A stretch of DNA of 64,000 nt from Paracoccus indicus. Its GTDB lineage: Bacteria > Pseudomonadota > Alphaproteobacteria > Rhodobacterales > Rhodobacteraceae. Under the pieces are notes generated by a model. The model did not search any database. It was not told where the DNA came from and saw only the letters and a program-made list of their open reading frames with translations. Within the stretch, counting starts at the first letter, position 1, and each line of letters opens with the position of its first letter. Positions 1 through 64,000 of this stretch are shown in pieces. The position numbers were made by a program, and so were the translations under genes. The stretch is from NCBI RefSeq assembly GCF_003056335.1, contig NZ_PYWA01000002.1, positions 372,001 to 436,000 of the forward strand, in the 5' to 3' direction.

Positions 1-2
1 TC

Positions 3-113
3 GCAGGCGACGGCACCATCGTCGCCGAGGTCGAATGCATCAACCTGGACCTGCGGGACGTGACGCGACCCTATCGCGCCGTCTCGGGGAAGGCGCCCAG
101 TCACCCCGAGTGA
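3..113 (+). CDS. DUF2948 family protein, C-terminal end only
   Basis: The window opens inside a gene. The third frame reads without a stop for 36 codons and ends in TGA at 111-113. The visible tail includes VECINLDLRDVTRPYRA and then SGKAPSHPE. This resembles the C-terminus of DUF2948 proteins, which sit directly upstream of hisD in many alphaproteobacteria. The function of that family is unknown. The stop lies 41 bases before the hisD start, so the two are probably cotranscribed. The family call rests on a short tail plus gene order and is moderately sure. Confidence 0.6.
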   Translation, partial: AGDGTIVAEVECINLDLRDVTRPYRAVSGKAPSHPE

Positions 114-154
114 CGGGCCGAAGGAAAGCCGCAAGGCTGCAAGGAACGAAGAAC

Positions 155-1468
155 ATGCCGGTCACGCTGAACATCACGGATGCCGATTTCGAACAGGGCT
201 TCCAGCGAATGCTGAACGCCAAGCGAGAGGACTCGGTCGACGTCAACACCACCGTCGCCAATATCATCGCCGATGTGCGCCATCGCGGCGATGCGGCGCT
301 TTGCGAGCTGACCGCGCGCTTCGACCGGCTGGAGCTGACGCCCGAAACCCTGCGCTTCACCGCAGCCGAGGTCGAGGAGCAGGTGGCCAAGGTCTCGCCT
401 GAGGATCGCGCCGCGCTGGCCTTGGCCGCCGAGCGCATCCGCGCCTATCACGCCCGCCAGATGCCCGAGGACGCCAGCTGGACCGACCCCGAAGGCGCGA
501 CTCTGGGCTGGCGGTGGTCGGCGGTATCGGCGGCGGGGCTTTACGTGCCGGGCGGGCAGGCGGCCTATCCCTCCAGCGTGCTGATGAACGCGATCCCGGC
601 GCGGGTGGCTGGGGTGGAACGTCTGGTCATCTGCGTGCCGACGCCGGACGGGGTGATCAACCCGCTGGTCCTGCTGGCGGCGCAGCTGTCCGGCGTCGAC
701 GAGATCTATCGCATTGGGGGAGCGCAGGCGGTGGCGGCGATGGCCTATGGCACCGACACGATGGCGCCCGTGGACAAGATCACCGGCCCCGGCAACGCTT
801 TCGTCGCCGCTGCCAAGCGTCAGGTCTTTGGCCGCGTCGGCATCGACATGATCGCCGGCCCCTCGGAGGTTCTGGTCATCGCAGATGGCGAACAGAACCC
901 CGAATGGCTGGCTTGGGACCTGCTGGCGCAGGCCGAACATGACGCCGATGCGCAATCCATCCTGATCACCACCGATCCCGCCATGGCCCGCGACGTTGCC
1001 GCCGAGGTTGAACGCATCATCCCGACGCTGGACCGCGCCGCCATCGCGGGGGCCAGCTGGCGCGATTACGGCACGCTGATCGTGGTCGAGGATCTGGATC
1101 AGGCCGCGCGCCTTTCGAACCGCATTGCCCCCGAGCACCTGGAACTTTGCGTGGTCGACCCCGAGGCGCTGGCCGCGAAATGCATCCACGCCGGTGCAAT
1201 CTTCCTCGGCGCGCATACCCCCGAAGCCGTCGGCGATTACGTCAGCGGGCCGAATCACGTGCTACCCACGGCGCGTTCGGCTCGGTTCAGTTCCGGGCTG
1301 TCGGTCATGGATTTCCTGAAGCGTACCACCATGGCGCGGCTGACACCGGGGGCACTGGCCGCCATCGGCCCCGCCGCCGTGCGTCTGGCCGCATCCGAGG
1401 GCTTGCAGGCGCATGGCGCTTCGGTTCAGGCTCGGTTGGGGACGCTGAACGAAAGGCCACGCGAATGA
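155..1468 (+). CDS. hisD: Histidinol dehydrogenase
   Basis: HisD catalyses the last two steps of histidine synthesis, oxidising L-histidinol to L-histidine with two NAD+ and one zinc ion, in the cytoplasm. The 437-residue product has the family's usual length. Visible motifs are the signature around IDMIAGPSE, the metal and active-site segments AQAEHDADA, APEHLEL, VGDYVSGPNHVLPT and a C-terminal LQAHGAS. The frame stays open upstream of 155, but ATG 155 gives the normal N-terminus (MPVTLNITD) and has AAGGAACGAA upstream as a ribosome binding site. The stop overlaps the next start in ATGA. No other his gene is in view, as is usual where hisD sits in a DUF2948-hisD-UPF0262-phosphatase cluster. 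Confidence 0.96.
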   Translation: MPVTLNITDADFEQGFQRMLNAKREDSVDVNTTVANIIADVRHRGDAALCELTARFDRLELTPETLRFTAAEVEEQVAKVSPEDRAALALAAERIRAYHARQMPEDASWTDPEGATLGWRWSAVSAAGLYVPGGQAAYPSSVLMNAIPARVAGVERLVICVPTPDGVINPLVLLAAQLSGVDEIYRIGGAQAVAAMAYGTDTMAPVDKITGPGNAFVAAAKRQVFGRVGIDMIAGPSEVLVIADGEQNPEWLAWDLLAQAEHDADAQSILITTDPAMARDVAAEVERIIPTLDRAAIAGASWRDYGTLIVVEDLDQAARLSNRIAPEHLELCVVDPEALAAKCIHAGAIFLGAHTPEAVGDYVSGPNHVLPTARSARFSSGLSVMDFLKRTTMARLTPGALAAIGPAAVRLAASEGLQAHGASVQARLGTLNERPRE

Positions 1469-1944
1469 GCCGCATCACCCGGATCGAGATCGACGACAGC
1501 GCCATTGCGCCCGCCACCCCGGAAATGGAGCAGGAGCGCCGCGTCGCGATCTTCGACCTGATCGAGGACAACAGTTTCGCGGTGCCCGGACGGGATGGCG
1601 CCGATGCGCCCGAAGGCCCCTTCGTGCTGGAACTCTGCATTCGCGAGGGCAGGCTGGTCTTCGACGTGGAAACCGAGACCGCCGAGAAGGTTGCCGAATT
1701 CCACCTGTCGCTTGGCCCCTTCCGGCAGGTGGTCAAGGATTACTTCCAGATCTGCCAAAGCTATTTCGACGCGGTGAAACGCTTGCCCCCCGCGCAGATC
1801 GAGGCGATCGACATGGCCCGGCGCGGCATCCACAACGAGGGCGCGCGCACCCTTCAGGAACGGCTGGAGGGCAAGGCCACGCTGGACATCGACACGGCCC
1901 GGCGCCTGTTCACCCTGATCTGCGCCCTGATCCCGCAAAGCTGA
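1465..1944 (+). CDS. UPF0262 family protein
   Basis: A 159-residue soluble protein of unknown function belonging to the alphaproteobacterial UPF0262 family. It starts MSRITRIEIDD and has the family-like stretch FHLSLGPFRQVVKDYF followed by RRGIHNEGARTLQERL. There is no signal peptide or membrane segment. The start overlaps the hisD stop (ATGA), which indicates translational coupling, and the phosphatase gene begins 4 bases after the stop. Its place between hisD and a low-molecular-weight phosphatase is conserved in Rhizobiales and Rhodobacterales. No function can be inferred from that order alone. Confidence 0.85.
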   Translation: MSRITRIEIDDSAIAPATPEMEQERRVAIFDLIEDNSFAVPGRDGADAPEGPFVLELCIREGRLVFDVETETAEKVAEFHLSLGPFRQVVKDYFQICQSYFDAVKRLPPAQIEAIDMARRGIHNEGARTLQERLEGKATLDIDTARRLFTLICALIPQS

Positions 1945-1948
1945 GATC

Positions 1949-2410
1949 ATGGCGCAGAACACGTTTCCCTCGTCGGTTCTGTTCTGCTGCGACCATAATG
2001 CCATCCGGTCGCCCATGGCCGAGGGCATGATGAAGAAGTTCTATGGTCATGCCGCCTATGTCCAATCCGCGGGCGTCAAGAACGACATGGATGTGGACGG
2101 TTTCGCTATCGCCGTCTGCGACGAGGTGGGCATCCCGCTGGCCAATCACCGCAGCCGCAGCTTCGACGAGATGCAGGATTGGGGCGACGACCTGGGCCAG
2201 TTCGACCTGATCATCGCCCTGTCGCCCGCCAGCCAGCGCATGGCGCTGGAAATGACGCGCCACGCCCATCTGGATATCGAATACTGGCCCATCATGGACC
2301 CGACCGGCCTGGCCGAGGGGCGCGAGGCCAAGCTGGCCGCCTATCGCCAGACCCGCGACCAGATCGAGAAGCGGATGCTGGAACGTTTCGGCCCCAGGCT
2401 GACGGACTAG
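1949..2410 (+). CDS. Low-molecular-weight protein-tyrosine-phosphatase-like protein
   Basis: A 153-residue protein of the LMW-PTP/arsenate-reductase fold. The phosphate-binding loop is C14-DHNAI-R20-S21, which keeps the CX5R(S) core, and D117-P118 (MDPTG) is the expected general acid loop. Compared with classical enzymes the loop is unusual: it has Asp-His after the cysteine and Ala-Ile before the arginine instead of the common C-x-G-N-x-C-R-S. A dephosphorylation activity is likely from the retained Cys/Arg/Asp, but the substrate is unknown. In related genomes infA and maf usually follow this gene. Here a convergent DUF1127 gene follows instead and the two genes share the palindromic CTAG at their stops. 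Confidence 0.82.
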   Translation: MAQNTFPSSVLFCCDHNAIRSPMAEGMMKKFYGHAAYVQSAGVKNDMDVDGFAIAVCDEVGIPLANHRSRSFDEMQDWGDDLGQFDLIIALSPASQRMALEMTRHAHLDIEYWPIMDPTGLAEGREAKLAAYRQTRDQIEKRMLERFGPRLTD

Positions 2411-2634
2411 CGCCGCCCCTTCCATCCGGCGGGGATGTCCCATGCCGCGCGGGCCAGCTCCTGTTCTACCTGGGCACGCGTCACCCCGATATCCTGCAAT
2501 TGGGCATCCGTCAGCCGCGCCAGATCGATGCGCGTGCGCCGGACGTCGAAGATAGTCAGCAACCGCTCCAGCCAGTGGGTGCGGGGGATGATGCCATGGC
2601 CGGTGACGACGCGGACGAGGGATGTGGACGACAT
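2407..2634 (-). CDS. DUF1127 domain small protein
   Basis: A 75-residue basic protein with a DUF1127 (YjiS-like) segment at about residues 20-53: HWLERLLTIFDVRRTR followed by LTDAQLQDIGVT. DUF1127 proteins are small, arginine-rich and abundant in Rhodobacteraceae. Some are stress-induced or involved in RNA and phosphate metabolism, but this member's role is unknown. The ATG complements 2632-2634 and no strong ribosome binding site is visible. It is transcribed away from the LysR gene across an intergenic region holding three palindromes, so it is the obvious candidate target of that regulator. Its stop shares CTAG with the phosphatase stop. Confidence 0.75.
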   Translation of the reverse strand: MSSTSLVRVVTGHGIIPRTHWLERLLTIFDVRRTRIDLARLTDAQLQDIGVTRAQVEQELARAAWDIPAGWKGRR

Positions 2635-2674
2635 GCTTCAACTCCGTTGATCGAATGCATCAGATTTGGTGATG

Positions 2675-2709
2675 GATCGGGAATTTCCGATCTTGGTTAT
2701 TGATCAATA
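2675..2709. promoter_or_regulatory. Two palindromes in the DUF1127/LysR divergent region
   Basis: GATCGG-GAATTT-CCGATC (2675-2692) is an 18-base dyad with one mismatched pair. TATTGATCAATA (2698-2709) is a perfect 12-base dyad. Both lie in the AT-richer gap between divergent starts, where a regulator would be expected to bind. Which protein binds is not known. Confidence 0.4.
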
Positions 2710-2723
2710 GCTGCGGTTTTCCT

Positions 2724-2738
2724 ATTCGAGAAACGAAT
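2724..2738. promoter_or_regulatory. Candidate LysR-type T-N11-A operator
   Basis: ATTCG-AGAAA-CGAAT is a perfect inverted repeat with T2725 and A2737 separated by 11 bases. This is the classic LysR-type recognition architecture (T-N11-A inside a short dyad). It lies 46 bases before the LysR start and about 90 bases before the divergent DUF1127 start, which fits autoregulation and control of the neighbour. Confidence 0.5.
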
Positions 2739-2783
2739 GGTTTTGATGGGTCCCATCACGGATCGTGAAAGGTTGGCTTGGGC

Positions 2784-3647
2784 ATGCGAAATCTGGACAT
2801 TGCGACGTTGCGCTCGCTTCAGGCGGTCGCCGAATACGGCACCGTCACGCGGGCGGCCGAATCGCTGAACATGACGCAGAGCGCGCTCTCGATGCAGATG
2901 AAGCGGCTGGAGGATCTGTTCGGGCGGCCCATGCTGACCAAGGCGGGGCGCGGTGTCGTGCTGTCGGATCTGGCGCTGGATCTGCTGGGTGAAAGCCGCA
3001 AGCTGGTGGCGCTGAACGATGCGATCCTCTCGCGCTTCACGGGCGTGCAGCCTGCGACGCGGCTGCGGGTCGGGCTGACGACCGACTGGCTGTTTACCAA
3101 GGTGGCACAGACGGTGCGGGCCTTCCGGCAGGACCAGCCGCGGGTCGAACTGGTGATGAACCACGCCCGCAGCAAGGATCTGCGGGTGCAGATGAAGCGT
3201 GGCGAACATGACGTGATCCTGACGACGGAATTCGACGCGCCACCGGGGGCGATCCATCTGGCCAAGGTCGATCTGGCCTGGTTCGGGGCCGTCGGGGGCG
3301 AGGCATGGCGCCAGCGTCCGCTGCCCGTCGCCGACAGCGCCCATTGCGCATACCACCCCGTCGGGATGGCAGCGCTGGATCAGGCGGGGATCGAGTGGTT
3401 GCAGGTTGCCAGCGATGGCGGAAGCGAGACCTGGCGCGTCTTGGCGGCGGCGGACCTGGGTGTGACGCTGCTGCCGCGCGGCATCACTCAGCCGGGACTG
3501 GAAGTGGTGGACCATGGCGGGACGCTGCCGCCGTTGCCGCCGACATGGCTGAACGTCTACGTGGCAGATGGTCCGGCCCGCCATGTCGCCGCCGATTTCG
3601 CAGGCTATCTGCGGCGCGTGGTCTGCGAGGTTGCAGCGGCAGCTTAA
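2784..3647 (+). CDS. LysR-family transcriptional regulator
   Basis: A 287-residue DNA-binding regulator. The N-terminal winged helix-turn-helix spans about residues 3-60 (LRSLQAVAEYGTVTRAAESL, then MTQSALSMQMKRLEDLFG). An effector-binding domain of the periplasmic-binding-protein type follows. ATG 2784 gives the standard MRNLDIATLRSL start, and AAAGG at 2768-2772 may serve as ribosome binding site. A TTG at 2778 is a weaker alternative. It is divergent from DUF1127 and convergent with edd. The effector cannot be read from the sequence. An Entner-Doudoroff role is not implied, because the edd promoter lies at the far end of edd and carries a different operator. Confidence 0.88.
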   Translation: MRNLDIATLRSLQAVAEYGTVTRAAESLNMTQSALSMQMKRLEDLFGRPMLTKAGRGVVLSDLALDLLGESRKLVALNDAILSRFTGVQPATRLRVGLTTDWLFTKVAQTVRAFRQDQPRVELVMNHARSKDLRVQMKRGEHDVILTTEFDAPPGAIHLAKVDLAWFGAVGGEAWRQRPLPVADSAHCAYHPVGMAALDQAGIEWLQVASDGGSETWRVLAAADLGVTLLPRGITQPGLEVVDHGGTLPPLPPTWLNVYVADGPARHVAADFAGYLRRVVCEVAAAA

Positions 3648-3654
3648 GGGTTAT

Positions 3655-3679
3655 CCCCCCGCAGGCACCCTGCGGAGGG
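3655..3679. terminator. Bidirectional terminator hairpin between lysR and edd
   Basis: CCGCAGG-CAC-CCTGCGG (3659-3675) forms a 7-bp stem that can be extended by C/G pairs after one mismatch to 3655-3679. It lies between two convergent stops. There is no clear T-run on either side. Confidence 0.5.
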
Positions 3680-3691
3680 AAAGAGTGTTCA

Positions 3692-5494
3692 TCAGACGAC
3701 GACGCCTGCGCCTTCGGTTGCGGGACCGGCAACGGCGCGGAAGGCTGCGAACATCTCGCGGCCCAGGCCTTCGCTGCTGTCCGAATTGTCGAAGGCAACC
3801 GGTTCGCGGCTTTCAAAATCGGGCGCCAGGCATTCCAGCCGTCCCGATGCCGCATCCAGCCGCACCAGGTCACCATCCTGCACGCGCGCCAGCGGCCCAC
3901 CCATCGCCGCCTCGGGCGAGACGTGGATGGCTGCGGGTACCTTGCCCGAGGCACCCGACATGCGCCCGTCGGTGACCAGCGCCACTTTCAGACCCCGATC
4001 CTGCAGCACCGCCAGCGTCGGCGTCAGCGAGTGCAGCTCCGGCATGCCGTTGGCGCGCGGGCCCTGGAAACGGACGATGACGATGGTGTCCTCGGTGAAC
4101 TCTCCGGCGCGGAAGGCGGTCTTGACCGATTCCTGGTCGGAGAAGACGCGGGCCTTTGCCTCGATCACGTGACGCTCGGGGGCGACGGCGCTGATCTTGA
4201 TGACACCGCGACCCAGGTTGCCCTCCAGCTGCTTCAACCCGCCGGTCTTGGCGAAGGGGTCCGAGGCGGAGCGCAGGATGCGGTCGTTCAGCGTGTCCTT
4301 GGCGCCGGCTTCCCAACGCACGCGGCCATCGTCCAGCTTGGGTTCGGCGGTATAGCCGTCCAGCCCCGTCCCATTGATCGTCTTGACGTCGGGATGCAGC
4401 AGGCCCGATTCCAGCAGCTGACCGATCATGTAGCCAAGACCGCCGGCTGCGTGGAAATGGTTCACGTCGGCCAGCCCGTTGGGATAGACGCGCGCCATCA
4501 GCGGCACGTTTTCCGAGAGGTCGTGGAAATCCTCGATATCCAGCAGCACGCCTGCAGCACGCGCCATGGCGGGCAGGTGCAGGACCAAGTTGGTCGAACC
4601 GCCCGTGGCCATCAGGCCCACCATGCCGTTCACGAAGGCGCGCTCGTCCAGAACCTGACCGGCGGGCAGATAATCGTTGCCAAGGTTGGTGATGGCGGCG
4701 GCGCGTTCGACGGCAGCGACGGTCAGCGCCTCGCGCAGGGGGGTGTTGGGGTTCACGAAGCTGGAACCGGGCAGGTGCAGGCCCATGAACTCCATCAGCA
4801 TCTGGTTGGTGTTCGCGGTGCCATAGAAGGTGCAGGTGCCTGCGCTGTGATAGCTGGCCATCTCGGCCTTCATCAGCTCATCCCGACCGATCTCGCCGGT
4901 GGCGAATTGCTGGCGAACCTTGGATTTCTCGTCGTTGGGCAGACCCGAGGGCATGGGACCCGCCGGTACGAAGACGGCCGGGATATGACCAAAGGTCGCC
5001 GCCGCGATGATCAGGCCCGGCACGATCTTGTCGCAGACGCCCAGATACATCGCCGAATCAAAGCAGTCGTGCGACAGCGCCACGCCCGCCGCCAAGGCGA
5101 TCACATCGCGCGAAAACAGCGACAGCTCCATCCCCGGGCGGCCTTGGGTCACGCCGTCGCACATCGCGGGCACGCCGCCCGCGACCTGCACCGTCGCACC
5201 CGCCGCGCGTCCCGCCTGGCGGATCCGTTCGGGGTAGTGCTCGAAGGGCTGATGCGCCGACAGCATGTCGTTATAGGCCGAGACGATGCCGATGTTCGGT
5301 TTGCGCGTCGTTGCCATGTCCTCCTTGTCGGACATGGCGGCATAAGCATGGGCCTGGTTGCCGCAGGACAGGTGGGCGCGGGCCGGACCTTCCTGGGCGG
5401 CGCGGGCGATCTTTGCCAGATAGGCCGTGCGGGATTTCAGCGAACGTTCGCGGATGCGGTCTGTCACCCGGTCGATGGTGGCGTGAAGGGTCAT
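3692..5494 (-). CDS. edd: Phosphogluconate dehydratase (Entner-Doudoroff)
   Basis: Edd converts 6-phosphogluconate to 2-keto-3-deoxy-6-phosphogluconate with an iron-sulfur cluster, the committing step of the Entner-Doudoroff pathway. The 600-residue product has family length and shows IlvD/Edd landmarks: [52 protein letters not shown] and [18 protein letters not shown]. An upstream in-frame ATG at 5512 exists, but AGGAGG sits 6 bases before the ATG complementing 5492-5494, so [10 protein letters not shown] is the start. The promoter just upstream contains a LacI-type dyad shared with zwf. The aldolase gene eda, often next to edd, is not in the window. Confidence 0.96.
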
Positions 5495-5520
5495 GGCGGG
5501 CCTCCTGTTCATTTGCGGCG

Positions 5521-5549
5521 ACTATAATCCGTTAGCGTTAACGGTTCAA
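5521..5549 (-). promoter_or_regulatory. edd promoter
   Basis: Read on the minus strand, TTGAAC (complement of 5544-5549), a 17-base spacer and TATAGT (complement of 5521-5526) form a near-consensus housekeeping promoter. The spacer is almost filled by the operator dyad described at 5529-5544. The -10 box is about 27 bases from the chosen edd start. Confidence 0.7.
5529..5544. promoter_or_regulatory. LacI-type operator in the edd promoter
   Basis: CCGTTAGC|GTTAACGG is a 16-base dyad centred on CG with a single mismatched pair. Its core GTTAnCGnTAAC (5531-5542) recurs upstream of zwf at 7419-7430. LacI-family sites are typically even dyads centred on CG. In Rhodobacter sphaeroides the LacI-family protein CceR represses Entner-Doudoroff genes and is released by 6-phosphogluconate. 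Assigning this site to a CceR orthologue is inference. Confidence 0.65.
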
Positions 5550-5674
5550 CCGCTGCCTGTGCAGATCGTGCCCCCTGTGCCGCAAATTCGCGCGATTTCG
5601 CCGGATCGGCGGGCCGGGGCGGCTTGTGCGACGGGTGGTCCCGTGTCAGATCACCCGCGAAAGGATTTTTTCCA

Positions 5675-6868
5675 ATGAATGATCTGCCCGTCCTGCGCCT
5701 GCGTCCGAAATCGAAACCCCAGGCCATCCGCCACGGTTTCCCATGGGTCTTTGCCGATGAGGCCGTGCTGGACCGCCGCACCAAGGCCCTGCCTGCGGGC
5801 GGTTTCGCCGTGCTGGAAGATGCCGAGCGTCGTCCCCTTGCGCTGGTGACGGTGAACCCCGTGTCCAAGATCATCGGGCGGGTCATGGATCTGGATGTCG
5901 ATACCCAGATCGACGGGGCATGGCTGCGCGCCAAGCTGTCCCGCGCGCTGGAGATGCGCGAGCGGCTTTACGACCAGCCCTTCTATCGCCTGGTCCATGC
6001 CGAGGCCGACGGCCTGCCGGGCCTGATCATCGACCGTTTCGGCGATGCCGCCGTGATCCAGCCTAATGCCGCTTGGTCCGACAACATGGCCAATGAGATC
6101 GCCGACGCCTTGATCGAGGTCGCGGGCATCAAGACCGTCATCGCCAATGGCCAAGGCCGTGCGCGCGGTCTGGAAGGTCTGGCCGAGCGTATGGACGTGC
6201 TGCGGGGCGATGCGCCCGAGGCGCCCGTGCAGGTCTCGATGAACGGTGCGATCTATCTGGCCGACATGATGGGCGGTCAGAAGACCGGTCTGTTCTATGA
6301 CCAGCGCCCGAACCACGCCTTCGCACAGCGCCTGTCCAAGGGCGCGACCGTGCTGGACGTCTTCAGCCATGTGGGCGGCTTCGGCCTTGCGGCTCTGGCA
6401 GCCGGCGCAACCCATGCGACCGCCGTCGACGGCAGCGCGCCCGCGCTGAAGCTGGCGCAGGGTGGGGCCGAGGCGATGGGTGCCGCCGACCGCTTCGAGA
6501 CCATGCAGTCGGACGCTTTCAAGGCGCTGGAAACGCTGGCCGAACAGGGCCGTCAATTCGATGTCGTCATCTGCGACCCGCCCGCCTTCGCACCATCGAA
6601 ATCGGCGCTGGACGCGGGCCTGCGGGCCTATGAGCGCGTGGCCAAGCTGGCCGCGCCGCTGGTCGCGCCGGGCGGTTATCTGGGCCTCTGCAGCTGCTCG
6701 CATGCCGCCGATCTGACGGCCTTCCGCAACTCCAGCGCGCGGGGCATCGGGCGCGGCGGTCGTCGCGGCGTGCTGATCCATACGGGGCAGGCCGGTCCCG
6801 ACCATCCGACGCTGCCGCAGCTGGCGGAAACGGGCTACCTCAAGTCGCTGTTCTTCCGGCTGGATTGA
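5675..6868 (+). CDS. RlmI-like class I SAM-dependent RNA methyltransferase
   Basis: A 397-residue protein with an N-terminal PUA-like domain (about residues 5-75) and a C-terminal Rossmann methyltransferase. Motifs include DGLPGLIIDRFGD, the SAM-binding segment VLDVFSHVGGFGLAALAAGA, and VICDPPAFAPSKSA with the catalytic-loop CDPPAF. The family includes RlmI, which makes m5C1962 in 23S rRNA, so an rRNA cytosine-C5 activity is likely but the exact position is inferred. ATG 5675 is chosen because AAGGA lies at 5661-5665, and the open frame further upstream (to 5624) looks non-coding. The stop overlaps the PIN gene start (TGATG). Confidence 0.85.
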   Translation: MNDLPVLRLRPKSKPQAIRHGFPWVFADEAVLDRRTKALPAGGFAVLEDAERRPLALVTVNPVSKIIGRVMDLDVDTQIDGAWLRAKLSRALEMRERLYDQPFYRLVHAEADGLPGLIIDRFGDAAVIQPNAAWSDNMANEIADALIEVAGIKTVIANGQGRARGLEGLAERMDVLRGDAPEAPVQVSMNGAIYLADMMGGQKTGLFYDQRPNHAFAQRLSKGATVLDVFSHVGGFGLAALAAGATHATAVDGSAPALKLAQGGAEAMGAADRFETMQSDAFKALETLAEQGRQFDVVICDPPAFAPSKSALDAGLRAYERVAKLAAPLVAPGGYLGLCSCSHAADLTAFRNSSARGIGRGGRRGVLIHTGQAGPDHPTLPQLAETGYLKSLFFRLD

Positions 6869-7407
6869 TGCGCGCCGTTTTGGACACCAATGTCCTGTTC
6901 CCCACCATCCTGCGCGAGATCCTCTGCGATCTGGCGCAGGAGGGGCGGTTCACGGCATTGTGGTCCGAACGTATCCTCGAGGAATGGCGCCGTGCCGCCC
7001 TGCGGATCGGCCCCGATGCGGGCGCCGTTGCCGGGGCCGAGATCGCCATGCTGCGTCTGCGCTTTCCGGATGCAATCCTGCCCGATGACGGGCAGGCGGT
7101 CATCGACCTGAATTTCCCCGACCCCGCCGATCGCCATGTCGCCGAGGCTGCGCTGGCAGGGCAGGCGTCGCTGATCGTCACGGCGAACCTGCGCGATTTT
7201 CCCCAAGGCCTGATGGCAGGGCTGGGCCTGCGGGCCATCCACCCCGATGCCTTCCTGCTGGACCTGTTCCGCGAAGATCCCGCATCGGTCACTCGCATCG
7301 TTCGCGCCGCCTGCGACAAGGCCGTCGCGATGGGGGGTGACATGACCCCCGTGCAGATGTTGAAACGAGGCAAGCTGCCGCGACTTGCCAAGGCAGTGGG
7401 CGGTTGA
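6868..7407 (+). CDS. PIN-domain protein without a visible antitoxin
   Basis: A 179-residue protein with a PIN-type nuclease domain. The first acidic residue is in MRAVLDTNVLFP (D6), with further candidate metal ligands E38, D88 (DPADRHV) and D110 (ANLRDF). PIN domains are Mg2+/Mn2+-dependent RNases, many of them VapC toxins. The gene is coupled to the preceding methyltransferase by TGATG, and no small antitoxin-like gene lies on either side. The C-terminal extension of about 45 residues after the PIN core is longer than in VapC. An RNA-processing role linked to the methyltransferase partner is as plausible as a toxin role. Neither is shown by sequence. Confidence 0.75.
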   Translation: MRAVLDTNVLFPTILREILCDLAQEGRFTALWSERILEEWRRAALRIGPDAGAVAGAEIAMLRLRFPDAILPDDGQAVIDLNFPDPADRHVAEAALAGQASLIVTANLRDFPQGLMAGLGLRAIHPDAFLLDLFREDPASVTRIVRAACDKAVAMGGDMTPVQMLKRGKLPRLAKAVGG

Positions 7408-7432
7408 ACGCCGTTGCCGTTATCGCTAACAA
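7404..7432 (+). promoter_or_regulatory. zwf promoter
   Basis: TTGAAC (7404-7409), a 17-base spacer and TAACAA (7427-7432) form a plausible promoter, weaker at -10 than the edd promoter but with the same -35 hexamer. The operator at 7419-7430 overlaps the spacer and the -10 box. The -35 box overlaps the stop of the PIN gene. Confidence 0.5.
7419..7430. promoter_or_regulatory. LacI-type operator in the zwf promoter
   Basis: GTTATCGCTAAC fits the same GTTAnCGnTAAC core as the edd operator and is also centred on CG. Its position over the -10 region fits repression by occlusion. The shared element links zwf-pgl-pgi and edd into one likely regulon, matching the known targets of CceR in R. sphaeroides. 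Confidence 0.65.
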
Positions 7433-7467
7433 GAGTTATGGCGGAAGCCACCCATAAGGAGGACAGC

Positions 7468-8919
7468 ATGGTCTCGCGTGTCATTCCGGTCGAAGACTTC
7501 GACCTCGTGATCTTTGGCGCCACGGGCGACCTGGCGCATCGCAAGATTTTGCCGGGGCTTTTCCGGCGCTTCAGGGCGGGCCAGTTCCCGGCCACCAGCC
7601 GCATCATCGGGGCTGCTCGGACCGAACAGGACGACGATGCCTTCCGCGCCGAGGCCTCAAAGGCCATCTGCGAATTCGCCAAGGTCGCACAGGACGATCC
7701 GCAGCTGACGCAGTTCCTTGAGCTGCTGGGCTATGTCCCCATCGACGCGCGCGGCGAAGGCGGCTGGAAGGAGCTGAAGTCGCGGATGCGCAAGGGTGCC
7801 GTCCATGCCTTCTATTTCTCGGTCGCGCCGGCGCTGTTCGGCGACATCGCGGAACGGCTGGCCGGTCACGGCATCGCCGATGACGACAGCCGCATCGTGG
7901 TGGAAAAACCCTTCGGCCGCGATCTGGCCTCGGCCCGGGCACTGAACGACACGTTGGCCCAGCATTTCCACGAACAGCAGATCTATCGGATCGACCATTA
8001 TCTGGGCAAGGAAACCGTCCAGAACCTGATGGCCGTCCGCTTTGCAAATATCCTGTTCGAGCCGCTGTGGAACGCCCAGTTCATCGACCACGTCCAGATC
8101 ACGGTCGCCGAAACCGTCGGCGTCGCCGGGCGCGGCAGCTATTACGACAAGTCCGGCGCGATCCGCGACATGGTGCAGAACCACATGATGCAACTTCTGT
8201 GCCTGATCGCGATGGAGCCGCCCTATCACTTCGACCCCGATGCCGTGCGGGACGAGAAACTGAAGGTCATCCGCGCGCTGGAGCCTGTCGAACCCGCCGA
8301 TATCGTGCGCGGTCAGTATCAGGGCGAAGAGGGGGCCACCGGCTATCTGGAAGATGCCGAGGATCCGGATTCGCGCACCGAAAGCTATGTCGCGATGAAG
8401 GTGCGCATCTCGAACTGGCGCTGGCAGGGCACGCCCTTCTACCTGCGCACCGGCAAGAAGCTGCGCTCGCGCACCAGCGAAATCGCGATCACCTTCAAGG
8501 AGCCGCCGCATTCGATCTTCGACGACAGCGGCACGCCCAAGGCGAACGAGCTGGTCATCCGCCTTCAGCCGAACGAGGGCATGAACATGAAGGTGATGAT
8601 CAAGGAGCCCGGTCCCGGCGGCATGCGCCTGGTCCAGGTGCCGCTGGACATGTCATTCGCCGATGCCCTGGGGCCGGAAGGCGCCGACATGCCCGACGCC
8701 TATGAACGCCTGATCATGGATGTGATCCGTGGCAACCAGACCCTGTTCATGCGTGGAGACGAGGTCGAGGCTGCCTGGGCCTGGACCGATCCGATCATCA
8801 ATGCCTGGGAAGACAGCAAACGCAAGCCCGAGCCCTACGACGCCGGTTCCTCGGGCCCCGAGGAGGCGCTGCGCCTGATGCACCGCGACAACCGCCGCTG
8901 GAGGGAGATCCGCTCATGA
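7468..8919 (+). CDS. zwf: Glucose-6-phosphate 1-dehydrogenase
   Basis: Zwf oxidises glucose-6-phosphate to 6-phosphogluconolactone with NAD(P)+, feeding the Entner-Doudoroff and pentose phosphate routes. The 483-residue protein shows the nucleotide-binding GATGDLAHRKILPGLF near the N-terminus, the VEKPFGRDL segment and the active-site signature RIDHYLGKE. The start is ATG 7468, preceded by an ideal AAGGAGG at 7456-7462. The open frame upstream to 7414 crosses the promoter and is not coding. It is first gene of zwf-pgl-pgi and its stop overlaps the pgl start in ATGA. Confidence 0.97.
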   Translation: MVSRVIPVEDFDLVIFGATGDLAHRKILPGLFRRFRAGQFPATSRIIGAARTEQDDDAFRAEASKAICEFAKVAQDDPQLTQFLELLGYVPIDARGEGGWKELKSRMRKGAVHAFYFSVAPALFGDIAERLAGHGIADDDSRIVVEKPFGRDLASARALNDTLAQHFHEQQIYRIDHYLGKETVQNLMAVRFANILFEPLWNAQFIDHVQITVAETVGVAGRGSYYDKSGAIRDMVQNHMMQLLCLIAMEPPYHFDPDAVRDEKLKVIRALEPVEPADIVRGQYQGEEGATGYLEDAEDPDSRTESYVAMKVRISNWRWQGTPFYLRTGKKLRSRTSEIAITFKEPPHSIFDDSGTPKANELVIRLQPNEGMNMKVMIKEPGPGGMRLVQVPLDMSFADALGPEGADMPDAYERLIMDVIRGNQTLFMRGDEVEAAWAWTDPIINAWEDSKRKPEPYDAGSSGPEEALRLMHRDNRRWREIRS

Positions 8920-9593
8920 CCATGCAGTTCAAGGAATATCCCGATCGGGAAATGCTGGCCCTGTCGCTGGCCGATCAGCTGTCGTCGCAGCTGACGCAGC
9001 ATTTGCGCGGGCACGATGGCGCGACGCTCTGCGTGCCGGGTGGAACCTCGCCCGCGCCGGTCTTCGAGACGCTTTCGGGCGCCGATCTCGACTGGGGCCG
9101 TGTGACCGTGGTTCTGGGCGACGAACGGTGGGTGGACGGCGATCACAAGCGGTCGAACAGCCGCCTGCTGCGCCGTCACCTGCTGAAGGACAAGGCGGCC
9201 GCGGCGGATTACATCGACCTCTATACGGGCGATGCCGCGCCCGACATGGCGACCGAGGGGCTGGCGCAGCGCCTGCAGCCGCATCTGCCGCTGACCGTGG
9301 CGCTGCTGGGCATGGGCAACGACATGCATACCGCCAGCCTCTTCCCCGGTGCCGATCACCTCGAGGCGGCGATGGCCGCCGATGCACCCCCCGTCATGGC
9401 GATCCGCGCCGATGGCGCCGAAGAGCCGCGCATCACCCTGACCCGCCCGATCCTGGCCGATGCGATTAACATCCACGTGCTGATCATGGGCCCCGAAAAG
9501 CGCGAGGCGCTGGAACGCGCGCAGAAGCTTTCGCCGATCGAGGCGCCGATCCGCGCCTTCCTCGATGCCGCCACCGTCCATTGGGCCGAATGA
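8916..9593 (+). CDS. pgl: 6-phosphogluconolactonase
   Basis: Pgl hydrolyses 6-phosphogluconolactone made by Zwf to 6-phosphogluconate, the substrate of Edd. The 225-residue protein has the SugarP isomerase-like motifs of the family: [32 protein letters not shown] and [17 protein letters not shown]. In the last, the usual HTASLFP is kept. It is translationally coupled to zwf (ATGA), with GAGGGAG at 8901-8907 as ribosome binding site. A second in-frame ATG lies at 8922. The gene sits between zwf and pgi as in many Rhodobacteraceae. Confidence 0.95.
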
Positions 9594-9606
9594 ACTAAGG
9601 ATGAGC

Positions 9607-11220
9607 ATGATGTCCGACAACTGGACCCTTCTGAATTCCCACCGCCGGTCGCAGGGCGATCTGCGCATCGAGGCGCTGTTCGCCGAGGATACCGATCGCG
9701 CGACGGCCTTCAGCACCAGCGCCGACGGTCTGGTCTTCGACTGGTCCAAGACCAGCATCGACGCCAAGGCCCGCGACCTGCTGCTGGACCTGGCCCGCGA
9801 CGCCGCCGTCGAGGACCGCCGCGAGGCGATGTTCACCGGTCAGCGCATCAACGAAACTGAAGACCGCGCCGTGCTGCATACCGCGCTGCGCAACCTCTCG
9901 GGCAGCGTGACGGTGGACGGACAGGACGTGATGCCCGCCGTGCGCGACACCCACGCCCGCATGACCGCGTTTTCGCGTGACGTCCGGTCCGGGGCCTTCA
10001 CGGGGCAGGGCGGCAAGATCACCGATGTCGTCAACATCGGCATCGGCGGGTCCGACCTTGGGCCCTATATGGCAGTGCTGGCGCTGGCACCCTATCACGA
10101 CGGGCCGCGCACGCATTTCGTCAGCAACGTCGATGGCGCCGATATCGCCGACACGCTGAAGGGGCTGGACCCGACGACGACGCTGGTGATCGTCGCATCC
10201 AAAACCTTCACCACCATCGAGACAATGACCAACGCCAAGACCGCCCGCGACTGGATGGCGGCATCGGTCGATGAACCGGGCGCGCAATTCGTGGCCCTGT
10301 CGACCGCCGCCGCCAAGGCCGCCGATTTCGGCATCTCGGCCGAGCGTGTCTTCGGGTTCGAGGATTGGGTCGGCGGGCGCTATTCCGTTTGGGGTCCGAT
10401 CGGCCTGTCGCTGATGCTGGCGATCGGCGACGAGGGCTTCGATCAGTTCCTGGCGGGCGGCGCGGCCATGGACGCCCATTTCCGCAAGGCACCGCTGGCG
10501 GAAAACCTGCCGGTGATGCTGGCGCTGACGGGCATCTGGAACCATCAGGTCTGCGGCTATCCGACCCGCGCGGTGCTGCCCTATGACAACCGCCTGCTGC
10601 GTCTGCCCGCCTATCTGCAGCAGCTCGAGATGGAATCGAACGGCAAGCGCGTCGCCATGGACGGCAGCGATCTGGAGGTCGTTTCGGGGCCCGTGGTCTG
10701 GGGCGAACCCGGCACCAACGGCCAGCACGCCTTCTATCAGCTGATCCACCAAGGCACGACGCCGGTCCCCTGCGAGTTCATTCTGGCGGCCAAGGGCCAT
10801 GAACCCGACCTTGCGCATCACCACATCCTGCTGGCCGCGAACTGCCTTGCGCAGTCCGAGGCGCTGATGCGCGGCCGCAGCCTGGACGAGGCGCGCGCCC
10901 TGATGGAAGCCAAGGGGCTGGAAGGGGCCGAATTGGAACGCCAGGCACGTCACCGCGTCTTCCCCGGCAACCGCCCCTCGACGACGCTGCTGGTCGAAAA
11001 GCTGACGCCCTATGTGCTGGGCCAGATCGTGGCGCTTTACGAACATCGCGTCTTTGTCGAAGGCGTCATTCTGGGCATCAACAGCTTCGACCAATGGGGC
11101 GTGGAACTGGGCAAGGAACTGGCGCTGAAGGTGGAACCCCTGCTGAAGGGGCAGGACGCGCCGGGGCATGATCCCTCGACGCTCAAGCTTGCCTCGCTGA
11201 TCGTGGCCGCGCGCGGCTGA
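9607..11220 (+). CDS. pgi: Glucose-6-phosphate isomerase
   Basis: Pgi interconverts glucose-6-phosphate and fructose-6-phosphate. Phosphofructokinase is often absent in this group, so it mainly recycles fructose-6-phosphate into the Entner-Doudoroff route. The roughly 537-residue product shows [51 protein letters not shown] and [12 protein letters not shown], all standard for the family. ATGs at 9601, 9607 and 9610 are in frame. AAGGAT at 9597-9602 gives workable spacing to 9607 or 9610 but not to 9601. It follows pgl after 7-13 bases and is the last gene of the operon. Confidence 0.95.
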
Positions 11221-11300
11221 CGGTCGGCGCAACAAGTTGACGGCTTTTCCTTTGCCGTCCGAACAGCTAGGGTCGGCCCCGCAAAAACAGGGGGCCGATC

Positions 11301-12353
11301 ATGGCGTTTTTCTCGAAACTGCGCGAACGACTTGGCAGGTCTTCGACGAAGATCAGCTCGGATCTGGATGAGATCGTTGCCGAGGCACCGGAACCTGCGG
11401 CACCTGCCGCCGCGCCGGTCGAAAACCTGATCGACGAGGCCCCCGCGCCGACCCCTGCGCCAAGCGCCACGCCTGGTCTGGTCGGGCGTCTGTTCGGCAG
11501 GACCCCGCAGCCCGAAGAACCCCGCCGCGCGCTGGACGACGCGATGCTGGAAGACCTCGAGGATATGCTGGTGCAGGCCGATCTGGGCGTGGAAACCGCC
11601 CTTCGGGTCAGCGCCAATATCGCCGAAGGCCGCATGGGGCGTCGCGTCTCCTCGACCGAGCTGAAGGAGCTGCTGGCCACCGAGGTCGCCCGCATCCTTG
11701 CCCCCGTGGCCCGCCCCCTGCCGATCTATGCCAAGAAGCCGCAGGTCGTGCTGGTCGTGGGCGTGAATGGTGCGGGCAAGACCACCACCATCGGCAAGCT
11801 GGCCAGCCAGTTCCGGGCGGCGGGGAAATCCGTGGTCATCGCGGCGGGCGATACCTTCCGCGCGGCGGCGGTCGAACAACTGCAGGTCTGGGGCGACCGT
11901 GCGGGCGTGCCGGTCATGGTCGCGCCCCACGGCAGCGATCCCGCCAGCCTGGCCTGGGACGCGATGACCAAGGCCGAGGCCGATGGCGCAGACCTTCTGA
12001 TGATCGACACCGCCGGACGCCTGCAGAACCGCCAGGACCTGATGGAGGAGCTGGCCAAGATCGTCCGCGTCATCCGCAAGAAGGACCCCGAGGCGCCGCA
12101 CAACACCCTGCTGGTGCTGGACGCCACGACCGGCCAGAACGCGCTGAACCAGGTCGAGACCTTCCGCAAGCTGGCCGATGTCTCGGGGTTGGTGATGACC
12201 AAGCTGGACGGGACCGCGCGCGGTGGCGTGCTGGTGGCGCTGGCCGACCGCTTCGGCCTGCCGATCCATGCCATTGGTGTGGGCGAACAGATCGACGATC
12301 TGGATGCCTTCGACGCGCGGGACTTCGCCCGCGCGCTGGTCGGGCTGTCCTAG
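11301..12353 (+). CDS. ftsY: Signal recognition particle receptor FtsY
   Basis: FtsY docks SRP-ribosome complexes at the inner membrane for cotranslational insertion of membrane proteins. The 350-residue protein has a Pro/Ala-rich acidic N-terminal A domain (about residues 15-75), an N domain and a GTPase G domain. Visible motifs are G1 GVNGAGKTTT (about 154-163), GDTFRAAAVEQL, DTAGRLQ and TKLDGTARGG. The acidic region is short compared with E. coli FtsY, as is common in alphaproteobacteria. A TTGACG at 11237-11242 upstream might be a -35 box. It converges with the GlxA-type regulator, sharing CTAG at the stops. Confidence 0.96.
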   Translation: MAFFSKLRERLGRSSTKISSDLDEIVAEAPEPAAPAAAPVENLIDEAPAPTPAPSATPGLVGRLFGRTPQPEEPRRALDDAMLEDLEDMLVQADLGVETALRVSANIAEGRMGRRVSSTELKELLATEVARILAPVARPLPIYAKKPQVVLVVGVNGAGKTTTIGKLASQFRAAGKSVVIAAGDTFRAAAVEQLQVWGDRAGVPVMVAPHGSDPASLAWDAMTKAEADGADLLMIDTAGRLQNRQDLMEELAKIVRVIRKKDPEAPHNTLLVLDATTGQNALNQVETFRKLADVSGLVMTKLDGTARGGVLVALADRFGLPIHAIGVGEQIDDLDAFDARDFARALVGLS

Positions 12354-13330
12354 ACCACAGGAACCGAGGATGTCCCCCGTTCGCGATAGGGCGTGCTGCC
12401 ATATTGCGCGCGGTAGCATTTCGAGAAATGCGAGGGGCTGGAAAACCCCGAGGCCAGCGCGATCTCGATGATCGACATCTCGGTCTGCATCAGCAGGTTG
12501 CGGGCGCGGGCCAGTCGCGTCTCCATGTAGTATCGCTTGGGGCTGCGGTTCAGGTATCGCCGGAACAGCCGCTCCAGCTGGCGGGTGGACATGCCGGCGT
12601 CCAGCGCAAGCTGCGCGGGGCTGATCGGGTCTTCAAGGTTCGCCTCCATCCGCGCGATGACGGCGGCAAGGCGGGGATGGCGCACGCCGATGCGGGTCGG
12701 GATCGACAGGCGCTGGCGGTCCTGTTCGGTGCGGATGGCGGTGTGCAGCATCTGGTCGGCCACGTCGGCGGCAAGGGCATCGCCATGCGCCTCGGCGATC
12801 AGATGCAGGATCAGATCGATGGAACTGGTCCCGCCCGCCGCTGTCAGCCGGTTGCCGTCATGCACGAAGACGGAGCGGAACAGATCGACCTCGGGGAAGG
12901 CCTCGGCAAAACCGTCGTGGTTTTCCCAGTGGATCGTGGCCTTGCGCCCGTCCAGCAGACCCGCCTCGGCCAGGATCCATGCGCCCGTGCAGACCGCCCC
13001 CATGGAAGCACCCCCACGCGCCTGCCTGCGCAGCCATGCCAGAACGGGGCGCGTGGCTTCGCGTGCGATCTCGGTGCCGCCGCAGACGATCACGACCTCG
13101 TCCCGGCCCGGCGGCGGGGCATCGCCCTCCAGCCCCCCGTCCAGCACGACCCGCGCGCCGTTGGAACAGACCGACATGTCGCCCCGCGCCCCCACCAGCC
13201 GCCAGTCGTAGAGCGTCGCCCCTGCGGCGCGGTTCGCCAGCCGCAGCGGCTCGATCGCGGCGGTAAAGGGCAGCATGGTGAAACGGTCCAGCAGCAGGAA
13301 GGTGAAGCGGCGCGGTTTGTCGGTTGCCAT
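12350..13330 (-). CDS. GlxA-family AraC-type transcriptional regulator
   Basis: A 326-residue regulator with an N-terminal DJ-1/PfpI-like domain (about residues 8-170, with CGGTEIA, GAVCTGAWILAEAGLLDG and ATIHWEN) and a C-terminal AraC pair of helix-turn-helix motifs (about 215-315, ending IIEIALASGFSSPSHFSKCY). This architecture is shared with GbdR and CdhR, which respond to glycine betaine or carnitine. That effector class is possible but not shown. The start MATDKPRRF fits the family. The frame stays open upstream but overlaps the 5' region of the DAHP synthase gene on the other strand. It is divergent from that gene and convergent with ftsY. No betaine catabolic gene is in the window. Confidence 0.88.
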   Translation of the reverse strand: MATDKPRRFTFLLLDRFTMLPFTAAIEPLRLANRAAGATLYDWRLVGARGDMSVCSNGARVVLDGGLEGDAPPPGRDEVVIVCGGTEIAREATRPVLAWLRRQARGGASMGAVCTGAWILAEAGLLDGRKATIHWENHDGFAEAFPEVDLFRSVFVHDGNRLTAAGGTSSIDLILHLIAEAHGDALAADVADQMLHTAIRTEQDRQRLSIPTRIGVRHPRLAAVIARMEANLEDPISPAQLALDAGMSTRQLERLFRRYLNRSPKRYYMETRLARARNLLMQTEMSIIEIALASGFSSPSHFSKCYRAQYGSTPYRERGTSSVPVV

Positions 13331-13499
13331 GGGCTTGTCTTCGCAAGGGATTTCGCCGCTCACCCAAACAGGGATTAGCCGCCACGGCAAGCGTTCGTGC
13401 GCCATCCCCCGAAAGGCTGATGAAGCGGACGGCAGGGTCTTTCCCTGACCGGTCATTGCGACTATACAAATCCGACCATTTTTCCAAGGAGCGCAGGAC

Positions 13500-14909
13500 A
13501 TGACGCAGGATATCCGCAAGACCGCCGCCACCCAAAGCTGGGACAAGGCCGGCTGGCGTGCCTATCCGCGCGTCCAGATGCCGGATTATCTTGATCCCGC
13601 CGCATTGGAGGCGGTCGAATCGCAACTGCGCCGCTATCCCCCGCTGGTCTTCGCCGGCGAGGCGCGCCGCCTGAAATCACAGTTGGCCGATGTGGCCGCA
13701 GGGCGCGGCTTCCTGCTGCAGGGCGGCGATTGCGCCGAAAGCTTCGGCGAATTCAGCGCCGACAACCTGCGCGACACCTTCAAGGTGATCCTGCAGATGG
13801 CCGTCGTTCTGACTTGGGGCGCGCAAATGCCCGTGGTCAAGGTCGGTCGCATGGCGGGCCAGTTCGCCAAGCCGCGCAGCGCCCCGACCGAGACCATCGG
13901 CGGGACCGAGTTGCCCAGCTATCGCGGCGACATCATCAACGGCTTCGACTTCACCGCCGAGGCCCGCATCCCCGATCCGCAGCGCATGCTGTCGGCCTAT
14001 ACCCAAGCCGCGGCCTCGCTGAACCTGCTTCGGGCCTTCTCGACCGGCGGCTTCGCGGACATGCACCGCGTCCAGAGCTGGATCGCCGATTTCGTCGGTG
14101 GCCCCGAAGCTGCCAAATACCGCGAGATCGCGGGCCGCATCAGCGATGCGATGGCCTTCATGCAGGCGGCGGGCGTGAATTCGGACACGGCGCATCAGCT
14201 GTCCAAGGTCGATTTCTACACCAGCCACGAGGCCCTGCTTCTGGAATACGAAGAGGCGCTGGCACGGGTCGATTCGACCTCGGGTCTGCCGGTGGCGGGT
14301 TCGGGTCACATGATCTGGATCGGCGACCGCACCCGTCAGCCCGACGGGGCGCATGTCGAATTCTGCCGCGGCGTGCAGAACCCGATCGGCCTGAAATGCG
14401 GTCCCTCGACCACCGCCGAGGACCTGAAGGTGCTGATGGCCAAGCTGAACCCCGAAAACGAGGCGGGCCGCCTGACCCTGATCGCGCGCTTCGGCGCCGG
14501 CAAGGTCGGCGATCACCTGCCGCGCCTGGTCCAGGCCGTTCAGGAAGAGGGCGCGAATGTCGTCTGGTCCTGCGACCCGATGCACGGCAACGTCATCAAG
14601 TCCTCGACCGGCTACAAGACCCGCGCCTTCGATTCGATCCTGCGCGAGGTCCGCGAATTCTTCGCCATCCACAAGGCCGAGGGCACGATCCCCGGCGGCG
14701 TGCATTTCGAGATGACCGGCAAGGATGTGACCGAATGCACCGGCGGCGTTCGCGCCGTCACCGATGAGGACCTGTCGGATCGCTATCACACCGCTTGCGA
14801 TCCGCGCCTGAACGCCAGCCAGTCGCTGGAACTGGCCTTCCTGGTGGCCGAGGAACTGCGCGCGCGCCGCGAAGGCGCCGCCGCCGATCTGGCCGCCAAG
14901 GCGGTCTGA
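13500..14909 (+). CDS. Class II 3-deoxy-7-phosphoheptulonate (DAHP) synthase
   Basis: This enzyme condenses phosphoenolpyruvate and erythrose-4-phosphate, the first step of the shikimate pathway. The 469-residue plant/Mycobacterium-like class II type is clear from [14 protein letters not shown] (metal-ligand Cys), [42 protein letters not shown] and [21 protein letters not shown] lies upstream of ATG 13500. A -10-like TATACA is at 13463-13468 without a convincing -35. Two further shikimate genes, aroK and aroB, lie 8 kb downstream. A perfect terminator follows the stop. Confidence 0.95.
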
Positions 14910-14929
14910 TCACCGGACGGGATGAACGA

Positions 14930-14957
14930 AAAGGCCCGGGGGAAACCCCGGGCCTTT
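14930..14957. terminator. Strong hairpin terminator after DAHP synthase
   Basis: A perfect 12-bp stem AAAGGCCCGGGG / CCCCGGGCCTTT closes a GAAA tetraloop. It lies between convergent genes (stops at 14909 and 14964) and can work in both directions, with short T and A runs forming the stem base. Confidence 0.85.
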
Positions 14958-14963
14958 GTCGTG

Positions 14964-15836
14964 TCAGCGCTTCCAGCGGCGGTGGATCCAGAACCACTGG
15001 TCCATGTGCTGCCGGACAAGCTGTTCCAGATCGTCGTTCAGCGCCTGCATCATCCGGCGTGGTTCGTCATGTTCGATGGGCGCGCCGACATGAACACTAA
15101 AGCTGAGGCCATCAGGCTGCCGGATCGCGGCAATGGGGACCAGCAGGGCCTCGTATCGTTTGGCCAGTTCCGCAGGCGTCAGCACCGTGCGCGAGGGCAG
15201 ATCAAAGAACCGCAGCTCGGCCCCGTCATGGGCGAATTGGTCGAAGCCAAGCGCCAGCCAGCCGCCGCCCCGCAGGAACCGCAGCATCGCGGCCAGCCCG
15301 GAGCGGCCCCGCGGAAAAACCGGCTCGGCGATGGCGGTGATGGCTGGGACGTAATGGCGGTTGAAGGCCTCGTTGTTCATGGGGCGATAAAGCGCGCCGA
15401 CCGGCCAGCCGCGTCCCGACAGTGCCGCCCGCATCGCGTCGTAATTCCCGAAATGCGCGCAACCCAGAATGACGGGCCGCCCGGTTTCGAAGGCGTTCTC
15501 CAGATCGGAAAGGCCGGGCCCTTCAAGCGGATCGGCCTGATGGATGCGGGCGGTAAACTGATCGCCGGAGTAGATCTCGGCCAGCGAACGACCGGCATTG
15601 TCGGGAACGCGGCGGACCAGATCCTCGACCTCGGCATCGGACAGGTCGGGGCGGGCAAGGCGCAGGTTGTCGCGGATGCGCCGCCGCCAGCCCGCCACGG
15701 GTGCGATCAGATGCGAAAACACCCAGCCAATCGTGGGGATGCGACGCTCATAGGGCAGCAGGCGGGCCAGCCCCATAATGGCCAGAAAGGCCGCGTTTCC
15801 GATGCGATCCACCAGCGCGGGTTTGTCGTCCGGCAT
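14964..15836 (-). CDS. Lysophospholipid acyltransferase family protein (LpxL/HtrB-like)
   Basis: A 290-residue protein of the lauroyl/myristoyl acyltransferase family, which adds secondary acyl chains to lipid A or acylates related lipids at the inner membrane. The catalytic HX4D motif is H128-FGNY-D133 within ILGCAHFGNYD, and a weakly hydrophobic N-terminal segment (about 13-27) may anchor it. Family members of this short type in Rhodobacteraceae may instead acylate ornithine or other lipids, so the substrate is open. ATG complementing 15834-15836 overlaps the stop of the upstream EamA gene (ATGA), indicating one operon. Confidence 0.82.
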   Translation of the reverse strand: MPDDKPALVDRIGNAAFLAIMGLARLLPYERRIPTIGWVFSHLIAPVAGWRRRIRDNLRLARPDLSDAEVEDLVRRVPDNAGRSLAEIYSGDQFTARIHQADPLEGPGLSDLENAFETGRPVILGCAHFGNYDAMRAALSGRGWPVGALYRPMNNEAFNRHYVPAITAIAEPVFPRGRSGLAAMLRFLRGGGWLALGFDQFAHDGAELRFFDLPSRTVLTPAELAKRYEALLVPIAAIRQPDGLSFSVHVGAPIEHDEPRRMMQALNDDLEQLVRQHMDQWFWIHRRWKR

Positions 15837-16756
15837 CACGCCTCCTTTGTGATACGGGCCTCGCGGGACCAGACATAAAGACCGGCCGTCACGATAATCG
15901 CCGCCCCCGCGATGGTCCAGCCGTCGGGCAACTGACCGAAGAACAACCAGCCCCAGACCCCTGCCCAGATCAGACCGGTATAGCCGAAGGGCGCCAGAAC
16001 CCCCGCCTCAGCAGCGCTGAAGGCGCGGACCAGCAGGTACTGGCTGGCGGTGCCGAAGATGCCCAGCAGGACGAATGCCCAGATGTCGCCCGCGGCGATC
16101 GGCTGCCAGAAGAAGGGCACGATCAGGCTGGTGATGGTGGTGCCCACCACTGCCGACCACATGACCGAGGTCGCCACCGAATCCGCCCGCACGATCCGCG
16201 TCAGAAGCGCCCCGGCCGCGAATGTGCAGGCCCCCGCCAAGGGCAACAGGGCCGCTGGCTGAAAGACGCCAAGCCCGGGCCGAATGATGATCAGCGCACC
16301 GATCAGGGCCACCACGATCCCGGCGACGCGCCTCGGGCCGATGGATTCGCCCAGAAACAGGGCCGCCCCAAGCGTGATAAGAACAGGGTTCAGATCCATG
16401 ATCGCCGTCGCCTCGGCCAATCCGATGTATTGCAGTGACGTAAAGAACAGCCCGACCGAGCCCAACTGCATCAGCGCCCGCCCCAACTGCATGGCAGGCT
16501 GCCGCGTGCGCATCAAAGGCACCATGCGATGCCGGAAGATCGCCGCGAAGATCAGCAGGTTGCCGACAAAGCGCATCCAGATGACCTGGGCGGGATGATA
16601 GCTTTGGGTCAGATGCTTGGCCGTCGCATCCATCAGCGTGAAGCCTAGGATGGCCGCCAGCAGCAGGGCGATGCCCCGCGCGTGGTCGGATCGCGGTTGC
16701 CGCAACCCGTCCCTTTCGCGTCCCATCAGCGCTGATGCGCGCGCAAGCACCCGCAT
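15836..16756 (-). CDS. EamA/DMT-family transporter
   Basis: A roughly 306-residue inner-membrane protein with about ten hydrophobic segments arranged as two EamA repeats. The first runs from about IALLLAAILGFTLMDATAK, the second begins near LLPLAGACTFAAGALL. Members of the drug/metabolite transporter superfamily export amino acids, nucleobases or other small metabolites. The substrate here is unknown. A second start (ATG complementing 16724-16726) would remove ten residues and cannot be excluded, since neither start has a good ribosome binding site. It is coupled to the acyltransferase gene by an ATGA overlap, but a functional link is not evident. Confidence 0.85.
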   Translation of the reverse strand: MRVLARASALMGRERDGLRQPRSDHARGIALLLAAILGFTLMDATAKHLTQSYHPAQVIWMRFVGNLLIFAAIFRHRMVPLMRTRQPAMQLGRALMQLGSVGLFFTSLQYIGLAEATAIMDLNPVLITLGAALFLGESIGPRRVAGIVVALIGALIIIRPGLGVFQPAALLPLAGACTFAAGALLTRIVRADSVATSVMWSAVVGTTITSLIVPFFWQPIAAGDIWAFVLLGIFGTASQYLLVRAFSAAEAGVLAPFGYTGLIWAGVWGWLFFGQLPDGWTIAGAAIIVTAGLYVWSREARITKEA

Positions 16757-16772
16757 CAGCGTGAAAGATCAC

Positions 16773-16823
16773 GGGTATCCGGACAAGCCGGAAGCGCAGG
16801 CTTCTCGGTTGTCCAAATACCCC
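16773..16823. terminator. Long imperfect inverted repeat after tkt
   Basis: GGGTATCCGGACAA at the left pairs with TTGTCCAAATACCC at the right (two mismatches), with a further imperfect GCCGGAAGC/GCTTCTCGG inner stem. It lies just downstream of the tkt stop and upstream of the EamA gene on the same strand, so it may attenuate or end tkt transcription. There is no T-run. It contains the 22-base repeat at 16801-16822. Confidence 0.45.
16801..16822 (-). repeat. Short intergenic repeat, copy 1 (3' side of tkt)
   Basis: On the minus strand this reads GGGTATTTGGACAACCGAGAAG. It matches 20 of 22 bases with 48680-48701. Both copies lie just downstream of a gene's stop codon, in the transcribed orientation, and next to or inside a hairpin. 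Confidence 0.55.
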
Positions 16824-16844
16824 CGCCGGAGGCGGAAAGTCGCG

Positions 16845-18866
16845 TCACAGCATGCCTTTGACGCGCTCGACGACGTTTTCGGCGGTGATGCCGAAATGCT
16901 TGTAAAGCTCGGGCGCGGGGCCCGACGCGCCGAAACCTTCCATGCCGACGAAGGCCGATTTGGCCTCCTGACCCCGCTCGCCCAGCAGCAGCCAGTCCCA
17001 GGGCTGGCGAACGGCGGCCTCGATGGCCACGCGGACGGTCTGCGCGGGCAGCACTTCCTCGCGATAGGCTGCGGGCTGGTCGCGAAACAACTCCATCGAG
17101 GGAACCGAAACGACGCGGGTCGGGATGCCTGCATCCTCCAGCGCCTCGCGGGCTGCAACGGCGATCTCGACCTCGGAGCCCGAGGCCATCAGCACGGCCT
17201 TGGGCGCACCGCCGACGGCCTCGCGCAGGACATAGGCGCCCTTGGCGGACAGGTTCTCGCCGCCGTCCTGACGCAGGGTCGGCAGGTTCTGACGCGACAG
17301 CGCCATGACCGAGGGCGTGCTGTCCTGCGACAGGGCGATCTCCCAGGCCTCGGCGGTCTCGATCTGGTCGCAGGGACGCAGGACCAGCGTGTTCGGTGTC
17401 GCGCGGCAGATGGCCAGATGTTCGACCGGCTGGTGGGTCGGGCCGTCCTCGCCCAGACCGATGCTGTCATGGGTCATGACATAGACGACCGGCACACCCA
17501 TCAGCGCCGACAGACGCATCGCGCCGCGGGCATAGTCGGTGAAGGTCATGAAGGTGCCGCCATAGGGGCGGAAGCCGCCGTGCAGACAGATGCCGTTCAT
17601 CGCGGCGGCCATGCCGTGTTCGCGGATGCCGTAATGCAGGTAGCGGCCCATGCGGTCATCGGCGCTGAAGACGCCCTGATCGCTGGTCTTGGTGTTGTTC
17701 GAGCCGGTCAGATCGGCCGAGCCGCCGAAGTTTTCCGGCATGCCCGCGTTCAGCACGCCCAGCACGTTCTCGCTGGACTTGCGGGTCGCCAGCTTGGGCT
17801 TTTCCTCGAGCGTCTTCGCCTTGAAGTCGGCGATGATCTTTTCCAGCGACGGGTTGGTGTCGGTCCCGATGCGACGGGCGAATTCCTCGCGGTGGTCGGC
17901 GGACAGCGCATCGACGCGGTCGTTCCAGGCCTTGCGTTCCTCGGCACCGCGCTGACCGATCTTGCGCCATTCGGTCATGATCGCATCGGGGATCTGGAAG
18001 GGCTCGGCGTCCCAGCCATAGGCGGCACGGGTCGCGGTGATCTCATCCTTGCCCAGGGGCGAGCCGTGGGCCTTGTTGGTGTCGGCCTTGTTGGGCGCGC
18101 CGAAGCCGATGATGGTCTTGCAGTCGATCAGGACCGGGCGACCGTCGTCCTTGGCGGCCTCGGTCAGGGCGCGGTCGATGTCGGCGGCGTCATGGCCGTC
18201 GCAAGACAGGACGCGCCATCCGGCGGCGGCAAAGCGGGCGTGCTGATCGGTCGAATCCGACAGGCTGACACGACCGTCGATGGTGATGTCGTTGTTGTCC
18301 CACATGACGATCAGGCGGCCCAGCTTCTGGTGACCGGCCAAGGCGATGGCCTCTTGGCTGATGCCTTCCATCAGGCAGCCGTCGCCCGCGATGACCCAGG
18401 TGCGGTGATCACACAGCGAGGACCCGTATTCGGCGCGCATCGCTTCTTCGGCGATGGCGAAGCCGACGGCGGTGGCGATGCCCTGACCCAGGGGGCCGGT
18501 CGTCGTCTCGACGCCTTCGACATGGCCGTATTCGGGGTGGCCTGCGGTGATCGAGCCCATCTGGCGGAAGTTGCGGACCTGATCCAGCGTCATCTGTTCG
18601 TAGCCGGTCAGATGCAGCAGCGAATAGATCAGCATCGAGCCGTGGCCCGCCGACAGAATGAAGCGGTCGCGGTCGAACCAATGCGGCGCCGAGGCGTCGA
18701 ACTTCAGATGGTTCCTGAACAGGACCGTGGCAACATCGGCCATGCCCATGGGCATGCCGGGATGGCCGGAATTTGCGGCCTCGACCGCGTCCATGGACAG
18801 GACGCGGATCGCGCTGGCCAGGTTCCAGTGGTCGGGGTTGGCGGTGCGGCGTTCGGCAATGTCCAT
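16845..18866 (-). CDS. tkt: Transketolase
   Basis: Transketolase moves two-carbon ketol units between sugar phosphates using thiamine diphosphate and supplies erythrose-4-phosphate for the shikimate pathway. The 673-residue product has normal length and shows [20 protein letters not shown], the ThDP-binding [13 protein letters not shown] to [10 protein letters not shown] stretch, and later [21 protein letters not shown] CbbT-type Calvin-cycle enzyme is unlikely because no cbb genes are near. It is transcribed alone from about 18.87 kb and followed by a long inverted repeat. Confidence 0.96.
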
Positions 18867-18949
18867 GACGATCCCTTGCGGCTGAAATTGATGGGCTTGT
18901 GTTAGGGGTGAAGTCGCGCGGTTGCAAGCCGCGCGGCCTGCGGCGCGAC

Positions 18950-20278
18950 CTAAGTTTCGGCCCCGCGAGGGCCGACCAATGGTCGTATGCGCAACCGGGT
19001 GATACGATTTTCACGTCGGGTGACGACCTCGAAACGGTATCCGTGGAACGAGAAGACCTGTCCCTGTTCGGGAATCGACTGCGCCATGTGGATGACAAGG
19101 CCCGCGATGGTGTTTGCTTCCTCGTCCGGCAGGTTCCAGTCCAGCTGACGGTTCAGGTCGCGGATGGTCATCCCGCCCTCGACCAGGTAATCGCCCTGCG
19201 CGTTGGGTTTCAGGGTCTGATCCGCCTCGGTGTCGTGCTCGTCGGCGATCTCTCCGACGATTTCCTCTAGGATGTCCTCGAGTGTGATCAACCCGCGCAG
19301 GGACCCGTATTCGTCCACGACCAAGGCGAAATGGGTCCGGCGCTTCAGGAATTCGCGCATCTGTTCGTCCAGCGCGCTGGTTTCCGGCACGAAATAGGGC
19401 GACATGACGACCGACATGATGTCGAAACGCGCGGCCGCGGTCGGATCGCCCGCCTCGCGCACGGCGCGGTTCACGGCGCGCAGCAGGTCCTTGGCATGGA
19501 CGACGCCCACGACATTCTCGCGTTCGTCGCGATAGACGGGCAGGCGGGTGTGCGGGCTGGCCAGGATGGTGTCCAGGATCTTTTCGGGCGGCAGATCGGC
19601 GTCGATCATCTGGATCTCGCTTCGATGCAGCATGATCTCCTCGACGGTGCGGTTGCCCAGGTCCAGCGCGCCCAGCAGGCGATCGCGGTCCTCCTTGTGG
19701 ACCGCCCCCTGCGCGTGGCCGATGGACAGGGCGCCCGCGATCTCCTCCTCGATCGAGAACATATGCGAGCTGGGATCGGTCTTCAGGCCGAAGATGCTCA
19801 GCATGCCGCGCACGATCAGACGCACCACGGTGACGACGGGCGACAGGATCACGGTGATCAACCGGATGGGCCGCGCGACAAGGCTTGCGACTTTCTCAGG
19901 GGCCGAGATGGCATAGGTCTTGGGCATCACCTCGGAGAAGATCAGCACCAGAACGGTCATCACGATGGTGGCGATGGCGACGCCGCTGCCGCCCAGGATG
20001 CGGGTGAAGAGCGCGGTCGCAAGGCTGGCCGACAGGATGTTGACGACGTTGTTGCCCAGCAGGATGGCGCCGATCAGGCGTTCGCTGTCCGATGACACCG
20101 CGATGGCGGCCTGCGCACCGGTGTCGCCCTTGTCCGCGCGGGACCGCAGCTTGGCCCGGCTTGCCGCCGTCAGCGCGGTTTCCGAGCCCGAGAAGAAGGC
20201 CGACATCGCCAGAAGCACGATGATGGCGGCGGCGGTCAGCCACAGGGCGGCGTCGAAGGTACTTGAAGGATCGTCCAT
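18950..20278 (-). CDS. CNNM/CorC-HlyC family membrane protein (DUF21 and CBS domains)
   Basis: A 442-residue inner-membrane protein. The N-terminal DUF21 domain (about residues 10-190) has around four hydrophobic segments including [20 protein letters not shown] and [10 protein letters not shown]. Two CBS domains follow (about 205-335, with [10 protein letters not shown] and [25 protein letters not shown]), then a C-terminal CorC_HlyC domain (about 350-435). Relatives act in Mg2+ or Co2+ transport and resistance, and the older 'hemolysin' name is misleading. Ion specificity is not readable. It follows xerD after 9 bases on the same strand and is probably cotranscribed with it. Confidence 0.9.
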
Positions 20279-20287
20279 GGGTCCAGA

Positions 20288-21259
20288 TCAGGTTGAGGGA
20301 TCGCCGGTCTTGCGGCTTTCGTTGGCAACTTGCGCCAGCGGGTGATGGTTCAGAACAAGATCGCGCATTCGCGCGTCCAGCACATGGGTATAGATCTCGG
20401 TCGTGCCAAGATCGGCATGGCCCAGCAGCATCTGGATGCTGCGCAGATCGGCGCCGCCTTCCAGCAGATGGGTCGCGAAGGCATGGCGGATGACATGCGG
20501 CGTGACGCGGGCGGGGGGTATGCCCGCTTCGATCGCCATGTTGGCCAGCAGGCGCGACAGGCTCTGGCGGGGCATGTGACCCTCGGCGCCGATGGCGGGG
20601 AACAGCCAGCGGGCACCCGGCCCCTGCAGCATGCGGTGAAGGGCGCTGCCGTGCGGGGCGGCATCGCGCAGGGTGATCCATTCGCGCAGCGCCGCGCGGG
20701 CGGGGGTGCTGAGCGGCACCATCCGGTCCTTGCCGCCCTTGCCCTTGACGACCAGCACCGCCGGATCGCCGCGACAGCCCGCCACCGGAAGGGACACCAG
20801 TTCGGTGGCCCGCAGGCCGGTCGCATAGAGCAATTCGATCAGGCAGAGGTTGCGGGCGCGGTCGGTCTCCGTGCGCCCGATGCGGCCTGCGGCCTCCAGC
20901 AGCGCCTCGACCTCGGCGCGGTCCAGCGTCTTGGGCAGGCGCTTGGCGCGACCCGGGCCGGAAATGCGCAGCGCCGGATCATCGGTGCGCCAGCCTTCTT
21001 CCAGCGCGAAGCGGGTGAACTGGCGGATGGCCGACAGGCGGCGGGCGCGGGTGGCGCGAGACAACCCCTGGGCATCGCAATGGGTCAGGTAATCCTCGAC
21101 CTGCTCGCGGGTCAGATTGGCCAGCGACAACCGCTGGTTGGCCAGCCAGTCCGACAGGTCGCGCAGGTCGCGTCCATAGGCCAGCAGGGTGTTGCGCGCG
21201 GCCCCGGCCTCGGCCGCCTGCGCGTCCAGAAAGTCGGAAATGGCGCGATGATCGCTCAT
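20288..21259 (-). CDS. xerD: Tyrosine recombinase XerD-like
   Basis: A 323-residue tyrosine recombinase that with XerC would resolve chromosome dimers at dif. It has an N-terminal SAM-like core-binding domain (about 3-90) and a C-terminal catalytic domain. The catalytic set is R150 (TGLRATEL), K174, H255-VI-R258, H281 (LGHADL) and nucleophile Y290 (TTEIYTHV). The start MSDHRAISDF has GGGAGG upstream. The frame remains open further upstream but overlaps the preceding gene. XerD is preferred over XerC by overall resemblance only. The start overlaps the preceding gene's stop in ATGA. Confidence 0.88.
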   Translation of the reverse strand: MSDHRAISDFLDAQAAEAGAARNTLLAYGRDLRDLSDWLANQRLSLANLTREQVEDYLTHCDAQGLSRATRARRLSAIRQFTRFALEEGWRTDDPALRISGPGRAKRLPKTLDRAEVEALLEAAGRIGRTETDRARNLCLIELLYATGLRATELVSLPVAGCRGDPAVLVVKGKGGKDRMVPLSTPARAALREWITLRDAAPHGSALHRMLQGPGARWLFPAIGAEGHMPRQSLSRLLANMAIEAGIPPARVTPHVIRHAFATHLLEGGADLRSIQMLLGHADLGTTEIYTHVLDARMRDLVLNHHPLAQVANESRKTGDPST

Positions 21260-22761
21260 CCCGCCTCCCCCGAGAATTCGGGCAGAAGCGCGATCTGCGC
21301 CGCCGCCAGATCGGCGTCCTGCGTCAGCCCAAGCGCGCGCATCATGACAACACCCCGCGCGGCGCGGGCCAGATCGCCCTCCAGTGCCGCGTCGATGTCG
21401 GTCATTGCGGTCATCAGCGCCTCGCCCTTGGCGGTGGCGGGCGCATCTGGGACGGGCAGGGCCTCCAACGGTTCGACGCCTTCGGGCAGCGGTCGCAGCC
21501 CCTGCCACGCCTGCAGCAGGGCGGTGATGCGGGCGGTTTCTTCGTCCTTGCTCTCGGGCAGATCCTGCGCGACCATGCCGGCCAGCAGGTCGGCCATGTC
21601 GGCGCGGCGAAATTCGTCGAAGGCGCGGGGCAGGGCCTGGCGCAGATCGCCGCTGGCCAGCGCGGCCTCCAGCGTGCGCATCACGCCCGCGCGTTCCCAG
21701 ACCCCTCCCGAAGCCGCGGGCCGCTGTTCGGAATAGATGCTGCGCAGCTGTTGATGCGAAAGCGCACCGGCGCGGACCAAACGTTCGGCGGCCTCGACAC
21801 GCGCCTTGAAGCCGCTGCTCAGCCGCAGGTCCGATTGCGCGAAGGCCACGGGCAGGGGCGTCGTGGGCAGGGGCTGGCCGATCGCCTCGTGGATGCGAAA
21901 CTCGATCGGGGTCATCCGGTCGGTCGGGGCCAGCAGCTGTTCGCTGTCCACGAAGGCATCATCCAGGAAATGCGTCAGCAGGACCGCGCGGCGTTCGTCG
22001 ATCAGGCCAAGCGCCTCGGCGCCATGCAGGCTGACGGCGGCCGCAGCCCAATCGCCGGTCTGCGCCAGACAGAAGATCCGCGCCGTGAAGCTGGGCGCGA
22101 TGCCGGGGGTGTTGTCCATGATGGCGCAAGCACCCGATTCGTCACCTTCCAGCAGGGCGATGTCGAACATCCGGCGAAAGATCTCGGGCTCGCCCGGACC
22201 GGCGGCGGCCAGAAGGCCTTGCGCCGGTTGCAGCGCACCCATGTCCAGAAGCCGGTCCACTCGCGCCAGGAACAGCTGCCCACGGGTGCTGCGCGCGCCT
22301 GGCGTGGCCTGATCGGGCGTCCATTCGGGCGGGGTCAGCTGAGCGGTCAGGATGCGCCGCATCAGGCCCTGCATGGCGGGCAGGCGGGCGGGGGTGGTCA
22401 GCACCTGCTGGGCCAAGGCGGCAGGATCGCTGCCCTGCCACAGATCGGGGGGCAGGCCCGCGCGGCGCGCGCTCTGGGTGCCGGTATGGTCGGGGTTCGT
22501 CTGGTCCAGCCGCGTGACCTGCACGGGACCGACCGCGCCGCTTTCGGCGACCGCACGCTTGCTTGGCTGACCCTTGCGGTCCGGGCGCCTGCTGCCGTCC
22601 CCCGGCCGCCAGGCCGAACTTTCGCGCTGCGGTCCGCGCACGCTGCCCGAAAGCCAGTCGCTGGCCGAGAGCGGCTGCTGCGCCGCCAGCGGCTGCGCCA
22701 TCAGGCAGCCGGTCAAGAGCAACGCCAGAAGGTGGCGCGGGGCAGGGCCGGGGTCACTCAC
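21256..22761 (-). CDS. Uncharacterised exported protein upstream of xerD
   Basis: A 501-residue protein I do not recognise. From a GTG complementing 22759-22761 it begins VSDPGPAPRHLLALLLTGC, a hydrophobic signal with a lipobox-like LTGC. An Ala-x-Ala site slightly later (PLAAQQ) would instead suit signal peptidase I. The rest is alanine- and leucine-rich and helical, with repeat-like segments such as DRLLDMGALQPAQGLLAAAG and AAERLVRAGALSHQQLRSIY, which suggest a TPR-like or alpha-solenoid fold. It overlaps the preceding small membrane protein by 8 bases and xerD by ATGA, so three genes form a coupled unit. A periplasmic or outer-membrane-linked role is inferred. Confidence 0.7.
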   Translation of the reverse strand: MSDPGPAPRHLLALLLTGCLMAQPLAAQQPLSASDWLSGSVRGPQRESSAWRPGDGSRRPDRKGQPSKRAVAESGAVGPVQVTRLDQTNPDHTGTQSARRAGLPPDLWQGSDPAALAQQVLTTPARLPAMQGLMRRILTAQLTPPEWTPDQATPGARSTRGQLFLARVDRLLDMGALQPAQGLLAAAGPGEPEIFRRMFDIALLEGDESGACAIMDNTPGIAPSFTARIFCLAQTGDWAAAAVSLHGAEALGLIDERRAVLLTHFLDDAFVDSEQLLAPTDRMTPIEFRIHEAIGQPLPTTPLPVAFAQSDLRLSSGFKARVEAAERLVRAGALSHQQLRSIYSEQRPAASGGVWERAGVMRTLEAALASGDLRQALPRAFDEFRRADMADLLAGMVAQDLPESKDEETARITALLQAWQGLRPLPEGVEPLEALPVPDAPATAKGEALMTAMTDIDAALEGDLARAARGVVMMRALGLTQDADLAAAQIALLPEFSGEAG

Positions 22762-22936
22762 CGGCAGGGTCGGCGGCAGAATCGGCGGCAGGCTCGGCCG
22801 TGTCGTCCTGCGCGCCCAGTTGCAGCTGGGTGCGGGTCTCGGTCCGGTTGGGGTCCATGTTCCCCAGGTAGGCATAACCCGCAAGGCCGATCAGCCCCGC
22901 CAGAATCAGCACCACCAGTATCTTGATCTTCCGCAT
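22754..22936 (-). CDS. Small single-pass membrane protein
   Basis: A 60-residue protein beginning MRKIKILVVLILAGLIGLAGYAYLG, a basic N-terminus and one membrane segment. An acidic, disordered 35-residue tail rich in Asp, Glu and Ala follows. AAAGGCG lies six bases before the ATG. The topology suggests an inner-membrane anchor with its tail in the periplasm. It opens the unit that contains the unknown exported protein and xerD, and is divergent from aroK. I do not recognise the family. Confidence 0.65.
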   Translation of the reverse strand: MRKIKILVVLILAGLIGLAGYAYLGNMDPNRTETRTQLQLGAQDDTAEPAADSAADPAGE

Positions 22937-23061
22937 CGAATTCGCCTTTGCTCGACCGTGTCTTATTTGGCTCGGGCCGGTTCTACGCCGGCTTGTCCCG
23001 AATATATATGGCAATTTCCGAAAGATCACGTCATTCAGTCACCCGATTGACGGGGGCTTTG

Positions 23062-23613
23062 ATGACCAAGCGGATTGCGCGCCATATCGTGCTGATCGGA
23101 ATGATGGGGGCCGGAAAGACGGCCGTGGGGACCGAACTGGCCCGACGATTGCGCGTGCCCTTCACCGATTCCGACGCCGAGATCGAATCCGCCGCGGCCA
23201 TGTCCATCAGCGAGATCTTCGCCCGCGACGGCGAAAGCTTCTTCCGCGACCGCGAAAGCCAGGTTCTGACGCGGCTGCTGGCGGGGCCTCCGGGCGTCAT
23301 CTCGACCGGAGGGGGCGCATGGCTTCGGCCCGCAAACCGGACGGCGATCGCGGCGCGCGGCATCTCGGTCTGGCTGAACTGTCCGCCTGAACTGCTGTGG
23401 CACCGCGTGCGCCAGCGCAGCACGAGGCCGTTGCTGAAGACCGCCGACCCCAAGGGCACGCTGCTGGCGTTGCTGGCCGAACGGGCCCCCCTCTATGCCC
23501 AGGCCGAGGTCGAGTTCATGTCCCAGCCCGGCGACAGCATCGAGACCTCGACCGACCGGCTGATCGCGCAGCTGCGCGCCACCGACCCCACCCTGATCGA
23601 GGATACGCCATGA
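23062..23613 (+). CDS. aroK: Shikimate kinase
   Basis: AroK phosphorylates shikimate with ATP in the aromatic amino-acid pathway. The 183-residue protein has the P-loop GMMGAGKT (residues 13-20), the DSDAEIE substrate motif, the FFRDRES arginine segment and the GGGAW loop. The frame is open upstream to 22948, but MTKRIARHIVLIG gives the usual short N-terminus. The ribosome binding site is weak (GGGGG). The stop overlaps the aroB start (ATGA), the common aroK-aroB pair. Confidence 0.95.
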   Translation: MTKRIARHIVLIGMMGAGKTAVGTELARRLRVPFTDSDAEIESAAAMSISEIFARDGESFFRDRESQVLTRLLAGPPGVISTGGGAWLRPANRTAIAARGISVWLNCPPELLWHRVRQRSTRPLLKTADPKGTLLALLAERAPLYAQAEVEFMSQPGDSIETSTDRLIAQLRATDPTLIEDTP

Positions 23614-24716
23614 CCCAGCCCGTCACCGTCCATGTCCCCCTTGGCGATCGCGCCTATGACGTGCGCATCGGCACCGGGCTGATCGGCCGCGCAGGGGCCG
23701 AGATTGCGCCCCTGCTGGCCCGACCCCGCGTGGTCATCGTCACCGACGAAAACGTCGCGGCGCTGCATCTGGAACCGCTGAAGGCCGCGCTGAAGGGAGA
23801 GGGCATCGCCCATGAGGCGCTGGTCCTGCCTGCGGGCGAGGCGACGAAAAGCTGGCCGCATCTGACCCGCTGCGTCGAATGGCTGCTGGAACAGAAGGTC
23901 GAGCGTCGCGATGTCGTGCTGGCCCTGGGTGGCGGTGTCATCGGCGATCTGGTGGGTTTTGCGGCGGCCATCCTGCGCCGCGGCGTGCGCTTCGTGCAGC
24001 TTCCGACCACGCTTCTGGCGCAGGTCGACAGCAGCGTGGGCGGCAAGACCGGCATCAACAGCGCCCAAGGCAAGAACCTGATCGGCGCCTTCCACCAGCC
24101 CTCGCTGGTGCTGGCCGATATTTCCGTGCTGGAGACGCTGAGGGATCGCGACTTCCTGGCGGGCTATGGCGAGGTGGTGAAATACGGGCTGCTTGGCGAT
24201 GCGAGTTTCTTCGGCTGGCTGGAGACCAATGCGACCGCATTGCGCGACGACCCCGAACTGCGCCAGCATGCGGTGGCCCATTCGGTCGCCATGAAGGCGG
24301 GCATCGTGACCCGCGACGAGACCGAGCAAGGCGAGCGTGCGCTGCTGAACCTTGGCCATACCTTCGGGCATGCGCTGGAACAGGCCACAGGCTATTCCGA
24401 CCGCCTGCTGCACGGCGAGGGCGTGGCGATCGGCTGCGCGCTGGCCTTCGATCTGTCGGCGCGGATGGGCCTGTGCAGCCAGGAGGACCCGAGCCGTGTG
24501 TTGGAACACCTGCGCGCGATGGGCATGCCCGCGCGGCTGTCGGATATTCCGGGCAATCTGCCGGATGATGCGGCCCTGATCGACCTGATGGGGCAGGACA
24601 AGAAGGTCGTGGACGGCCAGCTGCGCTTCGTCTTGGCACGTGGCATCGGCGACGCCTTCGTCAGCGATGCGGTGCAGGCCGGCCCATTGGCGCAGGTCCT
24701 GAAGGACGCCCGCTGA
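23610..24716 (+). CDS. aroB: 3-dehydroquinate synthase
   Basis: AroB cyclises DAHP to 3-dehydroquinate with NAD+ and a divalent metal, the second shikimate step. The 368-residue protein has family length. Motifs are VLALGGGVIGDLVGFAAAILRRG, the DSSVGGKTGIN loop, NLIGAFHQP and the metal-binding NLGHTFGHALE. It is translationally coupled to aroK, and a long hairpin terminator follows. Together with the class II DAHP synthase upstream, the window encodes steps 1, 2 and 5 of the shikimate pathway. Confidence 0.96.
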   Translation: MTQPVTVHVPLGDRAYDVRIGTGLIGRAGAEIAPLLARPRVVIVTDENVAALHLEPLKAALKGEGIAHEALVLPAGEATKSWPHLTRCVEWLLEQKVERRDVVLALGGGVIGDLVGFAAAILRRGVRFVQLPTTLLAQVDSSVGGKTGINSAQGKNLIGAFHQPSLVLADISVLETLRDRDFLAGYGEVVKYGLLGDASFFGWLETNATALRDDPELRQHAVAHSVAMKAGIVTRDETEQGERALLNLGHTFGHALEQATGYSDRLLHGEGVAIGCALAFDLSARMGLCSQEDPSRVLEHLRAMGMPARLSDIPGNLPDDAALIDLMGQDKKVVDGQLRFVLARGIGDAFVSDAVQAGPLAQVLKDAR

Positions 24717-24729
24717 TCTGAACAGGCAA

Positions 24730-24764
24730 GCGCCGCCGTCCCCCATTGAGGGGAACGGCGGCGC
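24730..24764. terminator. Terminator hairpin between aroB and the dehydrogenase gene
   Basis: GCGCCGCCGT-C-CCCC / GGGG-A-ACGGCGGCGC forms a 15-position stem with one mismatch around an ATTGA loop. A second small hairpin, GGACGGC-CTT-GCCGTCC (24766-24782), follows. The genes on either side converge, so both directions are served. No T-run is present. Confidence 0.7.
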
Positions 24765-24803
24765 TGGACGGCCTTGCCGTCCGGTTCCGCCACCGAGGTC
24801 GGC

Positions 24804-25850
<1,047 letters not shown>

Positions 25851-26016
25851 CGGCTGTGCCTTCTCAGGGTGAATCTGCGTGAAGATTGGCGATCAGAAAG
25901 CGCCTTCCGTGACGCGATGCAAGCGCAGGATCATTTGCAAAGACATTGCCCCTGTCGCGCAACTGTCATGCGTCGGACCCCGGCGGGCGGCAATATTTCG
26001 ATGCGCCCCAATGACG

Positions 26017-26041
26017 AAGGGCGACCCCGAGGGCCGCCCTT
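26017..26041 (-). terminator. Terminator hairpin after ssb
   Basis: AAGGGCG-A-CCC / GGG-C-CGCCCTT forms a stem with one mismatch around CGA, about 30 bases beyond the ssb stop on the minus strand. The stem ends in CTT but no longer T-run follows. The rest of 25851-26071 shows no gene. It should contain the promoter of the dehydrogenase gene, which I could not place. Confidence 0.5.
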
Positions 26042-26071
26042 GCCGAAATCGAATCGCCGTGGTGGCGGTGA

Positions 26072-26578
26072 TCAGAACGGGATCTCGTCGTCGTAATCGG
26101 GGCGACCGCCGCCCTGCGATCCGCCGCCCTGCGACCCGCCCGAAGGACCCGAGCCATAGCTGTCATAGCCGCCTTGGTCCCGACCGCCGCCCATGCTGCC
26201 GCCACCCATGCCGCCGCCGCCTTCACCGCGGCCATCCAGCATCTGCAGCGTGCCGTTGAAGCCGCGCAGCACGATCTCGGTGCTGTACTTGTCGGCGCCC
26301 GACTGGTCCTGCCATTTGCGGGTTTCCAGCTGGCCTTCGATATAGACCTTGCTGCCCTTCTTCAGGAAACGCTCGACCACGTTCACCAAGCCCTCGGACA
26401 TGATCGAGACGGTATGCCACTCGGTCCGCTCGCGGCGTTCGCCGGTGTTGCGGTCCTTCCACTGCTCGGAGGTGGCGATGCGCAGATTGGCGACCTTGCC
26501 GCCGTTCTGGAAGCTGCGGATTTCCGGGTCGCGGCCCAGATTGCCGATCAGGATGACCTTGTTGACGCTGCCTGCCAT
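26072..26578 (-). CDS. ssb: Single-stranded DNA-binding protein
   Basis: SSB coats single-stranded DNA in replication, repair and recombination. The 168-residue protein has the OB-fold N-terminal domain (about 1-110, starting [20 protein letters not shown]), a glycine-rich low-complexity linker (about 113-158) and the acidic partner-binding tip [18 protein letters not shown] precedes the ATG. The open frame further upstream (to 26758) has no SSB-like sequence and is excluded. It is divergent from the lytic transglycosylase gene. Confidence 0.96.
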
Positions 26579-26791
26579 GACGGAATTCCTTGGTGATGTC
26601 TCTATGGGTTCAAAGGGGTCTATCGCAGGGCGGCCATCGCCTGCAAGCGGTTCGCCCGCACGCACCGGGGCGGGATGCTGCCGAAGGCCGTGCGCGGATC
26701 GGGCAAGCATGGTGGCACCTGCCGGATTTTCGTGTATGATCATCGCCAAAACCGGCAATCGTCAAAGCCGACACCAACGAGGGGCCGATAC

Positions 26792-27415
26792 ATGCGGATC
26801 AGACATTCTGTGACGGCGGCACTTTGCGTGGCACTGATCAGTGCCACCGCGGTGCCCGCCATGGCCGAGGGGCTGCGCCTGTCGGGCAGTTCCTCCAAAT
26901 CCCGCGCTGATCAATTCGCCCGACAGACCCGCCTGATGGATTCGCGGTTGTCGACGCAATACCAACGCTCGGCCAGACTGCAGCCCGGTGGCGCCGCGCG
27001 CAACGCGTTGGTCCCCGAGGAACCCGTCCGCATCCCGCGCTATACCGGCCGCCGGACGGCCTATCTGCCCCATGCCCGCGCGGCGGCCCAGAAGAACGGC
27101 ATCCCCGAGGATCTGTTCCTGCGGCTGGTCCAGCAGGAATCGGGCTGGAACCCCAATGCCAAGTCCCATAAGGGCGCGATGGGCCTGGCGCAGCTGATGC
27201 CGGGAACGGCGGCCAAGCTGGGCGTGAACCCTGCCGATCCGGTCCAGAACCTGAACGGCGGTGCGCGCTATCTGCGGATGATGTATAATCAGTTCGGCAA
27301 TTGGAACCTGGCGCTGGCGGCCTATAACGCCGGGCCGGGGGCGGTGCAGAAATACGGCGGCATCCCGCCCTATCGCGAAACCCGCAATTACGTGCGGATC
27401 ATCGCGGGCGGCTGA
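26792..27415 (+). CDS. Lytic transglycosylase, SLT domain
   Basis: A 207-residue exported murein lytic transglycosylase. The signal peptide [25 protein letters not shown] ends at an AMA site near residue 25. An Arg/Ser-rich linker leads to the SLT domain (about 95-205), with catalytic Glu in [10 protein letters not shown] and the fold motifs [22 protein letters not shown] and [17 protein letters not shown]. It cleaves peptidoglycan with formation of 1,6-anhydromuropeptides in the periplasm. A -10-like TATGAT at 26735-26740 with TGGCAC 16 bases before it may be the promoter. A terminator follows, shared with a second, convergent transglycosylase gene. Confidence 0.9.
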
Positions 27416-27427
27416 TCGCCGAATTGA

Positions 27428-27448
27428 AAGGGCCCCGATGGGGCCCTT
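27428..27448. terminator. Terminator between two convergent transglycosylase genes
   Basis: AAGGGCCCC-GAT-GGGGCCCTT is a perfect 9-bp stem with a three-base loop, followed by GTTCCTT on the plus strand. Confidence 0.75.
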
Positions 27449-27454
27449 GTTCCT

Positions 27455-27916
27455 TCAGCTGCGAAGACCGGTCCGTTTTAGCAGACCCTTGCGCTCGGCT
27501 TCATAGTAGTAGCCGCGCGAATACCAGCCGACGGCCGCATCCGGATCGCCGTCCGCGACCATCCACGCACCACGCAGGTATTTCACGCCGTAACGCAGGT
27601 TGGTATCGGCATCCAGAAGCCCCGCGTCGGGACCACGATAGCCCATCGTCCGCGCCGTCTGCGGCGCGATCTGCATCAAGCCGTAATAGGGACCGTTGCG
27701 GGCGTCCGGGCGATGCTGCGATTCCCGCAGGACCACCCGTTGCACCAGCGCCGAAGGCACGCCGTAATGGCGCGCCCAGAAGTTGATGCGCTGGCGCAGA
27801 TAGGGCGTTTCGTTCGGATAAAGCCCGTTCTGGCGCAGACCGGCGGGCGGTTTGGCGCCGCCGCCCCCGCAGGCGCCAAGCGCCAGCAGCGAAAGGACGG
27901 CAAGACGCCGCCCCAT
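27455..27916 (-). CDS. SLT-domain lytic transglycosylase, lipoprotein
   Basis: A 153-residue lipoprotein. MGRRLAVLSLLALGAC carries a lipobox (LGAC) with the cysteine at residue 16, then a glycine-rich spacer and a compact SLT domain. The catalytic Glu is in VVLRESQHRPDARN, followed by GPYYGLMQIAPQTA. Short SLT proteins of this kind are membrane-bound murein hydrolases. A longer start (ATG complementing 27962-27964) overlaps the lpd stop and would add 16 residues before the signal. The shorter start fits a lipoprotein signal better. It lies directly downstream of lpd on the same strand. Confidence 0.82.
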   Translation of the reverse strand: MGRRLAVLSLLALGACGGGGAKPPAGLRQNGLYPNETPYLRQRINFWARHYGVPSALVQRVVLRESQHRPDARNGPYYGLMQIAPQTARTMGYRGPDAGLLDADTNLRYGVKYLRGAWMVADGDPDAAVGWYSRGYYYEAERKGLLKRTGLRS

Positions 27917-27956
27917 CACAGGTGAGGATTTCCCCACGTTTTGCGCCGCAGGGGCG

Positions 27957-29345
27957 TCAGACATGGATTGCGCCGCCGCCACAGGCCAGCGCTGCTTCGC
28001 GCACCGCTTCCGAGACGGTCGGGTGGGCATGGCAGGTCAGGGCCAGATCCTCGGCCGAGGCACCGAATTCCATCGCCACGCAGACCTCGTGGATCAGATC
28101 GCCCGCCGAGGGGCCGATGATGTGGCAGCCCAGGATGCGGTCGGTCTCGGCGTCCGCGATCAGCTTGACGAAGCCGTCGGCCTGCATCATCGCCTTGGCA
28201 CGGGCGTTGCCCATGAAGGGGAACTTGCCGACCTTGACCTTGCGCCCGCCTTCCTTGGCGGCTTCCTCGGTCAGGCCGACGCTGGCGACCTCGGGGGTGG
28301 TATAGATGACACCGGGGATCACGTCGTAGTTCACGTGGCCATGCTTGCCGGCGATCACCTCGGCGACGGCCATGCCCTCATCCTCGGCCTTATGGGCCAG
28401 CATGAGGCCGGGGACCGCGTCGCCGATGGCATAGATGCCCTTGACGTTGGTGGCCCAGTGGTCGTTGATGGCGACCTGACCGCGGTCGGTCATCTTGACA
28501 CCAAGCGCGTCCAGACCCAGACCGTCGACCGTCGGGCGGCGACCGGTGGCGACCAGCACGCAATCGGCCTCGATCACCTGCTCGCTGTCGTCCTTCTTCA
28601 GGGCATAGGTCACCTTGGCCTTGCCGCCCGCCACCTCGGCGCCCTTGACGGCGGCGCCCATCACGAACTTCAGGCCCTGCTTGGTCAGCATCTTCTGGAA
28701 CTGCTTCTGAACCTCGGCATCCATGCCGGGGGTGATCACGTCCAGATATTCGACGACGGTCACATCCGCCCCAAGGCGCGAGTAGACCGAGCCGAGTTCT
28801 AGCCCGATGACGCCCGCACCAATGACGACCATCGATTTCGGGATGTTGGGCAGGGTCAGCGCGCCGGTGCTGTCGACGATGACGCCGCCCGCATTGTCGA
28901 CCGTGACGCCCTTCAGTTCCGAGGGGACCGAGCCGGTGGCGATGACGATGTTCTTCGCCTCGTGCACGGTGTCGCCGACCTTGACCTTGCCAGGGGCCTC
29001 GATCTGCGCCCAGCCCTTGATCCAGTCGATCTTGTTCTTCTTGAACAGGAATTCGATGCCCTTGGTGTTGCCGTTGACGGTTTCCTGCTTGTAGCCCTGC
29101 ATCGTCGTCCAATCGACGTCGACCTTGGCGTTCATCAGGCCCATCTTGGCGAAATTCTCGTGGCTTTCGTGCAGCATGTGGCTGGCGTGCAGCAGCGCTT
29201 TGGACGGAATGCAGCCGACGTTCAGGCAGGTGCCGCCCAGGGTCTCGCGGCCCTCGACGCAGGCGACCTTCAGGCCCAGCTGTGCGGCCCGGATGGCGCA
29301 GACATAGCCGCCGGGGCCGGCACCGATCACGATCAGATCATACAT
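27957..29345 (-). CDS. lpd: Dihydrolipoyl dehydrogenase (E3)
   Basis: E3 reoxidises the dihydrolipoyl groups of 2-oxoacid dehydrogenase complexes using FAD and NAD+. The 462-residue protein shows the FAD-binding [17 protein letters not shown], the redox disulfide [13 protein letters not shown], the NAD motif [19 protein letters not shown] and the C-terminal HAHPTVSE base pair. AAAGGAAT precedes the ATG (complement 29343-29345). It is the third subunit of the oxoglutarate dehydrogenase encoded by odhA and odhB upstream, separated from odhB only by two small genes. It therefore most likely serves that complex. Confidence 0.96.
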
Positions 29346-29412
29346 AGGAATTCCTTTCATTCGGACCGCAGGACGGGGGCTTTTCGCCACCCCGAACCCC
29401 TGCGGGATATTT

Positions 29413-29817
29413 CTAGACGGTGGACGACACAAGGCCCGCGATGATCATCAGAACCGTCGCCGCAAAGCCGATCATCCAGATGATCGAACGGCCCGGCACC
29501 CAGCCCAGCACATAGGCCGGGACATAGAGGATACGGGCCAGCAGATAGATCCAGGCGCAAAGCGCGGTGAACCAGGATGCGGCACCGCCCATGGTCACCA
29601 CCACCACCGCGAGGGTGAACATGATCAGCCCTTCGAAATGGTTGTTGAAGGCCCGCTGCAGGCGTCCGGCGGTTCCCTGCAGCTGGGTCGACATGTTGTC
29701 GCGCGGGCTCATGGCGGCCTTCGATCCGATCTGGCGCTGCGCCATGACGGAATAGGTCGCGAACTGGACCGTCTGCAAAAGACCGGCCAAGGCCAGAACG
29801 GTGATTTCGGCGGGCAT
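29413..29817 (-). CDS. MAPEG family membrane protein
   Basis: A 134-residue inner-membrane protein with about four hydrophobic segments. The family resemblance lies in [20 protein letters not shown], where the basic/acidic 'N-x-x-E' turn follows the first helix, and in [26 protein letters not shown] proteins include glutathione-dependent enzymes and many uncharacterised bacterial members. A catalytic role here is not shown. It lies 2 bases after a small unknown gene and about 70 bases before lpd on the same strand. Confidence 0.82.
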
Positions 29818-29819
29818 GG

Positions 29820-30074
29820 TCAGACGGTCTCCAGGAAGTGGGGGGCGGATGCAGTCACGCCGGCCTGAGTCTCGAAGACCTTGGCCGCACCGGACAGGTA
29901 TTCACGGGCGGATTTGGCGTCGCTGACCTGGAACAGCGCCCAGGAATGGCCGTCATCCTCTCGCCAAAGCTGCAACAGCGACAGGCCGTTGCGGCCCCTA
30001 TCCTCTGCATCGGCATCGAAGGCGGTGCGGAAGGCGGTGGCGTCCTGATGGGTATAGCGAACGATCAGCTGCAT
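29820..30074 (-). CDS. Small unknown protein between odhB and MAPEG genes
   Basis: An 84-residue soluble protein beginning MQLIVRYTHQDATAFRTAF. The pattern of an initial beta strand, a helix after a DxxxF segment, and SLLQLWREDDGHSWALFQVSDAKSAREYL resembles small ferredoxin-like (dimeric alpha-beta barrel) proteins, but no family can be named safely. CCGGAG lies upstream of the ATG. It is flanked by odhB (160 bases upstream) and the MAPEG gene (2 bases downstream). Confidence 0.6.
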   Translation of the reverse strand: MQLIVRYTHQDATAFRTAFDADAEDRGRNGLSLLQLWREDDGHSWALFQVSDAKSAREYLSGAAKVFETQAGVTASAPHFLETV

Positions 30075-30182
30075 GATCCATGCTCCGGTTTGAGGGGGCA
30101 CATCCCGCCGCGATGTGCGGAAAACAGAACAGGCGGATGACAGGAACGCAGGTTCATGGGGCAGGGGTCCGCTGGCTGACGT

Positions 30183-30224
30183 CCCGTTGGATAGGCAACG
30201 GGGGCCATGTCGCCACGGCCCCCG
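30183..30224 (-). promoter_or_regulatory. Two mutually exclusive hairpins after odhB
   Basis: CGGGGGCC / GGCCCCCG (30199-30224, 8 bp, 10-base loop) starts 10 bases beyond the odhB stop. CCCGTTG / CAACGGG (30183-30202, 7 bp, 6-base loop) uses part of the same sequence, so only one can form at a time. The first may act as a partial terminator between odhB and the lpd part of the cluster. The remaining 30102-30182 shows nothing recognisable. Confidence 0.4.
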
Positions 30225-30233
30225 AAGATCGGA

Positions 30234-31754
30234 TTACAGATCCATCAGCAGGCGGCGCGGATCTTCCAGGGCTTCCTTGACGCGGACCAGGAAGGTCACG
30301 GCGCCCTTGCCGTCCACGACGCGGTGATCGTAGGACAGTGCCAGATACATCATCGGGCGGATGACGATTTCACCGCCGACGACCATCGGACGTTCCTGAA
30401 TCTTGTGCATGCCCAGGATACCCGACTGCGGGGGGTTCAGAATGGGCGAGGACATTAGCGAACCATAGACGCCACCGTTCGAGATGGTGAAGGTGCCGCC
30501 CTGCATCTCGGCCATGGACAGCTTGCCGTCACGACCTTTCAGGCCAAGCGCGCCGATTTCCTTCTCGATCTCGGCAAAGCTCTTCTGGTCGGCGTCGCGG
30601 ACGACGGGGACGACCAGGCCGGTCGGCGTGCCGACAGCGACGCCCATGTGGACGAAGTTCTTGTAGACGATGTCGGTGCCGTCGATCTCGGCATTGACCT
30701 CGGGGACTTCCTTCAGGGCATGGCAGCAGGCCTTCACGAAGAAGGACATGAAGCCCAGCTTGACCTTGTGCTTCTTCTCGAAGGCGTCCTTGTATTCGTT
30801 GCGCAGCTGCATGATGCCGGACATGTCGGCTTCGTTGTAGGTGGTCAGCATCGCGGCGGTGTTCTGCGCGTCCTTCAGACGGCGGGCGATGGTCTGGCGC
30901 AGGCGGGTCATCTTGACGCGCTCTTCGCGGTCGGCATCGCTGGCCGAACGGGGGGCGGCGGGTGCCTTGGCGGCAGGCGCGGGGGCGGCGGATGCCTTGG
31001 CCACGTCTTCCTTCATCACGCGACCGTCGCGGCCCGAACCCTGAACCTGGTCACGGCTGACGCCCTTTTCTGCCATGGCCTTCTTGGCCGAGGGTGCATC
31101 CTCGACATCCGAACGCAGGCGCGTTTCCTCGGGGCCGGCGTTCTTCAGCACGGTTTCCTGCGCGGTGGCGGGGGCGCTGGCCGTGCCTTCGGCCCCTTCG
31201 GTGATCAGGGCCAGCTTGGCCTTGGCATCGACCGTCGTGCCTTCCTCGGCCAGGATCTCGGCCAGGACGCCCGCAGCCAGTGCGGGAACCTCGACCGAGA
31301 CCTTGTCGGTCTCCAGCTCGCACAGCATCTCGTCCATCTCGACGCGGTCGCCGGGCTTCTTGAACCAGGTGGCGACGGTGGCTTCGGTCACGCTTTCGCC
31401 CAGGGACGGAACCATCACGTCCACGGATTTGCCGGTCATCTTGTCTTGTCCTTCGGATTTTTCAGCGGGTTCGGCCTCATCGGCCTTGGGCTTGGCAGGT
31501 GCGGCGGCAGCAGTCCCCGCCTCGTCGATCTGGGCCAGAAGCGCGTCGGGGCCGACGGTCTCGCCCTCGGCTGCCACGATCTCGGCCAGGGTGCCGGCTG
31601 CGGGGCTGGGCACCTCGACTGTGACCTTGTCGGTCTCCAGCTCGCAGAGCATCTCGTCCATCTCGACGCGGTCGCCGGGCTTCTTGAACCAGGTGGCGAT
31701 GGTGGCCTCGGTGACGGATTCGCCCAGTGCGGGCACGCGGACTTCGGTTGTCAT
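30234..31754 (-). CDS. odhB: 2-oxoglutarate dehydrogenase E2 (dihydrolipoyl succinyltransferase), two lipoyl domains
   Basis: E2 transfers the succinyl group to CoA and forms the core of the oxoglutarate dehydrogenase complex. The 506-residue protein is longer than the roughly 400-residue E. coli enzyme because it has two lipoyl domains (about 3-77 and 111-186). The lipoyl lysines are K43 and K151, each in ELETDKV. A subunit-binding domain follows (about 215-260) and then the catalytic domain ending [11 protein letters not shown] (H477, D481). The DNA for the two lipoyl domains shares a 103-base block differing at six positions. AAGGATG precedes the ATG, which lies 4 bases after the odhA stop. 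Confidence 0.96.
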
Positions 31755-31758
31755 CGGA

Positions 31759-34725
31759 TCATCCTTCAAGGTTCAGTGCTTCGGCGACCAGCGCCTCTTG
31801 TTCAGCTTTATGGCGCGAGGCGAGGCCCGTCGCGACCGAGGCGGCGGCATTGCGGCCGGCATAGCGGGCGCGCGAATGTTTGGCGCCAAGGCGCTCCAGC
31901 ACCCACTCCAGGTAAGGCTCGACGAAGGTCCAGCCGCCCTGGTTCTTGGGCTCTTCCTGGCACCAGATGACCTCGGCCTGCTTGAAGCGGCCCAGCTCCT
32001 TGATCATCGCCTGCGCGGGGAAGGGATAGAACTGTTCCAGGCGCAGCAGGTAGACGTCGGTGATCCCGGCCTCGTCGCGCTGCTTCAGCAGGTCATAATA
32101 GACCTTGCCCGAACAGACGACGACGCGCTTGATCTTGTCGTCGGACACCAGCTTGGTCGGGGACAGCCCGCGCTGCGCATCGTCCCACAGCACGCGGTGG
32201 AAGGTCGAACCGGTCTGGAAATCCTCGGCCTTGCTGACGGCCAGCGGGTGGCGCAGCAGCGATTTGGGCGTCATCAGCACCAGCGGCTTGCGGAAGCCCC
32301 GGTGGATCTGGCGGCGCAGGATGTGGAAATAGTTCGCGGGCGTCGTGCAGTTCGCCACGATCCAGTTGTCCTCGGCGCAACCCTGCAGGAAGCGTTCCAG
32401 GCGGGCCGAGCTGTGTTCCGGACCTTGGCCCTCGAAGCCGTGGGGCAGCAGCATGACCAGACCGGACATGCGCAGCCACTTCTTCTCGCCCGAACTGATG
32501 AACTGGTCGAACATGATCTGCGCACCGTTGGCGAAATCGCCGAACTGCGCTTCCCACATCACCAAGCTGTTCGGTTCGGCCAGCGAATAGCCGTATTCGA
32601 AGCCCAGCACCGCATATTCGGACAGCATCGAGTCGATGACCTCGTAGCGGGCCTGATCCTCGGTGATGTTGTTCAGCGGATAGTAACGTTGTTCGGTCTT
32701 CTGGTCGATGAAGGCCGAATGGCGGTGGCTGAAGGTACCGCGGGTGCTGTCCTGACCGGCCAGGCGAACACCGTGGCCTTCCGTGACCAGCGACCCGAAG
32801 GCCAGCGCCTCAGCGGTGGACCAGTCGAAGCCTTCGCCGGTTTCCAGCATCTGCTTCTTGCCTTCCAGCAGACGGCCCACGGTCTTGTGCAGGTTCATGC
32901 CTTCGGGAACCGTGGTCAGCGCGCGGCCGACCTGGGTCATCACCTCGGGCGAGATGCCGGTCTCACCCGCCACATATTCCGCACCTTCGCGCGACAGGCC
33001 GGTCCACTTGCCGTCCAGCCAGTCGGCCTTGTTGGGCTTGTAGTTCTTGCCGATCTCGAACTCTTCATTCAGATGGGCCTGGAAGGCGGACTTCATGTCC
33101 TCGATCTCGCCCTCGGGGATCAGCCCGTCGGCAACCAGTCGTTCGGTGTAAAGCTGCAGCGTGGTCTTGTGACCCTTGATGCTGTGATACATCGCCGGGT
33201 TGGTGAACATCGGCTCATCGCCTTCGTTGTGACCGAAGCGGCGATAGCAGAAGATGTCCAGAACGACGTCCTTGCGGAACTTCTGACGGAATTCGGTCGC
33301 AACCTTGGCGGCATGGACCACGGCCTCGGGGTCGTCGCCGTTCACGTGGAAGATCGGCGCCTCGACCATCAGCGCGATGTCGGTCGGATAGGGCGAGGTG
33401 CGGCTGAAATGCGGCGCGGTGGTGAAGCCGATCTGGTTGTTCACCACGATATGCATGGTGCCTCCGGTGCGGTGACCACGGATGCCCGACAGCTGCAGGC
33501 ATTCGGCTACGACGCCCTGACCGGCAAATGCCGCATCGCCGTGCAGCAGGATCGGCAGGACCGAGGTGCGATCCTTGCGGTCGCCCATCTGGTCGGTCTT
33601 GGCGCGTGCCTTGCCCAGGACGACCGGGTTCACGGCTTCCAGGTGGCTGGGGTTGGCGGTCAGCGACAGGTGCACGCTGTTGCCGTCGAATTCACGGTCG
33701 CTGGATGCGCCGAGGTGGTATTTCACGTCGCCCGAACCGTCCACATCCTCGGGCTTGAAGCTGCCGCCTTGGAATTCGTGGAAGATGGCGCGATAGGGCT
33801 TGGACAGGACGTTGGCCAGAACCGACAGGCGGCCGCGGTGGGGCATGCCGATGACGATATCCTTGACGCCCAGGGCGCCGCCGCGCTTGATGATCTGCTC
33901 CATCGCGGGGATCAGGGCTTCGCCGCCGTCAAGGCCGAAGCGCTTGGTGCCCATGTATTTGACGTGCAGGAACTTCTCGAAGCCCTCGGCCTCGACCAGC
34001 TTGTTCAGGATGGCGCGGCGGCCTTCGCGGGTGAAGGCGATCTCCTTGCCGTAACCCTCGATCCGCTCCTTCAGCCAGGCGGCTTCCTCGGGGTTCGAGA
34101 TGTGCATGTATTGCAGCGCGAAGGTGCCGCAATAGGTGCGCGTCATCAGGTCCGCGATCTGGCGGATCGAGGCGACCTCGAGGCCTAGCACGTTGTCGAT
34201 GAAGATCGGGCGATCCATGTCCTCGGGGCCGAAGCCATAGGTCGAGGGCTTCAGCTCGCCCAGGTCGGGCACGTCACGCAGGCCAAGCGGGTCCAGCTTG
34301 GCGTGCAGATGGCCCCGGATGCGGAAGGCACGGATCAGCATCAGCGCGCGGATGCTGTCCAGCACGGCCTGACGCATCTGGTCGGTCGTCAGCTTGACGC
34401 CCTTCTCCTCGGCCTTGGCGGCAATCTTCTTGATGGCGGCATCGGCATCGCTTTTCGATGCGCCGGGCCATTCGCCGGTCAGGGCCGCGGTGGTGTCGTC
34501 CTGGGGCAGGGGCGGCCAGTCGGCGCGCTTCCAGCTGGCACCTTCGGCCTCGCGGACGGCATCGGCCTCGGCGTCGCCCAGTTCGCGGAAGAATGCATCC
34601 CACGCCTGATCGACCGCAGCCGGGTCCTTGGCCCACTGGCCGTAAAGATGTTCCACATAGGCCGCGTTATGGCCCTGCAGAAACGAGGAGTCGTGAAAAT
34701 CGGAGTTTTTCGGCTGGTCGGTCAT
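31759..34725 (-). CDS. odhA: 2-oxoglutarate dehydrogenase E1
   Basis: E1 decarboxylates 2-oxoglutarate with thiamine diphosphate in the TCA cycle. The 988-residue protein has the usual length. It starts with the E2-binding-type N-terminus ([25 protein letters not shown]) and shows [23 protein letters not shown], the ThDP segment [13 protein letters not shown] to [31 protein letters not shown] and [22 protein letters not shown]. It is followed within 4 bases by odhB. A lipoprotein gene lies just upstream, and an internal promoter may sit after sucD at 35206-35233. Confidence 0.97.
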
Positions 34726-34778
34726 GCTGGTCCCCGTTCAGGGCAAGAAGAAGGAAATGGCGGTGTCAGGCAGGATTG

Positions 34779-35123
34779 TCAGGCACAGTGGATATCGAAG
34801 ATTCGGGCGCCGGGATCGGCGAATGGATCGATGCGGGGCTGGTGGACAATGCGCAGCGGCGCCCGTCGTTCCAATCCGCACAGCGCCACCGCGGCCTGGC
34901 TTTCGGCATTCGGAGGTGCGGCCGAGGGCTGATAGATCACCCGCCAGCCGAAATCCCTGCGGGCCACCGTCCTGACCGAGGCGGGCGGAAGACCGCTTAC
35001 CTGATGCAGGTTGGTCCGGGCAGGAATGCCGCCGGGCAGGATGTCCCCGGTCATGCGATCACCGCAGGCAGCAAGGGTCAGAAGGGCGATCAGCGACATG
35101 GGAACGCCGCGACCCGACGCCAT
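34779..35123 (-). CDS. Small lipoprotein between sucD and odhA
   Basis: A 114-residue protein I do not recognise. MASGRGVPMSLIALLTLAACGDR is a lipoprotein signal with lipobox LAAC, so it should be lipid-anchored facing the periplasm. The mature part holds two further cysteines (ALCGLERRAP and the final IHCA) that could form a disulfide. A longer start at ATG 35195 is open, but it would add 24 hydrophilic residues before the signal and its start lies in the arm of a strong hairpin close to a likely transcription start. The shorter start is therefore preferred. Its conserved-looking position inside the suc cluster has no obvious metabolic meaning. Confidence 0.68.
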   Translation of the reverse strand: MASGRGVPMSLIALLTLAACGDRMTGDILPGGIPARTNLHQVSGLPPASVRTVARRDFGWRVIYQPSAAPPNAESQAAVALCGLERRAPLRIVHQPRIDPFADPGARIFDIHCA

Positions 35124-35195
35124 GGGCATCAGGTTCGGCTGCGGCTCGGGGGCGCGCTCTCCGGTCACTGTCACGGTCCTTTCCCTTCGTGCCAT

Positions 35196-35225
35196 CCGCC
35201 CCCCATACTTATGCCCGGGGGGCGG
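35196..35225 (-). terminator. GC-rich hairpin between sucD and the lipoprotein gene
   Basis: CCGCCCCCC / GGGGGGCGG is a perfect 9-bp stem around a 12-base loop, starting 13 bases past the sucD stop. No T-run follows, so it may be an attenuator or an mRNA-stabilising 3' end for sucCD rather than a full terminator. It overlaps the candidate promoter at 35206-35233. Confidence 0.5.
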
Positions 35226-35233
35226 ACAGTCAA
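35206..35233 (-). promoter_or_regulatory. Candidate internal promoter for lipoprotein-odhAB
   Basis: On the minus strand TTGACT (complement of 35228-35233), a 16-base spacer and TAAGTA (complement of 35206-35211) resemble a housekeeping promoter. A start near 35198 would leave about 75 bases of leader before the chosen lipoprotein start. Confidence 0.45.
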
Positions 35234-35237
35234 ATCA

Positions 35238-36122
<885 letters not shown>

Positions 36123-36209
36123 CATGGCCTCCTTGCGTAGGGGTGCGGCTTGGCGCACCGATGTTTCCGGCAAGCCGCGCCGTGATGGGCGCGGCCAAGA
36201 GGATCAGGC

Positions 36210-37403
36210 TCAGCCCTTGACCGCTTTCACGATCTTTTCGGCCGCATCCGACAAGTCGTCGGCCGCGATCACGTTCAGACCGCTGCCCGCGATGATCTCT
36301 TTGCCCAGTTCGACGTTCGTGCCTTCCAGACGGACGACCAGCGGGACCTGCAGGCCGACTTCCTTCACGGCGGCGATGATGCCCTCCGCGATGATGTCGC
36401 AGCGCATGATGCCGCCGAAGATGTTGACCAGGATGCCTTTGACGTTCTGGTCGCTGGTGATGATCTTGAAGGCCTCGGTGACCTTTTCCTTGGTGGCGCC
36501 GCCGCCGACATCCAGGAAGTTGGCAGGCTCGGCGCCCTTCAGCTTGATGATGTCCATGGTGGCCATGGCCAGGCCCGCGCCGTTCACCATGCAGCCGATC
36601 TCGCCGTCCAGCGCGATGTAGTTCAGGTCGAACTTCGAGGCTGCCAGTTCCTTGGCGTCTTCCTCGGTCTCGTCGCGCAGGGCCATGATGTCGGACTGGC
36701 GATAGAGCGCGTTGTTGTCGAAGCCCATCTTGGCGTCCAGGCACTTGATGTTGCCTTCGGGCGTCACGATCAGCGGGTTGATCTCCAGCATCTCCATGTC
36801 CTTGTCGATGAACAGGCGATACAGGTTCTTGACCAGGGCCACGCATTGCTTGACCTGCTGGCCTTCAAGGCCCAGGGCAAAGGCGACGCGGCGGCCGTGG
36901 AAGTCCGACAGGCCCGAGGCGGGATCGACGCTGAAGCTGACGATCTTCTCGGGGGTGTTGGCGGCGACTTCCTCGATGTCCATGCCACCCTCGGTGGAGG
37001 CCACGAAGGACACGCGGCTGGTCTGGCGGTCGACCAGCAGGGCCAGGTACAGCTCGCGGGCGATGTCCGAACCGTCCTCGATATAGATGCGGTTGACCTG
37101 CTTGCCGGCAGGGCCGGTCTGATGCGTGATCAGCGTGCGGCCCAGCATCTGGCGGGTCAGTTCCTCGGCTTCCTCGACCGATTTGGCCAGGCGGACGCCG
37201 CCCTTCTCACCGGCTTCGGCTTCGGCGAAATGGCCCTTGCCGCGACCACCTGCGTGGATCTGCGCCTTCACGACCCAAAGCGGGCCGTCCATCTCGCCCG
37301 CGGCGGATTTGGCTTCGTCGGCCTTGGTCACGATGCGACCTTCGCTGACGGGCGCGCCGTATTGACGCAGCAGCGCCTTGGCCTGGTATTCGTGGATGTT
37401 CAT
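36210..37403 (-). CDS. sucC: Succinyl-CoA synthetase beta subunit
   Basis: SucC carries the nucleotide-binding ATP-grasp fold and the succinate site. The 397-residue protein has family length, beginning [19 protein letters not shown], with [42 protein letters not shown] and [18 protein letters not shown] precedes the ATG. It opens the sucCD-lipoprotein-odhAB series and has its own regulatory region: a double TGTGATCACA element at 37514-37544, 111 bases upstream. An AT-rich stretch at about 37460-37495 may hold the promoter. Confidence 0.97.
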
Positions 37404-37513
37404 CTCGACCCCCTCATTCGGTTCGACAGATTTGGCGGTGTTGTGGCATACCTTGGGGCACCACTAAAACGATTTTCCCGTAAAATTCCAAAAAGCGGCG
37501 GGTTCCTGCTTGA

Positions 37514-37544
37514 TGTGATCACATGAATTCTACGTGTGATCACA
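37514..37544. promoter_or_regulatory. Double TGTGATCACA operator upstream of sucC
   Basis: Two identical perfect 10-base palindromes TGTGATCACA lie at 37514-37523 and 37535-37544, spaced 21 bases (two helical turns) start to start. The same pair with the same spacing lies before sdhC. The sequence is of the GntR/FadR type. In R. sphaeroides the GntR-family protein AkgR directly activates TCA-cycle genes, so an AkgR orthologue is the leading candidate. The 11 bases between the palindromes differ from the sdhC site, which supports selection on the palindromes. Confidence 0.75.
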
Positions 37545-37596
37545 AAGCGCCACCCGTGCCGGTCGGCAGTTCGATTCGGATGCCGGCAGGACCGGT

Positions 37597-38772
37597 TCAG
37601 TTCAGCAGCAGCATGTAGAGACCGGCCCGCCCGCCGAACATCGACAGGAACCCGTCCCAATTGTCGCCGCCCACGGTCAGTCCAGGGCGGGCATAGGGCA
37701 GGGCGGCCGTTCCCTGCACCCAAGCGGTCACATCGACAGGCTGCGGGTCCTGCAGCCATTGGTTCAGATCGATCCCGAAGCCCGGGGCGAAGCGCCAGAA
37801 GGGGATCAGCATCTTGCCTTGCAGGGCCTGATCGACCTCTTCCAGCAGAGCCATCCACTGGGGTCCGGTCCCCTGCGGCAGATCGAAGCCCAGGGCTGAC
37901 TTCTGGGTATCGTTCGGGATCCATTCGCGGTCGTCGTCATCCTCTTGCGCGACCAGCGTCCAGAAGTCGCGGTTGGCGGCGATCATCTGGCGCAGGTGGT
38001 CGCGGGCCTGCCGCGTCAGGGTGGGGTCGGGCTGGTGCCGCAGGGTCTGCAGGACCACGGCAACGCGGTCTATGATCGGCCCGAAGGCCTGGGCCTGCAT
38101 CTGCATGTTGGGCGCCCGCGCCATCTGTCCCGGCGGTTCTGCGAATTGGCGCGTCAGCTCCTGCTGCAGGGCGATGTGATCGGCCAGCGCCGGCGTCGGG
38201 TCGAAGGCCAGCGTCAGCGAGGCGACGGTCTGGATCAGATGGGTATAGGCCCGCAACCATTCGACATCGGCGCGGTCGAAGCGGATGACACGCGGCCCCT
38301 CGGGCCGGGGCAGGCCCGCCAGGTCCGCCAGCGCCTCGGAGGGGGCGCGGCTGCCGTCGCCGTCGATGTCCAGCCAGAGGTCGTCCAGATCCAGCACCAG
38401 CGCCGCATCGTCCGTCGGCATCTGGTCGCGGGTTGCCTGCATCGCATCCGACAGATCGGTCATCAGCGTTGCGATGACATCGGCGGTCATCGGCTGCGGG
38501 TCGGGATTGGCAGGCAGGGGCGCGCCCAGCAGGGGCAGGGGCACCAGCGGGTCCGTCGCCCCGATCCGCCAGCGGGTCTGGAACGCCGTCTGCGCGGTGT
38601 GAAGGAAAGTCACGGCGGACAGCGCCATGTCTCGGTCGGGGGAGGCGGGCTGCTCGACCAGCGTCTGCGCGGTCGCGGTGATCCCGTCCCGTGCGATCAT
38701 CCCCGAGGTGGTGGTGTCATCGGCAAGCGCGGGGCTTGCGATCAGTGTCATTGCAGCAAGCAGGCGGCGCAT
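37597..38772 (-). CDS. Secreted protein of unknown function with an EF-hand-like loop
   Basis: A 391-residue exported protein. MRRLLAAMTLIASPALA is a short signal peptide cleaved near residue 17. The mature protein is mostly helical, with no membrane span. Residues 135-146 (DIDGDGSRAPSE) match the spacing of a calcium-binding EF-hand loop (D1, D3, D5, G6, E12), although position 8 is Arg where a hydrophobic residue is normal. Later a Trp-rich C-terminal part includes PFWRFAPGFGIDLNQWL and GLTVGGDNWDGFLSMFGG. It lies between mdh and sucC on the same strand, separated from mdh by a terminator-like hairpin. I do not recognise a family. Confidence 0.72.
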   Translation of the reverse strand: MRRLLAAMTLIASPALADDTTTSGMIARDGITATAQTLVEQPASPDRDMALSAVTFLHTAQTAFQTRWRIGATDPLVPLPLLGAPLPANPDPQPMTADVIATLMTDLSDAMQATRDQMPTDDAALVLDLDDLWLDIDGDGSRAPSEALADLAGLPRPEGPRVIRFDRADVEWLRAYTHLIQTVASLTLAFDPTPALADHIALQQELTRQFAEPPGQMARAPNMQMQAQAFGPIIDRVAVVLQTLRHQPDPTLTRQARDHLRQMIAANRDFWTLVAQEDDDDREWIPNDTQKSALGFDLPQGTGPQWMALLEEVDQALQGKMLIPFWRFAPGFGIDLNQWLQDPQPVDVTAWVQGTAALPYARPGLTVGGDNWDGFLSMFGGRAGLYMLLLN

Positions 38773-38792
38773 CGGGGATGTCCTGACATGGA

Positions 38793-38820
38793 AACGGCGC
38801 GCCAAACATGGCGCGCCGTT
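38793..38820 (-). terminator. Terminator hairpin after mdh
   Basis: AACGGCGCGCC / GGCGCGCCGTT is a perfect 11-bp stem around a six-base loop, 25 bases past the mdh stop. On the minus strand it runs into TTTCC. It separates mdh from the secreted-protein gene. Confidence 0.75.
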
Positions 38821-38844
38821 CCGCAAGCTGCAAGCGTCAGGCGA

Positions 38845-39825
<981 letters not shown>

Positions 39826-39967
39826 TTATGGAATGTTGCGTGGTGGTTAAGCCGTCGCGCAATGAATCGCAAGTGTGACCTGCTGCGCTGCGGCGTTGAT
39901 TGGGCTAACACTTGCCATCGGAGGCGCGCCGCGCCAAGCCTTGCACATCATGCAAGGGGGGCGTGGA

Positions 39968-40717
39968 ATGCTGGATCTGACGGTGACGGGCTGGATTCTG
40001 GCCGTGGTGGCGGCGACGGCGGTGGGACTGTCCAAGGGTGGGCTGGCGATGGTGGGAATCATCTCGGTCCCCCTGATGTCGTTGGTCATGTCGCCGGTGC
40101 AGGCGGCGGGGCTGCTGCTACCGGTCTATGTCGTCTCGGACATCGGCGGGCTGATCGCCTTCCGGCGCAACTTCGACCGCGGCGTGTTGGTCCGGTCCCT
40201 GCCCGGGGCACTGCTGGGCATCGGCATCGGTTGGGCCACGGCGTCCATCGTGCCTGTCCGTGGGGTGACGCTGATCGTGGGCGTCATCGGCCTGGGTTTC
40301 GCGCTGAACGCGCTGATCCGGCCGCAGCTGGACAAGGCCCCGCGCCGCCCCACCTATGCCGCAGGCAGCTTTTGGGGTGGGCTTGCGGGCTATACCAGTT
40401 TCGTCAGCCACGCGGGTGCGCCGCTGTGGCAGGTCTATGCCCAGCCCTTGCGCCTGTCGCCGCTGGTCTATGCGGGCACGACGACCTGGTTCTTTGCCAT
40501 CGGCAATTGGGTCAAGCTGATCCCCTATGCGCTTCTGGGCCAGCTGTCGGCGGCCAATCTGGCGACGGCTGCGGCGCTGGTGCCCGTGTCGCTGGTGGCG
40601 GTCTGGGCAGGGCTGCGGCTGGTGCGGATCATCCCGCCGCTGCTGTTCTATCGGCTGATCACATGGGGGCTGCTGATCGTCTCGGTCAGGCTGATCTGGC
40701 AGGCGCTGGCGGGCTGA
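39968..40717 (+). CDS. TSUP-family (TauE/SafE) transporter
   Basis: A 249-residue inner-membrane protein with about seven to eight hydrophobic segments, beginning MLDLTVTGWILAVVAATAVGLSKGG. The 'GLSKGG' and the repeated GSFWGGLAGYTSFVSHAGAP are typical of the sulfite/organosulfur exporter family. Its substrate is unknown. ATG 39968 is chosen over the longer open frame, which runs into the mdh regulatory region. A hairpin at 40754-40775 separates it from the malyl-CoA gene. Confidence 0.85.
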   Translation: MLDLTVTGWILAVVAATAVGLSKGGLAMVGIISVPLMSLVMSPVQAAGLLLPVYVVSDIGGLIAFRRNFDRGVLVRSLPGALLGIGIGWATASIVPVRGVTLIVGVIGLGFALNALIRPQLDKAPRRPTYAAGSFWGGLAGYTSFVSHAGAPLWQVYAQPLRLSPLVYAGTTTWFFAIGNWVKLIPYALLGQLSAANLATAAALVPVSLVAVWAGLRLVRIIPPLLFYRLITWGLLIVSVRLIWQALAG

Positions 40718-40753
40718 TGCCGCAGTGCAGCGCATTTATGCTTGCCATTTGTG

Positions 40754-40775
40754 GCGCCACGTTGCAGCGTGGCGC
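40754..40775. terminator. Hairpin between the TSUP and malyl-CoA genes
   Basis: GCGCCACG-TTGCAG-CGTGGCGC is a perfect 8-bp stem with a six-base loop, 24 bases before the next start. It could end the transporter transcript or be an operator for the next operon. No T-run follows. Confidence 0.4.
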
Positions 40776-40798
40776 AACAATGTTACCCAGAGGATGCC

Positions 40799-41650
40799 AT
40801 GGCCCGCCCTTACCGCTCTGTCCTGTATATCCCCGCCGCCAACGCCCGCGCGATGGAGAAGGCCCGCGCCTTGCCCGCCGATGCCATCATCTTCGACCTC
40901 GAGGATGCGGTCGCCCCCGACCAGAAGGCCGCCGCCCGCGACGCGCTGAAGCAGGCGCTGGCGCAGGACTATGGCCCGCGTGCGCGCATCCTGCGGATCA
41001 ACGAGCTGGCGACCGAATGGGGCAGGGATGACGCGCTGGCCTGCGGGGGCGATCTGGCGGGCATGGTCGATGCGGTGCTGATCCCCAAGGTGGACGGCCC
41101 CGCCGATCTGGATGCCGTGGCCGATCTGATCCCCGACACCCCCCTCTGGGCGATGATGGAGACGCCCCTGGGCATGCTGAACGCCGCCGCCATCGCGGCC
41201 CATCCGCGGCTGCAGGGCATGGTGATGGGCACCAACGATCTGGCCAAGGATCTGGGGACCCGCTTTCGCGCCGACCGCCTGCCGATGATGGCGGGGCTGG
41301 GGCTGTGCCTGCTGGCGGCCAAGGCGCATGGGGTGGTCATCGTCGATGGCGTCTTCAATGCCTTCAAGGACGATGACGGGCTGCGCGCCGAATGCGATCA
41401 GGGCCGCGACATGGGCTTTGACGGCAAGACCCTGATCCACCCCGCCCAGTTGGTCATCGCGAACGAGGCCTTCGCCCCGACGGATGCGGAGATCGACCTT
41501 GCCCGCCGCCAGATCGAGGCCTTCGATCAGGCCACTGCCCAAGGCAAGGGCGTCGCCGTCGTCGACGGCAAGATCGTCGAGAACCTGCATGTCGCCACGG
41601 CGCGCGACACATTGGATCGGGCGGATGCGATTGCGGCCATGGCGCAATAG
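40799..41650 (+). CDS. mcl2: CitE-like lyase/thioesterase, probable (3S)-malyl-CoA thioesterase
   Basis: A 283-residue HpcH/HpaI-CitE fold enzyme with MARPYRSVLYIPAANARAMEKA, the metal-binding DLEDAV, LIPKVDGPADL, MMETPLGMLN, MGTNDLAKDL and GKTLIHPAQ. Two paralogues are known in Rhodobacteraceae. Mcl1 (about 318 residues) is the malyl-CoA/methylmalyl-CoA lyase, and the shorter Mcl2 hydrolyses (3S)-malyl-CoA. The length and position near mch and sdh match Mcl2 of R. sphaeroides, so the thioesterase call is favoured by synteny rather than by residues. The ATG is preceded by AGAGGA. It starts the mcl2-nnrU-DUF1737-mch operon. Confidence 0.8.
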   Translation: MARPYRSVLYIPAANARAMEKARALPADAIIFDLEDAVAPDQKAAARDALKQALAQDYGPRARILRINELATEWGRDDALACGGDLAGMVDAVLIPKVDGPADLDAVADLIPDTPLWAMMETPLGMLNAAAIAAHPRLQGMVMGTNDLAKDLGTRFRADRLPMMAGLGLCLLAAKAHGVVIVDGVFNAFKDDDGLRAECDQGRDMGFDGKTLIHPAQLVIANEAFAPTDAEIDLARRQIEAFDQATAQGKGVAVVDGKIVENLHVATARDTLDRADAIAAMAQ

Positions 41651-41692
41651 GCGCAAGGTGCGGCCAAACGCATTCCAGCAAGAGGAAGCCAG

Positions 41693-42244
41693 ATGCTGAT
41701 CCTGATCCTTGGTGTCGCCCTGTGGTGGGCCGCCCATCTGTACAAACGCGCCGCACCCGCGCAACGCGCCGCCATGGGCGGCAAGGGCCGCCAGGTGGTC
41801 ACGGGGCTGCTGGTCCTTTCGGTGATCCTGATGATCGTCGGCTATCGCATGGCGGATGGCGCCTTCTTCTGGGGCCGGACGGCACCCATGACGGGCATCA
41901 ACAACCTGCTGATGCTGGTCTCGATCTACCTGTTCGCGGCCAGTGGCATGAAGACACGCGTGACTGCCTATACCCGCCACCCGATGCTCTGGGGCTTTGC
42001 GCTCTGGGCCGTCGCGCATCTGCTGGTGAACGGTGATACGCCCTCGTTCATCCTGTTCGGCGGGCTGCTGGTCTGGGCCTTCGTCGAGATGCAGGTCATC
42101 AACCGCGTCTCGGATTGGGTTCGGCCCACCGGTCCCTTCCCCATGAAGAAAGAGCTGATGGCACTGGCTGGCGCGGTCATCGTGCTGCTGGTTCTTGGCG
42201 CGATCCACGGCCTTGTCGGCCCCAACCCCTTCGGAGGTGCATGA
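41693..42244 (+). CDS. NnrU family membrane protein
   Basis: A 183-residue inner-membrane protein with about five hydrophobic segments. It begins MLILILGVALWWAAHLYKR, followed by GYRMADGAFFWG and the family-typical AYTRHPMLWGFALWAVAHLLVNGD. NnrU proteins were named from a Rhodobacter gene linked to nitrite/nitric oxide reduction, but the biochemical role is unclear. Here it lies between ethylmalonyl-CoA pathway genes, not denitrification genes. GAGGAAG precedes the ATG, and the stop overlaps the DUF1737 start region. Confidence 0.85.
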   Translation: MLILILGVALWWAAHLYKRAAPAQRAAMGGKGRQVVTGLLVLSVILMIVGYRMADGAFFWGRTAPMTGINNLLMLVSIYLFAASGMKTRVTAYTRHPMLWGFALWAVAHLLVNGDTPSFILFGGLLVWAFVEMQVINRVSDWVRPTGPFPMKKELMALAGAVIVLLVLGAIHGLVGPNPFGGA

Positions 42245-42450
42245 TGCCCACCATCTATCGTTTCATCACCGAGGATGACACCGTGCAATTCTGCCACCGT
42301 GTCTCCGAGGCGCTCTCCAAGGGCTGGACGCTGCAGGGCGATCCTTCCATGGCCTTCGATGCCGCGCGGGGCGTCATGCGCTGCGGGCAGGCCGTCACCA
42401 AGGTGGTCGATGCCGAATACCATCCCGATATGAAGCTGGGGCAGCAATGA
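42244..42450 (+). CDS. DUF1737 domain small protein
   Basis: A 68-residue soluble protein, MPTIYRFITEDDTVQFCHRV, then SEALSKGWTLQGDPSMAFDA. DUF1737 proteins are short and of unknown function. A GGAGGT lies before two adjacent in-frame ATGs (42241 and 42244), and spacing favours the second. The stop overlaps the mch start in ATGA, so the gene is translationally coupled to mesaconyl-CoA hydratase. Confidence 0.8.
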   Translation: MPTIYRFITEDDTVQFCHRVSEALSKGWTLQGDPSMAFDAARGVMRCGQAVTKVVDAEYHPDMKLGQQ

Positions 42451-43499
42451 CCAAGACCAATCCGGGCCGCTTCTTCGAGGATTACACCTTGGGGCAGGTC
42501 ATCCGCCACGCCGTTCCCCGCACCCTGGCCGAAGGGGAAAGGGCGTTCTATCACGCGCTTTATCCCATGCGGCATGCACTTCATTCCTCGGATGAATTTG
42601 CGATCGCGGCGGGGCTGGATGGCAGCCCGCTGGATGATCTGCTGACCTTCCATACGGTCTTTGGCAAGACGGTCCCCGACATCAGCCTGAACGCGGTGGC
42701 GAACCTCGGCTATGCCGACGGGCGCTGGCTGCAACCGGTCTGGCCGGGCGATACGCTGCGGGCGGAAAGCCAGGTGATCGGGCTGAAGCAGAATTCGAAC
42801 GGGCAATCGGGCGTGGTCTGGGTGCGGACGCGCGGGTTGAACCAGGTGGATGAGCCGGTGCTGGAATTTGTCCGTTGGGTCATGGTGCGCAAGCGCAATC
42901 CCGGCAGCCCCGCGCCGGAAACCGTCGTCCCCGATCTGCCCGACGCCGTGGATGCCGCCGATCTGGCCATCCCCGAGGCGCTGGACTTCAGCGACTATGA
43001 CTTCAGCCTTGCGGGCGAGCCGCATTGCTGGGGCGATTACGCCATCGGCGAACGCATCGACCACGTCGATGGCGTCACCGTCGAGGAGGCCGAGCATATG
43101 TTGGCCACGCGCCTCTGGCAGAACACCGCCAAGGTGCATTTCGACGCCACCAACCGCGATGATGGCCGCCGCCTGATCTATGGCGGGCATGTCATCAGCA
43201 TGGCGCGGGCGCTGTCCTTCAACGGTTTGGCCAATGCGCAGATGATCGTGGCGCTGAACGGCGGCGCCCATGCCAACCCCTGTTTTGCGGGCGACACCAT
43301 CCGCGCCTGGTCCGAGGTGCTGGACAAGGCCGAGACCGGGACCCCCGGCGTCGGTGCCATCCGCCTGCGCCTGGTCGCCACCAAGGGCGACAGCGCGCAG
43401 TTCACCCTGCGTGGCGCGGACGGTAAATACGCCCCCGAGGTGCTGCTGGATCTGGATTACTGGGCGCTGATGCCCATGAACGGCGATTCAGTTCACTAG
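42447..43499 (+). CDS. mch: Mesaconyl-CoA hydratase (MaoC-like)
   Basis: A 350-residue double hot-dog enzyme of the MaoC family. It would hydrate mesaconyl-C1-CoA to beta-methylmalyl-CoA in the ethylmalonyl-CoA pathway for acetyl-CoA assimilation. The N-terminal half begins NPGRFFEDYTLGQVIRHA. The second half starts near CWGDYAIGERIDHVDGVTVE and includes the MaoC-like LIYGGHVISMARAL. Length and its place between an Mcl2-like gene and sdhC match the R. sphaeroides enzyme. Other pathway genes (ccr, ecm, mcd) are not in the window. A few bases beyond its stop lies the double operator for sdh. Confidence 0.88.
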   Translation: MTKTNPGRFFEDYTLGQVIRHAVPRTLAEGERAFYHALYPMRHALHSSDEFAIAAGLDGSPLDDLLTFHTVFGKTVPDISLNAVANLGYADGRWLQPVWPGDTLRAESQVIGLKQNSNGQSGVVWVRTRGLNQVDEPVLEFVRWVMVRKRNPGSPAPETVVPDLPDAVDAADLAIPEALDFSDYDFSLAGEPHCWGDYAIGERIDHVDGVTVEEAEHMLATRLWQNTAKVHFDATNRDDGRRLIYGGHVISMARALSFNGLANAQMIVALNGGAHANPCFAGDTIRAWSEVLDKAETGTPGVGAIRLRLVATKGDSAQFTLRGADGKYAPEVLLDLDYWALMPMNGDSVH

Positions 43500-43511
43500 G
43501 ACCTGCAGCCA

Positions 43512-43542
43512 TGTGATCACACGCGTTGCCCGTGTGATCACA
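43512..43542. promoter_or_regulatory. Double TGTGATCACA operator upstream of sdhC
   Basis: Perfect palindromes TGTGATCACA lie at 43512-43521 and 43533-43542, again spaced 21 bases start to start as at sucC. The spacer (CGCGTTGCCCG) is unrelated to the sucC one. The site lies 167 bases before sdhC. Between it and sdhC, GTGACA (43589-43594) with CAATAA about 17 bases on is a weak promoter candidate. A GntR-family activator such as AkgR is the likely binder. Confidence 0.75.
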
Positions 43543-43708
43543 AAGGCGGAAATCCGCGGCATTTCACCGCGCGGGGTGGTATCTCTCCGTGACAGGTGAC
43601 AGTATCACGATCAATAAAGACGCCAATCGCCAGCCCGCGCGGCCAGCCCACGTCAGTCATCGGGCACCTGCGACGGGACATGCCAGAACCGACATAGGAG
43701 GGCCGACC

Positions 43709-44101
43709 ATGGCCGACGTGAACCGGGGTAACCGGCCGCTTTCCCCCCACCTTCAGGTCTATCGTCTGCCGTTGCCGGCAATCACGTCCATCATGACGCG
43801 CATCACCGGCCACGCGCTGGTCGCGGGCATCCTGCTGCTGGTCTGGTGGCTGGTCGCCGCCGTCAGCAGCCCCGGCGCCTTCGCCGCCGCCGACTGGCTG
43901 GTGCGGTCCTGGCTCGGCTTCCTGATCCTGACGGCCTCGGCATGGGCGCTGTGGTTCCACGCACTGTCGGGTATCCGCCACCTGTTCTACGATCAGGGCC
44001 TGGGCCTGGAAATCGAGGAGGCCAAGAAGGCTTCCTGGGCAATCATCATCGGTTCGGTCGCGTTGACGCTGCTTAGCCTGATCATCTTCTTCATCAGCTG
44101 A
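43709..44101 (+). CDS. sdhC: Succinate dehydrogenase cytochrome b556 subunit
   Basis: SdhC is a membrane anchor of complex II, binding heme b and ubiquinone with SdhD. The 130-residue protein starts MADVNRGNRPLSPHLQVYRLP, matching the family's 'RPLSPHLQIY' signature. It has three membrane helices, with the heme-ligand His in WFHALSGIRHLFYDQG. TAGGAGGG precedes the ATG. The open frame upstream to 43589 lies in the leader and is rejected as start. It opens sdhCDA-(three genes)-sdhB. Confidence 0.95.
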   Translation: MADVNRGNRPLSPHLQVYRLPLPAITSIMTRITGHALVAGILLLVWWLVAAVSSPGAFAAADWLVRSWLGFLILTASAWALWFHALSGIRHLFYDQGLGLEIEEAKKASWAIIIGSVALTLLSLIIFFIS

Positions 44102-44114
44102 GGCGAGGGACATC

Positions 44115-44501
44115 ATGCGCTATATCACCCCACGCAAGGCCGCCGCAGGTCTGGGCTCGGCCCGCTCGGGCACCGCACATCACTGGCAGATGACCGTCAG
44201 CAGCTATGCGCTGGTCATCCTGACGCCGCTGTTCATGATCGCCGTCGGCGGCGCCATCGGCCTGCCGCAGGACGCGGTCGCGGCACACTTCGGCCGCCCG
44301 TTCCCCGGCATCATCACCGCGCTGTTCATCGTCGTGGGCATGATCCACTTCATCAAGGGCACGCGGATCATGATCGACGACTACGTTTATGGCTCGGCCA
44401 ACAAGCTGGCGATCATCGCTTCGAACATCTTCGGGTGGGGCGTCATCGCCGCCGCGATCTTTGCGCTGGCAAAGATGGCCTTCACCACCCCCGCGATCTG
44501 A
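44115..44501 (+). CDS. sdhD: Succinate dehydrogenase membrane anchor subunit
   Basis: SdhD is the second membrane anchor of complex II. The 128-residue protein begins [20 protein letters not shown] and has three hydrophobic helices. The segment [14 protein letters not shown] after the second helix is the family's conserved 'H...G-x-R-x-x-I-x-D-Y' with the quinone-site Asp-Tyr. It begins 13 bases after sdhC and ends 7 bases before sdhA. Confidence 0.94.
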
Positions 44502-44508
44502 GGACGAC

Positions 44509-46311
44509 ATGGCTGCATACGAAATCCAAACGCATGAATATGACGTCGTCGTGGTGGGCGCCGGTGGCGCAGGGCTGCGCGCGACGCTTGGCATGGCCGA
44601 ACAGGGCCTGCGCACGGCCTGCGTGACCAAGGTCTTCCCGACCCGTTCGCATACCGTCGCCGCACAGGGCGGCATTGCCGCCTCGCTGTCCAACATGGGC
44701 CCCGACAACTGGCAGTGGCACATGTACGACACCGTCAAGGGGTCGGACTGGCTGGGCGATACCGACGCCATGGAATACCTGGCGCGCGAGGCCCCCAAGG
44801 CCGTCTACGAGCTGGAACATTACGGCGTTCCCTTCAGCCGCACCGAGGATGGCCGCATCTATCAGCGCCCCTTCGGCGGTCACACCACCGAATTCGGCGA
44901 AGGCCCCCCGGTGCAGCGCACCTGCGCCGCCGCCGACCGCACGGGCCACGCCATCCTGCACACGCTCTATGGCCAGTCGCTGAAGCATAACGCGGAATTC
45001 TTCATCGAGTATTTCGCGCTGGACCTGATCATCACCGATGGCCGCTGCACCGGTGTCGTCTGCTGGAAGCTGGACGACGGCACCATGCATGTCTTCAACG
45101 CCAAGATGGTGGTGCTGGCGACGGGCGGCTATGGCCGCGCCTATTTCAGCGCGACCAGCGCCCATACCTGCACCGGCGACGGCGGCGGCATGGTTGCCCG
45201 CGCGGGCCTGCCCCTGCAGGACATGGAGTTCGTGCAGTTCCACCCGACCGGCATCTATGGTTCGGGCTGCCTGATCACCGAAGGCGCGCGGGGCGAGGGC
45301 GGTTACCTGACCAACTCGGAAGGCGAGCGGTTCATGGAACGCTATGCGCCGACCTACAAGGATCTGGCCAGCCGCGACGTCGTCAGCCGCTGCATGACCA
45401 TGGAGATCCGTGAAGGCCGCGGCGTCGGCGGCGAACAGGACCACATCTTCCTGAACCTGATGCACCTGCCGCCCGAAAGCCTGGCCGAGCGTCTGCCAGG
45501 CATCAGTGAATCGGCCAAGATCTTTGCCGGTGTCGATGTCACCAAGCAGCCGATCCCGGTGATCCCGACCGTGCATTACAACATGGGCGGCATTCCGACG
45601 AACTATTGGGGCGAGGTGCTTGCACCCACGGAAGAAAACCCCGACGCGACCTTCCCCGGCCTGATGGCCGTGGGCGAGGCAGGCTGCGCATCGGTCCATG
45701 GCGCGAACCGCCTCGGCTCGAACAGCCTGATTGACTTGGTGGTCTTCGGTCGTGCCGCAGCCATCCGCGCGGGCGACGTGATCGACCGCGAAGGTCCGAT
45801 CCCTTCGACCGACCAGTCGCAGGTGGACAAGGCCCTGGCCCGCTTCGATGCGCTGCGTTACGCGGACGGCTCGATCTCGACTGCGGAACTGCGCGACCAG
45901 ATGCAGCGCACCATGCAGGCCGATGCCGCCGTCTTCCGCACCGACAAGACCCTGGCCGAAGGCGTCGAGAAGATGGAGGCCATCGCCGCCAAGATGGACG
46001 ACATCAAGGTCACGGATCGCGGTCTGATCTGGAACACCGACCTGATGGAAACGCTGGAGCTGACGAACCTGATGCCCAACGCGCTTGCGACCATCGTCGC
46101 GGCCGAGGCACGCAAGGAAAGCCGCGGCGCCCATGCCCACGAAGACTACCCCGAGCGGGATGACGCCACCTGGCGCAAGCATTCGCTTGCACGCATCGAC
46201 GGGAACAAGGTTAAACTGGACTATCGTCCCGTCCATCTTGATCCGCTGACGACCACGGAAGAGGGCGGCATCGACATGAACAAGATCGCTCCGAAGAAAA
46301 GGGTTTACTGA
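44509..46311 (+). CDS. sdhA: Succinate dehydrogenase flavoprotein subunit
   Basis: SdhA oxidises succinate to fumarate with covalently bound FAD. The 600-residue protein has the FAD-binding [20 protein letters not shown], the flavinylation His in [12 protein letters not shown], the substrate site [21 protein letters not shown], and the [19 protein letters not shown] segment. GAGGAC precedes the ATG. The true start lies inside an open frame that extends back over the sdhD end. The stop overlaps the next gene's ATG (TGATG), so a lipoprotein gene is coupled directly to sdhA. Confidence 0.97.
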
Positions 46312-46682
46312 TGCGTTTCAATCTTATCGCGGCCATCGGCCTTTCCGCCGTCACGCTGGCCGGTTGCGTGGCTCCGGTTCCCGTCGCGGGTCCGGCCGTT
46401 CCCTCGGCCCCCACCGCCACGCCGGCCACGCCGACGGTACTGGACGCGGCCTCGCGCCAGGTCGCCCGCAATGTCGTCAACTCCGAGATGCAGAAGCGTC
46501 TGCCGGGCGTCAACGTCGCGCCCTATACCGATTGCGTGGTGAACAACGCCACCACCGCCGAGATGATCGACATCGCGCAGATGTCGCGCGCCGGTGCCAG
46601 CGGAACGGCCGACAGCGTCGCCTCGATCGTCTCGCGTCCTGCCACGACGCAATGCATCGCGGCCGCGGCACGCACGGCCTGA
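46311..46682 (+). CDS. Small lipoprotein coupled to sdhA
   Basis: A 123-residue protein of unknown function. [19 protein letters not shown] is a lipoprotein signal (lipobox LAGC), followed by a Pro/Ala/Val-rich linker (about 20-43). A small globular part has three segments of note: VLDAASRQVARNVVNSEMQKRLPG, YTDCVVNNATTAEM and TTQCIAAAA. The last two hold one cysteine each and could form a disulfide. The start overlaps the sdhA stop by one base. A similar lipoprotein gene next to sdh is found in relatives as far as I recall, but no role in complex II is known. Confidence 0.75.
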   Translation: MRFNLIAAIGLSAVTLAGCVAPVPVAGPAVPSAPTATPATPTVLDAASRQVARNVVNSEMQKRLPGVNVAPYTDCVVNNATTAEMIDIAQMSRAGASGTADSVASIVSRPATTQCIAAAARTA

Positions 46683-46686
46683 TGGC

Positions 46687-47010
46687 ATGAGCATGCAGGC
46701 AACCCCCTGGGCCGTGGTTCCGCTGCTGGCGGTGCTTTCGGCCTGTGGTCCGATCCGGGTGGATCAGGCCGAGAGGGTTTGCCTGCGCGACGCCGATCTG
46801 GCCCGCGCGCCACGCACCGACGTGACGGTGGGCATCGGCACGGGTTCGGGCGGAACACAGGGTTTCGGCCGGATCGGCATGCAGATCAGCGGCGATTACT
46901 TGGCGGGGCGCGATCCGGCGCAGGTCTTCGATCGCTGCGTGATGCGCCGCTCGGGCCAGATGCCGCAGCGCGCTCTGGCCGATCAACCCGGTTGGCGGGG
47001 GCGTATCTGA
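46687..47010 (+). CDS. Second small lipoprotein in the sdh operon
   Basis: A 107-residue protein of unknown function. MSMQATPWAVVPLLAVLSAC is a lipoprotein signal with lipobox LSAC. The mature part contains CLRDADLARAPRTDVTVGIGTGSGG, a glycine-rich stretch and DPAQVFDRCVMRRSGQMP, again giving two cysteines. It starts 4 bases after the previous stop without a good ribosome binding site, so coupling is likely. Its stop overlaps the start of the sulfotransferase-like gene by one base (TGATG). Confidence 0.68.
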   Translation: MSMQATPWAVVPLLAVLSACGPIRVDQAERVCLRDADLARAPRTDVTVGIGTGSGGTQGFGRIGMQISGDYLAGRDPAQVFDRCVMRRSGQMPQRALADQPGWRGRI

Positions 47011-47849
47011 TGTCGCGGGACGGGGCAGGGCGCAGGCTGGTGCTGCATCTTGGCGTGCAGAAGACCGGCACGACATCGTTGCAGCGGTTCCTGAAGCTGA
47101 ACGCGGACACCTTGTCCGACCTGCTGGTGATCCGCACCCCCGAGGAAGGCACTCCGATGCGCCCCTTGGGTCGCGCCGCCATCGCCGCCAGCCTGGGCGA
47201 CAGCCACGATCTGCGAAAGGCGCTGAAGGTCGCTTTCGAGGATGTGCTGGACGGCCTGCCGGATGGTCCGCAGACGGTGCTGATCAGTCACGAAAATCTT
47301 GCCGGGGCGATGCCGGGCAACGGTGGCGAGACGCGGCTCTACCCGGCCCTGCCGCAGATGCTGCAGCAGTTGGACAAAGTCGCGCGGGCGCGCGGTTTTG
47401 ATGCGCATTTCGTCTTCTATACCCGCCGGATGCAGGCGTGGAAGTCCTCGGTCTGGGCGCAGGCCGTCCGCACCGACGGCTATGCCGGCACGCGGGCCGA
47501 GTTCATGGCCCAGGTCGAGGGCCTGCCGGGCTGGGGCGATCTGGAACGGCGGCTGGCCAAGCAGCTGGGCGCCGACCGCGTGACCCGGCTTGCGCTGGAG
47601 GCCGAGACCGATCCCGACCGGCCCGGGCTGCAATTGCTGGCCCTTGCCGGCATTCCCGCGGATCGTGCCGCAGCCCTGGCACCGCTGCAATCGCGCGGGA
47701 TGGAGCGTCTGAACGACGGCTCGACCGAATTTCTTCGCCGGCTCAACGGGCTGGCGCTCAACCCCCATGCGCGGGGCCGGATCGTCGATCTGGTGACGCG
47801 TTCGCAACACCTGTTCACGGCTGACATGCCGTCCGAAGGCACTCTCTGA
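47010..47849 (+). CDS. Sulfotransferase-like protein inside the sdh operon
   Basis: A 279-residue protein with a P-loop-like N-terminal motif LHLGVQKTGTTSLQRFL (about residues 12-28). This is the 5'-phosphosulfate-binding loop of PAPS-dependent sulfotransferases. A 3'-phosphate-type segment, FYTRRMQAWKSSVWAQAV, comes later. The rest is divergent. No signal peptide is present. The cofactor family is likely from the loop, while the acceptor is unknown. It overlaps the preceding lipoprotein stop by one base and lies 12 bases before sdhB, so its transcription with sdh is almost certain. Similar 'HLGxxKTGTTxLQ' genes are common in Rhodobacteraceae. Confidence 0.72.
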   Translation: MSRDGAGRRLVLHLGVQKTGTTSLQRFLKLNADTLSDLLVIRTPEEGTPMRPLGRAAIAASLGDSHDLRKALKVAFEDVLDGLPDGPQTVLISHENLAGAMPGNGGETRLYPALPQMLQQLDKVARARGFDAHFVFYTRRMQAWKSSVWAQAVRTDGYAGTRAEFMAQVEGLPGWGDLERRLAKQLGADRVTRLALEAETDPDRPGLQLLALAGIPADRAAALAPLQSRGMERLNDGSTEFLRRLNGLALNPHARGRIVDLVTRSQHLFTADMPSEGTL

Positions 47850-47861
47850 AAGGAGCACCCA

Positions 47862-48641
47862 ATGGTCCAGTTCACGCTACCCAAGAACAGCCAGATCCGC
47901 GTTGGCAAGACCTGGCCCAAGCCCGAGGGCGCGACCAACGTCAAGAAGTTCAAGATCTATCGGTGGGACCCCGAGACCGGCGAGAACCCGCGTCTGGACA
48001 CCTATTTCGTCGATCTGGACAAATGCGGCCCGATGATGCTGGACGCGCTGATCAAGATCAAGAACGAGATCGACCCGACGCTGTCCTTCCGCCGGTCCTG
48101 CCGTGAAGGCATCTGCGGGTCCTGCGCCATGGTCATCGACGGCGGCAACCACCTGGCCTGCATTTTCGGCATCGATGAGGTCGCGGGCGATGTGGCCATC
48201 TATCCGCTGCCGCATATGCCGGTGGTCAAGGACTTGATCCCCGACCTGACGCATTTCTATGCCCAGCATGCCTCGGTGAACCCCTATCTGCAAACCAAGT
48301 CGCCGACGCCCGGCAAGGAGTGGAAGCAATCCATCGAGGATCGCAAGAAGCTGGACGGGCTGTACGAGTGCATTCTGTGTGCGTCCTGCTCGACGGCCTG
48401 CCCGTCCTATTGGTGGAACGGCGACCGCTATCTTGGACCGGCAGCCCTGCTGCATGCCTATCGTTGGATCATCGACAGCCGCGACGAGGCCACGGGCGAG
48501 CGTCTGGACGAGCTGGAAGATCCCTTCAAGCTGTATCGCTGCCACACGATCATGAACTGCACCAACACCTGCCCCAAGGGTCTGAACCCTGCGAAGGCCA
48601 TTGCCTCGATCAAGCACATGATGGTTGAACGTTCGGCCTGA
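47862..48641 (+). CDS. sdhB: Succinate dehydrogenase iron-sulfur subunit
   Basis: SdhB passes electrons from FAD to quinone through three iron-sulfur clusters. The 259-residue protein has the [2Fe-2S] ligands in [14 protein letters not shown] followed by HLAC, the [4Fe-4S] ligands in [16 protein letters not shown], and the [3Fe-4S] region in [24 protein letters not shown] precedes the ATG. It closes the operon, separated from sdhA by three small genes, and is followed by a repeat element and a strong terminator. Confidence 0.97.
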
Positions 48642-48679
48642 TGGTGACGACCGGGGGCTGTCTGCCCCCGGACCCCCGA

Positions 48680-48701
48680 GGGTATTTGCACAACAGAGAA
48701 G
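48680..48701 (+). repeat. Short intergenic repeat, copy 2 (3' side of sdhB)
   Basis: GGGTATTTGCACAACAGAGAAG matches 20 of 22 bases with the minus-strand copy after tkt (16801-16822). It lies 39 bases past the sdhB stop, preceded by a C-rich run in both places, and it abuts the terminator stem. Confidence 0.55.
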
Positions 48702-48728
48702 GGCCAGAGGATTTCGCCTCTGGCCCTT
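48699..48728. terminator. Terminator between sdhB and glyS
   Basis: AAGGGCCAGAGG / CCTCTGGCCCTT is a perfect 12-bp stem around ATTTCG. On the plus strand it is followed by TTGCTTTT. The flanking genes converge, so it can serve both. Confidence 0.85.
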
Positions 48729-48749
48729 TGCTTTTGGTGCGGGTGGGGA

Positions 48750-50861
48750 TCAGCCTTCGATCTTGGTGAAATCCGCGATCTGGCGGCCTGCTTCGCGGAT
48801 ACGCGACAGCAGGTTGAGGCGGTTGCGGCGGATGACCTGGCTGTCGGTGTTGACCTGCACGGCCTCGAAGAATGCGTCGATGGGGGCACGGAGGGCCGCG
48901 ATGGCGGTCATGGCGGCGGGGAAGTCTTCGTTCTTCATTGCCGTTTTGATGGCCGGTTCGGCCCTGTCGAGGGCCGTGAAGAGGGCGCGTTCCTGATCGG
49001 TTTCGGCGAACTTCGGGTCGGCGCCGAAGCTGTACTCGACGCCGTCCTTTTCCTCGGCCTGGGTCAGGATGTTGCTGGCGCGTTTCAGGCCCTGGGTCAG
49101 GTTCTGGCCGTCCGCCGTTGTCAGCATGGCGTTCAGTGCCGTGGCACGGTCGACCACCTGCACCAGATCGTCATTGCCGTCCTGCGCCAGCACCGCGTCG
49201 ATAATGTCGTGGCGGATGCCCTTGTCGCGGAGATAGACCTTGAGGCGGTCGTGGAGGAAGGAAATCAGGTCGGGAAGATATTGAACTGGCGTCGGGCCTG
49301 AAACTCCACCTTCATTCTCGGCATGGAGCAGATCGGATTTGTTGACGATGTTTGTGAGTACATCGGACAGAGGGATGGGAAGTTTGTTCGTCACGATCAA
49401 GCGGATCACCCCCAATGCCGCACGGCGCAACGCAAAGGGGTCTTTCGAACCGGTAGGCTTCTCGTCAATTGCCCAGAACCCCGTCAGCGTGTCCAGCTTG
49501 TCGGCCAGCGCGACGGCGACCGAGACGGGGGCGGTGGGCACTGCGTCCGAAGGGCCGAGGGGCGAGTAGTGGTCGCGGGCGGCATCTGCGATGGCGTCCG
49601 GCTCTCCGGCTTCCAGCGCGTAGTAGCGGCCCATGGTGCCTTGCAGTTCGGGGAATTCGCCAACCATCGCAGAACGCAGGTCCAGCTTGGCCAGACGCGC
49701 GGCGCGTTCGGCCTGATCGGGGTCCGCGCCGACGAGGTGCGCGATCTCGCGGGCCAAGGCTGCGATGCGGGCGATGCGGTCGGATTGCGAGCCGAGCTTG
49801 TTGTGGAAGGTGACGGAATTCAGGCCCTCGGCCCATGCCTGCATGCCCGATCTCGCCTCGCGAAGGTCGTTTTCCCAGAAGAAGGCGGCGTCGGACAGGC
49901 GGGCGGCCAAGACGCGCTGGTTGCCTGCCAGGATGGTCGCGCCATCGTCGGGGGTCTCGATGTTGGCGACGGTGATGAAGCCCTCGATCCGGCCGGTCTT
50001 GGGGTTCAGGGTCGAGAAGAACTTCTGGTGTTCCTTCATCGAGGTCTGAAGGACCTCGGGGGGGAGGTCGAGGAAGCGGTCCTCGATCACGCCCATCAGG
50101 GCCACGGGCCATTCGACAAGGCCCGCCACCTCGGAGAGGAGCGCCTCGTCGGGGACGACCTGCCAGCCGCGGGCGAAGGCCAGGTTCTCGGACTGCTGGC
50201 GGATCTCGGATTCGCGTTCCTCGGCGTCCAGCATGACGCGCGCGCGGCGGAGTTTCGCGGCGTAATCGTCGAAGCCGGTGACGGTGAAGGCATCGGGGGC
50301 CATGAAGCGGTGGCCGCGGGTGGTGTTGCCTGCAGTGATGCCGTCGACGGTCAGATCGACGGTGGTAGCGCCAGCTTCATCGGACAGGATGCACAGGATC
50401 GAATGCAGCGGGCGCACCCAACGCATGGACCCCGCGCCCCAACGCATGGATTTCGGCCAGGGGAAGTTGCGGATCGCATCCTCCAGCACCTCGGCCACGA
50501 TATCGGCGGCGGGACGGCCTTCGTGGGTGATGGTGGCGAACCAGACCTGGCCTTTCTTGTCGTCGCGGGCCTCCAGCTGGTCGCGGGTCAGGCCGGTCGA
50601 GCGCAGGAAGCCTTCGAGCGCCTTTTCGGGGGCGTCGGTGCGGGGGCCCTTGCGTTCCTCACGCGTGGTGGGGCTGTGGTCGGTCAGCCCTTCCACGGTC
50701 AGCGTCAAGCGGCGCGGGGTGCTGAAGGCACCGGCGCTGGCATAGGTCAGTCCGGCCTGAACCAGACCGTCCGTCACCAGACGTTTCAGATCCGCACGGG
50801 CACGCGCCTGCATGCGGGCGGGAATTTCTTCCGAGAAAAGCTCGATCAGCAGGTCTGCCAT
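48750..50861 (-). CDS. glyS: Glycine--tRNA ligase beta subunit
   Basis: The beta subunit of the bacterial heterotetrameric glycyl-tRNA synthetase binds tRNA. The 703-residue protein begins MADLLIELFSEEIPARM, the family's typical start, and includes GKVWFA-like GQVWFATITHEG, NFPWPKSMRWG, FMAPDAFTV and a C-terminal anticodon-binding-like region ending SRIREAGRQIADFTKIEG. It lies one base after the stop of the DUF6446-like gene and downstream of glyQ on the same strand, so both subunits should be made together. Confidence 0.96.
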   Translation of the reverse strand: MADLLIELFSEEIPARMQARARADLKRLVTDGLVQAGLTYASAGAFSTPRRLTLTVEGLTDHSPTTREERKGPRTDAPEKALEGFLRSTGLTRDQLEARDDKKGQVWFATITHEGRPAADIVAEVLEDAIRNFPWPKSMRWGAGSMRWVRPLHSILCILSDEAGATTVDLTVDGITAGNTTRGHRFMAPDAFTVTGFDDYAAKLRRARVMLDAEERESEIRQQSENLAFARGWQVVPDEALLSEVAGLVEWPVALMGVIEDRFLDLPPEVLQTSMKEHQKFFSTLNPKTGRIEGFITVANIETPDDGATILAGNQRVLAARLSDAAFFWENDLREARSGMQAWAEGLNSVTFHNKLGSQSDRIARIAALAREIAHLVGADPDQAERAARLAKLDLRSAMVGEFPELQGTMGRYYALEAGEPDAIADAARDHYSPLGPSDAVPTAPVSVAVALADKLDTLTGFWAIDEKPTGSKDPFALRRAALGVIRLIVTNKLPIPLSDVLTNIVNKSDLLHAENEGGVSGPTPVQYLPDLISFLHDRLKVYLRDKGIRHDIIDAVLAQDGNDDLVQVVDRATALNAMLTTADGQNLTQGLKRASNILTQAEEKDGVEYSFGADPKFAETDQERALFTALDRAEPAIKTAMKNEDFPAAMTAIAALRAPIDAFFEAVQVNTDSQVIRRNRLNLLSRIREAGRQIADFTKIEG

Positions 50862-50862
50862 G

Positions 50863-51339
50863 TCAGTCCATCACTCCGCGTTCCGGGGTCTTGTCGTTGT
50901 ATTGGTGCCAGCCGAAGACACGGCCGTCGGGATAGACGGCCAGCACGCGGTCCACGTCGGGCCGGATCTCGGCCATGGACAGGACGGCGCGGGCGGCACC
51001 GGATTCCAGATCTGCGCCGATTTGCTGGGCGTCGAAACAGTCGAACCAGCGGGGCGCGATCAGGGGCGTGGGATCGTCGAAGGGCAGGGCATCGGCGGGG
51101 ACGTCATCCGCCACCGCGCAGGCCCGCCAGCGCAGGGGCGAGCTGTCGGCGTCGATGCCTTTGAAATCGGTCAGGGTCAGGTCGCGTGTTCCCGCAGGGG
51201 TGGTCACGGCGATGCGGGCATCGTGACCGTCAGCGTCGATGCGGTCGTAATAGCCGTATTCCTGCGCATACCACATGCCTGCGCCCGCCGCGATGGCGGC
51301 CAGCGTGATCGATGCGGCTGCGACCTTGCCCCAGTTCAT
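50863..51339 (-). CDS. DUF6446-like membrane-anchored protein between glyQ and glyS
   Basis: A 158-residue protein with one N-terminal hydrophobic segment ([25 protein letters not shown]) and a mostly hydrophilic domain with [33 protein letters not shown] and a C-terminal [15 protein letters not shown]. It resembles a Rhodobacteraceae protein annotated DUF6446, and the family name is from memory. It should be anchored to the inner membrane with its domain outside. The start overlaps the glyQ stop (ATGA) and the stop is one base from glyS, so it is embedded between the two synthetase subunits. No link to tRNA charging is evident. Confidence 0.7.
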
Positions 51340-52259
51340 GCGGTGGCACCGCCCGCATCCGTGGTCAGGAAAAGGTCGGCGCAACCCTTGGCCAGCGCCC
51401 GCACGCGGCCGATATAGGCCTGACGTTCGGTCACGCTGATGACGCCGCGGGCATCCAGCAGGTTGAACAGATGGCTGGCCTTGATCGCCTGGTCATAGGC
51501 GGGATGCGCCATCGGGATGCGGCGACCGGCGCTGTCGGTTTCGGCAGCTTCCAGGATGCGGGCACATTCGGCCTCGGCGTCCTTGAAGTGCTGGAACAGC
51601 ATCTCGGTGTCGGCCTGATCGAAGTTCCAGCGGGAATATTCCTGCTCGGTCTGGCGAAAGACGTCGCCATAGGTCAGGGGCGTGGGGCTGTCAGGGTCGT
51701 TGAAGGGCATGTCCATGACATGTTCGACGCCGAGCACATACATGGCCAGACGCTCCAGGCCATAGGTAAGCTCTCCGCTGACGGGTTTGCAGTCGTGACC
51801 GCCGACCTGCTGGAAATAGGTGAACTGGCTGACCTCCATCCCGTCGCACCAGACCTCCCATCCAAGGCCCCATGCGCCGAGGGTGGGGGATTCCCAGTCA
51901 TCCTCGACGAAGCGGACGTCATGGACCATCGGGTCCAGGCCGATCGCGCGCAGGCTGCCCAGATAGAGGTCCTGCAGGTCGGGTGGGCTGGGTTTGATGA
52001 TGACCTGATACTGGTAGTAATGCTGCAAGCGGTTGGGGTTTTCGCCATAGCGCCCGTCGGTCGGGCGGCGTGAGGGCTGGACATAGGCCGCGGCCCAGGA
52101 TTTGCCGCCAAGAGCGCGCAGCGTGGTCGCGGGGTGGAAGGTGCCCGCGCCGACCTCCATGTCGTAGGGCTGCAGGATCGCGCAGCCCTTGGTCGCCCAA
52201 TAGGTCTGCAGGCGCAGGATGATCTCCTGGAAGCTGCGGGGTCGGTTGGGGCTGGTCAT
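51336..52259 (-). CDS. glyQ: Glycine--tRNA ligase alpha subunit
   Basis: The alpha subunit carries the catalytic class II core of glycyl-tRNA synthetase. The 307-residue protein begins [21 protein letters not shown] and shows [60 protein letters not shown] and GLERLAMYV, all standard. AAGGATG precedes the ATG. The open frame that continues upstream to 53144 overlaps the divergent SPOR-like gene and is not part of it. It is first gene of glyQ-DUF6446-glyS. Confidence 0.96.
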
Positions 52260-52385
52260 CGGGCCATCCTTTTGCGTAGATCGGGCGAGGCTTTCGCGTC
52301 TTCTAGGCGCGGGAAGGAACAGGGTCAATAAAGGCCCGCAGGCGGGACGACCCCCGCGACGGCAAAGACATTCAAGGAGGCTGCG

Positions 52386-53735
52386 ATGCGGCAGTTGGCG
52401 GTAATGGTTCTGGCGGCGGCGCTGCCCGGCGCGGCGATGGCGCAGGATGCGCTGATCCGGCTGGAAGCGAAGCGCGCGCCCGAGCTTGCGGCGACGACGG
52501 CGGCGGGCTGGGCGGAACGCTTCGACGACGTGGTGACGCTGCCCCTGAAGGGCGGCTGGACGGGGATCGCGCTTGGGCCGATGGACCGCGAGGCGGCCTT
52601 GGCGCGGCTGGCGGATCTGAAGGCCAAGGGCGTCGTTCCGGGCGATGCCTTCGTCACCGAAGCGGCACCTGGAACCGAACTGACCCGCCTTGGCGAGGCC
52701 CCCAAGGCCGATCAGCCGGTGGCAGAGCCCGAAGTTGCCGAAACGCCCGCGGAACCGGCGCCGCAAGGCAGCTATCTGCAGTTGGAGTCCTTCCAGGACC
52801 GCGCCGAGGCCGATGAGGCGCTGGCACGCAACCGCAAGGAATTTCCCGGTGCGGGCCTCTGGCAGCTGCCGAACGGCTGGTTCACCGTCGCCCTTGGCCC
52901 CGTGCAGGATGACGTCGCCCGAGACTGGCTGCCGGTGCTGAAATCCGGCAAGCTGATCCCGCGCGACGCGCTGGTGACGCAGGCCGCCGACCTGGGGCAG
53001 GCGCTGGACGAGGGCGAGGCACCGCAGCTTGGCGCCTCGGGCGACCCCGAGCCGATGCCTCCGCTGGACCAGGTGCAGCGCGCGCTGCGATGGGCGGGGC
53101 ATTACGACGGCCGGATCGACGGGCGCGACGGTCCCAAGACCCAAGCCGCCATCCAGGCCGAGATCCTATCCGCCCGCGCCTCGACCGATCCGGGGACGGC
53201 CATGCGCCTTCTGGCGGAACGCCGTGCCGAATGGCGCGAGGCGATGGGGCTGGAACAGCTGGACGATCAGGCGACGGGCCTGTCGGTGACGGCGCCGATG
53301 GGGGCGCTGCAATTCGACCGCGCGGAACGGGCGCTGTCGATCTATGGGCCCAAGGACGGCTCGGGGGCGGCGATGATCCTCTTCAGCCAGCCCGGCGGAC
53401 AGCAGGAGCTGCTGGACCTTGCAGGGCTGGTGACGGCGCTTGGCTGGGTGCCTCAGCCCGAACGCGACGTGCAGCGCGGCCATGTCACGCTGCGCGGGGA
53501 AAACGACGACCACATCGGCGCGGCGGAAGGCTGGGTCCGCGATGGTCGGGCCGAGGGTTTCGTGCTGATCTGGCCCACCGCCGACCAGCAGGATCAGGCC
53601 CGCATCCTGGCCGAGATCAGCGACAGCCTGACCCGCAAGGCCCCCGGCCAGAACGAGGACATGGCCCCCGCGGCCCTGCCGGGCGAACCCGCCACGGGCC
53701 CCGAAGCCAAGGAACCCGAAACCACGGCCCCCTGA
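52386..53735 (+). CDS. Exported protein with duplicated SPOR-like repeats and a peptidoglycan-binding domain
   Basis: A 449-residue exported protein. [21 protein letters not shown] is a signal peptide cleaved near residue 19. Two SPOR-like repeats follow (about 22-95 and 128-200). Each has a [20 protein letters not shown] strand followed by a GxxxPxDAFVT/IPRDALVT ending. Next comes a PG_binding_1-like domain (about 218-255, [26 protein letters not shown]), an uncharacterised middle region and a Pro/Glu-rich tail. AAGGAGG precedes the ATG. A periplasmic peptidoglycan-linked role is inferred. It is divergent from glyQ and convergent with trkH. Confidence 0.75.
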
Positions 53736-53744
53736 ACGGGGGCC
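53726..53744. terminator. Hairpin over the stop codon between the SPOR-like gene and trkH
   Basis: GGCCCCC-TGAAC-GGGGGCC is a 7-bp stem whose loop contains the TGA stop of the plus-strand gene. The trkH stop begins one base further on. It may end both convergent transcripts. Confidence 0.5.
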
Positions 53745-55196
53745 TCAGGGCCGCCAGAACCTGGGCATCAGCAGGACCAGCACCGAGACCAGCTCCAGCC
53801 GGCCCAGATACATGCCCAGGATCATCAGCCATTTGGCGGCGGCGGGGAAATCGACGATGGACCCGTTCGACGACACCTCGGGGCCCCAGAGTGGGCCGAT
53901 GTTTGCGATGGCCGTCCATGCGGCGGTCAGGGCGGTGCGCGGATGCAGCCCCGTCAGCGCCAGCCCCACGATCAGCAGGCCGAAGGTCAGCATGAACAGC
54001 GTGAAGAAGGCCATGACCGAATCGATGATGCCCTTGTCCAGCGGCTGGCCCTCGTAGCGCAGCGGATAGACGCGATGGGGCGAATGCATCCGGCGGATCT
54101 GGGCGCGCACGGCCTCGAGCAGCACCAGGTAGCGGAAGATCTTGACCGAACAGCCCGTCGATCCCGTGCAGCCGCCGATCAGCCCCGCGATGATCAGCAG
54201 CGTCAGCGGCAGATGCCCCCAGGCCGACATGTCGGTCGAGGCGAAACCCGTCCCTGAAAAGACCGAGATGGTGTTGAAGACGGTCTCGCGCAGCATCTCG
54301 GGCAGGTCGCTGTCCTGATGCATGAAGGTCAGGCGATAGATCATGATGATCGCGCAGACATAGCAGATCCAGCGCAGATAGGTCCGCACCTGCCGGTCCT
54401 GCCACAGCGGGACGTAGTTCCCGCGCATCGCCTGCACCAGCCGGATGAAGGGGACCGACGCCATGACCATGAAGACCGAGGCCGCCCATTCCGGCCCCCC
54501 CAGATAGGTCCCCATGCTGGCGTCGTAGTTGGAAAAGCCGCCCGTCGAACAGGTCGTCAGCGCATGGATCACCGCGTCGAAACCGGTCATGCCCAGCAGC
54601 ATGAAGGTGATCGCGGATGCCCCCGTCATCAGAAGGTAGACCATGGTCATCTCGGTCGCGATCTCTCCGGCGCGGGGCAGAACCTTGCCGAGGGTGTCGA
54701 ACCCCTCGGACCGGAAGAACTGCATGCCGCCGACCTTCATGACCGGCAGGAAGACCATGGCGACCACGACGATCCCCAAGCCGCCGATCCATTGCAGCAG
54801 CGCGCGCCACAGATGCGTGCCCTCGGGCAGGCCGTCCAGCTTGGGAAACGCGGTGGTGCCGGTGGTGGTGACGCCCGACATCGCCTCGAAATAGGCGTCG
54901 ACGATGCTGGCGTGCGGCGCGCCCAGGATGAAGGGCAGGGCGCCGAAGACCGGCAGCGTTACCCAGATCCCCGAGGTCAGCAGGAACGCCTGCTGGATCT
55001 TCAGCGTCTTCTGTTCGCCGCGCGTGGCCACCACCGTCAGCAGCCCGCAGACCGTGGTGATGATGGCGCATTCCAGGAAGACCAGCCAATGCGGATCGCC
55101 GTTCCACAGATCGATCAGCATGGGTGCAAGCATGAACCCGCCCAATGCGAAGACGATCTTGCCAATCGGATGGGCTACGGGGCGCAGGTCGATCAT
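53745..55196 (-). CDS. trkH: Potassium transporter subunit TrkH
   Basis: TrkH is the membrane pore of the Trk K+ uptake system, working with cytoplasmic TrkA. The 483-residue length is typical. It has four pore-loop repeats: AMSGVTTTGTTAF, ALTTCSTGGFSNY, TISVFSGTGFAST and AIANIGPLWGPE, with the expected glycines. The start MIDLRPVAHPIGK is chosen. The longer open frame to 55328 lacks TrkH sequence. TrkA is not in the window. Confidence 0.95.
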   Translation of the reverse strand: MIDLRPVAHPIGKIVFALGGFMLAPMLIDLWNGDPHWLVFLECAIITTVCGLLTVVATRGEQKTLKIQQAFLLTSGIWVTLPVFGALPFILGAPHASIVDAYFEAMSGVTTTGTTAFPKLDGLPEGTHLWRALLQWIGGLGIVVVAMVFLPVMKVGGMQFFRSEGFDTLGKVLPRAGEIATEMTMVYLLMTGASAITFMLLGMTGFDAVIHALTTCSTGGFSNYDASMGTYLGGPEWAASVFMVMASVPFIRLVQAMRGNYVPLWQDRQVRTYLRWICYVCAIIMIYRLTFMHQDSDLPEMLRETVFNTISVFSGTGFASTDMSAWGHLPLTLLIIAGLIGGCTGSTGCSVKIFRYLVLLEAVRAQIRRMHSPHRVYPLRYEGQPLDKGIIDSVMAFFTLFMLTFGLLIVGLALTGLHPRTALTAAWTAIANIGPLWGPEVSSNGSIVDFPAAAKWLMILGMYLGRLELVSVLVLLMPRFWRP

Positions 55197-55347
55197 CGGA
55201 CCTGATTGACGAAGCCCCCGCCGGTCGTCAAGCGCCCTGCGACATGGCGCCGCCATTTGCCGCCCCCTGATGCAGGCACGACCCGTCTGTCGGCGGGCCT
55301 GCGACTGACCCTGCGGCAACCAATTCAAGCAAGCGGGCCGCTGGCTC

Positions 55348-55376
55348 TTGATTGGGCCACCCCGGCACGTTACCTT
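55348..55376 (+). promoter_or_regulatory. Candidate promoter of ppx-rlmE
   Basis: TTGATT (55348-55353), a 17-base spacer and TACCTT (55371-55376) lie 30 bases before the ppx start. The rest of 55197-55347 should hold the divergent trkH promoter, which I could not place. Confidence 0.45.
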
Positions 55377-55405
55377 TTGATTAACTTGTCATCGGAGGGC
55401 GTAAC

Positions 55406-56527
55406 ATGACGCCCAAGCGTCCTGCGGGTGCAGACGCGTTCCCGAGAAAAACGGTAGAGCCGTCAGGCACCCTGAAATCCGAGGAGGGGGCGCTCTATGC
55501 AGCCCTCGACCTTGGCACAAATTCGTGCCGGATGCTGATTGCCCGTCCGACGGGCAGTCAGTTCCAGGTCATCGACAGCTTCTCCAAGCCCGTGCAGCTT
55601 GGTCATGGGCTGGAAGCTTCGGGACGGCTGTCCCGCAGTTCGATGGCGCGCACCGTCCATGCGCTGCAGGTCTGCAAGCGCAAATTGGATCAGCACAAGG
55701 TGCAGAACATGCGCCTTGTGGCCACGGAAGCATGCCGTCGTGCGCGGAACAGCCGCGACTTCATGCGGTCCATTCGGCGTGAAACCGGCCTGCCGGTCGA
55801 GGTGATCGGCGCCGAAGAAGAGGCGCGTCTGGCCGTGATCAGCTGCGCACCGCTGGTCAGCCACAAGACCGAGACGCTGATGGTCGTCGATATCGGCGGC
55901 GGATCGACCGAGCTGGTCTGGATCGACCTGGAGGACGTCGAACCCAAGGAACGCCCCCGCGCGATCATGCGGCTGTCGGAAGGCTTCGGCAATCCGCAGC
56001 CCGGCGGCGCGCGTGTCGTCGACTGGATCAGCGTGCCCCTGGGCGTGGCGACCCTGCGCGATCAGTTCGTGGATGTTCAGGACGATCAGGGCCGCTTCGC
56101 CCTGATGTCGTGGTTCTTTGAGGAAGCACTGGCGAACTTCAGCCCCTATGCCGACGGATCGCCCGACGAGGGGTTCCAGATCATCGGCACATCGGGGACG
56201 GTGACGACGGTGGCGGCCAGCTTCCTGAACCTGCGCCGCTATGACCGAACCAAGGTGGACGGGCTGGAGATGACCAGCGACCAGATCGACCGCGTGATCC
56301 ATTCCTATCTGCAGCTTGGTCCCGACGGGCGGCGGTCCGACCCGCGCATCGGGCGCGAACGTCAGGCGCTGATCATGTCGGGGGCGGCGATCCTGCAGAC
56401 GTTGATGCGCGTCTGGCCGACGAATAAGCTGTCGGTTGCCGATCGCGGCCTGCGAGAGGGGTTGCTTTATGCCCAGATGGTGCGCGATGGGGTGCTGACG
56501 CCTGACGGACTGAACGGAGTGGCCTAA
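55406..56527 (+). CDS. Ppx/GppA family phosphatase
   Basis: A 373-residue member of the exopolyphosphatase/guanosine pentaphosphatase family. The ASKHA-type nucleotide-binding motifs are [15 protein letters not shown] near residue 33, [11 protein letters not shown] (the catalytic-glutamate segment) and [13 protein letters not shown]. It lacks the long C-terminal HD-like domain of E. coli Ppx, so it is the short GppA-like form. Its substrate could be polyphosphate or (p)ppGpp, and sequence alone does not decide. GGAGGG lies before the ATG. The stop TAA overlaps the rlmE start by one base. Confidence 0.9.
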
Positions 56528-57288
56528 TGACAAAACAACCTATCAGCCGGTCGGGCAAGACAAGCGGCCGCGGCCAGCGCGACCTGAAGGTCCGCGTGAA
56601 GACCGCCAAGGGCCGCAAGATGTCCAGCAAGCTGTGGCTGGAACGGCAGTTGAACGACCCCTATGTCGTGCGCGCCCGTCGCGAAGGCTATCGCGGGCGG
56701 GCGGCCTACAAGATTCTGGAACTGGACGACAAGTATCGCTTCCTGGTGCCCGGCGCGCGGGTGGTGGACCTTGGCTGCGCCCCCGGCGGCTGGTGCCAAG
56801 TCGCCGTCGCCCGCGTGAACGCCTTGGGCGAGAAGTCGGGAAAATCCGTGGGCCGTGTGCTGGGTCTGGACCTGCAGGAGGTCGATCCCATCGCGGGCGC
56901 CGAGATCCATCAGCTGGATTTCCTGTCCGAGGGCGCCGACGATCTGGTCAAGGGCTGGCTGGGCGGACCTGCCGATGTGGTGATGTCGGACATGGCGGCC
57001 TCGGCCTCGGGTCACAAGGGGACCGACCACATCCGAATCGTCGCCTTGGTCGAGGCTGCGGCCCAGTTGGCCTTCGACGTGCTGGAGCCGGGTGGCACCT
57101 TCGTCGCCAAGGTTCTGGCCGGTGGTGCGGAAAACGACATGCAGACCATGCTGAAGAAGAACTTCACCAAGGTCGTGAACGTCAAGCCGCCTGCAAGCCG
57201 CAGTGATTCGTCCGAGAAGTTCGTCGTGGCGACCTGCTTCCACGGTCGCGGCATTCAGGCCGAGGCGGGCGAGGCCGACGACAGCTGA
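56527..57288 (+). CDS. rlmE: 23S rRNA (uridine-2'-O-)methyltransferase RlmE
   Basis: RlmE (FtsJ/RrmJ) methylates the 2'-hydroxyl of U2552 in the A loop of 23S rRNA. The 253-residue protein has a basic N-terminal tail (about 1-40), [27 protein letters not shown] (catalytic Lys), the SAM motif [15 protein letters not shown], a catalytic-type Asp in [12 protein letters not shown] and the later Lys in FVAKVL. It is coupled to the phosphatase gene (TAATG). Its last 34 bases overlap the 3' end of the convergent AraC gene. Confidence 0.94.
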
Positions 57289-58325
57289 CGCATCTGGATG
57301 CGGAAGGTCTCGGGCGTGCGGCCCGTGGCCGCGACGAAGGCGCGGGTCATATGCGTCTGGCTGGCATAGCCCAGATCCAGAGCGATCCGCCCGACGGGGC
57401 GGTTGGTGTGGTGCAGCAACTCGGCCGCGCGCTCCAGCCGCAATTCATGCAGAAGCTCGACGGCACGACGGCCCTTGGCCTCGATGCAGGCGCGATCCAG
57501 CTGGGTCAGCGTCGCATCCAGTTGCTGGGCCATGTCGGCCAGCGTCTGCCATGATCCCAACTGCTGGTCGGCCAGCGTCAGGAAGCGGTCGACAAGCGGG
57601 CGGTCGGCGGCAGGGGTCGTCCTTGCAGCATGGGGCTGGCGTTCAGGGTCCAGCCGCGACAGGCGCAACGACAACAGGTTCAGGTGGCAGGTCAGGGCCT
57701 TGCGGTCCGGATTGTTCGTCGCCTCGCGCACCAGTTCCTGCAGGTTCACCAGCAGGGCGGCGCCCGATTGCCCGATGCTGCCCGCCGTCATCTGCGTCGG
57801 CAGGGCGGGATCGACCTCGGGCGTCAGCTCGGGCGAGATGGTCAGGACGTGACCCTCGGCGCCTTCTTGCGGGATGGCGGCGAAGGCCGTTCCCGCCGGG
57901 ATGTAGCGCACGTCGCCCGATTGCAGCAGCAGCGACTGACGCGGCAGATCCAGGCGCATGGCACCACCCGTCACCCAGATCAGCGTGTGATCGGGACGGG
58001 TGCGCGGGCGGATGGGATGGCCTTGGCTGCCCCATGTGAAGCCGCCCAAGGGGAACAGGCGCAAGCTGGCCTTGCGCGGGGCATGGCGGCGCGAGGCTGG
58101 GCCAATGCGCACGTTCAGCGCGTCGGGAACGACGATCCTGCCCGTGGGCGCGGACTGTCGCAGCCAGGGGCGATGGCGGATGGGGGCGGTGCCAGCCTCG
58201 GGGACGGTGGCGGCGGTAACGTCGATGCCCTTCGCCGATCCACGGCCCACGGGCCGGAGGTTCGTTTGTGAAAACGGGAATCCTCCCGTCCAGCCCGTGC
58301 GTTCCCAAAGTGACATCGTCGGCAT
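57255..58325 (-). CDS. AraC-family transcriptional regulator
   Basis: A 356-residue regulator. A cupin-like N-terminal sensing domain is suggested at about 85-165 ([24 protein letters not shown], then the [12 protein letters not shown] turn). The C-terminal AraC DNA-binding region covers about 250-350, with [22 protein letters not shown] and [18 protein letters not shown]. The effector is unknown. ATGs complementing 58323-58325 and 58314-58316 are both possible. Its end overlaps the rlmE end by 34 bases on the other strand. It is read away from rlmE and lies 66 bases beyond miaA. Confidence 0.83.
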
Positions 58326-58391
58326 CCCTGGATTCAGGATAAGCGGATTATCGCCTATCTGAAGCAGAACTCAACAACCGTGCTTCCGGTT

Positions 58392-59300
58392 TCACCTGAT
58401 GTCGAGCGGATGCATCCCTTCGTGGCTTGCGTGCCACATCTGCCAGTCCTTCATGCGGTTCCTGAACCAGATGCGTTGGGACTTGGCATATTGACGCGTG
58501 GCGATGATCGCCAGTTCCGTCGCCTGCGCCATATCGAGCCCGCCCAGAAGATGGGCCACCAGATCGGGGGCGCCGATGGCCTTGGCCCATTGTCGGGCAG
58601 GGTCCCAATGGGGCAGCATGGCGCGGACCTCGTCCAGCGCGCCCTGATCCAGCATGATGCGGAAACGGGCCGCAATACGATCGGCCAGCCAGTCGCGGTC
58701 CGAGGTGACGACGATGCGCTGGCAGTCTTGCGGCGCGATCAGGGGCGGGGGCGTATCGGCCTGCCATGCGGCGATGCCGCGCCCGGTGGCCTGCAGAACC
58801 TCCCACGCGCGCTGGACGCGGACGGGGTTCTTCAGGTCGATCTGGGCGCGCGTCGTTGCATCCAGATCGGCGATCATGCCCGCCAGCCCGCCGGGTTGCA
58901 GCAGGCGTGCGTCGGCCTCGGCGCGGATGGCATGGGGGGTGGCGGGGATGTCGGCCAGCCCGCGTGTCAGCGCCGACAGGTACAGCCCCGTGCCGCCCAC
59001 GATGATCAGCCGCCGGCCCAGCAGATCGCCGACCTGCCGCAGCCAGTCGCCCACCGAATAGGTCTGGTCCGGCCCCACATGCCCGTAAAGCGCATGGGGC
59101 GCGGCCTGTTCGTCATCCGCCGAAGGCCGCGCCGTCAGCACCCGCCAGCAGGACCAGACCTGCAGCGCATCGGCGTTCACGATCAGCCCGCCCTGTGCCT
59201 GCGCGACCGCCATCGCCAGTGCCGATTTGCCACTGGCGGTCGGTCCTGCGATCAGCAGGTGGCGCGAGCCGTCGATCTGTGTCAGGTCAAGTTTCAGCAT
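58392..59300 (-). CDS. miaA: tRNA dimethylallyltransferase
   Basis: MiaA adds a dimethylallyl group to N6 of A37 in tRNAs reading codons that start with U. The 302-residue protein has the P-loop AGPTASGKSALA (about 18-29), LIVNADALQVW with the catalytic Asp, GGTGLYLSALTRG and a C-terminal ATRQYAKSQRIWFRN. The second motif reads NADALQVW where most family members have D-S-x-Q-V-Y, a common alphaproteobacterial variation. It is divergent from pyrH. Confidence 0.93.
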   Translation of the reverse strand: MLKLDLTQIDGSRHLLIAGPTASGKSALAMAVAQAQGGLIVNADALQVWSCWRVLTARPSADDEQAAPHALYGHVGPDQTYSVGDWLRQVGDLLGRRLIIVGGTGLYLSALTRGLADIPATPHAIRAEADARLLQPGGLAGMIADLDATTRAQIDLKNPVRVQRAWEVLQATGRGIAAWQADTPPPLIAPQDCQRIVVTSDRDWLADRIAARFRIMLDQGALDEVRAMLPHWDPARQWAKAIGAPDLVAHLLGGLDMAQATELAIIATRQYAKSQRIWFRNRMKDWQMWHASHEGMHPLDIR

Positions 59301-59382
59301 TGGCTATCCGGACAGTTGATCCTGCGGGTCTTTTGCGACATTTAACGGCGCGATGAAAGCGACCCGGCGACAGGAGCCCCAG

Positions 59383-60108
59383 ATGACCACCGAGACACCG
59401 AAGCAATATGGCCGCGTGATGCTGAAGATCTCGGGCGAGGCCCTGATGGGCGATCAGGGCTATGGCCTGAACCCGCCCACCGTCGCGCGCATCGCCAATG
59501 AGGTCGCAACCGTCCAGGCCATGGGCGTCGAGGTCTGCATGGTAATCGGCGGCGGCAACATCTTCCGCGGGTTGCAGGGCAGCGCGCAGGGGATGGAGCG
59601 CACCACCGCCGACTACATGGGGATGCTGGCCACCGTGATGAACGCGCTGGCAATGCAGGCCGCGCTGGAAGCGCACGGGCTGCATTGCCGCGTGATCAGC
59701 GCCATCCGCATGGATGAGGTCTGCGAGCCCTACATCCGCCGCCGTGCCATCCGCCACCTGGAAAAGAAGCGGATCGTGATCTTCGCCGCCGGAACCGGCA
59801 ACCCTTATTTCACCACCGATACCGCAGCCACCCTGCGCGCCAGCGAGATGAACTGCGAGGCGATCTTCAAGGGCACCAAGGTCGATGGCGTCTATGACAA
59901 GGACCCGGTCAAGTTCCCCGACGCCAAGCGCTATGGCGAGGTCAGCTATGACGAGGTCTTGCAGAAGCATCTGGGCGTGATGGATGCATCCGCCATCGCG
60001 CTGGCCCGCGACAACCGCCTGCCGATCATCGTCTTCTCGCTGGATCAGCTGGGGGGCTTCCGCACGATCCTGGAGGGCCGCGGCACCTATACCCGCGTCC
60101 ACAACTGA
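59383..60108 (+). CDS. pyrH: UMP kinase
   Basis: PyrH phosphorylates UMP to UDP with ATP in pyrimidine nucleotide synthesis. The 241-residue protein shows [54 protein letters not shown] and [11 protein letters not shown], all standard for the hexameric bacterial enzyme. CAGGAG precedes ATG 59383. An in-frame ATG at 59353 is less likely. It precedes the sodium channel gene by 4 bases. The usual upstream neighbours rpsB-tsf are not here. Confidence 0.96.
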
Positions 60109-60112
60109 CATC

Positions 60113-60910
60113 ATGAGCCTGCGCGCGCGGGTCGACCGCATCGTCCATGGCCCCTCGGGCCAGGCCTTCATCATGGGCGTCATCCTGTTCAACGCCGTCA
60201 TCCTGGGGCTGGAAACCTCGGGGACGGTGATGGCACGGGTGGGCCCGCTGATCCTGATCCTGGACGGGCTGTGCCTTGCCATCTTCGTGGCCGAGATCGC
60301 GGCCAAGCTGTTCGCACGCCGCCTGGCGTTCTTCCGCGACGGCTGGAACATCTTCGATCTGGTGGTGGTGGGCATCGCGCTGATGCCCGCGACGCAGGGG
60401 CTGTCGGTGCTGCGCGCGCTGCGCATCCTGCGGCTTCTGCGCATCGTCTCGGTCACGCCGCGCCTTCGTCGCGTGGTCGAGGGCTTCCTGTCGGCGCTGC
60501 CCGGCATGGCCAGCGTCTTTCTGCTGATGGGGATCATCTTCTACATCTTCGCGGTGATGGCGACCAAGCTGTTCTCGGCCGCCTTCCCCGACTGGTTCGG
60601 CGACCTGGGCAATTCGGCCTATTCGCTGTTCCAGATCATGACGCTGGAAAGCTGGTCGATGGGCATCGTCCGCCCGGTGATGGAGGTCTTCCCGCAGGCC
60701 TGGCTGTTCTTCGTGCCCTTCATCCTGGTCACCACCTTCGCGGTGATGAACCTTGTCGTCGGCCTCATCGTGAATTCGATGCAGGAGGCCCACCAGGAGG
60801 AGGAGACCGCCGCCACCGAGGCCTATCGCGACCAGGTGCTGGAGCGTCTGACCGCCATCGAGGCGATGCTGGCGCGACAGCGTGACCATGACGACAGGCC
60901 GCCCGGCTGA
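60113..60910 (+). CDS. Bacterial voltage-gated sodium channel (NaChBac/NavAb type)
   Basis: A 265-residue one-domain ion channel that would form tetramers. S1 begins near residue 15. The voltage sensor S4 carries arginines R101, R104, R107 and R110 at three-residue steps (VLRALRILRLLR). The pore has the filter TLESWSM (177-183), identical to the filter of NavAb, then S6 (about 197-224) and an acidic C-terminal helix rich in Glu that suits a coiled-coil bundle. The Glu of the filter and absence of Asp point to Na+ selectivity. Relatives are known from Paracoccus. It begins 4 bases after pyrH and ends 98 bases before frr. Confidence 0.92.
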   Translation: MSLRARVDRIVHGPSGQAFIMGVILFNAVILGLETSGTVMARVGPLILILDGLCLAIFVAEIAAKLFARRLAFFRDGWNIFDLVVVGIALMPATQGLSVLRALRILRLLRIVSVTPRLRRVVEGFLSALPGMASVFLLMGIIFYIFAVMATKLFSAAFPDWFGDLGNSAYSLFQIMTLESWSMGIVRPVMEVFPQAWLFFVPFILVTTFAVMNLVVGLIVNSMQEAHQEEETAATEAYRDQVLERLTAIEAMLARQRDHDDRPPG

Positions 60911-61008
60911 CACCCGCCGCGCACTGCCGCAAGGTTGGGCAAAGGCTTTGCCAACCCCCGGCAATGCAGTTACAAGCAAACGAAATCCAAACGTAGAGGC
61001 AGTCCCAC

Positions 61009-61572
61009 ATGGCCGAGGACATCGAAATCGATATTGACGATCTGGAACGCCGGATGAAGGGCGCGATGGAAAGCCTGCGCAGCGAATTCGCCAGCCTGCG
61101 CACGGGGCGGGCATCCGCCTCGATGATCGATCCGGTTCAGGTCGAGGCCTATGGCCAGATGACCCCGATCAACCAGCTTGGCACCGTGAACGTCCCCGAG
61201 CCCCGCATGGTCACCATCAATGTCTGGGACAAGGGCATGGTCGGCAAGGTGGAAAAGGCGCTGCGCGAAAGCGGCCTTGGCATCAATCCGCAGCTGAACG
61301 GCACCATCATCATGCTGCCGATCCCCGAGCTGAACGAGGAGCGCCGCCGCGAGCTGACCAAGGTCGCCGCCCAATACGCCGAAAGCGCCCGCGTTTCCAT
61401 GCGCAACGTGCGCCGCGACGGCATGGACAAGGTCAAGAAGGGCAAGTCGAACGGCATGCCCGAGGATGACCAGAAGTTCTGGGAAACCGAGATCCAGGCA
61501 TTGACCGACCGGATGATCGCATCCGTGGACGAAGCGCTCGAGGCCAAGCAGGCCGAGATCATGCAGGTTTGA
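61009..61572 (+). CDS. frr: Ribosome recycling factor
   Basis: RRF splits terminated ribosomes together with EF-G. The 187-residue length and sequence are typical: [23 protein letters not shown], the LRTGRAS segment, [17 protein letters not shown], and [25 protein letters not shown] precedes the ATG. In most bacteria it follows pyrH directly, and here the sodium channel gene sits between. The stop lies 29 bases before the probable uppS start. Confidence 0.96.
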
Positions 61573-61601
61573 GCCGAATGGCAGCGGCAAGGGAGGCAGC
61601 A

Positions 61602-62309
61602 GTGGCATCGGGTGACGGGGCGCGGCCCCGGCACGTCGCCATCATCATGGATGGCAACGGGCGTTGGGCCACGGAACGGGGCTGGCCACGCCTGGTCGGC
61701 CATCGTCGTGGGGCCGAACGCGTCAAGCAGATCGTGCGGGCCTGTCCCGACCTGGGCGTGGACTGGCTGACGATCTATGCCTTCTCGACCGAGAACTGGA
61801 AGCGTTCGACCGAAGAGGTGCTGGGTCTGATGAAGATCTTCCGCCGCTATATCGAACGCGAGGCCGTCGGCATGTCCGCCGAAGGGGTGCGCATGCGCTT
61901 CATCGGCGGGCGCGAGCGGCTGGACCCCAAGCTGCAGGCCCTGATGGCCGCCATCGAGGCCCGCACGGCCGGCAACACGCGGCTGAACCTGACGGTGGCG
62001 ATCAACTATGGCGGGCGGGACGAGATCCTGCGCGCCTCGACCCGTCTTGCGGAAAAGATCGCGGCGGGCGAGGTCGCGCAGCCCTCGGAAAGCGATCTGG
62101 CCGCCTGCATGGATACCGCCGACCAACCTGACCCGGATCTGGTCATCCGCACATCGGGTGAAACCCGCACCTCGAACTTCCTGCCGTGGCAGGCGGCTTA
62201 CGCGGAATATGAATTCACGCCGACGCTCTGGCCGGATTTCACCCCCGATCACCTGTCGACCATCCTTGATCGCTTCGGCATGCGCGACCGGCGTTTCGGG
62301 GGCGTATGA
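61602..62309 (+). CDS. uppS: Undecaprenyl (isoprenyl) diphosphate synthase
   Basis: UppS elongates farnesyl diphosphate to the C55 lipid carrier for peptidoglycan. The 235-residue protein begins near VASGDGARPRHVAIIMDGNGRWA, with catalytic Asp in MDGNGR, then TIYAFSTENWKR, NLTVAINYGGRDEI and RTSGETRTSNFLPWQAAYAEYEF. GTG 61602 is preceded by GGGAGG five bases away and is favoured. An ATG at 61578 and a TTG at 61569 are in frame but have weaker sites. It overlaps cdsA by ATGA. Confidence 0.94.
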   Translation: MASGDGARPRHVAIIMDGNGRWATERGWPRLVGHRRGAERVKQIVRACPDLGVDWLTIYAFSTENWKRSTEEVLGLMKIFRRYIEREAVGMSAEGVRMRFIGGRERLDPKLQALMAAIEARTAGNTRLNLTVAINYGGRDEILRASTRLAEKIAAGEVAQPSESDLAACMDTADQPDPDLVIRTSGETRTSNFLPWQAAYAEYEFTPTLWPDFTPDHLSTILDRFGMRDRRFGGV

Positions 62310-63142
62310 TCAGGACAAGGCCCATCGTCGCGGCGGGCCGTTGGGGCGATCTGTCCCGACGCGTCGCCTCGACCCTGGTGCTGCTGGCGATCGGCGTGCT
62401 GCTGGCCGTGGCGCAGGGGCTATGGCTGCGGCTTGGCATGGCCGTGATCTCGGCCATCACCTTCTGGGAACTTGCAGCGATGACGGGCTGGAAATATCCG
62501 GCCCGCCACGTCACCCTGTTCGGCCGCAGCCGGCCCGTGGCGCTGGCCGCCATCGCAGGTGTGTCGCAATCGGTCGCGCTGACATCCTTCGGGTCGTGGT
62601 CCTGGCTTGCGCTGCTGGTACCGATCCTGCTGGGCCTGCCGGGGGCCGCCAAGCGTGACCGCGGCACCTATGCGATCTTCGGCATTGCCATCATGCTGGT
62701 CGCCTATGAACTGGTGATGTTCCGCGAAAGCTTCGGCCTGAACTTCGTGCTGTGGCTGATGGGGGTGATCATCATCTCGGACACGGCGGGGTATTTTTTC
62801 GGCCGCATCATCGGCGGCCCCAAGTTCTGGCCCGCGCTCAGCCCCAAGAAGACCTGGTCCGGCACCATCGCCGGCTGGATCGGCGCCTGCCTTCTGGGCG
62901 TCATCCTGTGGGCGACGGGGCAGGGGAACGCCACGCTGATCTGGATCTCTCCGCTGGTCTGCTTTGCGGGGCAGATGGGCGATATCGCCGAAAGCTGGCT
63001 GAAGCGGCGCGCGGGCGTCAAGGACAGCAGCAACCTGATCCCGGGGCACGGCGGCTTCATGGATCGTTTTGACGCAGTGACGGGGGCCGTTCTGGCGACC
63101 ATGCTGATCGGGTTCCTGACAAGCCTGCCCGTGGTGAACTGA
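62306..63142 (+). CDS. cdsA: Phosphatidate cytidylyltransferase
   Basis: CdsA makes CDP-diacylglycerol from phosphatidate and CTP at the inner membrane, the branch point of phospholipid synthesis. The 278-residue protein has around seven hydrophobic segments and the CDP-diglyceride signature SWLKRRAGVKDSSNLIPG, followed by HGGFMDRFDAV. The SPKKTWSGTIAG motif precedes it. It is translationally coupled to uppS and ends 3 bases before dxr. Confidence 0.95.
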   Translation: MIRTRPIVAAGRWGDLSRRVASTLVLLAIGVLLAVAQGLWLRLGMAVISAITFWELAAMTGWKYPARHVTLFGRSRPVALAAIAGVSQSVALTSFGSWSWLALLVPILLGLPGAAKRDRGTYAIFGIAIMLVAYELVMFRESFGLNFVLWLMGVIIISDTAGYFFGRIIGGPKFWPALSPKKTWSGTIAGWIGACLLGVILWATGQGNATLIWISPLVCFAGQMGDIAESWLKRRAGVKDSSNLIPGHGGFMDRFDAVTGAVLATMLIGFLTSLPVVN

Positions 63143-63145
63143 CCG

Positions 63146-64000
63146 ATGCGACGCATTTCAATCTTCGGTGCGACCGGCTCGGTCGGTGCGAATGGCGTCG
63201 ATCTGATCCGCCGGGGCGGCGGGGCGGATGCTTATGACGTCGTGGCGCTGACCGGCGGACGCAACATTGCGCGGCTGGCGCAGATGGCCCGCGACCTGCG
63301 CGCCAAGGTTGCCGTGACCGCCCATCCCGATCTGCTGGAAGACCTGCGCGCGGCCCTTGCAGGCAGCGATGTCCGCGCCGCCGCGGGCGAAGCTGCCTTG
63401 ACCGAGGCTGCTGCCATGCCCGCCGATTGGGTGCTGTCGGCCATCGTGGGTTCCGCCGGGCTTGCCCCGGGTCTGACAGCGCTGGCGCAGGGCGGCGTGC
63501 TGGCGCTGGCCAACAAGGAATCGCTGGTCTGCGCGGGCGATCTGCTGCGCCGCACGGGGCGGGACAGCGGTGCCACCATCCTGCCGGTCGACAGCGAACA
63601 TTCCGCCCTGTTCCAAGCGCTTGGCGGTGAAAGCCTCGACAGCGTCAAGGATGTGACCATCACCGCCTCGGGTGGGGCTTTCCGCGACTGGCCGCTGGAA
63701 CGGCTGGCGGCGGCGACGGTGGCCGAGGCCTCTACCCATCCGAACTGGGCGATGGGCCAACGCATTACCATCGACAGCGCATCCATGTTCAACAAGGCGA
63801 TGGAGGTGATCGAGGCCAAGGAGTTCTTCGGCCTCGCCCCCGACCAGATCAACGTGCTGGTCCATCCCGAATCCATTATCCACGCCATCGTCAACCATAT
63901 CGACGGCGGCAGCATCGCCCATCTGGGCGCGCCCGACATGCGCCACGCCATCGGTTACGCGCTGCATTGGCCCGAACGCCGCGCGCTTCCGGTGCCGCCG
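63146..64000 (+). CDS. dxr: 1-deoxy-D-xylulose-5-phosphate reductoisomerase, 5' part
   Basis: Dxr converts 1-deoxyxylulose-5-phosphate to methylerythritol phosphate with NADPH, the second step of the non-mevalonate isoprenoid pathway, which feeds UppS. From ATG 63146 the frame runs open to the window end (285 codons of the usual 390 or so), so it is cut by the window and not broken. Motifs are GATGSVGANGVDLI, LALANKESLVCAGD, the metal/substrate segment PVDSEHSALFQAL, SGGAFRDW and THPNWAMGQRITIDSASMFNKAMEVIEA. It continues pyrH-(channel)-frr-uppS-cdsA-dxr. Confidence 0.95.
   Translation, partial: MRRISIFGATGSVGANGVDLIRRGGGADAYDVVALTGGRNIARLAQMARDLRAKVAVTAHPDLLEDLRAALAGSDVRAAAGEAALTEAAAMPADWVLSAIVGSAGLAPGLTALAQGGVLALANKESLVCAGDLLRRTGRDSGATILPVDSEHSALFQALGGESLDSVKDVTITASGGAFRDWPLERLAAATVAEASTHPNWAMGQRITIDSASMFNKAMEVIEAKEFFGLAPDQINVLVHPESIIHAIVNHIDGGSIAHLGAPDMRHAIGYALHWPERRALPVPP

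Follow-up and report, generated by a model that had tools for sequence, protein, structure and literature searches.

Tandem palindromes and phased A/T tracts upstream of sucC and sdhC: a probable double operator of an AkgR-like activator in Rhodobacteraceae

Two pairs of palindromes preceding sucC and sdhC in a 64,000-nt stretch of the Paracoccus indicus genome (the window, meaning this whole stretch) bear on the control of TCA-cycle flux in these bacteria. Excerpts of a study of P. denitrificans (PMC11323563, 2024) state that TCA genes controlled by CceR in R. sphaeroides are not under its control there and suggest different mechanisms. Here we ask which protein could read the palindromes and how it could act on the promoters, and we offer a candidate regulator together with its putative operators, and a promoter layout seen in 253 of the 294 genera sampled.

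Palindrome pairs in the window, the genome and the family

The sequence-only reading of the window had reported twin pairs of exact palindromes with a 21-base step before sdhC and sucC, and our scan confirmed their coordinates. The exact palindrome TGTGATCACA occurs four times in the window, a count reached in 0/100 dinucleotide shuffles (mean 0.09). Matches with up to two mismatches numbered 18 against a chance mean of 20.4, so the exact sites alone stand out. Both pairs have an 11-bp spacer and therefore a step of 21. The sdhC operator consists of a distal palindrome (43512..43521), the spacer (43522..43532) and a proximal palindrome (43533..43542). It begins 12 bp past the stop of an ORF at 42447-43499, called mch in the sequence-only reading, and precedes sdhC, the cytochrome b556 subunit gene (43709..44101, plus strand). 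The sucC operator, with its distal palindrome at 37535..37544, spacer at 37524..37534 and proximal palindrome at 37514..37523, lies about 110-141 bp 5′ of the start of sucC, which encodes the succinyl-CoA ligase beta subunit (36210..37403, minus strand). The 409-aa ORF at 37597-38826, upstream of sucC, had no Pfam or NCBIfam match at E 0.001.

In the whole genome the exact palindrome occurs six times, the four copies of the window plus two singles. The first single (C12:48609, L001:1501-1510) lies 5′ of a gntR-type gene. The second (C32:50756, L006:1501-1510) overlaps a small ORF at its stop codon; a one-mismatch copy is found 363 bp from it (around position 1864 of L006, C32:51119), between the small ORF and the end of a glnA-like gene that was named by reading, not by search. 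The tandem with an 11-bp spacer and up to three mismatches was recovered from the 3,505,879-base genome only at the sdhC and sucC places, with zero matches of the reversed-pattern control. An excess of matches inside coding regions or before unrelated genes, which the sequence-only reading had named as evidence against the operator, was thus absent. The shuffles and the reversed-pattern control reject a chance origin of the pairs. We also rejected a CRP-like site, as the palindrome reads TGTGA-N0-TCACA and lacks the 6-bp spacer of CRP sites.

Single palindromes with one mismatch are more frequent (34 in the genome of the window). We inspected 29 of them using a crude ORF filter; 13 were within predicted genes and the rest 5′ of assorted genes, no further TCA gene was recognised among the 29, and chance could account for these sites. 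The reversed-pattern control was set aside here, as the reversed pattern contains CTAG, a tetranucleotide that is rare in such genomes. Two of the one-mismatch sites of this genome (G000) lie 31 bp 5′ of a periplasmic binding protein gene (L257) and 71 bp 5′ of an ABC permease-like gene (L236), both gene names being given by reading.

We then searched 295 genomes of the family, representing 294 genera, for TGTGATCAC-N{0,30}-GTGATCACA. At least one pair was present in 254/295 genomes and most of them have two, while the reversed-pattern control was zero among the family rows listed. In a class-wide draw 7/337 genomes had a pair; five of these belong to the same family, which leaves 2/332 outside it, and the reversed pattern gave matches in two genomes (10 and 1). 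The two out-of-family pairs, L210 (G308) and L211 (G405), have steps of 22 and 24. The former lies near an ORF that reads as an outer-membrane receptor, and no gene was recognised at the latter.

To follow the arrangement, 57 regions with listed coordinates (two of them out-of-family) and 17 loci with degenerate pairs were fetched. The core GTGATCAC was intact in 93 pairs. Apart from the two from outside the family, 81 have a step of 21 and 10 a step of 20. Among the 91 in-family pairs, 89 precede sucC or sdhC, and the distance from the core to the start codon is 80-191 bp. One tandem pair (L188, G177:C4:93431) is situated 5′ of sucA instead of sucC; this locus and L182, to which no gene was assigned, were left out of the sucC and sdhC sets. 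The held-out set comprised 36 more genomes, picked for exactly two exact pairs each, and its 72 pairs (66 with step 21, 6 with step 20) were divided evenly, 36 before sucC and 36 before sdhC. The step was thus 21 or 20 in 91/91 fetched and 72/72 held-out pairs, the fixed whole-turn spacing expected of a cooperative operator. Taking all 163 in-family pairs together, 161 precede sucC or sdhC, and none departs from these two steps despite the permitted 0-30 bp. The claim that the spacing places both sites on the same face of the helix was in this respect borne out.

Genomes reached via named loci gave a similar result, with a pair in 11/12 and 16 pairs in total, all with step 21 (11 before sdhC, 5 before sucC); P. 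versutus, one of these 12, had no pair free of mismatches. Eight genomes carry three or more pairs; 9/27 of these pairs have other steps (12 to 35), so other spacings occur as extras. Genome G285 carries three palindromes with steps 21+21 (L244/L252, C18:4906-4957) before a gene reading as sucC, a natural triple operator. The spacers had been described as unrelated. Their sequences do differ, but the 11-bp spacers of the family have a common A/T-rich centre, the middle position being A/T in 88% of 51 sucC spacers and 63% of 30 sdhC spacers, with mostly C/G beside the palindromes.

A GntR/FCD regulator and its own promoter

The gntR-type gene at C12:48628-49269, about 360 kb from the pairs in the genome of the window, encodes a protein of 214 residues with GntR and FCD domains (PF00392 and PF07729, both above cut-off). 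The GntR match starts at residue 13. No NCBIfam equivalog reached its cut-off for this protein, and the nearest solved structure by sequence is E. coli McbR.

At E 1e-30 the gene was found in 274/295 family genomes. Exact pairs were absent from 18/21 genomes without it and from 23/274 with it (p 8e-15). After a relaxed search with 3 mismatches, applied only to the 41 genomes without an exact pair, a pair was present in 263/265 genomes with a strong orthologue and in 8/30 without one (Fisher p 1.8e-24), the strong/weak boundary of about 1e-65 having been set after viewing the list (G248 with 1.3e-70 strong, G281 with 3.4e-60 weak) and the lists of pairless and gntR-less genomes compiled by eye, with G264 counted as gntR-less by elimination. 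As the genomes of one family are related, the Fisher and Wilcoxon values, those for the held-out set included, overstate independence. The exceptions are few in both directions. Among the 24 genomes in which the relaxed search found no pair either, 22 also lack a strong gntR, and the completeness of the other two is 73% (G147) and 71% (G166). A pair without a strong gntR was seen in eight genomes: G096, G264, G273 and G033 (73-77% complete), G256 (93%), G019 (91%), G114 (100%) and G209, whose pair has 3 mismatches. Moreover, among the 60 genomes with both coordinates listed, 26 have the gene and the pair on one contig, and in 19 of the 60 the distance is at most 25 kb (4.9-23 kb).

We take the R. 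sphaeroides GntR protein RSP_0981 to be AkgR. In the part of PMC4344238 covered here, RSP_0981 is predicted to control RSP_0967-6, RSP_0974-6 and RSP_0965-62, that is, succinyl-CoA synthetase, succinate dehydrogenase and alpha-ketoglutarate dehydrogenase, and the proximity seen in our 19 genomes agrees with the neighbouring tags RSP_0962-0981 given there. An excerpt of PMC6365646 lists GTGATCAC as the motif among the binding sites of the activator AkgR and credits it to Imam 2015. In our case there are a GntR/FCD protein, four copies of GTGATCAC in the window and pairs before the suc and sdh operons, as expected of AkgR operators. The sequence-only reading had assigned the tandem to AkgR as a direct activator; the domains, co-occurrence, synteny, own-promoter site (see below) and the partly covered literature fit this identity of the putative binder and activator.

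The single palindrome at C12:48609 sits between a TTGAC and the gntR ATG, ending 9 bp 5′ of the latter. With at most one mismatch it was present at 79/80 named loci, nearly all from Paracoccus or Thioclava, where it most often begins 18 bp 5′ of the start codon; only 13/30 gntR loci of a broader family sample have it. The start of TTGAC precedes the palindrome by exactly 17 bp in 84/92 measured cases. By these distances the palindrome covers the stretch from a −35-like box to the start codon. A usual transcription start would fall approximately at the ATG, and the geometry suggests a leaderless, self-repressed transcript.

Phased A/T tracts and promoter distances

The features that bear most on the mode of action, phased A/T tracts and whole-turn promoter spacing, were absent from the sequence-only reading. 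When the sequences were anchored on the operator and oriented to the gene, A/T peaks appeared around 2, 12, 22, 32 and 42 nt past the core of the proximal palindrome before both sucC (n=57) and sdhC (n=34), and in this first set a comparable pattern was absent on the far side of the operator. As the rhythm had been noticed post hoc, we fixed the positions of peaks and troughs and scored the 72 new promoters. The phase score was above zero in 72/72, with means of 0.53 and 0.53, and it was maximal at register 0 and minimal half a turn off. The mirrored upstream side of the same promoters showed a weak trace, with scores of 0.10 and 0.12 and positive values in 25/36 and 28/36 (p 0.007 and 0.001, subject to the relatedness noted above).

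Wherever 70 nt of sequence were available, the score was positive in 91/93 for sucC and 68/70 for sdhC. The 10-bp power per sequence was 5.28 and 4.60, whereas A/T-matched random segments drawn from the same loci gave 1.50 and 1.70; by this measure the upstream side (1.74 and 1.58) was indistinguishable from these segments. The phase is identical in both operons, with a phase concentration R of 0.87 each. The peaks tolerate either base; for example, nt 11 in sucC is T in 30 and A in 26 of 57 sequences, so A/T-ness is kept rather than a particular base. TpA accounts for 7-8% of the A/T steps within the tracts, compared with 12-15% upstream, as in bendable A-tracts. In the window, the sdhC array (AAA, AAAT, ATTT, a gap, TAT; 43542..43585, plus strand) scores +0.53 and the sucC array (37465..37514, minus strand) +0.60, and all 16 pairs from named genomes are positive (range 0.13-0.84).

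A two-box fit to the sdhC promoters returned CGTGAC with a weak TA-rich −10. GTGAC starts 58-61 nt past the core in 50/70 sequences. In eight of the remaining 20 it starts at 48, 48, 69, 72, 79, 79, 80 and 81, each deviating by at most 2.5 bp from one or two full turns off the mode, and 12 have no GTGAC between nt 30 and 100. Where found, the GTGAC −35 of sdhC thus usually sits at whole-turn distances, a regularity that was spotted post hoc and comes from the eight off-mode sequences, two of them from Paracoccus (the window and G023). Extra copies occur at 38, 55 (window) and 87, and the last two are off whole turns. In P. denitrificans DSM 413, where an exact pair precedes sdhC, the GTGAC is at 48. 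The candidate −35 of sdhC in the window, GTGACA (43589..43594, plus strand), also lies 48 nt past the core, about one turn nearer than the commonest 58-61, and the second GTGAC is 7 nt beyond it. It is followed after 16 bp by a weak candidate −10, TCAATA (43611..43616, plus strand); the two-box fit picked AATAAA with a longer spacer instead.

For sucC, a −35 of TTTA type is found at 47-49 in 64/93 sequences, about one turn nearer than in sdhC. The candidate in the window is TTTAGT (37463..37468, minus strand), in line with the family consensus, which starts with TTTA. Counted from the inferred starts, the dyads of the two palindromes would be at about −85/−106 in sucC, at −98/−119 in most sdhC promoters and, by arithmetic from the candidate −35, at about −86 (proximal) and −107 (distal) in the sdhC promoter of the window. 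These positions are offset by about half a turn from the classical class I series of CRP, and this argues against a simple CRP-like contact.

A/T tracts of UP elements lie at about −42 and −52. The sucC promoters have such an arrangement, with peaks around 42 and 32 nt and the −35 at 47-49 in the 64/93 sequences. Regarding sdhC, the corresponding stretch at about −42 (nt 51-54) has an A/T fraction of 0.33-0.59 and the nearest peak is one turn further up. As sdhC has no tract nearest its −35, a plain UP element does not explain both promoters.

Proposed mode of action and related systems

We consider it probable that the tandem palindromes form a double AkgR operator from which two dimers, bound along one helical face, activate sucC and sdhC, aided by the shape of the intervening DNA. 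The putative AkgR orthologue, encoded elsewhere (C12:48628-49269), would bind, presumably with an effector, as one dimer per GTGATCAC palindrome, and the 20-21-bp step would set both dimers on the same face and favour their cooperation. They would activate both genes from upstream positions roughly 85 and 106 bp away from the inferred start. The A/T tracts, spaced one turn apart from the operator to the −35, could bend the DNA and/or form an extended UP-like track for the alpha-CTD, and so let a far-upstream regulator act on RNA polymerase. Binding to the single palindrome between TTGAC and the gntR start codon would repress the gene in a negative feedback. A single site would thus mean off, and a double site with the A/T array on. 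Recurring in most of the sampled genera, the layout looks like a conserved way to switch on central metabolism.

The strongest competing explanation, which we regard as a serious though lesser possibility, is that AkgR binds the pair and the A/T tracts are independent of it, being a strong UP element, intrinsic curvature or IHF/HU-like sites. It overlaps with the double AkgR operator on the operator itself, so the probabilities of the two do not add up to one. The tracts could also serve IHF, HU or another regulator. With a −35 box starting at −36, the sucC tracts would fall near −42, −52, −62 and −72, and this is the register usual for the alpha-CTD. Phased A-boxes with alpha-CTD binding are also described at H. 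pylori sabA in the portion of PMC4081817 covered here. However, the phase relative to the operator is equal in both promoters although the −35 of most sdhC genes is about 11 bp further away, and the tracts, which set in at the edge of the operator, are far weaker on its upstream side.

Repression is common among GntR regulators, and the own-gene site sits in a core promoter region. AkgR could accordingly repress sucC and sdhC from the double operator, e.g. through looping or by obstructing an upstream activator, and excerpts of PMC8012715 show NanR binding as three cooperative dimers and repressing. We nevertheless find repression unlikely, as the proximal dyads, about 85-98 bp upstream of the inferred start, are clear of the promoter, the single own-gene site is the only one whose position would block polymerase, and PMC6365646, in the excerpt cited above, names AkgR an activator.

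A role of CceR half-sites (GTT-N6-8-AAC) in generating the 10-bp A/T rhythm is highly improbable. Succinate dehydrogenase is also a target of CceR (RSP_1663) in R. sphaeroides according to the covered parts of PMC4344238 and PMC11323563, but the latter places these genes outside the P. denitrificans regulon. Moreover, the half-sites are present in only 4/93 sucC and 3/70 sdhC arrays, no more than in shuffles, and the phase score is nearly unchanged without them, so CceR was rejected as the source of the rhythm. That the palindromes persist by chance or shared ancestry without function has a negligible probability: all genomes are from one family, but palindromes, step and A/T phase are retained where spacers and flanks have been scrambled, and a strong gntR is missing from 22 of the 24 genomes that lack even a relaxed pair.

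On top of the double AkgR operator, we put forward with more reserve, and at somewhat unfavourable odds, a promoter design conserved in the family. It would combine a double operator of an FCD-GntR protein with 4-5 phased A-tracts, the distance between operator and promoter would shift mainly by whole turns, and polymerase would be reached not by touch but via shaped DNA (wrapping or an alpha-CTD track). The gene of the regulator itself, with one site and no array, would be shut off by the same protein.

The regulator, its motif and its targets are largely known or predicted already for R. sphaeroides. AkgR (RSP_0981) is, by the partly covered sources, alike in its GntR family, the motif GTGATCAC, the predicted targets and the neighbouring locus tags, and neither a tandem nor a 20-21-bp step nor an A/T array is mentioned in the same parts of its literature. 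Our literature search, which took in sources other than the primary AkgR study and its supplements, likewise met no mention of the tandem architecture or the A/T array, and a literal search for TGTGATCACA returned no relevant paper by title. The A/T tracts that extend from the pair to the promoter at intervals of about 10 bp, in the same phase at both operons, are new here. In the portions of literature covered, there are precedents for the parts (NanR, constant-distance GntR sites, phased A-boxes) and none was found for the combination.

E. coli NanR on (GGTATA)3 is similar in that adjacent dimers of GntR type bind cooperatively and in a spacing-sensitive manner (PMC8012715, in part). It differs in being a repressor on three direct repeats whose cooperativity depends on a 32-residue N-terminal extension, whereas the GntR match here starts already at residue 13. 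Double GntR sites at a near-constant distance in divergons were also read as cooperative pairs (excerpts of PMC4494728), but those are intergenic regions between divergent regulator and target genes, while here two structural operons carry the pairs and the regulator gene is elsewhere. Finally, UP elements and phased A-boxes (H. pylori sabA; E. coli) resemble our arrays in that their A/T tracts recur every 10 bp 5′ of the −35 (PMC4081817, in part). In contrast to the sabA A-boxes, the tracts described here are conserved in the family and phased to the double operator of a regulator. Helical phase and DNA shape would be conserved between a distant operator and its promoter.
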